Of a stretch of DNA of 41,009 bases, positions 1-41,009 are shown in pieces; position 1 is the stretch's first letter; each line of letters opens with the position of its first letter. Below the pieces are notes generated by a model, which worked only from the letters and a program-made list of their open reading frames with translations, was not told where the DNA came from and searched no databases. The position numbers and the translations under genes were made by a program. Origin of the DNA: Alistipes sp. Its GTDB lineage: Bacteria; Bacteroidota; Bacteroidia; Bacteroidales; Rikenellaceae. The stretch is from the NCBI GenBank assembly GCA_017623505.1, contig JAGAOZ010000026.1, positions 1 through 41,009 on the forward strand. Direction: 5' to 3'.

Positions 1-157
1 ACTGCGTGGCAATCTACCTTTTATTACTCGGCCTCGCTGATACTTACTTTTTAGTTTTTAGTGTTTAGTTTTTACTTTTCAGCTCGTATAAGGTAGATTC
101 CCATCGCCTGCTGCGCAGTCGGGGAATGACGTTTTATTATTAGTTTTTACTTTTGGC

Positions 158-220
158 AAGACCTAAAGGTCTTCCCTTAGTTGCTCTCGCTCGGCATAGC
201 TCAAGTAAACTTGGCTCTGC
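158..220 (+). repeat. Two-hairpin dispersed repeat, copy A
   Basis: Hairpin 1 is AAGACC, loop TAAA, GGTCTT (158-173). A 20-base spacer ending in GCTCTCGCTCG follows. Hairpin 2 pairs GCATAGCTCAAGT (194-206) with ACTTGGCTCTGC (209-220). Copy B follows at once, so the pair is a tandem duplication with a period of about 84 bases. Confidence 0.75.
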
Positions 221-243
221 CCTCGCTTACTCGCAACTTTGGC

Positions 244-304
244 AAGGCTGGCGCCTTCCCTTAGTTGCTTCCGCTCGGCATAGCTCAAGTAAACTTGGCT
301 CTGC
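244..304 (+). repeat. Two-hairpin dispersed repeat, copy B
   Basis: Hairpin 1 is AAGGC, loop TGGC, GCCTT (244-257). It differs in sequence from copy A but is still paired. Hairpin 2 (278-290 with 293-304) is identical to copy A. The 20-base spacer is kept, with two changes. Confidence 0.75.
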
Positions 305-344
305 CCTCGCTTACTCGCAACTTTCACTTTTTACTTTTCAGTTT

Positions 345-902
345 TCACTTTTCACTTTTAATCAGCGCGCACATACGGTCCCTGGCGCGGTGGATGCGGG
401 TCTTGACGGTGCCCATCGGGAGTTGCAGCTTTTCGGCTATCTCGTCATAGGAATAATCCTCCAAAAATCGCATTTTAAAGAGCGTACGATATTGCTCGGG
501 CAGGGAGCTTATATAGTGCTCAATCTGGCTGCGTTGTTGTAGGCTGATAAGCTTCTCCTCAGGGGAGGGAGCACTCGCCCAGGGGGCTGTAAAACGCTCA
601 TCTATCGGCAAATCCTCCTGTCGGCGACGCTCGAAGTCGATATGTGTGTTACGGGCTATGGTGTATACCCATTGGCCGAAGGTGTAGCTCTCAGAGTAGC
701 GGTGTAGATTTATGTAAACTTTGATAAAAGTCTCTTGCAGTAAATCGTCGGCATCGCTGGCTGTGCTCATGCGTTGCATAAACAGACGACGTATCGCCTC
801 GCTATAACGCGTAAAGAGGTATTCGAAGGCTGTATGGTCGCCGTCGAGTGATAGTTTGACAAGCTCTCTATCCTCAGCAATTATGTAATCGACTATTTCC
901 AC
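345..902 (-). CDS. ECF-type RNA polymerase sigma factor
   Basis: This is a 185-residue sigma-70 factor of the extracytoplasmic-function class. Region 2 spans roughly residues 18-95 and includes DADDLLQETFIKVY and the FGQWVYTIARN core-binding helix. Region 4 spans about 125-178, with LPEQYRTLFKMRF followed by a helix-turn-helix (YSYDEIAEKLQLPMGTVKTR). The GTG start at 902 overlaps the end of the upstream glycosyltransferase gene by 10 bases, so the two are probably co-transcribed. No anti-sigma gene lies beside it, so its signal is unknown. The last codons (IKSEK) and the TGA stop lie inside an AT-rich 7-base repeat (321-362), so the C-terminus has apparently been reset by repeat sequence. The family call is secure; the regulon is unknown. 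Confidence 0.93.
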   Translation of the reverse strand: MEIVDYIIAEDRELVKLSLDGDHTAFEYLFTRYSEAIRRLFMQRMSTASDADDLLQETFIKVYINLHRYSESYTFGQWVYTIARNTHIDFERRRQEDLPIDERFTAPWASAPSPEEKLISLQQRSQIEHYISSLPEQYRTLFKMRFLEDYSYDEIAEKLQLPMGTVKTRIHRARDRMCALIKSEK

Positions 903-2050
903 GCCGAAGGGTCTTTATGGATAAGTTTGATTCGCAGGTAGAGCATCATCAGCGGATGGAATATATCGAAGAGGATATAACGTGCGCCGATAGCGCGCTC
1001 GCCCAGTCGCTTGGCTATCGCCTTGGCGTTATGCAATGCCACCGCAAAGCGGATAAGCAGCAGCAGAGCTGTGGCTATCTTGACCTCCAAAGGCATAAAA
1101 ATCAAGGCTGCCAAAGCCACCAGGAAGAAAAGTATATGGCTGCGCAGGTCCCACTCCACGCCATTGCGTGCCCATTGTGGGTAGAGGTGTGAAGCTGAGC
1201 CGTAGTAGCGCAGCTGAGCTATCCACCAGCCCAATCCGCCCCATTGACGCTCATCGACAGTCGCCTTGGGTGTCATCACGATACTTGTGTTCTTGCGGCG
1301 TGCCACCTTAGCCATAAAGAGGTCATTCTCGCCGATATTCATATTGAGGTGAGAGAAGCCGTTAGCCTCGAAATAGACGCTCTTGGTGAGGCCGAAATTG
1401 CTACGTGACGAGTTATATATCTTGCCCTTGACGGCATCTGCAAGCCAATACATTGCCGTCTGCATACGTGACATACGTATCATATAGCTACCCAAGCCTG
1501 CGTTCTGCTCGATAGCGGTGTAGCCCAGAACAACCTCGCCTCGCATAAAGCCCTTACCCATCATCGCCAGCCACTCGTCGCCCGACGGGGTAACGTTTGC
1601 AGCACTGATAATAATATGGTTATTCATCGACGACTTTATACCGAGATTTATCGCCTGCTTAGGTGAGATGGGGAAGCGGGGGTTGTACTCCAGCTTAGAG
1701 ATGCGCAGGTTGCTGTATTGCAGGCGCATCGCCTCCAGCTCCTCGTAGAAGTCGCCATTTGTGCCGATGAAGATTATCACCAACTCATACCCTGGCTCAT
1801 AACGCTGTTGCAGGAAGCGTGGCAGACGCTCGTGTATGAAGCCGAAATCCTCTGACATCAAGGGTATTACCACCGAGATAGGGGGCGCATCATTGAGTCG
1901 TTTCTTGCGCTTCGAGTTCTTGTATTTGGCGATCTTGCCGTAGCGTACGGCGTGGTAGTAAATCTGTATGAAAAAGAGGATAAGCAGCAGGGCGATTAGT
2001 GTCGTTCCTGCCCAGCCGTAGTGTGCTATTATATAGTCAAAAATCTGCAT
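893..2050 (-). CDS. Membrane-bound GT2-family glycosyltransferase
   Basis: The product is about 385 residues. An N-terminal membrane segment spans about residues 14-35, followed by a basic stretch and a GT-A fold (PPISVVIPL, then an ENDLFMAKVA acidic motif and RQWGGLGWW, resembling the ED and QxxRW motifs of processive GT2 enzymes). Two hydrophobic helices follow near residues 300-345. It probably transfers a sugar from a nucleotide donor at the inner face of the cytoplasmic membrane; donor and acceptor cannot be read from sequence. I chose the ATG at 2050. A longer GTG frame from 2077 would begin inside the promoter -7 box at 2077-2084, so it cannot be in the transcript. The gene overlaps the ECF sigma gene. 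Confidence 0.85.
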   Translation of the reverse strand: MQIFDYIIAHYGWAGTTLIALLLILFFIQIYYHAVRYGKIAKYKNSKRKKRLNDAPPISVVIPLMSEDFGFIHERLPRFLQQRYEPGYELVIIFIGTNGDFYEELEAMRLQYSNLRISKLEYNPRFPISPKQAINLGIKSSMNNHIIISAANVTPSGDEWLAMMGKGFMRGEVVLGYTAIEQNAGLGSYMIRMSRMQTAMYWLADAVKGKIYNSSRSNFGLTKSVYFEANGFSHLNMNIGENDLFMAKVARRKNTSIVMTPKATVDERQWGGLGWWIAQLRYYGSASHLYPQWARNGVEWDLRSHILFFLVALAALIFMPLEVKIATALLLLIRFAVALHNAKAIAKRLGERAIGARYILFDIFHPLMMLYLRIKLIHKDPSAWK

Positions 2051-2076
2051 TGCTTCTATTGTGAAAAAATATCCCA

Positions 2077-2109
2077 CAAAGATAATACAAATAGCTCGGA
2101 TATGCCAAA
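2077..2109 (-). promoter_or_regulatory. Bacteroidetes-type promoter of the glycosyltransferase-sigma unit
   Basis: On the minus strand, TTTG (2106-2109) is separated by 21 bases from TATCTTTG (2077-2084). This matches the TTTG / TAnnTTTG consensus. It excludes the GTG at 2077 as a start codon. Confidence 0.7.
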
Positions 2110-2238
2110 ATTATAGTGCTAAATTTAGCGTGTCAAGTCATCTTTTTTTTGGTCGGAGTGTGGGGATGAGGTGTGATGCTACGAGGCTCTTTATGGCGAG
2201 AGTTGTGGTGATGGGAGCGTAGTGGGTGTGTGGTCATA

Positions 2239-2279
2239 GGGAAAACGCTTTGCTTTTAAGCAAAATATTTGGTTTTCCC
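2239..2279. promoter_or_regulatory. Long palindrome overlapping the tgt promoter
   Basis: Outer arms GGGAAAAC (2239-2246) and GTTTTCCC (2272-2279) enclose a perfect inner inverted repeat, TTTGCTT / AAGCAAA (2249-2255 and 2258-2264). The right part covers the -33 box of the tgt promoter. No gene ends here, so a terminator role is unlikely; an operator or cruciform is more plausible. Confidence 0.5.
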
Positions 2280-2299
2280 CTTTGGTTGTTGTATCTTTG
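2268..2299 (+). promoter_or_regulatory. Promoter of the tgt operon
   Basis: TTTG (2268-2271), a 20-base spacer and TATCTTTG (2292-2299) match the Bacteroidetes consensus. The leader to the tgt ATG is about 45 bases. Confidence 0.75.
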
Positions 2300-2351
2300 T
2301 ACGATTATATACCTCTGGATTATTGGAGGCTGTTAAGATTTAATTGAAGAG

Positions 2352-3482
2352 ATGAAATTTACACTACAATATAATGCTCCCTCGTCGAAGGCTCGTGCGG
2401 GTGTGATTCAGACCGACCACGGTGAGATTCAGACCCCGATTTTTATGCCTGTGGGTACCGCTGCGGCGATGAAGGGTATCTTCCATCGTGACCTTAAGCA
2501 GGATGCTAAGGCACAGATTATCCTTGCCAACACCTACCACCTCTACCTCCGCCCCGGTATGGAGATTTTGGAGCAGGCAGGAGGTGTTCACCGCTTCTCG
2601 ACATGGGATGGTCCGATGCTGACCGACAGCGGAGGTTTCCAGGTATTCTCGCTCTCGGATTGCCGTAAGCTCAAGGAGGAGGGATGCCACTTCCGCTCAC
2701 ATATCGACGGCTCGAAGCATCTGTTTACGCCGGAGAGTGTGATAGATACCGAGCGTACGATAGGTGCCGATATTATGATGGCCTTTGACGAGTGTCCTCC
2801 GGGGGATGCTCCACGTGAGTATGCCGCTAAGTCTTTGGCACTCACAGAGCGTTGGCTGGAGCGTTGTTTTAACCGTTACCACCAAACTGCGCCTAAGTGG
2901 GGGCACTATCAGTCGTTGTTCCCTATCGTGCAGGGCTGTGCCTATCCCGACTTGCGTGCCAAGGCGGCAGAGAATGTGCAGCAGTATGATGCCGACGGCT
3001 ACGCTATTGGCGGTTTGGCTGTGGGAGAGCCTACTGAGGTGATGTATGCGATGATTGAGGTTGTCAATGCTGTGCTTCCGCTGGATAAACCACGCTATCT
3101 GATGGGTGTGGGTACGCCGATAAATATCTTGGAGGGTATAGACCGTGGTGTAGATATGTTCGACTGTGTGATGCCGACGCGCAATGGCCGTAATGGTCAG
3201 ATTTTCACTTCGGAGGGTACTATCAACCTGCGCAATAAGAAGTGGGAGAATGACTTCTCGCCGCTGGATGAGAATGGCGTCAGCTTTGTCGATAAGCAGT
3301 ACTCTAAGGCCTACGTTCACCACCTTGTTGTCTGTGGGGAGATGCTCGGAGCGCAGATTGCCTCGTTGCATAACGTAGCCTTCTATCTGTGGCTGGTGGG
3401 TGAGGCTCGCCGTCATATCATTGCGGGCGACTTTGCCGAGTGGAAGAGTGCGATGGTCGAGAAACTTGCTCGCAGATTATAA
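2352..3482 (+). CDS. tgt: Queuine tRNA-ribosyltransferase (tRNA-guanine transglycosylase)
   Basis: This cytoplasmic enzyme swaps guanine-34 of GUN-anticodon tRNAs for the queuosine precursor preQ1. The 376 residues show the family TIM barrel: DSGGFQVF with the catalytic Asp near residue 92, IVQG (192-195), GYAIGGLAVGE (216-226) and VDMFDCVMPTR (267-277), which carries the nucleophilic Asp. Length is normal. The segment that usually holds the three zinc-binding cysteines (CxCxxC) reads GVSFVD near 309-314, although the later His (SLHN, 340) is kept. This may be usual for the lineage. It is the first gene of the plus-strand run and is followed 11 bases later by the permease gene. Confidence 0.95.
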   Translation: MKFTLQYNAPSSKARAGVIQTDHGEIQTPIFMPVGTAAAMKGIFHRDLKQDAKAQIILANTYHLYLRPGMEILEQAGGVHRFSTWDGPMLTDSGGFQVFSLSDCRKLKEEGCHFRSHIDGSKHLFTPESVIDTERTIGADIMMAFDECPPGDAPREYAAKSLALTERWLERCFNRYHQTAPKWGHYQSLFPIVQGCAYPDLRAKAAENVQQYDADGYAIGGLAVGEPTEVMYAMIEVVNAVLPLDKPRYLMGVGTPINILEGIDRGVDMFDCVMPTRNGRNGQIFTSEGTINLRNKKWENDFSPLDENGVSFVDKQYSKAYVHHLVVCGEMLGAQIASLHNVAFYLWLVGEARRHIIAGDFAEWKSAMVEKLARRL

Positions 3483-3493
3483 TTTGTTTGGCT

Positions 3494-4606
3494 ATGAAGA
3501 GAGGTTTTCATATATCGTTTCCGGGATTCAGAACTTTAGACCGCTATATCTTGCGTAAGTTCTTGGGTACCTACATCTTTGCAATCACCATTATCACCAT
3601 TATCCTGGTTGTCTTTGACTATGCCGAGCGTGTTGATGACTTTACGGCGACGCACGCACCGATGTCGAAGGTCATCTTCGACTACTATATTAACTTCATT
3701 CCGGAGTTTATCAACCAGTTTAGTGGTCTGTTTACCTTCATCTCGGTAATCTTCTTCACCTCGAAGATGGCCTACCAAACCGAGATTGTGGCTATGTTGT
3801 CGGGCGGTATGAGTTTCAAGCGTCTGATGTGGCCCTATTTTGTCGGCTCGTTTGCTATTATGGCTCTCTCGCTCTCGCTTAACTTGTGGGTTATTCCCGA
3901 CTCGCAGATTAAGTGTGAGGAGTTCCGCCAGACCTATATCCCTAAAAAGAAAAATATGCAGTATGACCGCCATAGCTACCGCCAAATCAACCCTGGCGAG
4001 TTCTTCTATGTGCGAGGCTTCGGTAGGGATAATAAGGCAGCATATATGGTCTTGGAGAAGCACGACTCGACGGCTATTGTCGCTTCGCTGGAGGCTGCTA
4101 ATGTCAGCGTAGACCCTAAGACCCGCCGTTGGAAGGCAGAGCGTTATATCCAACGTACTATGGCCGAGGATGGCTCGGTAAGCTTCATCCAAAGCCGAGA
4201 TTTGGACACCCTGATAAACATCGACGTTCGTGAGTTGGGTATCATCGAGAGTGTGATTAAGACGATGAAGATTGAGGAGCTTGTGGAGTTCACCCAGGAG
4301 CAGAAGGCCAAAGGTGCCGACTATATCAACGTGCTGGAGGTGGAGGTGCACCGCCGCTTTGCCTACCCTATGGCGACCTTTATCTTGACGCTTATCGGCG
4401 TGTCGCTCTCATCACGTAAGGTGCGTGGTGGTACAGGATTGCATATCGGCGTAGGTATCACCCTCTGCTTCTCGTATATCATGCTCAGCCGTGTCTTTGA
4501 GGAGTTTGGTAAGAGCGGCTCGATGGATGTGGGATGGGCTGTGTGGATGCCTAATATAGTCTTCCTCATAATTGGTATTTGGTTGTACCGTAAAGCACCT
4601 AAATAA
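3494..4606 (+). CDS. LptF/LptG (YjgP/YjgQ) family permease
   Basis: The 370-residue product has the family plan: N-terminal hydrophobic helices after LDRYILRKFLGTYIFA, a long soluble periplasmic middle (about residues 95-265), and further helices near the C-terminus (YPMATFILTLIGVSLSSRK). Members of this family form the membrane part of the LptB2FG machine that extracts lipopolysaccharide. Bacteroidetes often carry two such proteins, and I cannot say which this is. The start at 3494 avoids the long overlap with tgt that an upstream in-frame ATG at 3440 would give. The stop TAA overlaps the ATG of mqnE by one base. Confidence 0.9.
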   Translation: MKRGFHISFPGFRTLDRYILRKFLGTYIFAITIITIILVVFDYAERVDDFTATHAPMSKVIFDYYINFIPEFINQFSGLFTFISVIFFTSKMAYQTEIVAMLSGGMSFKRLMWPYFVGSFAIMALSLSLNLWVIPDSQIKCEEFRQTYIPKKKNMQYDRHSYRQINPGEFFYVRGFGRDNKAAYMVLEKHDSTAIVASLEAANVSVDPKTRRWKAERYIQRTMAEDGSVSFIQSRDLDTLINIDVRELGIIESVIKTMKIEELVEFTQEQKAKGADYINVLEVEVHRRFAYPMATFILTLIGVSLSSRKVRGGTGLHIGVGITLCFSYIMLSRVFEEFGKSGSMDVGWAVWMPNIVFLIIGIWLYRKAPK

Positions 4607-5691
4607 TGAGTAGTGTTGAGCATATAATCCGTGCTGTCGAGCAGGGTGAGCGATTGCAGGCTGATGCTGCGCTGACGCTGTGGCGTGAGGCGCCACTGTG
4701 GCGGTTGGCGGAGCTGGCTTTGGAGCGCAAGAGGGCTGTGAGTGGCGATAAGGTCTACTATAACCGTAATTTCCACCTTGAGCCTACCAACATATGCGTC
4801 TTTAATTGTAAGTTCTGTTCGTATCGTCGTCCAAAGGGTAGTGCCGAGGCGTGGGATATGTCGATGGATGATGTTATGCGCTACGTGGAGTGTTATCGCG
4901 GCAGTGGCGTTACGGAGGTCCACATTGTCGGTGGAGTCCACCCTGAGCACGATATATACTACTACGTGGAGATGATTCGCCGCATCAAGGAGCTGTTGCC
5001 GCAGGTGGCAGTTAAGGCCTTTACCGCTATCGAGCTATCGTATATGATACGTCGGGCGGGCTTGAGCCTTGACGAGGGCCTTCGCCTCTTGATTCAGGCA
5101 GGTATGGAGGCCATTCCGGGTGGTGGCGCAGAGATTTTTGACGAGCAGATACGCGAGCAGATATGCCCCGAAAAGGGCTCTACTGAAGAGTGGTTGGAGG
5201 TGCACCGTACGGCTCACCGTTTGGGCCTTAAGACCAACGCCACGATGCTCTATGGCCATATTGAGAGCCTGGAACACCGTATCGACCATTTGATGCGCCT
5301 GAGGGCTTTGCAGGACGAGACGTCGGGTTTCAATGCCTTTATCCCGCTCAAGTACCGCAACTCCGGTAACTCACTCTCCGCGCTTGGCGAGGTGCCGATT
5401 GTCGATGACCTGCGTACGTTGGCTATGAGCCGTCTTGTGTTGGATAATGTGCCTCACATCAAGGCCTATTGGGTGATGTATGGTAAGCAGACAACCGAGT
5501 TGGCACTATCGTTTGGTGCCGATGATATTGACGGTACGATTGACGACTCGACCAAGATATACTCTATGGCGGGTGCCGAGGAGCAACGCCCCAAGATGAG
5601 TGTAGCTGAGATGCACGCTATGGTTGAGAGGGTAGGCCTGCGCGCTGTCGAGAGAGATACGATGTATAATGAGATAACAGATAAAAAATAG
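4606..5691 (+). CDS. mqnE: Aminofutalosine synthase (radical SAM)
   Basis: MqnE joins 3-[(1-carboxyvinyl)oxy]benzoate to SAM-derived adenosine, giving aminofutalosine in the futalosine route to menaquinone. The 361-residue protein has the radical-SAM cluster motif CVFNCKFC (Cys 64, 68 and 71). It also has family blocks VGGVHPE, IPGGGAEIFDEQIREQICP and HRTAHRLGLKTNATMLYGH, and a C-terminal SFGADDIDGTI segment. The wording of these blocks fits MqnE better than its relative MqnC. The start overlaps the preceding stop as TAATG. The other mqn genes are not in the window. Confidence 0.93.
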   Translation: MSSVEHIIRAVEQGERLQADAALTLWREAPLWRLAELALERKRAVSGDKVYYNRNFHLEPTNICVFNCKFCSYRRPKGSAEAWDMSMDDVMRYVECYRGSGVTEVHIVGGVHPEHDIYYYVEMIRRIKELLPQVAVKAFTAIELSYMIRRAGLSLDEGLRLLIQAGMEAIPGGGAEIFDEQIREQICPEKGSTEEWLEVHRTAHRLGLKTNATMLYGHIESLEHRIDHLMRLRALQDETSGFNAFIPLKYRNSGNSLSALGEVPIVDDLRTLAMSRLVLDNVPHIKAYWVMYGKQTTELALSFGADDIDGTIDDSTKIYSMAGAEEQRPKMSVAEMHAMVERVGLRAVERDTMYNEITDKK

Positions 5692-5696
5692 ATACT

Positions 5697-6917
5697 ATGG
5701 AGAACCCACAACGTGAGATAAAAAGACCTCAGCGTCGAGTTGTTCGTCGCCCACAAACAGCCTCTGCCGCGCAGAGTTCCCGGAGTCCGAAAGGCTCTGG
5801 TCAGGCGAAGCCTACGTTTTGGAGTAAAGTTGTAGGCGGAATCGGTAAGTTCCGTCGCTCGTGGCCTATATTGTTTAACCTGCTGGTGATTTCTGCCATC
5901 TTCTTTGGTGTTGTCTACCTGTCGGAGTTTGCTATGAATATCTTTACACGCCACGGTCAGCGTATCGAGGTGCCTAATTTCTTAGGAGAGAATGTTCGTG
6001 ATGCCGAGCCTATGGCCAAGACTAAGGATATGGAGATTATCATCAGCGACTCACTCTATATCCCTGGTTATGAGGGCGGTATTATCGTAGACCAGCTGCC
6101 TCGTGGTGGTGCTATGGTCAAGAGTGGCCGTAAGATTTACGTTACGATAAACTCCTTTACGCAGAAGAAGGTGCGTGTTCCGTATGTCGCAGGTCGCTCA
6201 TTGCGTCAAGCAAAGAATATGTTGGAGATTGCGGGTCTGGGTATTGATAAACTTATCTATGAGCCCGATTTGGCCACCAACTACGTCTTGGCTGAGGTGG
6301 TACGCGGTGTTACGATGAAAAGCAATAGTGAGATAGATATTGAGGTCGGTTCGGGTGTCGTGTTGAAGGTGGGTGTCAATCCGGAGGAGAACGAAACTAT
6401 CGTGCCAAAGGTCATTGGCTGCTCGTTGCGTGAGGCTTGTAGCCGTCTGTGGGAGCAGGGCCTCAATGTGGGTAAAGTGAGCTTCGATGAGGGTATCAAT
6501 AAACTCAGCGAGAAGGATGCCCGTGTCTATATGCAGTCTATCAACAATAACGTCCATACCACCCTGGGCCGTAGTGTCGATTTGAGCCTTACACTCGATA
6601 TGGAGAAGGTGGGCGAGAAGAATCTGGTTGCCGACCGTGCCGTTGCTCAACCTATGAAGGATGTTAGCCAGAATCTCGATGCCATAGAGCCAACTGCGGA
6701 GCCTGCCCAGGAGGCAGAGGAGGCTGCCCAGGCGGAGCCGGCAGAAAATGTGGAGGCTGCCGCTGAGCCCGCTACGGAGGCTGTGATGCCTGCCGAGAGT
6801 GTTGAGTCGGAGCCTGCTCAGGAGCAGAGTTTGACTACAGATAATGCCCTTGTAAATGCTCTGCGTGAGAATAATCAGGCGGAGGTTGTCGAGAGTGAGG
6901 AGGACGAATTTTTCTAA
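5697..6917 (+). CDS. PASTA-domain membrane protein
   Basis: The 406-residue protein has a basic cytoplasmic N-terminus (1-55), one membrane helix (about 56-78) and three PASTA repeats outside the membrane (about 88-153, 158-228 and 236-305). A 100-residue Ala/Glu/Pro-rich low-complexity tail follows. PASTA repeats in Ser/Thr kinases and penicillin-binding proteins bind peptidoglycan fragments. Here no kinase or transpeptidase domain is attached, so it is probably a cell-wall sensor or scaffold. It lies 5 bases after mqnE and 3 bases before the pseudouridine synthase gene, so it is clearly in the same operon. Confidence 0.88.
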   Translation: MENPQREIKRPQRRVVRRPQTASAAQSSRSPKGSGQAKPTFWSKVVGGIGKFRRSWPILFNLLVISAIFFGVVYLSEFAMNIFTRHGQRIEVPNFLGENVRDAEPMAKTKDMEIIISDSLYIPGYEGGIIVDQLPRGGAMVKSGRKIYVTINSFTQKKVRVPYVAGRSLRQAKNMLEIAGLGIDKLIYEPDLATNYVLAEVVRGVTMKSNSEIDIEVGSGVVLKVGVNPEENETIVPKVIGCSLREACSRLWEQGLNVGKVSFDEGINKLSEKDARVYMQSINNNVHTTLGRSVDLSLTLDMEKVGEKNLVADRAVAQPMKDVSQNLDAIEPTAEPAQEAEEAAQAEPAENVEAAAEPATEAVMPAESVESEPAQEQSLTTDNALVNALRENNQAEVVESEEDEFF

Positions 6918-6920
6918 TCA

Positions 6921-8015
6921 ATGAGTGCCGTGGAGGATATATTGGAGCAGGAGGTTCTGTTGGAGGATGAGTTGTTGGATGATGAGTCTGCGCTGAGTGA
7001 TTCGTCCGATGAGATGTTCGAGCACTTCTCTATCGTTGTCGATAAGGGCCAGAAGATGTTGCGTCTGGATAAGTTCCTTGTGGACCGTATGGAGCATTGT
7101 TCCCGTAACCGCATCCAGCAGGCGGCAGATAGTGGCCTGCTGCTTGTCAATGGCGTGGCTGCCAAGTCAAGCTATAAGGTTAAGCCTTTGGACCATATCA
7201 CCTTCGTTATGCCCTATCCTAAGCGCGAGTTGGAGATTATTCCGGAGGATATTCCGCTTAATATAGTCTACGAGGATGACTCTCTTATTATCGTAAATAA
7301 GCAACCCGGTATGGTTGTCCACCCCGGCTGTGGTAACTATACAGGTACGTTGGTCAATGCTCTGACCTTCTACCTTAAAGATATACCCCTTTTCCAGAAG
7401 GGCGATATGCGTGCCGGATTGGTGCACCGTATCGACAAAGATACCTCCGGTCTGTTGGTTATTGCCAAGACCGATGAGGCTCATACGCGCCTTGCCAAAC
7501 AGTTCTTTGACCACACTATCCACCGTCGTTATGTAGCCCTTGTATGGGGCAATTTCGAGGAGGATGAGGGCACTATTGTAGGCAATATAGGTCGTAATCC
7601 GCGTGACCGTCAGCAGATGTATGTCTTTGCCGATGGCTCGGATGGCAAGCACGCCGTTACGCACTATAAGGTGCTGCGTCGCTATGGCTATGTAACGCTT
7701 GTCGAGTGCCGTTTGGAGACGGGCCGTACCCACCAAATCCGTGTTCACATGGCATGGAAGGGCCATCCACTCTTTAACGATGCCCGCTATGGTGGCGACA
7801 GGATTTTGAAGGGCACAACATTCTCAAAGTATAAGCAGTTCATCGAAAACTGTTTCTCGCTGCTGCCTCGTCAGGCCCTGCACGCCCGCTCGTTGGGCTT
7901 TGTGCACCCTGCTACGGGCAAGGATGTATGCTTCGAGAGTGAGTTGCCGAATGACCTAAAGAGTGTTATCGAGAAGTGGGAGATGTATTGTTCATCACGA
8001 AACCTTGAGGAGTAA
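6921..8015 (+). CDS. rluD: RluD-family 23S rRNA pseudouridine synthase
   Basis: The 364-residue enzyme has an S4 RNA-binding domain (about 47-95, LRLDKFLVDRM) and a catalytic domain with HRIDKDTSGLLV, in which Asp172 is the expected nucleophile. Further family motifs are ETGRTHQIRVHM and HARSLGF. It isomerises uridines in large-subunit rRNA; the exact position is inferred from family. The first 35 residues are strongly acidic and longer than in enterobacterial RluD. The stop overlaps the ygiQ start as TAATG, which indicates translational coupling. Confidence 0.92.
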   Translation: MSAVEDILEQEVLLEDELLDDESALSDSSDEMFEHFSIVVDKGQKMLRLDKFLVDRMEHCSRNRIQQAADSGLLLVNGVAAKSSYKVKPLDHITFVMPYPKRELEIIPEDIPLNIVYEDDSLIIVNKQPGMVVHPGCGNYTGTLVNALTFYLKDIPLFQKGDMRAGLVHRIDKDTSGLLVIAKTDEAHTRLAKQFFDHTIHRRYVALVWGNFEEDEGTIVGNIGRNPRDRQQMYVFADGSDGKHAVTHYKVLRRYGYVTLVECRLETGRTHQIRVHMAWKGHPLFNDARYGGDRILKGTTFSKYKQFIENCFSLLPRQALHARSLGFVHPATGKDVCFESELPNDLKSVIEKWEMYCSSRNLEE

Positions 8016-9790
8016 TGTTTCTGCCAACAACCATAAAGGAGGTGCGAGCCTTGGGCTGGGATTATTTGGATGTAATCCTCTTTACGGGTGATGCCTATGT
8101 GGACCATCCCTCGTTTGGTGCGGCTGTTATAGGACGTCTGCTGGAGGCTGAGGGTTACCGTGTGGCTATCGTTCCGCAACCTAATTGGCGTGATGATTTA
8201 AGAGATTTTACCAAGCTGGGCGCACCTCGTCTGTTCTTTGGTGTTACGTCGGGAGCTATGGACTCTATGGTCAATCACTATACGGCCAATATCCGCCTGC
8301 GTAGCAATGATGCCTATACCCCTGGAGGTAAGGCTGGTTTCCGCCCCGACTATGCTGTGACGGTGTATAGCCGTATTTTGAAGCGTCTTTTCCCCCATAC
8401 CCCTGTCGTTGTTGGTGGTATCGAGGCGTCGCTGCGCCGTCTTACACACTATGATTATTGGAGCAATAGTCTTAAGCCTTCGGTGCTTGTCGAGAGTGGA
8501 GCAGACCTGCTTATCTATGGTATGGGCGAGAGGGTAGTGCAACAGGTAGCACGTGCTATGCGTAATGGCTATAATGCTAAGCTGCTGCGCAATATCCCCC
8601 AAGTAGCTTTTCTCTCTGACGAGCGATATGTTGAGCGTTTGGATAAAGAGAAGACCATCCGCCTCGCCTCATACGAGGAGTGCTGTCGCGATAAGCAAGC
8701 CTTTGCCCGCAACTTCACCGTTGTTGAGGAGCTGAGCAATATGATGCAGGCCGATAAGACGCTTGTGGAGCGCACCGCCGAGCAGTACGTTGTTGTTAAT
8801 CCTCCCTACCCGACACTCTCAAGTGAAGAGTTGGACCACTCGTTCGACTTGCCTTATGAGCGAGCACCACATCCACGCTATCGTGGCAAGGGCGACATCC
8901 CTGCCTGGGAGATGATTAAGCACTCGGTCAATATCCACCGTGGTTGCTTTGGTGGCTGTTCGTTCTGTACCATTTCGGCTCATCAGGGTAAGTTTATTGC
9001 CTCACGTAGCGAGCGTTCTATTCTTGCCGAGGTGGAGCAGATACGCCTTATGCCCGACTTTAAGGGCTACCTATCGGATGTAGGCGGTCCATCGGCCAAT
9101 ATGTATATGATGCGAGGTCGGAAGCTTGAGGCTTGTCGTAAGTGTCGTCGTGCGTCGTGTCTGCACCCTAAGATGTGCCCTAATCTGGATAACTCCCACG
9201 AGCGATTGCTCTCGCTCTATGAGAAGATACGCTCTATGAAGGGCATTAAGAAGGCCTTTATCGGTAGTGGTATACGTTACGATTTGTTTGACGATAGCCC
9301 CTATTTGGAGCAGATCATTAAGCACCACACCTCTGGCCGCCTGAAGGTCGCTCCGGAGCATACCGAGCCGCACGTGCTGGATGCTATGCGTAAGCCCTCG
9401 TTCGAGCAGTTCGAGCGTCTGAATAGTGATTTCCGCCGTATCTGCCGCGAGAATGATTTACCATATCAGCTTATCCCTTACTTTATCTCTTCCCACCCTG
9501 CGTGTCGTGAGTGCGATATGAAGGCTCTGGCGGAGAAGGTGCTGGGTAGGCTGCATTTCGACTTGGAGCAGGTGCAGGACTTGACCCCTACGCCGATGAC
9601 TCTCTCGTCTGTGATGTTCTATACGGGCGAGAATCCCTATACGGGCGAGGCGGTCTATGTGGCGCGTTCACAGGAGGATAAACGCCGTCAGAAAGCCTAT
9701 TTCTTCCGTACGGAGAAGAGCCCACATCGTGTCGGAAAGCCTAAGATGCAGGGCGTGCGAGGAAGAAAACGAAAAACACCCAATAACTGA
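8015..9790 (+). CDS. ygiQ: YgiQ-family radical SAM protein
   Basis: The 591-residue protein has an N-terminal UPF0313 region (WDYLDVILFTGDAYVDHPSFG, to about 250). A radical-SAM domain follows with RGCFGGCSFC (Cys 311, 315 and 318). A third part contains CRKC, CLHPKMC and CREC cysteine pairs that could hold a further cluster. The substrate of this widespread family is not established as far as I know. Length suits Bacteroidetes members. The gene is translationally coupled to the pseudouridine synthase gene. Confidence 0.92.
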   Translation: MFLPTTIKEVRALGWDYLDVILFTGDAYVDHPSFGAAVIGRLLEAEGYRVAIVPQPNWRDDLRDFTKLGAPRLFFGVTSGAMDSMVNHYTANIRLRSNDAYTPGGKAGFRPDYAVTVYSRILKRLFPHTPVVVGGIEASLRRLTHYDYWSNSLKPSVLVESGADLLIYGMGERVVQQVARAMRNGYNAKLLRNIPQVAFLSDERYVERLDKEKTIRLASYEECCRDKQAFARNFTVVEELSNMMQADKTLVERTAEQYVVVNPPYPTLSSEELDHSFDLPYERAPHPRYRGKGDIPAWEMIKHSVNIHRGCFGGCSFCTISAHQGKFIASRSERSILAEVEQIRLMPDFKGYLSDVGGPSANMYMMRGRKLEACRKCRRASCLHPKMCPNLDNSHERLLSLYEKIRSMKGIKKAFIGSGIRYDLFDDSPYLEQIIKHHTSGRLKVAPEHTEPHVLDAMRKPSFEQFERLNSDFRRICRENDLPYQLIPYFISSHPACRECDMKALAEKVLGRLHFDLEQVQDLTPTPMTLSSVMFYTGENPYTGEAVYVARSQEDKRRQKAYFFRTEKSPHRVGKPKMQGVRGRKRKTPNN

Positions 9791-9828
9791 TTTGCAGAAT
9801 ATCTTTAACCTTTAAATACTTATTTATT

Positions 9829-10743
9829 ATGAAGAAATTATTTGTTTTTGCCCTGTTAGCGTGTGTGTTTTATGGTTGCTGTGAGGCTCCTGCAACCAAG
9901 TCGGAAGAGCCAAAGAAGGTGGGTATCCAATTATATTCTGTGCTCTCGTCTGTTGTGGATAACCCCGAGGCTACCATCGAGCGTCTCTCGAAGCTTGGCT
10001 ACAACCAGGTCGAGTTGGTGCAGTGGGGTGGTGACCCAAAGGTCTTTGGTATGAGTGCTACGGAGTTCAAGGCGTTGTGTGATAAGTATGGCGTTGAGAT
10101 TATCTCTACCCACTCGGGTATCCAGGAGGAGCCTGAGAATGAGGCTGCTGTCTTAGAGCGTTGGCGTGCTGCTTTTGCCTCTGTTAAGGAGTGTGGCGGT
10201 CGCTATTTCATCGTTCCGGGCTATGGCGTAGATTACACCGTTGAGGGCTTGCAGCAGATGTGTACTTACTTCAATAAGATTGGTAAGATTGCTAAGGAGG
10301 AGTACGGTTTGGAGTTTGGTTATCACAACCACTCACACGAGTATACAACGCTTAAGGATACCGATATTGTTATGTGGGAGTATCTGGTTGAGAATACCGA
10401 CCCTGAGTACGTATGCTTCGAGCTCGACGTATATTGGTGCCACGAGGGTGGCAAGAGCCCTGAGGCCTATTTGGCAAAGTACCCTGAGCGCATCAAGTTG
10501 CTCCACGTCAAAGATGAGTTCGTTATCGGCGAGAGCGGCAAGATTAACTTCGAGGCTATCTTCAACCAGTTCTATGCTAATGGTATGAAGGACTATGTTG
10601 TTGAGATTGAGACCCCTCAGTTCTTGCGTGAGAAGACCAACGAGGATGGCACACCTTACACTCAGGAGCAGATTGTCGAGGAGACCTTCCTGGCTGCCGA
10701 GAAGAGTGCTGCTTATCTCAACGAGGCTGCTTTTGTGAAGTAG
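9829..10743 (+). CDS. Sugar phosphate isomerase/epimerase-like TIM-barrel lipoprotein
   Basis: The 304-residue protein begins with a hydrophobic export signal ending at Cys17 or Cys18 (VFYGCC), a loose lipobox. An AP-endonuclease-2-like TIM barrel follows (VGIQLYSV, KLGYNQVELVQWGG, FGYHNHSHEY, ELDVYWCHEGG, LLHVKDE, YVVEIETPQ). Conserved Glu, His and Asp residues suggest a divalent-metal site. Exported members occur with Gfo/Idh dehydrogenases in oxidoreductive sugar routes, and such dehydrogenases are encoded elsewhere in this window, but the substrate is unknown. It starts 38 bases after ygiQ and ends in a strong terminator. Confidence 0.8.
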   Translation: MKKLFVFALLACVFYGCCEAPATKSEEPKKVGIQLYSVLSSVVDNPEATIERLSKLGYNQVELVQWGGDPKVFGMSATEFKALCDKYGVEIISTHSGIQEEPENEAAVLERWRAAFASVKECGGRYFIVPGYGVDYTVEGLQQMCTYFNKIGKIAKEEYGLEFGYHNHSHEYTTLKDTDIVMWEYLVENTDPEYVCFELDVYWCHEGGKSPEAYLAKYPERIKLLHVKDEFVIGESGKINFEAIFNQFYANGMKDYVVEIETPQFLREKTNEDGTPYTQEQIVEETFLAAEKSAAYLNEAAFVK

Positions 10744-10767
10744 ACACTACTATATATATCAATAAAT

Positions 10768-10802
10768 AAGCCGAGCTTCAACAGAAGCTCGGCTTGTTTT
10801 TA
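10768..10802. terminator. Bidirectional terminator between converging genes
   Basis: AAGCCGAGCTTC (10768-10779) pairs perfectly with GAAGCTCGGCTT (10784-10795) around the loop AACA and is followed by GTTTTT. It closes the plus-strand run and abuts the stop codon of rimM on the other strand. Confidence 0.85.
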
Positions 10803-11303
10803 TAACTCTAACAACCCCTCCGGCAGCACCATCTTCATCTGCCCCTTATCGAAATCTATGTGGGCTATGAACTCCTCTGCGGCTGGGACAAGCACCTCGC
10901 CCTCGCCAAAATCTATGCCGAATAGAGGATTTATCTCGCTGTCGTAGTAATCGACAATCTCGCCCTTGAACTTGCCTGCCGTGACTTTGAAGCCTATCAG
11001 GTCCTCCATGTAAAACTCGTCGCTCTCCTCCGTCTCAGCTTGTATGAATAGCTCCTTGCCGACCAGCTCCTCGGCACGACGTGGTGTGTCGAAATCGGCA
11101 AAGTGGATGTTTGCCCCCTTGGCACCGCGAAACTCCACGCTTTGGCACCATAGCGGCACGCTGAGCGAGTCAATCTCTACGAACAGTGGCTCTCTCTCGA
11201 AGTCGAACTCCTCGGGCAGTGTGTCATATAATGTTACTGCTACACCTCCCGATGCAGCCTCGCCAAAGAGTTTGTTTACGCGAGCGACGACTATCTTCTC
11301 CAT
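10800..11303 (-). CDS. rimM: Ribosome maturation factor RimM
   Basis: The 167-residue protein helps mature the 16S rRNA 3' domain and binds S19. The N-terminal RimM barrel begins VARVNKLFGEAASGG (family motif near residues 5-20). A PRC-barrel follows, with ELVGKELFI and DLIGFKV near 85-120 and a C-terminal KGQMKMVLPEGLLEL. It is downstream of rpsP on the same strand, the usual bacterial order, but a terminator-like hairpin lies between them. trmD and rplS do not follow. Confidence 0.92.
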   Translation of the reverse strand: MEKIVVARVNKLFGEAASGGVAVTLYDTLPEEFDFEREPLFVEIDSLSVPLWCQSVEFRGAKGANIHFADFDTPRRAEELVGKELFIQAETEESDEFYMEDLIGFKVTAGKFKGEIVDYYDSEINPLFGIDFGEGEVLVPAAEEFIAHIDFDKGQMKMVLPEGLLEL

Positions 11304-11326
11304 AATTTTACGTTTATTGCTTTCAA

Positions 11327-11356
11327 TAAAAAAAGAGGTTGTCCTCCGACAACCTC
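11327..11356 (-). terminator. Terminator after rpsP
   Basis: On the minus strand a perfect 9-base stem, GAGGTTGTC / GACAACCTC (11335-11356), is followed by seven Ts. It lies between rpsP and rimM, so it should reduce or end transcription before rimM. Confidence 0.75.
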
Positions 11357-11392
11357 AATTCTTGCAGGACGTGCCTTCTCCGTAGATTATGC

Positions 11393-11923
11393 TTATTCAG
11401 CATCCTCTGCTGGAGCCTCCTCCGAAGCCTCCTCTGCGGCAGCAGCGGCAGCCTCAGCAGCAGCGGCAGCCTTCTTCTCAGCGATAGCTGCAGCACGCTC
11501 CTCCTTCACCTTGGTCTCCTGAGCCAAAGCAGCCTTCTGAGCAGCCTTTGCATCAGTAGAGAGCTTGTTCACCTTAGCGGCAATCTTACCCTCCTTCTCA
11601 CCAAGCCACTTGTTGAACTTAGCCTCAGCGTCGCTCTCAGAGAAAGCGCCCTTAGCTACACCACCCAACAGGTGCTTCTTGTATAATACGCCCTTGTACG
11701 AGAGAATTGCTCGACAAGTATCGGTAGGTTGTGCGCCCTTAAGTAACCAATCCAAAGCTCTATCGAACTTCAAATCAATTGTAGCAGGATTCGTGGTAGG
11801 GTTGTAAGTACCCAATTTCTCGATAAACTTACCATCACGTGGCGCTCTGCTATCTGCGGCAACGATGTGATAAAAAGGAGCACCCTTCTTACCGTGACGT
11901 GCCAAACGAATTTTAACAGCCAT
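11393..11923 (-). CDS. rpsP: 30S ribosomal protein S16 with extended tail
   Basis: Residues 1-80 are a typical S16 ([43 protein letters not shown]). S16 supports assembly of the 30S 5' domain. Residues 81-176 add a long Lys/Ala/Glu-rich tail ending in an alanine- and glutamate-rich run. Many Bacteroidetes have such tails, and its role is unknown. Codon choice (few synonymous codons) suits a highly expressed gene. The promoter lies at 11984-12014, and the leader contains a small hairpin (11960-11977). Confidence 0.96.
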
Positions 11924-11983
11924 TTGCTATAAAATTTTTAATTAGTTAATAATAAACGCATCCCTACTTCTGGGAATGTCGGG

Positions 11984-12014
11984 CAAAGGTACGAAATGAA
12001 TTTCAAAATTCAAA
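11984..12014 (-). promoter_or_regulatory. Promoter of rpsP
   Basis: On the minus strand TTTG (12011-12014), a 19-base spacer and TACCTTTG (11984-11991) match the consensus. The leader is about 55 bases and contains ATTCCC pairing with GGGAT, which might be a site for autoregulation. Confidence 0.75.
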
Positions 12015-12041
12015 AATTTTCTCTTATTTTCTTCTCTCACC

Positions 12042-12113
12042 TCCCTAATCTCCCCAAAAACTCAATTACTAATTACTCATTACTAATTGCTAATTACTAA
12101 TTGCTAATTTATA
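12042..12113. repeat. 9-base-period C-rich element plus 7-base AT repeats after lysC
   Basis: CCCTAATCT and CCCCAAAAA units are followed by seven AT-rich 7-mers (ATTACTA, ATTACTC, ATTGCTA and similar) in perfect register from 12065 to 12113. The register runs over the lysC stop codon (12109-12111). A near-identical arrangement lies at 14600-14658. Confidence 0.8.
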
Positions 12114-13374
12114 CCAGCTCTCCATCGTGCATCACCACTCTCACCGACTCAGGATTTACTTGTCGCACGATATGGTTGTGACGTTTGATGTATTTGCTGT
12201 ATAGCTCGTCGGTGTAGTTACGTATCGTAAGCAGTGCCACGTCATCGTAACGCTCCACCTCGAAATCCTCCTCTTCGAGTGCTTTCTGCAGCTCCTCTAT
12301 ATGCCACGAAGCATCTACGCATAGACCCAAATCGACTGCCGAGTTGTGTATCAGATGTGTCTTTATGCGGTAACGCTCCAGCAACGAGAATACCTCGCCA
12401 AACTTCTCCTCCATCACAAACGAGAAGTCTTTTGCTCGTATTATCAGGAACACCTGCTGACGCTTGTAAATCATTATTGGCAGCTTCACACGCTCCGCCT
12501 CGCCATTGATTACCGTTCCGGGCTTTGTCTTGTCGCCAAAAGGTCGCACGTAGAGCGGTATATTCTTGTTCTGCAGAGGCTTTATGGTCTTTGGGTGTAT
12601 GATTTGAGCACCGCTGTATGCCAACTCTATCGTGTCGAGATAGTTCAGCGAGTCAATCTTTACAGCATCCTTGAAAAGCTTTGGGTCTGCGTTGAGTACG
12701 CCATCCACATCCTTCCATACCGACATCGACTCCGCCTGCATAATGTTAGCCACTACGGCTGCCGAGTAGTCCGAGCCCTCGCGGCCGAGTGTTGTTACCT
12801 CGCCGTCAGGTGTCGCACCGATGAATCCCTGACCTACGAAGACCGTAACGCCCGTATTCTCCAATGCCGCACGCAACTTGAGCTTCGAGGCTTTGATATC
12901 AACGTTTGCGTCCTTGTGTCGAGCCGATGTTACGAAGCACTCCCGCATATCTATCCAGCGGTTACGTATTCCGCTGTGCTTGAGGTATTTCGATATTATT
13001 GTTGTCGATATCAACTCTCCGTATGCCACCACGCGGTCATACCATAGCTCCGCATCCTGCGAGCGATAAACGGTCTTATCCACTATCTCACGCAGTTCTG
13101 CGAATAGTGCGTCTACCTCCTCTATCGGGTGCTCCTCGCCCCATAGCGGGTTTATTATATCGTAGTGATATGCCACCAATGCGTCAATCTCGGCGTGAGC
13201 CTCAGCCTTTTCTGCTTTTTGCAGATGTGTGAAAACTCTCTCCAACGCATTTGTTGTCTTACCCATCGCCGACACTACTATAAAGAGGTTCTCCTCGCCC
13301 TCAACTATATGTTGCAGGTTACGCACACCCTCGGCATTGCGCACCGACGCACCACCAAACTTATATACTTTCAT
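12109..13374 (-). CDS. lysC: Aspartate kinase
   Basis: The 421-residue enzyme makes aspartyl-phosphate, the first step toward lysine, threonine, methionine and diaminopimelate. It starts with the family motif KFGGASVRNAEGV (residues 4-16) and has TTLGREGSDYSAAVVA and VWKDVDGVLNADPKL in the kinase domain. Two C-terminal ACT-type segments (about 300-420) are expected to bind effector amino acids. No homoserine dehydrogenase domain is fused. Which end product inhibits it is not clear. A TATATTTG box lies at 13397-13404 before the ATG. Confidence 0.93.
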   Translation of the reverse strand: MKVYKFGGASVRNAEGVRNLQHIVEGEENLFIVVSAMGKTTNALERVFTHLQKAEKAEAHAEIDALVAYHYDIINPLWGEEHPIEEVDALFAELREIVDKTVYRSQDAELWYDRVVAYGELISTTIISKYLKHSGIRNRWIDMRECFVTSARHKDANVDIKASKLKLRAALENTGVTVFVGQGFIGATPDGEVTTLGREGSDYSAAVVANIMQAESMSVWKDVDGVLNADPKLFKDAVKIDSLNYLDTIELAYSGAQIIHPKTIKPLQNKNIPLYVRPFGDKTKPGTVINGEAERVKLPIMIYKRQQVFLIIRAKDFSFVMEEKFGEVFSLLERYRIKTHLIHNSAVDLGLCVDASWHIEELQKALEEEDFEVERYDDVALLTIRNYTDELYSKYIKRHNHIVRQVNPESVRVVMHDGELV

Positions 13375-13396
13375 AATCCTAACTATTTCTTTGGTG

Positions 13397-13404
13397 CAAA
13401 TATA
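13397..13404 (-). promoter_or_regulatory. Promoter -7 box of lysC
   Basis: The minus strand reads TATATTTG, about 22 bases before the lysC ATG. A good -33 box at normal spacing is not evident. Confidence 0.5.
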
Positions 13405-13503
13405 TAAAAAATCCGTCTAACAAGGCTCTTTCGGCATCTGCCTTGCCCGAAAAATGCTCATTTACGTTCGGTAAACTCCGCTTTTTCGCTCTGCGAGCAG
13501 CTT

Positions 13504-13571
13504 GGAAAGAATTATGTTATTCTTCCCTTGTCAGCTCTCGCTCGGCATAGTTCAAGCGAGCTTGACTCTGC
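13504..13571 (+). repeat. Two-hairpin dispersed repeat, copy C
   Basis: Hairpin 1 is AAGAAT, loop TATGTT, ATTCTT (13507-13524), with outer GG/CC pairs. The 20-base spacer again ends in GCTCTCGCTCG. Hairpin 2 pairs GCATAGTTCAAGC (13545-13557) with GCTTGACTCTGC (13560-13571). Both arms carry compensating changes relative to copies A and B. Confidence 0.75.
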
Positions 13572-13628
13572 TCTCGCTTACTCGCAGCCTTCAAAATAGC
13601 TCTTGTTATACGAATTTTCTACCAAACA

Positions 13629-13656
13629 GGGGCCTCCAAACTTGTTGGAAAGCCCC
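13629..13656 (-). terminator. Likely terminator of the lipoprotein gene
   Basis: GGGGC and TCCAA pair with TTGGA and GCCCC around ACTTG, with small bulges. It lies 43 bases past the stop of the minus-strand lipoprotein gene. Confidence 0.5.
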
Positions 13657-13698
13657 CATTTTCTTTGCTTCGGGCTTCTGCGCCCTCAATTCTCTTAC

Positions 13699-14346
13699 CT
13701 ACTTCTCTTCGCGAGTATATGTCTGCTGATACTCTGCAAGCTCCTCGGCACTCATCTTCTTGTATATGTTGAGCGTATAGATATACTTCCAGTCGTTTGC
13801 CTCTCGAGGCACCTCACGCAGCTTCAGACAGACCATATTATTCTCTGTTACCTCCAGTACCATGTAATAGTATGATGCCCCTGTTGTGGCTTGTGTTGCT
13901 CCCTCCAAAAACATCTGTGCTCCATCATATCTGTAACTGCGTACCTTGAACCATTTGTCCTCCTCCGGTGCAAAAGCTCCCGTGCGGAAATACTCTGTTG
14001 TTACACCCTCGCTATCAAATGCTATGTGGTGCCTGCTCACACCAATATACTCTCCTACATAGTCTTCTGCTACAAGGTTACCATTCTCCAACACTCTGTT
14101 TGAGGTAACCTCTTTCCATCCGTAGCCAAAAACCATTGTCTGGAACTCCGCCTCTGTTATGCCGTCGTTTTTCTTGCTGTAACATATACCCTCCTCGTCA
14201 AACGCCAACTCATATTCCGAAATATTCTCGGCTACTCCTGGCTCAATATCAGGGTTGTCCGGAATTACAAATCCTCCCTTTTCTTCATCCTTCTCACACG
14301 CTACGAAAGCTACCATAGCGAGTAATGCTAAAAATAAATTTTTCAT
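13699..14346 (-). CDS. Unknown lipoprotein
   Basis: I do not recognise a family. The 215-residue product has a signal peptide with lipobox FVAC (Cys17), then an acidic linker (EKDEEKGG, Pro/Asp-rich to about 40). A probable beta-rich domain follows, with repeated strand-like segments such as YELAFDEEGICYSKK, HHIAFDSEGVTTEYF and YYYMVLEVTENNMVCLKL. It should be anchored to the periplasmic or outer membrane. It is a single gene between repeats and a divergent NUDIX gene. Confidence 0.75.
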   Translation of the reverse strand: MKNLFLALLAMVAFVACEKDEEKGGFVIPDNPDIEPGVAENISEYELAFDEEGICYSKKNDGITEAEFQTMVFGYGWKEVTSNRVLENGNLVAEDYVGEYIGVSRHHIAFDSEGVTTEYFRTGAFAPEEDKWFKVRSYRYDGAQMFLEGATQATTGASYYYMVLEVTENNMVCLKLREVPREANDWKYIYTLNIYKKMSAEELAEYQQTYTREEK

Positions 14347-14697
14347 AGTGGTTAAAGTTTTAAATTAATAAATAATACACGTAATATATGTTTTGCGAAA
14401 GAGTCTTATCTTTCCATTCGCAAGTTATAAAACAGCAATCAATAATGCAAATATTTTGTTGGTATTTTGCGGGGGGGGGTAAAATGGCTATAAATTTCTA
14501 CAAAAAGACCAAAATACCTACCTGAAAACTGAAAGCTAAAAACTAAAAACTAACAACTAAATGGTTGCTTTTCTATTGCGACTTTAATATCCTTTAGTAT
14601 CCCTAACCTCCCTAACCTCCCCAAAAATCAATTACTCATTACTATTTACTCATTTCTAATTTTTTCTTACCTTTGTGAAAAGTAATAGGTGTAGTTT
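14347..14697. other. Intergenic region with G9 tract and periodic repeats
   Basis: No gene is seen. A run of nine Gs lies at 14471-14479. 7-base AT repeats lie at 14525-14559 (AAAACTG, AAAGCTA, AAAACTA) and 14631-14658 (ATTACTC, ATTACTA). Between them is a 9-base-period element of CCCTAACCT units (about 14600-14627). The NUDIX promoter -7 box, TACCTTTG, is at 14668-14675. Confidence 0.7.
14668..14675 (+). promoter_or_regulatory. Promoter -7 box of the NUDIX-birA unit
   Basis: TACCTTTG matches TAnnTTTG and lies 22 bases before the ATG. The -33 region falls inside the 7-base AT repeats. Confidence 0.6.
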
Positions 14698-15252
14698 ATG
14701 CAAAAACCCCAAAATCGCCCCTTTAAGGTTCTTGAGAGCGAATACCTCTCTCACGAGCCCTGGTTTACCGTTCGACGTGAGCGTGTCCAGACCCCTTCGG
14801 GAGTTGTTATCCCTGCGTGGTATATCTTTGAGTTCCCCGATTGGGTAAACGTCATTGCCCTGACACGCGAGGGCGAGTTCGTTATGATTAGCCAGTATCG
14901 CCACGCTTTGGGCGACACCCGCTTTGAGTTGGTCGCCGGCGTTGTCGAGCAGGGCGAGAGCCCTCTGGAGGCGGCACAGCGTGAACTTTTGGAGGAGAGT
15001 GGCTACGGTGGAGGCGAGTGGCGTGCCTTTATGACCACCTCGCCCAACCCAGCCAACCACACTAATCGCGTATACACCTTCTTGGCTGTCGGTGTAGAGC
15101 CCATTGCCGAGCAGCAACCTGAGCCGAGCGAGGATATTCGCGTACACCTTATGAGCCGTGAGCAGGTCGAGGAGCTACTCTCCGAGGACGAGATTATGCA
15201 GTGCCTACATTCTGCTCCGCTGTGGCGTTATATGGCAGAAAATCCCTTGTAG
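14698..15252 (+). CDS. NUDIX hydrolase, ADP-ribose pyrophosphatase type
   Basis: The 184-residue protein has a perfect NUDIX box starting GVVEQGE near residue 81, followed by RELLEESGY, which binds the catalytic metal. The N-terminal strands (WFTVRRERVQTPSG, WVNVIALTREGEFVMISQYRH) fit the ADP-ribose/ADP-glucose pyrophosphatase branch, which hydrolyses nucleoside-diphosphate sugars. The exact substrate is inferred. It is followed 3 bases later by birA. Confidence 0.88.
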   Translation: MQKPQNRPFKVLESEYLSHEPWFTVRRERVQTPSGVVIPAWYIFEFPDWVNVIALTREGEFVMISQYRHALGDTRFELVAGVVEQGESPLEAAQRELLEESGYGGGEWRAFMTTSPNPANHTNRVYTFLAVGVEPIAEQQPEPSEDIRVHLMSREQVEELLSEDEIMQCLHSAPLWRYMAENPL

Positions 15253-15255
15253 ACA

Positions 15256-15978
15256 ATGATTTACCACTTCGATATACTCCCTTCAACTAACGATGAGGCT
15301 TTCTCTGCTTCCTACTGCGAGGGCGATGTTGTGCTTGCTCGCCGACAAACTGCGGGCAGAGGTCAGCGAGGTCATACCTGGCTGGGTGGCGAGGGCGAAA
15401 ATCTCACCTTCTCGCTTGTCTTGGAGCCGACGTTCCTGCCTATCAACCGCCAGTTTCTTATCTCGCAGGCGGTAGCTTTGGCTTTGGTCGATACTCTGCG
15501 AGTTTATGGCATCTCGCCACGAATCAAGTGGACCAACGATATTTATGTCGGCGATAAAAAGATTGTCGGCATCCTTTTGGAGCAGAAGTTGCAGGGTGGA
15601 GTTATTGCCCGTACCGTTGTCGGCATAGGGCTCAATGTCAATCAGCTGGAATTTGATTCCTCCCTGCCTAACCCTACCTCTATGGCGCAGGAGTGTGGCC
15701 AAGAGTTTGACACCGCCGAGGTACTTGATACCCTTGTCGGGCGGTTGATGGAGCGTTATGAGCAGCTCCGCAGAGGCGAATATGAGCAGCTCCGTGAGGA
15801 GTATCACGCCCTGCTTTACCGCCTCGAAGAGTGGCATACTTACTCCCTTGCCGATGGCTCACCTCTTGAGTGTAGGATTTTAGGTGTTGAGCCGTCGGGC
15901 AGGCTGATTGTTGAGCAGGCAGGTGGCGAAAAGTGCAGCTATGCCTTTCGCGAGATAGAATTTGTGTTAAAAAATTAA
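15256..15978 (+). CDS. birA: Biotin--[acetyl-CoA-carboxylase] ligase, catalytic-only form
   Basis: This enzyme activates biotin with ATP and attaches it to carboxylase carrier lysines. The 240 residues start at once with the catalytic domain: STNDEA (10-15), GRGQRG (34-39), KWTNDIYV with Lys91, GILLEQK and VVGIGLNVN. A short C-terminal SH3-like domain follows. The N-terminal DNA-binding domain of E. coli BirA is absent, so it should not act as a repressor. Confidence 0.93.
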   Translation: MIYHFDILPSTNDEAFSASYCEGDVVLARRQTAGRGQRGHTWLGGEGENLTFSLVLEPTFLPINRQFLISQAVALALVDTLRVYGISPRIKWTNDIYVGDKKIVGILLEQKLQGGVIARTVVGIGLNVNQLEFDSSLPNPTSMAQECGQEFDTAEVLDTLVGRLMERYEQLRRGEYEQLREEYHALLYRLEEWHTYSLADGSPLECRILGVEPSGRLIVEQAGGEKCSYAFREIEFVLKN

Positions 15979-15985
15979 CATATAG

Positions 15986-16016
15986 TTGCGTTTTTCTGAA
16001 AAATCCTCTATATTTG
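15986..16016 (+). promoter_or_regulatory. Promoter of gcvH-mdh
   Basis: TTG (15986-15988), a 20-base spacer and TATATTTG (16009-16016) match the consensus. The leader is about 100 bases, with a possible GGCGT / ACGCC stem. I recognise no riboswitch in it. Confidence 0.7.
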
Positions 16017-16125
16017 TATGATTATAGTGAGTAGTGTGCTTTGACTGCTCCTGTATAGTGGGCGTTTGGCTGTGGTTACGCCTTTGTTGCAGATAGATTT
16101 TTAGAAACACAATAACTTTTAGATT

Positions 16126-16503
16126 ATGAACGTACCTTCAAATTTGAAGTATTCGAGCGACCACGAGTGGTGTCGCGTCGAGGGTGATATTGCCTATGTA
16201 GGTATCACCGATTTTGCACAGAGCCAGTTGGGTGACATCGTTTTTGTTGATGTTCCAACCGTAGGCGAGACTTTGGCAGCAGGTGAGGTTTTCGGCTCTA
16301 TCGAGGCTGTAAAGACTGTTAGCGATGCATTCTTGCCTGTTGGTGGCGAGATTTTGGAGTTCAACGAGGCTGTTGATGCTGACCCTGCATTGGTAAACTC
16401 TGACCCTTATGGTGAGGGTTGGATGATTAAGGTTAAGATGAACAACCCTGCCGACTATGACGCTCTGTTGGACGCAGCGGCTTATGAGGCTCTTATCGGA
16501 TAG
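16126..16503 (+). CDS. gcvH: Glycine cleavage system H protein
   Basis: The 125-residue carrier shuttles the aminomethyl group on a lipoyl arm between the P, T and L proteins of glycine cleavage. The biotinyl/lipoyl-like fold has the lipoylation site at Lys63 in EAVKTVSDA, preceded by [13 protein letters not shown]. Length is normal. gcvP and gcvT are not nearby. mdh follows 32 bases later with no terminator, so they are probably co-transcribed. Confidence 0.95.
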
Positions 16504-16535
16504 GAAGTATAACATTTAAAATTATAGCAAACACT

Positions 16536-17477
16536 ATGTCAAAAGTAACCGTTATCGGTGCAGGTATGGTAGGTGCTACCTGTGCTAACGTATTGGCTGC
16601 TCGCAACGTAGCAGACCAGATTGTATTGATTGATATTAAGGAGGGTCTTTCAGAGGGTAAGATGCTCGATATGTACCAGGCATCAGCTACTACCGACTCA
16701 AAGAGTAAACTTATCGGCTGCACTAACGACTATAAGCAGACTGCAAACTCTGACGTTATCGTTGTTACATCGGGTATTCCTCGTAAGCCGGGTATGACTC
16801 GTGAGGAGCTTATCGGTACCAACGCTAAGATTGTTCAGAGCGTTGTATCACAGGCTTTGGCACACTCTCCACGTGCTATCTTCATCATCGTAAGTAACCC
16901 TATGGATACTATGGCTTACCTTACTTTGAAGTCTACCGGTCTTCCAAAGAACCGTGTTATCGGTATGGGTGGTGCATTGGACTCTTCACGTTTCCGCTGC
17001 TACTTGGCTAAGGCTGCTAATGCCAATATCCACGACATCGAGGGTATGGTTATCGGTGGTCACGGCGATACAACAATGATTCCTCTTATCTCTAAGGCAT
17101 CTATCAAGGGTGTTCCTGCTACTCAGTTCCTCTCAAAGAAGAAGCTTCAGCAGGTTGCTGCCGACACTATGGTTGGTGGTGCTACCTTGACAGGTTTGCT
17201 GGGTACATCGGCTTGGTATGCTCCGGGTGCTGCTGCTGCATCTATGGTTGAGGCTATCTTGGGTGACCAAAAGCGTGTTATCCCTTGCGGTTGCTACCTT
17301 GAGGGTGAGTATGGCCAGCAGGATATTATGATTGGTGTTCCAGCCGTTATTGGTCGTAAGGGTATCGAGAAGATTGTGAAGATTGAGCTTACTAAGGACG
17401 AGCAGGCACAGTTCGAGGCTTCGGCTGCTGCTGTACGTAAGGTAAACCAGATTTTGTTCGATACTAAGGTGCTCTAA
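16536..17477 (+). CDS. mdh: Malate dehydrogenase (LDH-like type)
   Basis: The 313-residue NAD-dependent enzyme interconverts malate and oxaloacetate. It shows GAGMVG (8-13) for NAD and IPRKPGMTR with substrate Arg83 and Arg89. It also has VSNPMD (119-124), GGALDSSRFR with Asp149 and Arg152, and GGHGD with catalytic His176. The arrangement is that of the LDH-like bacterial MDH group. Restricted codon use points to strong expression. A strong terminator follows. Confidence 0.96.
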   Translation: MSKVTVIGAGMVGATCANVLAARNVADQIVLIDIKEGLSEGKMLDMYQASATTDSKSKLIGCTNDYKQTANSDVIVVTSGIPRKPGMTREELIGTNAKIVQSVVSQALAHSPRAIFIIVSNPMDTMAYLTLKSTGLPKNRVIGMGGALDSSRFRCYLAKAANANIHDIEGMVIGGHGDTTMIPLISKASIKGVPATQFLSKKKLQQVAADTMVGGATLTGLLGTSAWYAPGAAAASMVEAILGDQKRVIPCGCYLEGEYGQQDIMIGVPAVIGRKGIEKIVKIELTKDEQAQFEASAAAVRKVNQILFDTKVL

Positions 17478-17503
17478 GCCCCCTTTTCGGAGAATATCTC
17501 ATA

Positions 17504-17537
17504 GCCCCCGCATAATAAAAATGCGGGGCTTTTTTTT
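17504..17537 (+). terminator. Terminator after mdh
   Basis: AGCCCCCGCAT pairs with ATGCGGGGCT around AATAAAA and runs into eight Ts. Confidence 0.9.
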
Positions 17538-17565
17538 GTATATTGTAAAATTTTACTTAGCTTTG
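17535..17565 (+). promoter_or_regulatory. Promoter of first coiled-coil lipoprotein gene
   Basis: TTTG (17535-17538), 19 bases, then TAGCTTTG (17558-17565). The -33 box sits in the T-run of the mdh terminator. Confidence 0.65.
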
Positions 17566-17607
17566 TATTAGTTGCGATATTTTATTAACCATTAAACATA
17601 CTGAATT

Positions 17608-18006
17608 ATGAAGAAGATTTTTACTATTTTGGCAGTTGCTGGTGTAGCATTTGCTTTCACATCTTGCGGCGTTGAGAGTAAGGTAAAGGGCTTTATGGAT
17701 GAGGAAAAAGAGCTTCAAGTTCGTTTCCATGAACTTTCTCTTGAGTTGGCAGAGCTGGAGGCTGAGAAGTGGGAGTATCTTTCTGAGCTTGACAAGGACG
17801 AAGTTAAGGAGTACGTGAAGAATCAGGACAAGTGGCAGAAGGAGATTGATAAGGAGTATCGTGACGAGCTTCAGGAGCTTGAGCGCGAAATTAAGAATAT
17901 CAACGATGATGCTAAGGATTTCAAGAAGAAGTACTATAAGAAAGAGAGCAAAATTGAGTTTGATGCAGAAGAACTCATGGAGGAGTGGGAGGAGGATTTT
18001 GAATAA
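17608..18006 (+). CDS. Small coiled-coil lipoprotein, paralog 1
   Basis: The 132-residue product has a signal peptide with lipobox FTSC (Cys20). The rest is almost wholly charged alpha-helix rich in Glu, Lys and Asp (for example ELSLELAELEAEKWEYL), consistent with a coiled coil on the membrane surface. No enzyme motif is present and I do not recognise the family. It shares its plan and local sequence (ELA-LEAE, then EID/ESD, then LEREI/VKRDI) with the next gene. It has its own promoter and terminator. Confidence 0.8.
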   Translation: MKKIFTILAVAGVAFAFTSCGVESKVKGFMDEEKELQVRFHELSLELAELEAEKWEYLSELDKDEVKEYVKNQDKWQKEIDKEYRDELQELEREIKNINDDAKDFKKKYYKKESKIEFDAEELMEEWEEDFE

Positions 18007-18046
18007 TCTTGCGACCTTTAGTCTATTCCGATTTTAGAATATTGAG

Positions 18047-18080
18047 GCTGTCCAACGTTATCTGTTGCGACAGCTTTTTC
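18047..18080 (+). terminator. Terminator after lipoprotein paralog 1
   Basis: GCTGTC and CAAC pair with GTTG and GACAGC around GTTATCT, followed by TTTTTCTTT. Confidence 0.85.
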
Positions 18081-18118
18081 TTTAATTGTCTTACATAATA
18101 TTGTATTGATTTTATCGT

Positions 18119-18126
18119 TATCTTTG
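18119..18126 (+). promoter_or_regulatory. Promoter -7 box of lipoprotein paralog 2
   Basis: TATCTTTG lies 28 bases before the ATG; the -33 box is weak. Confidence 0.55.
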
Positions 18127-18154
18127 CAGATATCACTGCTTAAACCACTATTTT

Positions 18155-18676
18155 ATGAAGAAGACTCTTTCTATCATTATCTTACTTTCTACTTTTGTTG
18201 TGATGAGTTCGTGTACTGTTGAGCAGCAGACACGTTCCAAGATGGATGATTTTTACCACTCGCAACTCAATACTTTAGACTCTGAGCTCGCCACACTTGA
18301 GGCTGAGGAGGAGTTGTACGAGTTTCTGTTGAGTTTGGAGCCTTATGAGCTTGAGCACATTTTGCAGCAACTCGACTACATAGAGTCTGATGTCAAGCAC
18401 TCTTACCAAGATGATTTCAAGGACGTGAAGCGAGATATTGTCACGGCTAAAAAGTCTGTTCATCGCCTGAAGTCCAAATTTGCAAAGCGATGTGCTGAGT
18501 ATTTCTCCGATGACACATTTGATGATGAGGCGATAGATGAGCTTCTTGATGAGATGGACGACGAAGATTTCGATGATTATGGCTGGGATGAGGAGGAAAT
18601 CACAAGTGCCGCTGTCGGATTTGGTGCCGACCTTCTTCGCATATACGCCGATTTTATGGAAGATGCCGTAGATTAA
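18155..18676 (+). CDS. Small coiled-coil lipoprotein, paralog 2
   Basis: The 173-residue product has lipobox MSSC (Cys20). A helical charged middle aligns by eye with paralog 1 (ELATLEAEEELYEFL against ELAELEAEKWEYL). A very acidic segment (about 125-152, many Asp) is followed by a mildly hydrophobic end (VGFGADLLRIYADFMEDAVD). The acidic part could bind cations, but that is speculation. It is monocistronic. Confidence 0.8.
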   Translation: MKKTLSIIILLSTFVVMSSCTVEQQTRSKMDDFYHSQLNTLDSELATLEAEEELYEFLLSLEPYELEHILQQLDYIESDVKHSYQDDFKDVKRDIVTAKKSVHRLKSKFAKRCAEYFSDDTFDDEAIDELLDEMDDEDFDDYGWDEEEITSAAVGFGADLLRIYADFMEDAVD

Positions 18677-18697
18677 TGCATTGTAAGATAGACAAAA

Positions 18698-18729
18698 ACA
18701 CTGCCTTCGGTTGCAAGGCAGTGTTTTTT
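18698..18729 (+). terminator. Terminator after lipoprotein paralog 2
   Basis: ACACTGCCTT (18698-18707) pairs perfectly with AAGGCAGTGT (18715-18724), followed by a T-run. Confidence 0.9.
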
Positions 18730-18794
18730 GTTTTATAGCAACTTTATCTTTCCAAAAAGCCTCCAAAAGCTCTTGTCGGTTTCTATGTTTAGTA

Positions 18795-18825
18795 TTGCTT
18801 TAATCAGACAAAATTATTATCTTTG
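18795..18825 (+). promoter_or_regulatory. Promoter of lipoprotein paralog 3
   Basis: TTG (18795-18797), 20 bases, then TATCTTTG (18818-18825). Confidence 0.7.
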
Positions 18826-18854
18826 TTCATTGTTTAACCTTAAACTATAAATGT

Positions 18855-19247
18855 ATGAAAAAGATTTTTACAAGTTTGTCTATTGTTTGCGTGGCTTTAG
18901 TATTTTCATCTTGTGGAACGGATGATAATCAGGCGGAGGAGAAGCAATTATCTATGCCAGATAAGGCAACCGCTATGAAAATTAATATGGCTGAAAAGAC
19001 TCTTGAAATGCAAATTGAAATGTTAGAATTTCAGATTGAGTATATGAAATGGGCTCTTGAACTTGATGATAATGATTTTGAGGAGTGGTTTGTGGAGTCA
19101 GATTATAGAGAAAACGAATTGGAAGAGTGGATGAAATCAGAGAAGACAACAGATTTACGCAAGCAGTTGGAACGATTAGACAGAAAGCGTGAATCGTTCG
19201 AGAAGAAAGTATTAGATAGGGCAGAAGATATGGATCTTAACCGGTAG
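18855..19247 (+). CDS. Small coiled-coil lipoprotein, paralog 3
   Basis: The 130-residue product has lipobox FSSC (Cys20). Its signal peptide starts like that of paralog 1 (MKKIFT). The mature part is a long charged helix (KTLEMQIEMLEFQIEYMKWALEL, then RKQLERLDRKRESFEKK). It is the most divergent of the three and richer in A/T codons. No known family or enzyme motif is evident. It is monocistronic, ending at the terminator shared with the CBM9-like gene. Confidence 0.78.
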   Translation: MKKIFTSLSIVCVALVFSSCGTDDNQAEEKQLSMPDKATAMKINMAEKTLEMQIEMLEFQIEYMKWALELDDNDFEEWFVESDYRENELEEWMKSEKTTDLRKQLERLDRKRESFEKKVLDRAEDMDLNR

Positions 19248-19291
19248 TATAAGGTAGTGATATAACTGTTTACTAACTCTTTTATAACAAA

Positions 19292-19320
19292 AACATCAGC
19301 CGTTTAGGCTGATGTTTTTT
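19292..19320. terminator. Bidirectional terminator
   Basis: AACATCAGCC (19292-19301) pairs with GGCTGATGTT (19307-19316) around GTTTA, with T-rich sequence on both sides. It separates paralog 3 from the converging CBM9-like gene. Confidence 0.85.
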
Positions 19321-19927
19321 ATTCTAATATTATCTTTCCAAAAAACTCCGGACGGTGGAAGTCGGGCGAAGGAGTCGCTATCGGCGACCAACTCACATAG
19401 TGCGGTATGGGTGTGAGGTCACCACACTTGTAGAAATTTCCCTCCAGCAGTGTCGGTACACCCTCAATGCCGATTACCTCGAATGGTATCTGAGCCTCTA
19501 TGCTCCAACAGCCACTCCCCTTGAAAGGTACTCCTGTGGGTAGCGACGTGCGCAACACCACCTTCTGCATCATCTCTGCCGACAGATACTCTTTCTCGCT
19601 TCGGGAGAGACGGCGCGCTGCGAGTATTGTTCCTATGCAATTCATCTCAAAGTTATAGTAGTGCTCTGCCTGTGGCTCACGCACGAAAAACTCCACACAG
19701 CTATCCTTATATACCGCCCCGTGCAACTCTGTGCAGAGACCTATGACGTGCTCTTCGTCTACATCGAAACGCAGAAGTAGAGCCTTATCTGTGTGGGCTA
19801 TGGCAAATGTTGTGCGTGGCTTGAAAGGGTATTCCTCCCAATTCACTACGCCGACCTCGCCCTTTGCGAACCTCTCTATATCCTCCCAGCCGCCTACTTG
19901 CGGTGCTGTAATTCTTGCCCTTTCCAT
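19319..19927 (-). CDS. CBM9-like carbohydrate-binding protein
   Basis: The 202-residue product resembles family-9-like carbohydrate-binding domains found as single proteins in Bacteroidetes. Clues are NWEEYPFKPRTTFAIAHTDKALLLRFDVDE, then VYKDSCVEFFV, YYNFEMNCIGTIL and a final HRPEFFGKIILE. No signal peptide is visible. I chose the ATG at 19927: a promoter (19945-19975) lies just upstream of it, and the longer frame to 20191 would run through the divergent SDR gene. It diverges from the SDR/uxuA pair, so a sugar-related role is likely. Confidence 0.75.
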   Translation of the reverse strand: MERARITAPQVGGWEDIERFAKGEVGVVNWEEYPFKPRTTFAIAHTDKALLLRFDVDEEHVIGLCTELHGAVYKDSCVEFFVREPQAEHYYNFEMNCIGTILAARRLSRSEKEYLSAEMMQKVVLRTSLPTGVPFKGSGCWSIEAQIPFEVIGIEGVPTLLEGNFYKCGDLTPIPHYVSWSPIATPSPDFHRPEFFGKIILE

Positions 19928-19944
19928 ATCACAAAATCTTTCTA

Positions 19945-19975
19945 CAAAGATAAATATTTTTCTTAAAGCACGCAA
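19945..19975 (-). promoter_or_regulatory. Promoter of the CBM9-like gene
   Basis: On the minus strand TTG (19973-19975), 20 bases, then TATCTTTG (19945-19952). It supports the ATG at 19927. Confidence 0.7.
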
Positions 19976-20004
19976 TCCGCCGTCGCTATCTTCCAAAATT
20001 TTAC

Positions 20005-20012
20005 TATATTTG
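20005..20012 (+). promoter_or_regulatory. Promoter -7 box of the SDR-uxuA pair
   Basis: TATATTTG lies 18 bases before the ATG at 20031; the -33 box is not clear. It shares a short divergent region with the CBM9-like promoter. Confidence 0.55.
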
Positions 20013-20030
20013 TGCAAAAGAGCAAAAACT

Positions 20031-20849
20031 ATGAAAAATCTATTTAGTGTCGAGGGACGTGTTGTCGTGATGACAGGTGCTTGCGGTGTGTTGGGCTCTA
20101 CTATCGTGGGCCACTTTGCCGAGCAGGGTGCTAAGGTCGTTATGCTCGATTTGGAGCGTACACGCCCCATTGCCGAGGAGCTGATTGCCAATATTGAGGC
20201 TGCGGGTGGCGAGGCTTGTTTCCTTGCGACGGACGTTATGGATAAGGCTATCTTGGAGCAGAACTATGCCGATATTATGGCTCGCTATGGCAGGATTGAT
20301 GTGCTGCTGAACGCTGCCGGAGGTAATATGCCACGTGCTACCGTCTCACCCGAGCAGACCATCTTCGATTTGGATGTCGATGCTGTTAAGTTCTGCACCG
20401 ATTTGAACCTCTACGGCACTATCCTCCCTACTATGGTCTTCGCCCGTGCTATGGCTGAGCAGCGGTCGGGCTCTATCATCAACTTCGCCAGCGAGAGTGC
20501 TCTGCGACCTCTGACGCGTGTTGCAGGCTATGGTGTGGCTAAGGCGGCTGTTGTCAATTGGACCAAATACCTTTGTGCCGAGCTTGCTCAGAAGTTCGGT
20601 GCCGGCTTGCGTGTCAATGCTATCGCTCCGGGTTTTTTGCTGACTAATCAGAACCGCACTCTGCTGACCAACCCCGATGGCTCGCTCACTGCACGTTCTC
20701 ACACTATCTTGGCTCATACGCCTTTTGGTCGTTTCTTGGAGCCCGAGGAGCTGTTGGGTACGCTTCAATGGTTGGCTTCCGATGCTTCTAAGGCCGTTAC
20801 GGGCACTGTCGCTGTTGTCGATGGTGGCTTCGATGCCTTCTCGATATAA
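20031..20849 (+). CDS. SDR-family oxidoreductase, probable D-mannonate (fructuronate) oxidoreductase
   Basis: The 272-residue enzyme has the short-chain dehydrogenase fold: TGACGVLGS for NAD(P) near residues 15-23, LLNAAGGN, a catalytic Ser in NFASESA, and YGVAK with Tyr and Lys. The start at 20031 fits the family; the frame open from 19731 overlaps the divergent gene and promoter. The next gene, 18 bases on, is uxuA, so this is likely the fructuronate-to-mannonate reductase, replacing the unrelated E. coli UxuB. That role rests on context. Confidence 0.85.
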   Translation: MKNLFSVEGRVVVMTGACGVLGSTIVGHFAEQGAKVVMLDLERTRPIAEELIANIEAAGGEACFLATDVMDKAILEQNYADIMARYGRIDVLLNAAGGNMPRATVSPEQTIFDLDVDAVKFCTDLNLYGTILPTMVFARAMAEQRSGSIINFASESALRPLTRVAGYGVAKAAVVNWTKYLCAELAQKFGAGLRVNAIAPGFLLTNQNRTLLTNPDGSLTARSHTILAHTPFGRFLEPEELLGTLQWLASDASKAVTGTVAVVDGGFDAFSI

Positions 20850-20867
20850 TAACCTTAAATAGAAAGA

Positions 20868-22043
20868 ATGATGTATCTTATGACTCAGTCGTGGCGGTGG
20901 TATGGCCCTGCCGACCCCGTCAAACTCTCCGATATCCGCCAGGCGGGTGCTACCGATATCGTTCACGCCCTGCACCACATCCCCAATGGCGAGGTGTGGA
21001 CGGTCGAGGAGATTCGTCGCCGTCAGCAGATTATTGCCGCTGCGGGACTTAGGTGGAGCGTTGTCGAGAGTGTCCCTGTCCACGAACATATCAAGACCCA
21101 GACAGGCGATTTCGAGCGTTATATCGACGCCTATAAGCAATCTATCCGCAATCTTGCCGAGTGCGGTATCCACTGCATCACCTATAACTTTATGCCCGTT
21201 TTGGACTGGACACGCACCAACCTGCAATATGAGTTGGAGGATGGCTCACGTGCCTTGCGTTTTGAGCGTGCTGCTTTCGTGGCTTTCGACCTCTATATCT
21301 TGCAGCGTGAGGGTGCCGAGGCGGAGTATAGTGCCGAGGAGCAGGCACGTGCCAAAGCTCGTTTTGCCGAGATGACCGACGAGGATAAGGCTCTTTTGGT
21401 GCGTAATATGATCGCCGGCCTGCCGGGCTCCGAGGAGAGCTTTACGTTAGAGCAGTTCCGTGCGGAACTTGACCGCTACCGCGATATTGATGCCGAGCAG
21501 CTGCGTCGCAATTTGATATACTTCTTGCAACAGGTATGCCCTGTGTGCGATGAGGTAGGCTCGCAGATGGTCATCCACCCCGACGACCCTCCATATCCTA
21601 TCTTGGGCTTGCCACGCATCCTCTCTACGGCGGACGATTTCCGTCGTTTGGTCGAGGCTGTCCCTAATAAATCAAATGGACTTTGCCTCTGCACAGGCTC
21701 GTTTGGAGTGAGAGGTGATAACGATTGCCCTGCTATGATGCGAGAGTTTGGCAGTAGGGTAGGCTTTGTTCATCTGCGTAGCACCGAGCGTAATGCCGAT
21801 GGCGATTTTTATGAGGCAAACCATCTTGAGGGCAATGTCCCTATGTACGATATGATGCGTGCACTGCTTGAGGTCGAGCAACGTGAGCAGCGTTCTATCC
21901 CTGTCCGCCCTGACCACGGCCACCAGATGTGCGATGACCTATGCCGTAGCTCCAACCCCGGCTACTCCCTCTACGGCCGCCTACGTGGCCTCGCCGAACT
22001 CCGCGGCCTTGAATGGGGCATCGCAAATACCCTCTACCGATAG
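20868..22043 (+). CDS. uxuA: Mannonate dehydratase
   Basis: UxuA dehydrates D-mannonate to 2-keto-3-deoxygluconate. The 391 residues show [83 protein letters not shown] and RPDHGHQM. These carry the His, Asp and Cys ligands of the metal site in this TIM-barrel family. The product feeds KdgK and Eda, encoded at 33045-34749. An alternative start at 20880 would better match the usual N-terminus. Confidence 0.95.
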
Positions 22044-22073
22044 TTGCTTCATCACCCACACTTAACAATACAC

Positions 22074-22115
22074 AAAGGTCCCATAGGATTTGAAAAATCT
22101 TTTGGGACCTTTTTA
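22074..22115. terminator. Bidirectional terminator after uxuA
   Basis: AAAGGTCCCA (22074-22083) pairs perfectly with TGGGACCTTT (22103-22112) with further inner pairing. It serves uxuA and the converging exported-protein gene. Confidence 0.85.
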
Positions 22116-22143
22116 CAGTTATAGACAATACCATAATTCTATA

Positions 22144-22548
22144 TCACAATTTACGAACAATCATAACTATTCTGCGGTCATCTTTGCCTATGAGGTATTC
22201 GTTAGGAGCAGTTTTAGCTGTTTTGGCAGGGATTGTTATTGTGCCAGGTACTTTAGATATTCCTATCTCGAATAGAACTGTAACTGTGAATTCGTGGTAA
22301 TTTGTAAATTTAATTTTATGGTAATAATCACAATAATAACTATCCCACTTTCCTGTGTTTATAATTTCTGCATCCACTCCGCCAATATCTTGTGCAGTTG
22401 ATATGCCATTGATAAAGTACTCATTCCCGGTTGTTTGCGTCGTGCTCGATTTTGAATCCGTATTATTTGTCTGTATTACAACATTTTGAGCAGATGCTAT
22501 GCCGACAAATCCAAATAACAGCATAGTGATACATATTAACTTCTTCAT
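22144..22548 (-). CDS. Small exported protein of unknown family
   Basis: The 134-residue product has a classical signal peptide ending ASA before Q21, so it should be released to the periplasm or beyond. The mature part looks like one beta-sandwich domain (HKIKFTNYHEFTVTVLFEIG, then GTITIPAKTAKTAPNEYLI, ending RRIVMIVRKL). I recognise no family. It follows the neighbouring exported-protein gene by 67 bases with no terminator seen, so both may be read from the promoter at 23366-23396. The DNA is richer in A/T than the surrounding operons. Confidence 0.7.
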   Translation of the reverse strand: MKKLICITMLLFGFVGIASAQNVVIQTNNTDSKSSTTQTTGNEYFINGISTAQDIGGVDAEIINTGKWDSYYCDYYHKIKFTNYHEFTVTVLFEIGISKVPGTITIPAKTAKTAPNEYLIGKDDRRIVMIVRKL

Positions 22549-22615
22549 AATTTTATTTAAATTTTATGTATTAAACTTGTGATAATTCCTAATGCCTCTA
22601 GATACTTCTTCTACA

Positions 22616-23020
22616 TCAATCAGTCGATACTAAACGAATTCTACAATTTTCGCCGCCGTAATTTTGAAATGGATAATGATCATCGTCCTCTTCGTAATAT
22701 ACCCGTCCGTTTTTATCGTACATATAACTGGTGGTGCTCTCTACATTGGTTTTGTCTTTATTGTTATAAAGTAGCTGTAATTCCGTCCACGTTGGGAGAC
22801 GCCAATTTTTACGTCCGTATGTGCCAACTTTATTTATAGAAATTATGACGTCAGCTGGAAAATGATCAAACCAACCTAAGTCCTCTGGGAATACATACAG
22901 ATAACCCAACAGACAAATCGTAGGACTTTCAACTTCCTCTTTTATTTCGCGTATTTCTTGACCCTGTGCTTGATAAGTATATACAAATAGCGTTGCAAGC
23001 ACCAATAGTATTCTTTTCAT
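22616..23020 (-). CDS. Small exported protein with DUF1566/FISUMP-like WRLPT motif
   Basis: The 134-residue product has a signal peptide ending QAQG before Q21. The mature domain contains CLLGYLYVFPEDLGWF, then NWRLPTWTELQLLYNNKD, and ends CRIRLVSTD. The WRLPT-EL and terminal RLV elements recall DUF1566/FISUMP (C-type-lectin or sulfatase-modifying-factor-like) modules, but this is a short version and the match is by eye. It lies directly behind the structured RNA at 23075-23365 and before another small exported protein. Function is unknown. Confidence 0.7.
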   Translation of the reverse strand: MKRILLVLATLFVYTYQAQGQEIREIKEEVESPTICLLGYLYVFPEDLGWFDHFPADVIISINKVGTYGRKNWRLPTWTELQLLYNNKDKTNVESTTSYMYDKNGRVYYEEDDDHYPFQNYGGENCRIRLVSTD

Positions 23021-23074
23021 AATTAATATTATTATTTTTTATGCTCAATTCAATGCCTTAGTTATTACTTAAAA

Positions 23075-23365
23075 GAACGCACAAAAAAGCGCGGCACTTT
23101 TAGTGTATTCGCTTCCCAGGGTGTTTGGCGTAACCCAATCTGCAGAATAACCAAAAGCCCACGCCGACTAGCGTGAGCATTTTTTGCAATATCCTTGCAG
23201 ATTTTCCTTTTATAGTCGCCAAACTTTTGGGAATGCAGAATAAAGCTAAAACGCTTTTTCGATATGTCTAAAATGTGCGTACTTCGTTATACGCTATGCT
23301 TCATAGGCAATCCATTTAATCATTATCCACAAATTCATCTCTGCCAAAGTACTACTTCAGTACTA
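23075..23365 (-). ncRNA. Highly structured RNA or long leader ahead of the small exported proteins
   Basis: Read on the minus strand, a 6-base hairpin (23348-23364) comes first. An outer stem pairs 23274-23283 with 23074-23083 (9 of 10). Inside, TTCCCA (23228-23233) pairs with TGGGAA (23113-23118), and GTTTGGCG (23217-23224) with CGCCAAAC (23123-23130). ATCTGCA (23196-23202) pairs with TGCAGAT (23138-23144), and GCTCACGC (23171-23178) with GCGTGGGC (23157-23164). All are nested, giving one long rod with an asymmetric bubble. It has none of the RNase P, tmRNA or SRP signatures I looked for. A 6S-like RNA or a cis-acting leader are alternatives. Ends are approximate. Confidence 0.6.
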
Positions 23366-23396
23366 CAAATATAACAAATCTTTTTCTCAATTCAAA
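23366..23396 (-). promoter_or_regulatory. Promoter of the structured RNA
   Basis: On the minus strand TTTG (23393-23396), 19 bases, then TATATTTG (23366-23373). It is among the best consensus matches in the window. The next start codon downstream is about 340 bases away. Confidence 0.75.
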
Positions 23397-23496
23397 ATTT
23401 CTACCGCAAACATTAGTATCCCTTAATTAACCTTTAGTCTCCCTATCTTCCCTAACTTCCTTAAACTCCCTCTATACACGCCTCTCCCAAAAGCAA

Positions 23497-23522
23497 TGCG
23501 GGTAACCAATCGGTTACCCGCA
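23497..23522 (-). terminator. Terminator of the 11-gene operon
   Basis: TGCGGGTAACC (23497-23507) pairs perfectly with GGTTACCCGCA (23512-23522) around AATC. On the minus strand it is followed by TTGCTTTT. It lies 65 bases past the last stop codon of the operon. Confidence 0.75.
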
Positions 23523-23543
23523 CTACTAAGAAGGTATTTTCTC

Positions 23544-23585
23544 AATTTTGAATTTTGAATTGCGTAGCTTGAATTTTGAATTCTG
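23544..23585. repeat. 7-base AT repeats abutting the Gfo/Idh stop codon
   Basis: Six units stay in strict 7-base register: AATTTTG twice, AATTGCG, TAGCTTG, AATTTTG, AATTCTG. They end two bases from the stop codon at 23587-23589. Confidence 0.8.
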
Positions 23586-23586
23586 T

Positions 23587-24930
23587 TTACAGTTTCGGCT
23601 CCCAGCCCTTTTCATACTTACGTCCCCACAGACGATTTATCTCCTTGTCTGCGTTGAGGATGCGACCGCTCACAGGGTCAATCTCCAATGAGTGTCCCAC
23701 ACGCTGTGCTATGTTACCATACTGCACCAACTGAGTACTCATACAAGCCTCCACGATGTCGGAGTTGAGCTTCGTACCCTTGCGTATAGCGTCAAACCAG
23801 TTGCGGAAGTGGAATACGTCGAGTGCCTCCGATGGATTCAAGAGGTTGCCCTCCTCGAACTGCAAATCGCTCTTCACATCCTTGATGACCTTACCCTTCA
23901 TATCGCAAATCTTGTAGTCGTTACCACCCGAGAGGTAGAGTGTGCCTTTCTCGCCGTAGAACGCCACGCCTAAGCCCTGGTTATCCACAGGCTGTGAGTT
24001 ACAGCTGCGACCCTCCCACGAGCACGATGCCTCGTCGCCAAACTGATATGTTATGAGCTGTGTGTCGGGTGCCTCCCAATCATCCTGGTAGTAGTAGCGA
24101 CCACCTATCGAATCGACTTTGGTAGGGTAATTAACCTTCAATCCCCAACGCAACAAATCTACAAAGTGCGTTCCGTTGTTGAGGGCCTCGCCTGTTCCCC
24201 AGTGCCAGAACCAGTGCCAGTTGTAGTGTACGATATTATCCTTGTATGGGCGACGTGGAGCAGGGCCCTGCCACAACTCCCAATCCAACCATTCAGGCAC
24301 CTCTACCTCCTTACCTATGCCTATTGATGGGCGTGCATTGACATACCACGACTTCGCATAGCGTACCTTGCCTATCTCTCCTGCGTGCAATTCAGCTATC
24401 GCCTTCTGCACATTGGGCCACGAACGTCGCTGATTACCCACCTGCACCACCGCTCCTGTCTTGAGAGCTGTGCGTACCAACATATCATTCTCGGCAGGGT
24501 TGTGGCTCGTTGGCTTCTCTAAGTAGACATGTTTTCCTGCCTGCATAGCCATTATAGCCGCTGGTGCGTGCCAGTGGTCCGGCATAGCTATCACCACAGC
24601 ATCCACATCCGGCTTTTCAAGCAATACACGCAAGTCGCGCTCGCCCTTTGGGGCTTTGCCCGTAATCTTCTGGATGCTGTTTTGGCAGCGTGTTATCGCG
24701 CGCTCATCTACGTCGCAGACGTAAGTTATCTCACAGTCGGGTAACTTACATAACCCCTTTGCTATGCCTCGTCCACGCGAGTTCACTCCGATTATACCGA
24801 TGCGTATGCGGTCATTTGTTCCCAGCACCTTACCCAGTGGCGAGGCTGCAAACGACGATGCAACACCACCCAACGAGAGTGCCGCCGCACCTGCCAAAGT
24901 CTGTTTCAAAAAGTCTTTTCTTGTTAGCAT
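23587..24930 (-). CDS. Exported Gfo/Idh/MocA-family oxidoreductase
   Basis: The 447-residue protein starts with a Tat-like signal (TRKDFLKQTLAGAAALSLGG; one Arg of the usual pair is missing). A Rossmann domain follows (RIGIIGVNSRGRG near 42-54), with GKHVYLEKP as the EKP motif and a C-terminal alpha/beta domain (WHWGTGEALNNGTHFVDLLRW). The family oxidises or reduces sugars with NAD(P), and exported members probably leave the cell with bound cofactor. It is the last gene of the operon; substrate unknown. Confidence 0.9.
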   Translation of the reverse strand: MLTRKDFLKQTLAGAAALSLGGVASSFAASPLGKVLGTNDRIRIGIIGVNSRGRGIAKGLCKLPDCEITYVCDVDERAITRCQNSIQKITGKAPKGERDLRVLLEKPDVDAVVIAMPDHWHAPAAIMAMQAGKHVYLEKPTSHNPAENDMLVRTALKTGAVVQVGNQRRSWPNVQKAIAELHAGEIGKVRYAKSWYVNARPSIGIGKEVEVPEWLDWELWQGPAPRRPYKDNIVHYNWHWFWHWGTGEALNNGTHFVDLLRWGLKVNYPTKVDSIGGRYYYQDDWEAPDTQLITYQFGDEASCSWEGRSCNSQPVDNQGLGVAFYGEKGTLYLSGGNDYKICDMKGKVIKDVKSDLQFEEGNLLNPSEALDVFHFRNWFDAIRKGTKLNSDIVEACMSTQLVQYGNIAQRVGHSLEIDPVSGRILNADKEINRLWGRKYEKGWEPKL

Positions 24931-24950
24931 ATCGTGTAGTTTTTAGTTTG

Positions 24951-25217
24951 TTATCTCTTCATCTTTCTGCGCAGCAGCTTTACGCACTTCCACAAAACCA
25001 ATATCAGAGCCTTCACCACGCAGCGCGCTACGTAGAGTATCAGTGCCAAGGTCAAAACAAAGCCAAACTCTGTGTAGAGCTCGCTCCACTCGGTCTGGTA
25101 GTGAACTATTGCATAGGCGTTGAGTGCGATAGCTATTATTAAACACGCACCAAATACCGCCACCTCTCTAATTACATCAGCGAGTGTTATTACCGCTATT
25201 ACCTTATTTTTATCCAT
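24951..25217 (-). CDS. Small two-helix membrane protein
   Basis: The 88-residue product has two hydrophobic segments (about 13-38 and 50-75) and a basic C-terminus (KLLRRKMKR). Family is unknown. It is taken as real because it fills the space between two operon genes exactly (2 bases to the upstream stop, 20 to the next start) and has a membrane-protein pattern. The 20-base gap on its far side is made of two 7-base repeats, TAGTTTT and TAGTTTG. Confidence 0.65.
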   Translation of the reverse strand: MDKNKVIAVITLADVIREVAVFGACLIIAIALNAYAIVHYQTEWSELYTEFGFVLTLALILYVARCVVKALILVLWKCVKLLRRKMKR

Positions 25218-25219
25218 AG

Positions 25220-26548
25220 CTAAAACTTCATATAAGGTATTTTATACTCATCAGGGAATGTTATTATTCGCTTCTCATCCATAGCCTGGTTTGCCAGCAA
25301 GCAGAGCAGCGTCGAGCAATATGCCTCCTCTACCACATTCTCTGCCTTTTCGCCCGTTATGCACGACTGACAGAACGCTGAGAGTATCACATCCGAGCCG
25401 TCGTTATCGGCTCCCACGGTGCTCTGACCGCTATTGACGCTCACCTCTCCTGCTACCAACGTGTGTGGCACATAATCTTTGCGTGTCTCGGGTCTCCAAC
25501 TTGGTCCTGCCGTAGGTATCGCTCCGAGTGTCTTCTCTTTGCCCTCGCGTAGCAGTTGTCGGATGCCCGACAGCTGGTTATCCTCCTCCAAATAGTATAT
25601 ACCCTTTGTCATATCGACCGTACCCTTGTGTCCGAGTATCTGGTCCTCCATTCCGTTGTACTTGTTCGATATGAGCGATTCGTAATTTATCTTTACGCCA
25701 TTAGAGTAGCGATATATTACGTTTACATTGTCGTAGACCTCTCTGCCATCCTTCCAGAAAACTATATCACCCATACCCATTATCGTCTCAGGCATTCGTC
25801 CCATTGCCCAGTTGCAGACCTCCAGCTGATGACACGCCAACTCGGTCATCAAACCTCCTGACGACTCACGATACAGTCGCCAATTTATCCTGCGCTCCAA
25901 CTCTGGCGATGGAACCTTTCTGCGCCAGTCGGCATTGCGGAACCAGTGGCAACGCAGCCCCACTATCTCGCCTATGAGTCCCGAATGTACCTGCTCCATA
26001 CCCTTTATGTACTTTGGGTCATACATTCGCTGCATACAGAAATATAGAGCTTTATCCGAACGCTTGTAAGCCTCGTAGACGGCTCTACACTCGCTCATCG
26101 TGCGTGCCATTGCCTTCTCGCAGAAGACGTGCTTTCCGGCAGCCAATGCGTCGAGTGTCATCGGTGCGTGCAGGTTGAGCGGTGTGGCTATTATCACGCC
26201 ATCCACATCGCTTGCCTCGAGCAATGAGCTATAGTCGCTATATTGTCGTGCCGAGGGGAATATCTCCGCTGCCGCCTTCAGATTTGGCTCGTAGTCATCG
26301 CATAGTGCTACTACCTCGGCATGAGGTATCGCTTTCAGGTTGTGCAGATGATATTGACCACGTGAGCCGCAGCCGATAAGTGCTACACGAGCACAAGTGC
26401 CCTGTCTCTTTATCTCACTCAGTTTCTCCGGTGTCTGCGACTTTAGCCATGGCATCGAGAGCAGCAAAGCTCCTCCTGCCAGGTACCCAAGCTCCTTTAT
26501 GAACTCGCGTCGCGATACCTCTCGCTCTATCTTCTTGTTCTCTTCCAT
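25220..26548 (-). CDS. Exported Gfo/Idh/MocA-family oxidoreductase (Tat type)
   Basis: The 442-residue protein has a Tat signal (SRREFIKEL, then a hydrophobic stretch to about 36). The Rossmann core follows (VALIGCGSRGQYH), then the motif GKHVFCEKA, where the usual EKP proline is Ala. The C-terminal domain has SSGGLMTELACHQLEVCNW. It is probably NAD(P)-dependent on a periplasmic sugar, loosely like GH109-related members. The start lies 2 bases after the apbE stop. Confidence 0.9.
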   Translation of the reverse strand: MEENKKIEREVSRREFIKELGYLAGGALLLSMPWLKSQTPEKLSEIKRQGTCARVALIGCGSRGQYHLHNLKAIPHAEVVALCDDYEPNLKAAAEIFPSARQYSDYSSLLEASDVDGVIIATPLNLHAPMTLDALAAGKHVFCEKAMARTMSECRAVYEAYKRSDKALYFCMQRMYDPKYIKGMEQVHSGLIGEIVGLRCHWFRNADWRRKVPSPELERRINWRLYRESSGGLMTELACHQLEVCNWAMGRMPETIMGMGDIVFWKDGREVYDNVNVIYRYSNGVKINYESLISNKYNGMEDQILGHKGTVDMTKGIYYLEEDNQLSGIRQLLREGKEKTLGAIPTAGPSWRPETRKDYVPHTLVAGEVSVNSGQSTVGADNDGSDVILSAFCQSCITGEKAENVVEEAYCSTLLCLLANQAMDEKRIITFPDEYKIPYMKF

Positions 26549-26550
26549 CC

Positions 26551-27354
26551 CTAAAGATTATATCTTTTAGCTTTTACATTTTCAAATCCCTTGAGAATCC
26601 TCTCCCGTTGCTGCTCTGTGGCAATCATCAGCGTTGTACTCAGCACCTCAGCGTCCAAAGCATCCTCTGCTATGACGGCACACATGCGCCTCTGCTCAAT
26701 ACCCACGCTGGTCTGCGGATTTATGATATGTCCGCTGTACGAAGGCGTGTTACCCGATGTGGAGAGAGTGTTGTTTCGCACCGTCACTATCTCTAACTCC
26801 ATCCCGTCGTATGGTGAGCGTAGTGCTATCTGCCACCCATCATCCTCTGCCTCGGCATTTATTGCCATTATAGTACTTCCGCCAAAGTCCACTATCGCTC
26901 GCCCTATCCCCTCGACCTTTAGCATTAGCCCAATCTGTTGCAGGGCATACCCTTTGGCAAAACCTCCGAAGTCGAGTACAATCTCTTCACTCTTTTTTCG
27001 TAGCACTCCCCCGCCAAACTCTATCAGGCTCATATCGTGGCGTGTTATATCGAACAGCTGTTCGGTCTGCTCCCAATATCTTCGGCATATCGTCAGTATC
27101 TGCTCCAACTCAGGGCTTATCGTGTGTGGCAGAGTATCCTTGAGGCTGTTTATCCGTCCCACCTCGCTTTGCGTGTCAAAACGATTGAGCATTGTGTGCC
27201 ATAACTCCAATTTGTGGGCTATGCCATCCCAAAGCTCTTTAGCCTCGTCTTCGGATTTCCCGTAGAATATTATCTCAAAGCGTGTCCCCATAATATTGGG
27301 CACTAAGGCATAGAATGCCCTCTGCTTAGCTATATATTCTACGCTCTGCTCCAT
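26551..27354 (-). CDS. apbE: ApbE-like FAD:protein FMN transferase without signal peptide
   Basis: ApbE enzymes attach FMN covalently to Thr of flavoproteins, using FAD and magnesium. The 267 residues show MGTRFEI (23-29), LNRFDTQSEVGRIN, DFGGFAKGYALQ, VDFGGS and STSGNTPSYSGHIINPQTS. Most ApbE proteins are exported lipoproteins, but no signal is seen here. The metal-binding ADALST-like motif reads AEVLST, with Glu for Asp. No obvious FMN-acceptor protein is encoded nearby. It sits inside the Gfo/Idh operon. Confidence 0.82.
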   Translation of the reverse strand: MEQSVEYIAKQRAFYALVPNIMGTRFEIIFYGKSEDEAKELWDGIAHKLELWHTMLNRFDTQSEVGRINSLKDTLPHTISPELEQILTICRRYWEQTEQLFDITRHDMSLIEFGGGVLRKKSEEIVLDFGGFAKGYALQQIGLMLKVEGIGRAIVDFGGSTIMAINAEAEDDGWQIALRSPYDGMELEIVTVRNNTLSTSGNTPSYSGHIINPQTSVGIEQRRMCAVIAEDALDAEVLSTTLMIATEQQRERILKGFENVKAKRYNL

Positions 27355-27361
27355 CTGCTAA

Positions 27362-28753
27362 CTACTCTTTGCTCTTTGCTCGCTCTACACCCTGCGTTGT
27401 TATCCAATACTTCGACAAGGCATTCTCTCTCTCCCATGCAGGAGCCTCTCCGGCCTCCATATAACGGAAATAGCTCTGCGCCACCAGCCCAAAGTGATTC
27501 TCGTGGCTGCTCTTGCTCTCCTTTGAGAACTCCAATCGGTAACGACCCTCTCCCTCTGTGGTGAGTGTTATGTATGGTTGTTCTCCGTTCAGCTCTGCTA
27601 TGGCACTCTTTATTGCTGAGTCAAACTCCGCCGCGTCTACACCCTCAGCCTTCACCACAAAAAACTCCTTCTTGAAGCCCGTCTCGGCGTTCTGCACTAT
27701 TTCGATTCGTGAGCGGGTACCCTGCTTTATCGAGGTCGAGGTGTTTCCGCCACCCTTTGGTGTCAGGTAGTCCCATATAACCTTTATGCCGACGTTTACC
27801 CCCTTCATCTCAAAGTTGAGTGTTCCGTTTGCCATCACCTCCAGCACTCCGTTACGAACATCCTTTTGCAAATAGTCTGGGAAGCCTTCAGCACGTGTAG
27901 ATTGCTTGTACTCATCAAGCGTGATGAGCGTAGGGTAGTGCGTAGCATCTGTCAGCACTACGTCGCGCTTATAGTTGATGCTCTTTTCCGGGAAGCAACT
28001 CCATTGCACCAAGTCTATAAGGTGCGTTGTCACATCGGCTATACCCTCGCCCTGCTGTGCTACATCATAATACCACATTGGTCTTTCCGAGGCCTTTCCG
28101 CTCGATGATATACGGCAGAAGTAATGCACACTCTCCATATATACCGCTGGCTTGTCGGCTGTTCCCTGCTCCAACTCGCCAAAAACGTCTTTGTTGTGTA
28201 GCAGTTCCTTCTCTACGATGTTGTATATATCGTATCGCTCGGTCATCAATTCATAGAGAATCAATCCCTTTTTCTCTGCCAATCGATATGCTTGTTCAAG
28301 CAAGTTGAAATCCTCGGCTGTGATGGCCATAGGCTTGTCTGCCAGCACGTTGAACCCCGCTTTGATCGCCTCATATATGTAACGAGTCTTTTTCTGGTTG
28401 TTTCCTGCCAGCACGACCGTATTTCCCTTGCGCTCGGCAATCATACGCTCCAGATAGTCCTCTCCTACGTACTTCTCCACGACCCAGCTCGTCGGGTTGT
28501 GCTTGCGGTTGTTGTAGTAGTTGATATTGTAGAGATAACCACCCAGCTCCTGTCCCTCGCGTGGAGCATATACCGCTACCGTGTCGCACATGCCCTCTAT
28601 TCGGTGCATCTGCAACAGACCTGCGTGGAAATGCCCAGGGTCCAGAACCACAATACGATTTTCGGGTGTTTGGCTGCTATGCTTCGTTGTTGCACAACTT
28701 GCAAACGTTACCAGCCCTGCCACTATGAGCAGATATTTTACCACACCTTTCAT
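27362..28753 (-). CDS. Lipoprotein Gfo/Idh-like oxidoreductase
   Basis: The 463-residue protein has a signal peptide with lipobox FASC (Cys20). A Rossmann-like N-terminal domain contains VVLAGNNQKKT and FNVLADKPMAI (a DKP version of the EKP motif). The C-terminal half resembles the putative-oxidoreductase C-terminal domain of Bacteroidetes (WYYDVAQQGEGIADVTTHLIDLVQW, YLTPKGGG, NHFGLVAQSYFRYMEAG). It should be tethered in the periplasm. Substrate unknown. The adjacent gene is also Gfo/Idh-like, so the two may act as a pair. Confidence 0.85.
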   Translation of the reverse strand: MKGVVKYLLIVAGLVTFASCATTKHSSQTPENRIVVLDPGHFHAGLLQMHRIEGMCDTVAVYAPREGQELGGYLYNINYYNNRKHNPTSWVVEKYVGEDYLERMIAERKGNTVVLAGNNQKKTRYIYEAIKAGFNVLADKPMAITAEDFNLLEQAYRLAEKKGLILYELMTERYDIYNIVEKELLHNKDVFGELEQGTADKPAVYMESVHYFCRISSSGKASERPMWYYDVAQQGEGIADVTTHLIDLVQWSCFPEKSINYKRDVVLTDATHYPTLITLDEYKQSTRAEGFPDYLQKDVRNGVLEVMANGTLNFEMKGVNVGIKVIWDYLTPKGGGNTSTSIKQGTRSRIEIVQNAETGFKKEFFVVKAEGVDAAEFDSAIKSAIAELNGEQPYITLTTEGEGRYRLEFSKESKSSHENHFGLVAQSYFRYMEAGEAPAWERENALSKYWITTQGVERAKSKE

Positions 28754-28759
28754 AATTGC

Positions 28760-29761
28760 CTATTTAAACTGTTTGAGAAGCTTCTTCGCCTCCTTTTCTG
28801 CACTTCGATATGCCTCCTCTATTGTCACTCTCTCTCCGCCACGCTCGCCACTGAGGTTTGCGGCACGCATGAATGCAAATATCTCCAAAGTCTCCTCGCG
28901 AGAGATAGGCTCTTTGCCTGTGCGGAAGAATTGCAGAATCTCCTTTAGAAGGTCCTTGTAGCCGATGTATCCACCCGCCTCGACAGCTTGATTCTTGTCC
29001 GTATATACCGTTCCGCCATAGAGCTGTGTACCATCCAGGAAGGCTCGGAAAGTACCTATTCTGCCATCCTCCCACTCGCCCACAACAACGTGGTCCTTTT
29101 GGGTTGCTATGCGGCTGACAGCCACACAACCCTTGCCCATTACGGTATAGAGAGTCTCGATACCGTGTATGCCGTAGAAACCATACTCTGGATGTGTAGG
29201 CTCTTGTGTATGTGGAGAGAAGCAATCTGCGCCCTTCACTTTGCCCTCGGAGCCTGCACGAAGCTCTTGGTTACGTGGAGTGTAGCGCAGTGTAGATGAT
29301 GTGAAGAACTTGGCATTGTATCGCTCAGCCAACTCATAAATAGCCATTGCCTGAGGGAGCGACGCTGCCAGCGGTTTGTCGATAAAACAGCGTTTTCCCG
29401 ACTTAAAGACCTTCTCTGCCTGCTCCAAATGCAGATTTCCGTCATTTGTTTCGAGCAAAACGCAATCCACCTTTTCAAGCAGTTCGTCTATCGAATCGAC
29501 AATCTCTACTCCATACTGCTTAACCTTTTCGGTGTATTCGGGTATTCTCTCGTATGCCGACTTTATCACCTGCGAGCCGTATGGATAAGCCGCCACTACT
29601 CGATAACCCTCTGCCCACTCCTCATTACCTCCGTTTATGAGTTGTGTGAATGCTGTCGAGTGTGATGTATCCAAGCCGATGATTCCAATCTTCACGACCT
29701 GCTGAGCCCATAGACTCGCCGCGAAGAATACTGCTACGATAGCCAATAAGTATCTTTTCAT
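28760..29761 (-). CDS. Exported Gfo/Idh-family oxidoreductase (Sec type)
   Basis: The 333-residue protein has a Sec signal ending SLWA before Q20. A Rossmann domain follows (VKIGIIGLDTSHS, then VDCVLLETNDGNLH and CFIDKPLAAS, again a DKP motif). A shorter C-terminal domain contains YGFYGIHGIETLYTVMGKG. The start region (TSHSTAFTQLIN) is typical of one exported Bacteroidetes subgroup. It is 3 bases after nagB. Confidence 0.87.
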   Translation of the reverse strand: MKRYLLAIVAVFFAASLWAQQVVKIGIIGLDTSHSTAFTQLINGGNEEWAEGYRVVAAYPYGSQVIKSAYERIPEYTEKVKQYGVEIVDSIDELLEKVDCVLLETNDGNLHLEQAEKVFKSGKRCFIDKPLAASLPQAMAIYELAERYNAKFFTSSTLRYTPRNQELRAGSEGKVKGADCFSPHTQEPTHPEYGFYGIHGIETLYTVMGKGCVAVSRIATQKDHVVVGEWEDGRIGTFRAFLDGTQLYGGTVYTDKNQAVEAGGYIGYKDLLKEILQFFRTGKEPISREETLEIFAFMRAANLSGERGGERVTIEEAYRSAEKEAKKLLKQFK

Positions 29762-29764
29762 AGT

Positions 29765-30529
29765 TTAGTAGTTTAATAGTTTCGAACTTTCATTGTCAAT
29801 GTATAGTGTTGCGTTGTCGTGACGACGCATCACAGATGCAGGGCAGTGCTCCGAAATCTCTCCGCTGACGGTCTCGTTTACCGCCCACGCCTTTGTCGCT
29901 GCCGGTACTACGCAGAAGAGCCTCTTTGCTCTATATAACGCAGGGATGGTGAGTGTCATTGCGTGTGTTGGTACATCCTCTATTGTGGCAAAACATCCGT
30001 CGTTTACCTGCTGCTGGCGACACTTCTCATCCAAATCTACCACCTTTACCACCTGCTTGTCCTCAAAGTCGGCTACGTGTGGGTCGTTGAATGCTATATG
30101 GCCATTCTCGCCGATTCCCATAAATACCACATCGACAGGATTCTCTTCGAGCAGCTTTGTATACTCTTCGCACGCCTTGCAAGGCTCTATCTGACCATTC
30201 AGGTAATGTACACTTCGCAGTGGTACCTTGTCAAATATTGCCCGACGCAGAAAGTTACCAAAACCCTGTGGGGCCTCCTCTGCGAGCCCTATGTACTCGT
30301 CCATGTGGAAAGCATTTACCCTTGACCAATCCACATCCGACGAGGCCATAGCTGCCAAAAACTCATTCTGCGATGGTGCTGCGGCAAAGATTATGTTCAC
30401 ATGCTCCTGCTCTGCGAGCAACTCCTTGAGGTATGCCACAGCCTCACGCGCTGCACCCTCGCCCATAGCTTGACGTGAGGAGTACACCTCTACCCGCAAC
30501 TTATCTTTTGTAAACTCCTTGACTAACAT
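29765..30529 (-). CDS. nagB: Glucosamine-6-phosphate deaminase-like protein
   Basis: The 254-residue protein belongs to the NagB/6-phosphogluconolactonase fold. The conserved NAFHMDEYIGL, GFGNFLRR, GIGENGHIAFNDP and HAMTLTIPAL segments fit NagB, which converts glucosamine-6-phosphate to fructose-6-phosphate and ammonia. The phosphate loop near residue 50 reads FAAAPSQNEFL rather than the usual GLPTGSTP pattern, so the substrate may differ. The last codons (SKLLNY) overlap three 8-base repeats (TAGTTTAG, TAGTTTAA, TAGTTTCG at 29761-29784). Confidence 0.82.
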   Translation of the reverse strand: MLVKEFTKDKLRVEVYSSRQAMGEGAAREAVAYLKELLAEQEHVNIIFAAAPSQNEFLAAMASSDVDWSRVNAFHMDEYIGLAEEAPQGFGNFLRRAIFDKVPLRSVHYLNGQIEPCKACEEYTKLLEENPVDVVFMGIGENGHIAFNDPHVADFEDKQVVKVVDLDEKCRQQQVNDGCFATIEDVPTHAMTLTIPALYRAKRLFCVVPAATKAWAVNETVSGEISEHCPASVMRRHDNATLYIDNESSKLLNY

Positions 30530-30537
30530 TGTATCTC

Positions 30538-31716
30538 TTATTTTTGGTAAAACACCTCGCCACCAATTATGGTGTGCAGTATTGTTACATCCTTATCAAA
30601 TATCACTATATCTGCATCCTTGCCCACCTCTATCGAGCCTTTCTTCTCCGCTATGCCCATTATCCGCGCTGGAGTCTGCGTTGCCGAGCGGACTATCTCT
30701 GCAAGTGGAAGCTCCGTCAGACGCCACACCGTACGAACAACTCTATCCATCGTAGCTACGCTACCCGCAAAAGCCGAGCGGTCCATCAACTTAGCCACTC
30801 CATCCTCTACTACAACCTCCTGTCCCTCTGCAAGGCTTCCGAGCATATATACTCCGTCGGGCATACCTGCACCGCGCATCGAATCGGTACATAGTGCGAT
30901 ACGTTCTGCCCCTTTTACCTTAAACATCAGCTTGAGTAGTGACTGTGGAACGTGTATTCCGTCGCCTATAAGTTCACAAGTCACTCCGTCGTTGTAATAT
31001 CCATATTCGACCACTCCGGCGTAGCGGTAAGCATTGCGGCGTGTTATGGTACTCATACACGAGAAGAAGTGTGTCATGTGGGTAAATCCCGCCTCGTAAG
31101 CCTTTTCGCACTCCTCGAACGTTGCGTTTGTATGTCCCATAGCCATCACGATACCTCTCTTGCGTAGCTCTGTTGCCATCTGGGCTGCTCCCTCCAACTC
31201 TGGGGCTAAACTCCAGCGTGCTATCGCACCATCGGCCTCATCGAGTAGTGTTAAGTACTCCTCCGCCTCGGGGTTACGCAGATAACGCGGGTCTTGAGCT
31301 CCCTTCATCTCGTAGGCGAAATATGGTCCCTCTAAATGTAGACCTCCCATCTGTGCCCCTTTGGGTGAGGCCTGCTTAGCCTTTTTATAAGCTGCCACCG
31401 CCTCATGTAATGACTCTGTTGTACTCGATAGCGTAGTAGGGTAGAGTAACGTTGTTCCATGCTTGGCGTGTGTAGCCAATGCCGTGGCGTAGTCCTCCAC
31501 TCTGCCATCCATAAAGTCTGCACCGCCGCCACCGTGAGTATGTAGGTCGATAAATCCCGCCGATACGTATTGTCCTGTGGCATCAATGATTTTACAACCT
31601 TCCGTCGCTATCTCCGTTGCGATAGCCACTATTTTACCGCCCTCAAGCAAGATGTCTGCTTCTCGTTGCTCGCCTCCGCTGAGTATTGTTCCGCCCTTTA
31701 TCAGAATCTTTTTCAT
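30538..31716 (-). CDS. nagA: N-acetylglucosamine-6-phosphate deacetylase
   Basis: NagA removes acetate from N-acetylglucosamine-6-phosphate. The 392 residues show the amidohydrolase metal motifs DLHTHGGGGADF (57-68), GLHLEGPYF, GHTNATFEE, GDGIHVP and LCTDSMRGAGMPDG. The segment normally reading HLFNAM is HFFSCM, and the following HHREPG-like loop is TRRNAYRYAG. The binding pocket is therefore divergent and another N-acyl sugar phosphate is possible. It is 8 bases upstream of nagB. Confidence 0.88.
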   Translation of the reverse strand: MKKILIKGGTILSGGEQREADILLEGGKIVAIATEIATEGCKIIDATGQYVSAGFIDLHTHGGGGADFMDGRVEDYATALATHAKHGTTLLYPTTLSSTTESLHEAVAAYKKAKQASPKGAQMGGLHLEGPYFAYEMKGAQDPRYLRNPEAEEYLTLLDEADGAIARWSLAPELEGAAQMATELRKRGIVMAMGHTNATFEECEKAYEAGFTHMTHFFSCMSTITRRNAYRYAGVVEYGYYNDGVTCELIGDGIHVPQSLLKLMFKVKGAERIALCTDSMRGAGMPDGVYMLGSLAEGQEVVVEDGVAKLMDRSAFAGSVATMDRVVRTVWRLTELPLAEIVRSATQTPARIMGIAEKKGSIEVGKDADIVIFDKDVTILHTIIGGEVFYQK

Positions 31717-31719
31717 AGC

Positions 31720-33039
31720 CTATTTGCGTTGAGGTGTCCAGTGTTCTATTTTGTGTCCTACCGAAGCGTAGAATATCAGATACAGGAAGCATGGTACCAA
31801 TACCCAATAACCCATGCGTAGTCCGTAGGCCTCAGCTACCCAGCCATATATCAGTGGCAGGAATGCGTTTCCACACAATCCCATAACCAGCAGCGACGAG
31901 CCTAAGTTGGTGTACTTTCCCAGGTTGCGTATCGCAAGTGGCCATATTCCGGCAAAGATGAGCGAGTTAGGCAAACCCAAGAGAACGATAAACCACAGTG
32001 ATATATCTGCCTGATAACCAAACACCTCTACGCACCCGCTTGTAAGTATCGCGCATAACGAGAGCACAAGTCCCATCGAGGTACATATCAGCAGAGCCTT
32101 TTGCTGTTTGAGGTATTTAGGTATAAGCACTATTCCGAGCAGATAACCCACCAAGATACATCCGAGCGTCATCGAGGGCAATATCTTCGCCTCATCCAGC
32201 GACCATCCCATACTTTCGGCGTAGCGTATGCTTGTATCTACCGAGATAACCTGTGAGCCGACGTGGCAGAACATAGCCAATGCACCGAGTATCAGATATG
32301 GATAGGCCAGGATACTCCGTCTTTCACTTCCCTCGCCCTTTTCTGCTTTATTGAGAGTCTTAGGGTCAATATCGGGTATTGACGATTTATAGAATACGAT
32401 ACCGAAGATGAAGAGTATAACAGCCAAAGCAATATATGGCGGTATGACGTTGAGTATCATATCATCCAGAGCCGCCTCTTTGGCTGCACCTGTCAGCTCT
32501 CCGTTTTTGACCAACTCCATTGTCGTCTTATCCGCCTCGCGAATCACCAAAGCCGAGAAGATAAGTGGCGACACTATACCTGCAAACTTATTGCAGATAC
32601 CCATTATGCTTATTCTGCGTGCCGCACTCTCTATCGGGCCAATAATCGTCACGAATGGGTTTGCTGCCGTTTGCAGTATCGCCAAACCGATACCGAATGA
32701 GAACAATCCCGCTAAGAACAGAGCGTACGTACGTGTCAAAGCTGCCGGCACAAAGAGCAGTGCGCCAAGTGCCATAACCCACAATCCGACCTCCACGCCT
32801 CGTTTGAAACCTATCTTGTTGAGCATTATAGAAGCCGGTATCGACATTACCAGGTATGCTATGTAGAATGCAAAGGCTACCAAGTATATCAAAACCTCTC
32901 CGTCGAGGTCGCATGCCACCTTGAAGTAGGGGATAAGTATTGAGTTTACCCACGACACAAATCCGAAGATAAAGAACAAGCATCCGCACATAAATAGCGA
33001 TGCGAAGTAGCTGTTTTTTGAGTTAGTGTTTAGTGCCAT
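31720..33039 (-). CDS. MFS sugar:proton symporter of the fucose/glucose permease family
   Basis: The 439-residue inner-membrane transporter has about 12 helices. It carries FHS-family signatures: FFIFGFVSWVNSILIPYFK near the start, FGIGLAILQTAANPFV, and RRISIMGICNKFAGIVSPLI. This family moves fucose, glucose, galactose or N-acetylglucosamine with protons. Context (nagA, kdgK) does not settle the substrate. It sits 5 bases after eda. Confidence 0.9.
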   Translation of the reverse strand: MALNTNSKNSYFASLFMCGCLFFIFGFVSWVNSILIPYFKVACDLDGEVLIYLVAFAFYIAYLVMSIPASIMLNKIGFKRGVEVGLWVMALGALLFVPAALTRTYALFLAGLFSFGIGLAILQTAANPFVTIIGPIESAARRISIMGICNKFAGIVSPLIFSALVIREADKTTMELVKNGELTGAAKEAALDDMILNVIPPYIALAVILFIFGIVFYKSSIPDIDPKTLNKAEKGEGSERRSILAYPYLILGALAMFCHVGSQVISVDTSIRYAESMGWSLDEAKILPSMTLGCILVGYLLGIVLIPKYLKQQKALLICTSMGLVLSLCAILTSGCVEVFGYQADISLWFIVLLGLPNSLIFAGIWPLAIRNLGKYTNLGSSLLVMGLCGNAFLPLIYGWVAEAYGLRMGYWVLVPCFLYLIFYASVGHKIEHWTPQRK

Positions 33040-33044
33040 ACGCT

Positions 33045-33716
33045 CTATTTTTTGTATTTAGCAATTATCTCCAATGTTGAGCGGCATAACTCTGTTACAA
33101 CCTCCCAGCGTCCCTGGCCCATAGCCTCCTTAGGGAATAATTTTGAGCCCATGCCGACGCAGAACGCTCCAGCCTCCATCCACGCCTTCAGGTTCTCCTC
33201 TGTTGGTTCTACGGCCCCCGTTGCCATTATGTTTGCCCATGGCATAGGTGCTTTGACATTCTTTATGAATGATGGTCCACCGACACATCCCGCAGGGAAT
33301 ATCTTCGCCACGTCGCATCCTGCCTCGTTAGCCCGACCTATCTCTGTTACTGTGCCGCATCCTGGGATATATGGCACAAGATGACGGTTACACAACCTGG
33401 CCACCTCCTCATTCAGACAAGGGCCTACGACAAAGTTTGCTCCGTAAGAGATGAATAGAGCCGCTGTCGGAGCATCTACTATCGAGCCCACACCGACAAT
33501 CATATCTGCACACTCCGCTTGAGCGAAGAGTATCGCCTCTTTGAATACATCCAAAGCGAAGTCGCCGCGGTTGGTAAACTCAAAGACCCGTACTCCACCC
33601 TCATAACACGCCTTTATCACAGCCTTTGTTGTTTCAGCTGAGCTGTTATAGTATACGGGCACCATTCCCGTTGTCTGCATTGCAGTAAGCACTGCTGTTT
33701 TGCTGAACTTTGCCAT
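33045..33716 (-). CDS. eda: 2-dehydro-3-deoxy-phosphogluconate (KDPG) aldolase
   Basis: Eda splits KDPG to pyruvate and glyceraldehyde-3-phosphate by a Schiff base. The 223 residues show VRVFEFTNRG (catalytic Glu), MIVGVGSIVDAP, FVVGPCLN, YIPGCGT and CDVAKIFPAG with the Schiff-base Lys. I chose ATG 33716, giving a 10-base gap after kdgK. The upstream in-frame start at 33752 would overlap kdgK by 26 bases and add a tail foreign to the family. Confidence 0.93.
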   Translation of the reverse strand: MAKFSKTAVLTAMQTTGMVPVYYNSSAETTKAVIKACYEGGVRVFEFTNRGDFALDVFKEAILFAQAECADMIVGVGSIVDAPTAALFISYGANFVVGPCLNEEVARLCNRHLVPYIPGCGTVTEIGRANEAGCDVAKIFPAGCVGGPSFIKNVKAPMPWANIMATGAVEPTEENLKAWMEAGAFCVGMGSKLFPKEAMGQGRWEVVTELCRSTLEIIAKYKK

Positions 33717-33726
33717 ATCTGTTGCT

Positions 33727-34749
33727 TTATCTTTGTACTCGACCACTCGCATCGCCTGCCGCTAAAGCCTCGACCTCAGCCTCCGATACAAGGTTAAAAT
33801 CTCCGTTTATTGTATGTTTGAGTGCCGATGCTGCTACGGCGAACTCCAAAGCCTCTTGCAGTGAATCCTTTGTCAGCAGAGCGTGAATCAAACCTCCGCT
33901 GAAGGCATCACCTGCACCCACTCTATCCACTATTGGCTCTATATCGTAACGTTTCGATGTGTAGAATTGATCTCCATCGTAGAGCATCGCTTTCCAGCCG
34001 TTGTGGCTTGCCGAGAAGGACTCGCGCAGCGTCGTTGCCACATACTTAAACCCAAAGTCGCGATGCATACTCTCAAATATTGCTTTGTATCCCTCAGCTT
34101 CGGTCTTTCCTGCCTCGACGTTCGCCTGAGGCTTGTAGCCCAAACACTTCTCTGCATCCTCCTCGTTGCCAATGCAGACATCGACATACGGCATCAGCTC
34201 TCGCATTACGGCTTGTGCTCTGTCGGGTGTCCATAGCTTTTTGCGGTAGTTTAAATCGCACGAGACCATTACTCCGTGTCGTTTTGCCGCCTGGCACGCC
34301 TTACGTGTCAGTCGCGCGCAACTATCCGATAGAGCAGGTGTTATTCCTGAGAAATGAAACCAGTCGGCTCCCTGCATTATCTTCTCGAAGTCGAAATCCT
34401 CCTCCGTAGCCTCTGCTATGGCTGAGCCTGCACGGTCATATATCACCTTACTTGGACGCATTGCCGAGCCGCTTTCCAGGTAGTATATGCCCACGCGCGC
34501 GCCCCCGCGTACAATAAAATCCGTCTTTACGCCTCTGCGACGCAACTCTGCAACGGCAGCTTCACCCACTTCATGTTGAGGCAGACGGCTCACGAAGTAT
34601 GCCTCGTGCGAGTAGTTCGCCAGGCTCACCGCTACGTTAGCCTCTCCTCCGCCATATACAGCATCAAATCCTCCGCATTGTACTATGCGGTTGTGATACC
34701 CTGTGGGCGATAGTCGGAGCATTATCTCTCCGAATGTGATGATTTTCAT
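33727..34749 (-). CDS. kdgK: 2-dehydro-3-deoxygluconokinase
   Basis: KdgK phosphorylates 2-keto-3-deoxygluconate with ATP. The 340-residue PfkB-family protein shows FGEIMLRLSP at the start, GGEANVAVSLA, FHFSGITPALS, SCDLNYRKKLW and the catalytic RVGAGDAFSGGLIHAL. It is the first gene of the 11-gene operon. UxuA (20868-22043) makes its substrate. The operon's leader has a possible regulatory fold (34769-34891). Confidence 0.95.
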   Translation of the reverse strand: MKIITFGEIMLRLSPTGYHNRIVQCGGFDAVYGGGEANVAVSLANYSHEAYFVSRLPQHEVGEAAVAELRRRGVKTDFIVRGGARVGIYYLESGSAMRPSKVIYDRAGSAIAEATEEDFDFEKIMQGADWFHFSGITPALSDSCARLTRKACQAAKRHGVMVSCDLNYRKKLWTPDRAQAVMRELMPYVDVCIGNEEDAEKCLGYKPQANVEAGKTEAEGYKAIFESMHRDFGFKYVATTLRESFSASHNGWKAMLYDGDQFYTSKRYDIEPIVDRVGAGDAFSGGLIHALLTKDSLQEALEFAVAASALKHTINGDFNLVSEAEVEALAAGDASGRVQR

Positions 34750-34768
34750 TATCGAGTAGTTTTAAGGT

Positions 34769-34891
34769 CCGAAATAGGGTAGTCGTACTTATTGTGTTTC
34801 GGTGTAATTCAAGTCCCCATCAGCCTACTGTCGGGCTATTTATATCACTCAATTTCACACACCTCTCGCACACGCGTACGCACATTACACC
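34769..34891 (-). promoter_or_regulatory. Structured leader of the 11-gene operon
   Basis: On the minus strand GGTGTAAT (34884-34891) can pair with ATTACACC (34801-34808), closing a region that holds a further AGCC / GGCT stem. A second stem, CCGAAA / TTTCGG (34769-34774 with 34797-34802), shares two bases with the first, so the two cannot both be complete. It resembles no riboswitch class I know. Confidence 0.4.
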
Positions 34892-34902
34892 CTATAATAA
34901 CA

Positions 34903-34910
34903 CAAAATTA
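34903..34910 (-). promoter_or_regulatory. Promoter -7 box of the 11-gene operon
   Basis: TAATTTTG on the minus strand fits TAnnTTTG, giving a leader of about 150 bases. The -33 box is poor, so an activator may be needed. Confidence 0.45.
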
Positions 34911-35037
34911 GCAAAATCTTTCTAAAAAACAGCCTCTACGACGATAAAATTACATAGTGATAATGACTTTGCAATTATTTGTTTTGATGTATTTTTATTA
35001 AAAGATGCATATATGTAATTTAATATAAAAATTTTAC

Positions 35038-35045
35038 TAATTTTG
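35038..35045 (+). promoter_or_regulatory. Promoter -7 box of the Cys-rich membrane protein gene
   Basis: TAATTTTG lies 46 bases before the ATG; the -33 region is AT-rich without a clear box. Confidence 0.5.
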
Positions 35046-35091
35046 TTATCAGAAACTATCTTAAATATATAGACCTAATCTTAAACTTATT

Positions 35092-36096
35092 ATGACAAAT
35101 GCAGAAAGATGCGCTATCTGTAAGATGTGTACAAAGCGCAGTTTTACCCCTGAGCAGGGTATTGTTTGTTCGCTGACAGGTGCTAAGCCAACATTTGAGG
35201 GCGAGTGCCCGGAATACGCTGTTGATGAGAGTCAGGTGCAGTTGGCGAAGGTTCTGGAACAGAATGTAGAACGAGCTGTTGATGAGAGAGTTAATGGTTG
35301 GCTTGCCTTCTTCTTGTGGGTGGGGGTTGGCTTTGGTGCAACCATCTCGTTTTTCTCTATTTTGACGGCTATGTTTGCCGAGACATTTGGTTGGATTGTT
35401 ACATCGTGTCAGTTTGTTTTGATAACTGCTATTGTGTTGGTTGCTGTTCTTACTATTGTCGGTTTTTATCGTCGTTGGCCAAATGCTGTGGCTCTTGCAA
35501 AAACCTACATTGCACTTATTTTCATGGACGGTCTGCTTAGTGCGGTTATAGGCTTTGTGTTGGAAGATGGCTCGATGGCCTTTGGTACTATTCGTAGTTT
35601 TGTATGGTCTGCAGTATGGTTTACCTACCTGCTCTGCTCGGCAAAGGTGGAGGGTCGTATCCCTTCGGAGAGTCGCCGTTGGAGAGGGCTGGAGAAGACA
35701 ATCCTATCTGTCGCTGCGTCGATATATCTTTATTTAGGTATTGCCTTTTATATGGCTTTCGGTGCGGGTAATTTTACCCTTTTGTCAGGCTCGTTAGAGA
35801 ACTTTATTCAGGCGTCGCTTGATAATGCCATAGGAGAGCAAGTGGATTTTAACACGTATATCAGCAATGCTTATCTGGATAACGAAGAGATAGTCTTTGA
35901 GTACACCACATCGGATGATTTTTGGTATTATGAGATTGATGAAGAGGCAATTCTTAGGGCATTGACAATGGAAAAAGATGTGTTTGTTGATACCTGTTTT
36001 AAGAATGGCTACACTATTACCTACCTCTTAGGTTCAGAATCTGTCAGTATCACCCCCGAGGAGTATGCCAATGCACAAAAGGTTTACTTACATTAA
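35092..36096 (+). CDS. Membrane protein with N-terminal Cys motif (DUF2569-like)
   Basis: The 334-residue protein starts with a soluble Cys-rich head (CAICKMC, then GIVCSLTGAKPTFEGECPEY; Cys 7, 10, 13, 26 and 39), suggestive of a metal site. After a short helix, about four membrane segments follow (about 69-92, 100-125, 138-160, 163-180), starting NGWLAFFLWVGVG, which resembles DUF2569 proteins. A fifth hydrophobic stretch lies near 203-225, and a soluble acidic C-terminal domain of about 100 residues ends the protein. Function unknown; the gene is single. Confidence 0.78.
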   Translation: MTNAERCAICKMCTKRSFTPEQGIVCSLTGAKPTFEGECPEYAVDESQVQLAKVLEQNVERAVDERVNGWLAFFLWVGVGFGATISFFSILTAMFAETFGWIVTSCQFVLITAIVLVAVLTIVGFYRRWPNAVALAKTYIALIFMDGLLSAVIGFVLEDGSMAFGTIRSFVWSAVWFTYLLCSAKVEGRIPSESRRWRGLEKTILSVAASIYLYLGIAFYMAFGAGNFTLLSGSLENFIQASLDNAIGEQVDFNTYISNAYLDNEEIVFEYTTSDDFWYYEIDEEAILRALTMEKDVFVDTCFKNGYTITYLLGSESVSITPEEYANAQKVYLH

Positions 36097-36127
36097 GCAC
36101 CTTTCAAATCTTTTGATAAAATAACAA

Positions 36128-36161
36128 AGAGGCTGTCCTACGAATTTGTAGAACAGCCTCT
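36128..36161. terminator. Bidirectional terminator
   Basis: AGAGGCTGT and CTAC pair with GTAG and ACAGCCTCT around GAATTT. It separates the membrane-protein gene from the converging pckA. Confidence 0.85.
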
Positions 36162-36179
36162 GCTATTTAAAAAGTCTTA

Positions 36180-37784
36180 TTACAACTTTGGACCAGCTGC
36201 AACCAACTTCTTACCCTCCTCGTTACCGGTGAACTTAGCGAAGTTCTTGATGAAACGTGAAGCCAAATCCTCAGCCTTTGTCTGCCACTCAGCTGCGTCA
36301 GCATAAGTGTCACGTGGGTCAAGGATAGCAGGGTCTACGCCAGGAAGAGCGGTAGGTACCTTGAAGTCGAAGATAGGAATCTGCTTAGTCTCTGCCTTGT
36401 CGATTGAGCCATCGAGGATAGCGTCGATGATACCGCGTGTATCCTTGATTGAGATACGCTTACCTGTACCGTTCCAACCTGTGTTTACGAGGTATGCAGT
36501 AGCACCTGAAGCCTGCATCTTCTTTACCAACTCCTCACCATACTTTGTTGGGTGCAATGAAAGGAATGCTGCACCGAAGCAAGCTGAGAAAGTAGGAGTA
36601 GGCTCAGTGATACCGCGCTCTGTACCTGCCAACTTAGCTGTGAAACCAGAGAGGAAGTAGTACTTTGTCTGCTCTGGAGTAAGGATTGATACTGGAGGCA
36701 ACACACCGAATGCGTCAGCCGAGAGGAAGATAACCTTCTTTGCTGCTGGAGCCTTTGATACAGGCTTTACGATGTTGTCGATGTGGTAGATAGGGTAAGA
36801 TACGCGAGTATTCTCAGTCACTGACTTATCAGCGAAGTCAATCTTACCGTTCTCGTCTACTGTTACGTTCTCCAAGAGTGCGTTTGGACGGATAGCGTTC
36901 CAGATGTCTGGCTCATTCTCCTTCGAGAGGTTGATAACCTTTGCGTAGCAACCGCCCTCGAAGTTAAATACGCCCTCGTCATCCCAGCCGTGCTCGTCGT
37001 CACCGATAAGCTGACGCTTAGGGTCTGTTGAGAGGGTAGTCTTACCTGTACCTGACAGACCGAAGAAGATAGCTGTCTCGCCCTTCTCGTTAGTGTTTGC
37101 AGAGCAGTGCATTGAAGCCATACCCTTCAATGGGAGCAGGTAGTTCATATAAGAGAACATACCCTTCTTCATCTCACCACCATACCAAGTGTTGATGATT
37201 ACCTGCATCTTCTCTGTAAGGTTGAAGACAACTGCAGTCTCCGAGTTCAAGCCGAGCTCCTTGTAGTTCTCAACCTTTGCCTTCGAAGCGTTGAGCACAA
37301 CGAAATCGGGCTCACCGTAAACCTCCAACTCTGCATCGGTCGGACGGATAAACATATTCTTAACGAAGTGAGCCTGCCAAGCAACCTCCATGATGAAGCG
37401 AATCTTCAGACGGCTGTTCTCGTTAGCACCACAGAAAGTATCAACAACGTAGAGCTTCTTGTTCGAGAGCTCCTTCGAAGCCAACGCCTTCAACTCCTTC
37501 CAAGCCTCCTGAGTTACGGGCTTGTTGTCGTTCTTGTACTCGTCCGAAGTCCACCAGATAGTATCCTTCGATACATCGTCCATTACAAAGAACTTATCCT
37601 TGGGCGAACGACCTGTGTAGACACCAGTCATCACATTCACTGCTCCCATCTCGGTAACCACACCCTTATCGAAGCCTGTCAGGCCGGGCTTGGTCTCCTC
37701 ACGGAAGAGTTCATCATACGAGGGGTTGTAGATCACCTCGGTAGTACCGGTAATACCGTACTTTGTCAAATCAATTTTAGCCAT
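36180..37784 (-). CDS. pckA: Phosphoenolpyruvate carboxykinase (ATP)
   Basis: PckA interconverts oxaloacetate and phosphoenolpyruvate. In gut Bacteroidetes it often runs toward oxaloacetate. The 534 residues show GRSPKDKF (58-65), the kinase P-loop [11 protein letters not shown] (242-252), GDDEHGWDD (261-269) with metal-binding Asp residues, and the RVSYPIYHI segment. Codon use is strongly biased, as in mdh and rpsP, so expression should be high. A leader of about 100 bases follows the -7 box at 37891-37898. Confidence 0.97.
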
Positions 37785-37890
37785 AGTTTTTTAATATGTT
37801 TTAATTAAACCTCTTACCTTATCTATTCGTTTTGCGAATTGTCATAGCGAGTATTTTCATCCGTTTCGAAAACCCCCTATTTCATCGCTA

Positions 37891-37898
37891 CAAAGATA
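37891..37898 (-). promoter_or_regulatory. Promoter -7 box of pckA
   Basis: TATCTTTG on the minus strand lies about 107 bases before the ATG; the -33 box is weak. Confidence 0.55.
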
Positions 37899-38049
37899 GG
37901 CAAAGATTTTGAATTGTGAAGAAAATAACACTAAAAAAACAACTTTTTTACAATTTGTATGCCCTGATTGGGCATTTGATATTAGTTAAATCAAAAATCG
38001 CGATTTAACAAGACTCCGCAATGGGTTTTGCCGACGCTGCGGAGCGAGA

Positions 38050-38117
38050 GCAGAGGGCAAACTTGTTTGCACTATGCCGAGCCGCGAGGAGGAAAAGAGT
38101 TTTTCACAAAAACTCTT
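38050..38117 (-). repeat. Two-hairpin dispersed repeat, copy D
   Basis: In minus-strand order, hairpin 1 is a perfect 10-base stem, AAGAGTTTTT / AAAAACTCTT (38095-38117). Hairpin 2 pairs GCATAGTGCAAAC (38065-38077) with GTTTGCCCTCTGC (38050-38062). The GGCATAG core is shared with copies A-C, but both stems have new, still paired sequences. The spacer is 17 bases rather than 20. Confidence 0.7.
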
Positions 38118-38156
38118 AATTGTGAATTGTGAATTGTGAATTGTTTTGTACCTTTG
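38118..38156 (+). promoter_or_regulatory. nadB promoter built on 7-base repeats
   Basis: Three AATTGTG units and one AATTGTT (38118-38145) precede TACCTTTG (38149-38156). The TTG at 38127-38129, inside the repeats, is exactly 19 bases from the -7 box. Other repeat units offer TTG at shorter or longer spacing. Confidence 0.65.
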
Positions 38157-38181
38157 TGCAGTCTGATAATAACACGTTATT

Positions 38182-39741
38182 ATGAAAACCGATTTTCTGG
38201 TTATTGGCTCCGGCTCGGCAGGATTGAGTTTTGCACTGAAGGCTGCCGCACACGGACACGTGACCGTTGTCACAAAAGGAGAGCTCATAGAGTGTAACAC
38301 CAACTACGCACAAGGAGGAATCTGCTCGGTAACCTACGAGCCCGACACATTCGAGAAGCATATTGACGACACGCTCGTCTGCGGAGCCGGCCGCTGCGAC
38401 CGCGAGGCTGTGGAGCTTGTCGTAAGGAGTGCTCCCGAGGCGGCTACCGACCTTATAGGTTGGGGCGTGCAGTTCGACAAGAGGGAGGATGGTCGCTTTG
38501 ACCTCCACCGCGAGGGCGGACACTCCGAGCATCGCATACTCCACCACAGCGACCTTACAGGTGCTGAAATTGAGCGTGCCCTGATCGAGCGTGTGCGCGA
38601 ACATGAGAACATCACCATCCTGGAGCACCACTTCGCCATCGACCTCTTGACCCAGCACCATTTGGGCGAGATTGTCACACGCCACACACGTGGCTTGGCA
38701 TGCTTCGGAGCCTATGTTCTGAATACCGACACGGACGAAATCATTACTGTGCTGGCGAAATTTACGGTTGTGGCTGCGGGCGGTTGTGGCAATCTCTACA
38801 ACACCACAACCAATCCGTTGGTAGCCACGGGTGACGGCATCGCCATGTGCCACCGTGCGAAGGCTATGACCAAGAACATGCAGTTCATCCAGTTCCACCC
38901 CACCTCGCTCTATAATCCGGGCGAACGCCCCTCGTTCCTCATCACCGAGGCGATGCGTGGCTATGGCGGCATCCTGCGTCTGCAGAACGGTCAGGAGTTC
39001 ATGGATAAGTATCATCCGATGCGTTCGCTTGCTCCGCGCGATGTTGTAGCGCGTTCGATTGACCACGAGCTCAAGATCCGAGGAGAGGAGTTTGTCTATC
39101 TCGATGTTACACACATGCCGGCAGAGCAGACCCGTCACCACTTCCCCAACATCTACGAAAAGTGCCTCTCGATAGGCATCGACATAACCAAAGATATGAT
39201 CCCCGTATGCCCTGCGGCACACTACTGCTGTGGTGGCGTTACGGTCGACCTGAATGGCGAGAGCAGCATCCGTCGTCTGTATGTTTTGGGCGAGAGTTCA
39301 TGCACGGGACTACACGGAGCCAACCGCTTGGCATCGAACTCGCTCACCGAGGCTGTGGTCTACCCCGAGCGAGCCGTGCGTCACGCGCTCAAGTCGCTCC
39401 ATAAGGTCGAGTGGCAGGAGGGCATTCCCGATTGGGACTTTGAGGGCACAGCCGAGGCCGAGGAGATGGTACTTGTGTTGCAGAACCGCAAGGAGTTGCA
39501 GAATATCATGTCGAACTATGTGGGTATCGTCCGCTCGAACCTGCGCCTGGAGCGTGCCATGAAGCGACTCACGATCATCTGGCAAGAGACCGAGGGGCTC
39601 TACAACCGCACCAAGCCGTGCCGCGAGCTCTGCGAGTTGCGCAATATGATTGCCGTTGCATACCTTACGATCAAGCAGGCACGCGAGTGCCACGAGTCGG
39701 TCGGTCTGCACTACACCATCGACTATCCACCGAAGAAATAA
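38182..39741 (+). CDS. nadB: L-aspartate oxidase
   Basis: NadB oxidises L-aspartate to iminoaspartate, the first step of NAD synthesis. The 519-residue flavoprotein shows the FAD motif IGSGSAGLSFAL (7-18), the NYAQGGICSV loop, the HSEHRILHHSDLTG substrate segment, VVAAGGCGNLY, MQFIQFHPTSLY, and a GESSCTGLHGANRLASNSL active-site region. Length is normal. nadA and nadC are not adjacent. Third codon positions look more G/C-rich than in the upstream operon. Confidence 0.96.
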   Translation: MKTDFLVIGSGSAGLSFALKAAAHGHVTVVTKGELIECNTNYAQGGICSVTYEPDTFEKHIDDTLVCGAGRCDREAVELVVRSAPEAATDLIGWGVQFDKREDGRFDLHREGGHSEHRILHHSDLTGAEIERALIERVREHENITILEHHFAIDLLTQHHLGEIVTRHTRGLACFGAYVLNTDTDEIITVLAKFTVVAAGGCGNLYNTTTNPLVATGDGIAMCHRAKAMTKNMQFIQFHPTSLYNPGERPSFLITEAMRGYGGILRLQNGQEFMDKYHPMRSLAPRDVVARSIDHELKIRGEEFVYLDVTHMPAEQTRHHFPNIYEKCLSIGIDITKDMIPVCPAAHYCCGGVTVDLNGESSIRRLYVLGESSCTGLHGANRLASNSLTEAVVYPERAVRHALKSLHKVEWQEGIPDWDFEGTAEAEEMVLVLQNRKELQNIMSNYVGIVRSNLRLERAMKRLTIIWQETEGLYNRTKPCRELCELRNMIAVAYLTIKQARECHESVGLHYTIDYPPKK

Positions 39742-39861
39742 TTGATAATTGATAATTGCGTTTTTTGAGATGCGTTAATTGTAAGTTCAGCCATCTTGAT
39801 TTATCGTAAAAAAATATAAACTAAAATACCTTTAATTGTCAACTATCAATTATCAATTAAA
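39739..39861. repeat. Inverted repeat flanking the nadB-prfC gap
   Basis: A 20-base arm at 39739-39758 pairs with 39840-39859 (19 of 20 matching), enclosing 81 bases. The left arm begins at the nadB stop codon. Both arms consist of 7-base units (ATTGATA; AATTATC and relatives). Confidence 0.75.
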
Positions 39862-39869
39862 TATATTTG
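39862..39869 (+). promoter_or_regulatory. Possible prfC promoter -7 box close to the start codon
   Basis: TATATTTG ends only 5 bases before the ATG at 39875, so use of this box would give an almost leaderless mRNA. The -33 box is poorly placed. Confidence 0.4.
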
Positions 39870-39874
39870 TATTT

Positions 39875-41009
39875 ATGACATTACAGGAAGAGATTTTACG
39901 CCGTAGAACATTTGCCATCATCGCCCACCCTGACGCGGGTAAGACGACACTGACCGAGAAGTTGCTGCTCTTCGGAGGTGCTATCCACGTCGCAGGAGCC
40001 GTCAAGAGCAACAAGATTCGCAAGAGCGCGACATCCGACTTTATGGAGATTGAGCGCCAGCGCGGTATCTCGGTGGCAACATCTGTTATGGGCTTCGAGT
40101 ATAAGGATGTGAAGATTAATATCCTCGACACACCGGGACACGAGGACTTCGCCGAGGACACCTACCGCACGCTGACTGCCGTCGACTCGGTAATCATCGT
40201 CATCGATGGTGCAAAGGGAGTCGAGGCACAGACCCGCAAACTCATGGAGGTGTGCCGCATGCGCAAGACACCCGTAATCGTATTTATCAACAAGCTTGAC
40301 CGTCCCTGCAAGGAGCCCTTCGATCTGCTGGATGAGGTGGAGCGCGAGCTGAAAATCGGTGTACGCCCGCTGGCATTCCCCATTTCGAGTGGCACAACCT
40401 TCAAAGGTGTATACAACCTATACGAGCATAACCTCTCGCTCTTTACCAGCGACGAGCGACTCACGGCAGATGCCTCGACCGTCGAGATTGAGGATATTTC
40501 GCAGCCCATACTGAACGACTATATCGGTGAGCGCTATGCCGAGCAGTTGCGTGGCGATGTGGAGCTGGTTGAGGGTGTCTATGATGCCTTCGACCGCGAT
40601 GCGTATCTGCGCGGAGAGGTTGCACCCGTATTCTTCGGCTCAGCAGTCAACAACTTCGGTGTGCGCGAACTTTTGGAGTGCTTTATCCGCATTGCGCCTT
40701 CGCCCCGCCCCTCGACGACCGAGAGCCGAGCAATACAGCCCGAAGAGACGAAGATGAGCGGTTTTATCTTCAAGATTCACGCCAACATGGACCCCAACCA
40801 CCGCGACCGTATCGCCTTTATGAAGATATGCTCGGGAGTATTCGAACGCAACAAGAACTACCTGCATGTCCGCAGTGGCAAGCAACTCAAGTTTTCATCG
40901 CCCACAGCCTTTATGGCCGAGAAGAAGTCGGTAATCGACACCGCCTACCCGGGCGATATTGTGGGTCTGCACGACACGGGTACCTTCAAGATTGGCGACT
41001 CGTTCTCGG
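39875..41009 (+). CDS. prfC: Peptide chain release factor 3 (partial, runs off the window)
   Basis: RF3 is a GTPase that recycles RF1 and RF2 from the ribosome. The 378 residues visible begin [19 protein letters not shown] and show the G1 loop HPDAGKTT (18-25), the switch-I-like [12 protein letters not shown], the G3 motif DTPGHEDF, and NKLD for guanine. Domain II follows to the window edge. No stop is reached; family length is about 525, so roughly 150 residues are missing. It is separated from nadB by a repeat-bounded gap. Confidence 0.96.

Follow-up and report, generated by a model that had tools for sequence, protein, structure and literature searches.

The minus strand of the window, the whole 41,009-nucleotide stretch of Alistipes sp. 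DNA analyzed here, carries a copy of a structured RNA that, judged from comparison of its homologues, is very probably a cis-acting mRNA leader. This copy is probably the 5′ leader of the mRNA for an exported protein with a WRLPT motif, and the gene that follows is probably on the same mRNA. Its relatives are best explained as a family of structured leaders that is widespread in the Bacteroidota, precedes mostly genes for envelope or exported proteins, and is apparently undescribed. Structured mRNA leaders are a known kind of element; new here are the unusual core, the minimal open reading frame (mini-ORF) at the 5′ end, and the unusual class of target genes.

The RNA lies in a noncoding stretch between ORFs 22616–23020 and 23587–24930 (Table 1). 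A sequence-only reading of this DNA had proposed a structured noncoding stretch with a promoter of its own ahead of an exported protein. The structured stretch is real, and the element is redrawn as minus-strand positions 23314–23073 plus a 3′ pairing partner at 23057–23053. Minus-strand positions 23050–23311 fold at −84.7 kcal/mol, as compared with −62.7 ± 4.7 kcal/mol for shuffled sequences (z = −4.7, with 0 of 200 as low), and other cuts of the same stretch yield z values of −3.9 and −4.1. The proposed promoter is found as an exact match, ~58 nt from the mini-ORF motif; with spacings of 19–21, the 41-kb window contains the pattern three times on its minus strand (this one included) and twice on its plus strand. 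A second, TGnnTTTG box occupies the place where most homologues carry TAnnTTTG. On the same strand, the gene upstream of the leader RNA encodes a GFO/IDH/MocA oxidoreductase, and between the two a perfect 10-pair hairpin, GCGGGTAACC/GGTTACCCGC, is observed at 23498–23521. This hairpin is a possible terminator of the oxidoreductase transcript; because it could end that transcript, the leader RNA seems to open its own transcription unit. The WRLPT protein does carry a predicted export signal, as had been claimed, and has a weak match to Lcl_C, below the Pfam cutoff. The product of the second gene has no Pfam match.

Table 1. Features of the leader RNA locus on the minus strand of the window
Feature	Position	Strand	Remark
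Promoter-like TTTG-19-TATATTTG	23366–23396	−	exact match; promoter role putative
Second −7-like box TGAATTTG (TGnnTTTG, weaker)	23330–23337	−	read from sequence; 22 nt 5′ of CCTATG
Conserved structured leader RNA, whole covariance-model match	23073–23314	−	211.8 bits, this copy being among the 23 sequences used for building the model
Mini-ORF ATGAAGCATAGCGTATAA (MKHSV*)	23287–23304	−	
5′ hairpin H5 (GCGTA/TACGC)	23277–23294	−	candidate; one strand common to P1
P1, 5′ strand	23274–23282	−	
P2, 5′ strand AAAAGCG	23252–23258	−	
P3, 5′ strand TTCCCA	23228–23233	−	read from sequence
Loop 1 of hairpin HP1, loop-loop helix strand GTTTGGCG	23217–23224	−	
Apical hairpin P6, GCTCACGC...GCGTGGGC	23157–23178	−	
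Hairpin HP2 (GGT...ACC)	23120–23135	−	loop CGCCAAAC (23130–23123) pairs with loop 1
P3, 3′ strand TGGGAA	23113–23118	−	read from sequence
Pseudoknot, 5′ strand GTGCC	23093–23097	−	
P2, 3′ strand CGCTTTT	23085–23091	−	
P1, 3′ strand	23076–23083	−	
Pseudoknot, 3′ strand GGCAT	23053–23057	−	last pair G-U
First gene behind the leader, 134 aa	22616–23020	−	export signal, WRLPT motif
Second gene, 134 aa	22144–22548	−	N terminus resembles an export signal

When members of the family are read side by side, a single architecture is observed across its sub-classes. A 5′ hairpin is followed by a RACAUAU-like stretch, P2, P3, and the small hairpin HP1, and then by an apical arm, P5/P6, the small hairpin HP2, and the 3′ strands. 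P2 takes the form AAAAGCG/CGCUUUU or GAAAGUGU/ACACUUUC, and class 1 and class 2, the sub-classes closest to the window copy, have in addition an outer helix, P1. HP1 and HP2 are joined by pairing between their loops, through sequences that differ among members, including CTTCGAC/GTCGAAG, TTGGCG/CGCCAA, CTGGTA/TACCAG, and TGTGGAAG/CTTTCCACA. The five bases 5′ of the P2 3′ strand pair with a GGNAC-type stretch that starts a median of 32 nt past the beginning of a T-run, closing a pseudoknot. The nested long-distance stems of the sequence-only reading are present, except that the 8-pair “stem” 23224–23217/23130–23123 is better read as the loop-loop helix between the two small hairpins.

Comparison of the homologues shows this predicted fold to be conserved in the P3 arm, the loop-joined hairpins, the apical hairpin, and the 3′ pseudoknot, bearing out the earlier claim of a conserved RNA with compensating changes. 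Covariation was assessed in a MAFFT alignment, not fitted to structure, of 47 members with a DUF805b-like stretch (see below), 13 divergent ones of the 60 such members having been left out by hand. In this alignment 90.2% of cells are paired; 34 of 64 pairs have both-sided changes, as compared with 20.5 in shuffled and 15–20 with slid partners, and the covariation score is 0.243 (0.140 shuffled, 0.06–0.10 slid). Both-sided changes are observed in all eight pairs of P3, in six of the eight pairs of the loop-loop helix, in five of the eight pairs of P6 (100% paired), and in three of the five pseudoknot pairs. In P1, 96% of cells are paired and two of nine pairs have both-sided changes. P2 (99.7% paired) is almost invariant and the GGT/ACC stem of HP2 is invariant, so covariation cannot speak for either, and P5 is just 68% paired. 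H5 is paired in 85% of cells with no compensating change, and H5 and HP0, a local hairpin of the P2 5′ strand, are together 88% paired, as compared with 88.1% in shuffles, and lack covariation. In a comparison of the three strands of H5 and P1, the strands are nearly invariant, in part since TACGCAY was a fixed requirement of the DNA pattern through which many members were found, which removed most variation at the shared strand.

The pseudoknot was further evaluated without an alignment, by seeking an exact 5-mer partner in each member's own downstream 75 nt. Such a partner is found in 84 of 113 typed members, as compared with 3.4% of 9,902 mismatched comparisons; when three registers are allowed, the values are 88 of 113 and 17.8%. 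With G-U as its last pair, the window copy misses the exact test. The pairing rule holds for GTACC/GGTAC (95% of 42), GCTCC/GGAGC (80% of 5), GTTCC/GGAAC (79% of 24), and GTGCC/GGCAC (77% of 13), is less firm for GTCTC (60% of 5) and GTCCT (50% of 4), and is poor for GTCCC, for which a partner is found in 29% of 17. A looser test, any helix of at least 5 pairs, was dropped, as it was satisfied by 146 of 151 own pairs but also by 85% of mismatched pairs. For the loop-loop helix, 72 of 82 members that had not been chosen by DNA pattern form at least 7 Watson-Crick pairs, as compared with 3.1% crosswise; this effect size, unlike the variety of the loop sequences, is inflated, since the loop was picked for maximal pairing and the pairs were already in the model. 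The members are related, and structural and linkage counts are accordingly not counts of independent events.

The compensating changes bear on whether the element is instead a mobile or repeat element, such as a palindromic repeat or a cassette spread by transposition with structure at the DNA level. Many copies per genome and GCGTATA direct repeats near both ends would suit such an element, as would one apparent loss between these repeats: in L017 (G028:C13, ~1420–1530 minus), the whole RNA is absent, the CCTATG mini-ORF, the pseudoknot partner, and the exported-protein gene are kept, and the joint falls at a GCGTATA repeat, so that the RNA looks to have been lost by recombination between repeats. 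Compensation at the RNA level and an orientation fixed relative to the following ORF argue otherwise, as does the lack of matches for the window copy in phage or plasmid records and for the class 1/2 DNA pattern in IMG/VR, each collection having been searched with one class 1/2 query. A transposon or palindromic repeat is therefore considered highly improbable.

The window has no Rfam 15 match at gathering score, in agreement with the earlier statement that no signatures of RNase P, tmRNA, or SRP could be seen. The search around the element that had been suggested, run here at E values up to 5, returned low-scoring matches alone, far below the family cutoffs, and no family was found. BLAST with the element identifies 3 matches in its own genome. 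Of 61 genomes searched, 15 yield a match: 13 of the 37 that belong to the genus and 2 of the 24 drawn from the order's other families. A covariance model, R1, built from 23 sequences and comprising 242 positions, finds 14 matches in the 2-Mb genome of origin: 3 strong matches and 11 at 25–66 bits. Ten of these 11 show the same architecture by eye; the remaining one (53 nt, 25 bits) is doubtful. Within the genus, R1 has matches in 40 of 41 genomes, with E below 1e-8 in 38 of them; it also has matches in 99 of 295 genomes of the order and in 37 of 345 genomes of a phylum sample, four of the last being partial matches only, at 24–30 bits. In 599 kb of pattern loci, the model gives 116 matches at E below 0.01, of which 80 are sense copies of at least 50 bits and 33 are antisense shadows of copies of that kind, leaving 3 others; no match is found in 50 kb of E. 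coli at E below 1. The antisense shadows reach 18–34 bits, so scores in that range are no evidence by themselves. A DNA-pattern scan of named genomes yields at least 118 stretches. Among the pattern matches listed are Alistipes, other Rikenellaceae, Bacteroidaceae, Paludibacteraceae, Muribaculaceae, Prevotella, Barnesiella, Dysgonomonas, and others, mostly metagenome-assembled genomes (MAGs) and many from animal guts, including ruminant. A cultured carrier, Dysgonomonas sp. 511, has a copy at locus L069. One pattern match, in a MAG labeled Elusimicrobiales (L070), scores just 18 bits with the model and likely reflects chance or misbinning.

The family members are linked to the genes behind them by position and by predicted export. 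An ORF on the same strand (at least 35 codons, or 25 at a contig end) starts no more than 260 nt from the model end in 150 of 153 members, at a median of 73 nt past it (10–90%: 42–99), with a median length of 142 aa, some being clipped where the locus ends. In 143 of 148 cases the closest 3′ ORF shares the leader's strand, as does the closest 5′ ORF in 100 of 143. By a home-made rule, an export signal (Sec or lipoprotein-like) is predicted in 131 of the 150 first ORFs and is lacking in 19, as compared with its presence in 143 of 525 (100 aa or longer) and 77 of 422 (60–250 aa) control ORFs from the same loci. The 150 first ORFs fall into 102 homology clusters, 89 of which have the signal. In score-ordered sets, it is present in 47 and absent from 14 of 61 first ORFs at the level of the order, with 2 further members lacking an ORF, and it is present in 12 of 18 in other orders, with 1 further member lacking an ORF.

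Several loci depart from this arrangement. Two copies in the genome of origin, L201 (C25) and L203 (C5), are followed by small zinc-ribbon-like ORFs in place of signal-peptide proteins, one of these ORFs having a membrane segment by eye. Small ORFs that by eye resemble helix-turn-helix proteins rather than exported ones (71 and 91 aa) follow in L316 and L319, and in L153, L121, and L323 the ORF behind the RNA looks cytosolic (starts MSKKYFICDFARS or similar).

The identity of the target proteins varies considerably. Pfam assigns 42 families over 125 downstream proteins, the commonest of which, LRR_5, DUF6567, Por_Secre_tail, and Lcl_C, have four members each, and no common pathway is seen among the 102 clusters and 42 families. 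The link to WRLPT-type proteins that the sequence-only reading had put forward holds in the genus, where four of five such proteins, the window's own counted, have the RNA upstream (in one of the four, ~1 kb before the matching part of the protein). It does not extend to the family: homologues do not keep the same downstream protein, and the link is to exported proteins generally. Several genomes of the class that belong to other orders (L240, L241, L242, L246, L249, and L251) have a SusC-type-looking ORF as the next large one, beginning 430–520 nt past the RNA start (~215–310 nt past the model match). In L240, Pfam identifies a CarboxypepD_reg-like domain followed by the plug domain of a TonB-dependent receptor; the other five were assigned by eye. 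A TGCCTRTG mini-frame with an early stop is observed between the RNA and the receptor in L240, L241, L246, and L251, not in L242, and a short divergent ORF is located close upstream in L240, L241, and L251.

The sequence-only reading had left open whether the RNA is free and 6S-like or a cis element, and cis is favored because the RNA is multi-copy and nearly always closely followed by a same-strand ORF. A free small RNA, 6S-like or trans-acting, that is transcribed or processed here with the downstream gene as a bystander would account for the promoter box of its own, for the T-run of five or more that 131 of 133 mini-ORF members have near the model end, and for the three terminator-like matches in 22950–23450 (0.2 in shuffled sequence), two of which are on the minus strand inside the element. 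It is nevertheless improbable given the ORF behind 150 of the 153 copies, mostly with an export signal; moreover, the pseudoknot partner is placed 3′ of the U-run, the T-run is shorter than 5 in 5 of 19 other-order members, and no 6S match is found even at an E value of 5. Reading the U-run as part of an intrinsic terminator was likewise not adopted, as the stem is long-range and the run is short in those same other-order members; local terminator-like hairpins nonetheless exist within the element.

Two rival cis readings were weighed. In the first, the RNA is a ligand-binding riboswitch, with the core, made up of the loop-loop helix and pseudoknot, as the aptamer and with an incidental mini-ORF. 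The core is strongly conserved, including in members without the mini-ORF, and one tandem pair is observed: L048 has two RNA copies (3441–3198 and 3166–2945 minus), separated by ~30 nt, and both precede a single lipoprotein-like ORF of 202 aa. Tandem arrangements occur in some known riboswitches. A common pathway, which is usual though not strictly defining for riboswitches, is missing from the 102 downstream clusters, and the stop pattern of the mini-ORF would be left without explanation, making this reading unlikely. In the second, the leader is constitutive and stabilizes the mRNA, recruits an RNA-binding protein, or aids translation or localization of mRNAs for exported proteins without switching. 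Such a leader would fit a link to exported proteins as a class and not a pathway, a fold that ends shortly 5′ of the start region, and the pairing of P6 in all aligned members. A maintained mini-ORF stop would be odd for a pure stabilizer, and the L017 relative has lost the RNA yet kept the gene; a constitutive role, too, is unlikely.

The leader starts with CCTATG in 133 of 153 members, and all 133 of these frames stop within six codons. The most frequent types are MKH* (38), MKHSV* (31), MKHRV* (11), MK* (11), and MKHCV* (9), with others rarer; the 1–6 codons contain no run for a single amino acid. A TAnnTTTG box is located no more than 70 nt 5′ of the mini-ORF in 91 of 133 members (median distance 26 nt) and within 50 nt of the model start in 90 of 151; in control windows placed further upstream, the corresponding counts are 5 of 149, 0 of 146, 2 of 145, and 2 of 145. 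The GCCT just 5′ of the mini-ORF start is not A-rich. The DNA pattern required GCCTATGAA for many members, so the presence of the motif is over-counted; it leaves the stop free, so the presence of the stop is not. In frames that lack an early stop, a stop codon is located right behind GCGTA in 54 of 58 cases, as compared with 19 of 75 frames that have one. This contrast persists after clustering at 90% (30 of 34 vs. 10 of 59) and is weak after clustering at 80% (3 of 4 vs. 1 of 18). Such a pattern is good, if not final, evidence that the stop is under selection and the mini-ORF translated. As 20 of 153 members have no CCTATG mini-ORF, it is not essential family-wide.

From this arrangement we infer that the leader is a control device for envelope genes, read by a ribosome or a ligand. 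The mini-ORF overlaps the 5′ strand of H5, and the 3′ strand of H5, TACGCAC, doubles as the 5′ strand of P1; AAAAGCG can likewise pair locally, in HP0, or with the distal CGCTTTT in P2. Because of this overlap and the shared strand, a ribosome on, or ending at, the mini-ORF would cover the 5′ strand of H5 and favor P1/P2 and the closed, pseudoknotted fold: the freed TACGCAC would pair with the far-downstream GTGCGTA to form P1, after which P2 would form. Closure of P1/P2 would shut the folded domain and the pseudoknot just 5′ of the main start region and might thereby alter translation or early elongation of the exported-protein gene, in either the ON or the OFF direction. A ligand or an RNA-binding protein could read the core. 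A mini-ORF switch of this kind is proposed tentatively, at rather less than an even chance, and the explanation as a whole is considered somewhat more likely than not. Since H5/HP0 is no better paired than in shuffles and shows no covariation, the two alternating states remain a proposal. More speculative is a phylum-wide system in which a ribosome on the mini-ORF of three or five codons (MKH*, MKHSV*) sets the fold of a 240-nt kissing-loop/pseudoknot RNA and so coordinates envelope proteins that are mostly unrelated to one another, among them the TonB-dependent receptors seen in other orders; this extended version we consider rather unlikely.

The leader RNA can be compared with several known RNAs. 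6S RNA is present as one or two free copies per genome. The leader RNA shares a rod-like outline with side loops with 6S RNA (and 6S-Flavo, RF01685), but has 14 model matches in one genome and sits before an ORF; with no match at the E value given above, 6S RNA was rejected. Leader-peptide attenuators likewise have a very short 5′ ORF followed by helices with common strands; unlike them, the leader RNA has no run of codons for a single amino acid and has a large pseudoknotted core, and switching is only proposed. In purine-class riboswitches, the loops of two hairpins pair with each other beside a junction. The leader RNA differs from these in its size (~240 nt), its extra apical arm, its 3′ pseudoknot, and the lack of common metabolic genes. 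The FopS RNAs of Bacteroides, trans-acting and ~65–70 nt in length, are similarly multi-copy Bacteroidales RNAs tied to outer-membrane genes (PMC11697453). FopS and GibS were rejected, as their length and mode differ from those of a ~240-nt apparent cis leader.

Among the papers listed by searches of open-access literature, none was recognized as describing this RNA. It could be present, unnamed, among the thousands of candidate RNAs from human microbiomes reported in PMC8040213. PMC9723704 describes structured 5′ elements without Rfam hits in a flavobacterium and the absence of Shine-Dalgarno sites in flavobacteria. For Bacteroides thetaiotaomicron, PMC7366714 gives 13.5% of mRNAs as having a 5′ UTR over 100 nt and ~2% of these long UTRs as predicted to hold a known riboswitch. 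It also notes that short ORFs resembling leader peptides occur in some of them, in keeping with the reading of the leader as one with a mini-ORF. If the present interpretation is true, a large multi-copy leader RNA for which no name was found exists in a dominant gut phylum and, given the figures in PMC7366714, could account for part of the long B. thetaiotaomicron 5′ UTRs. It would offer a minimal mini-ORF whose stop seems kept across a frame shift, and, taken with the flavobacterial findings in PMC9723704, control of surface-protein translation in Bacteroidota without Shine-Dalgarno sites would become directly testable.

A separate leader element is often found next to the RNA. A DUF805b-like stretch, defined by a regular expression, is located 3′ of the RNA in 60 of 153 members, as compared with 7 of 636 control windows, at a median of 31 nt past the model end. 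The DUF805 motifs reportedly come from one earlier paper. DUF805 and DUF805b (Rfam RF03081 and RF02914) are likewise Bacteroidales leader elements near start codons, but are 35–68 nt in length and have separate covariance models. Identity with the leader RNA was rejected, as no such Rfam match falls within the element; at other loci the matches fall 3′ of it, and the genome of origin has no match to either. Conversely, the large RNA is observed within ~150 nt upstream at 4 of 30 DUF805b and 2 of 30 DUF805 loci; since these motifs mostly occur without it, the leaders look modular. In relatives such as L026, L169, L298, L313, and L325, DUF805b or DUF805 is situated between the large RNA and the start codon, and DUF805b itself appears, by eye, to be pseudoknotted through an ACC...GGG pairing.
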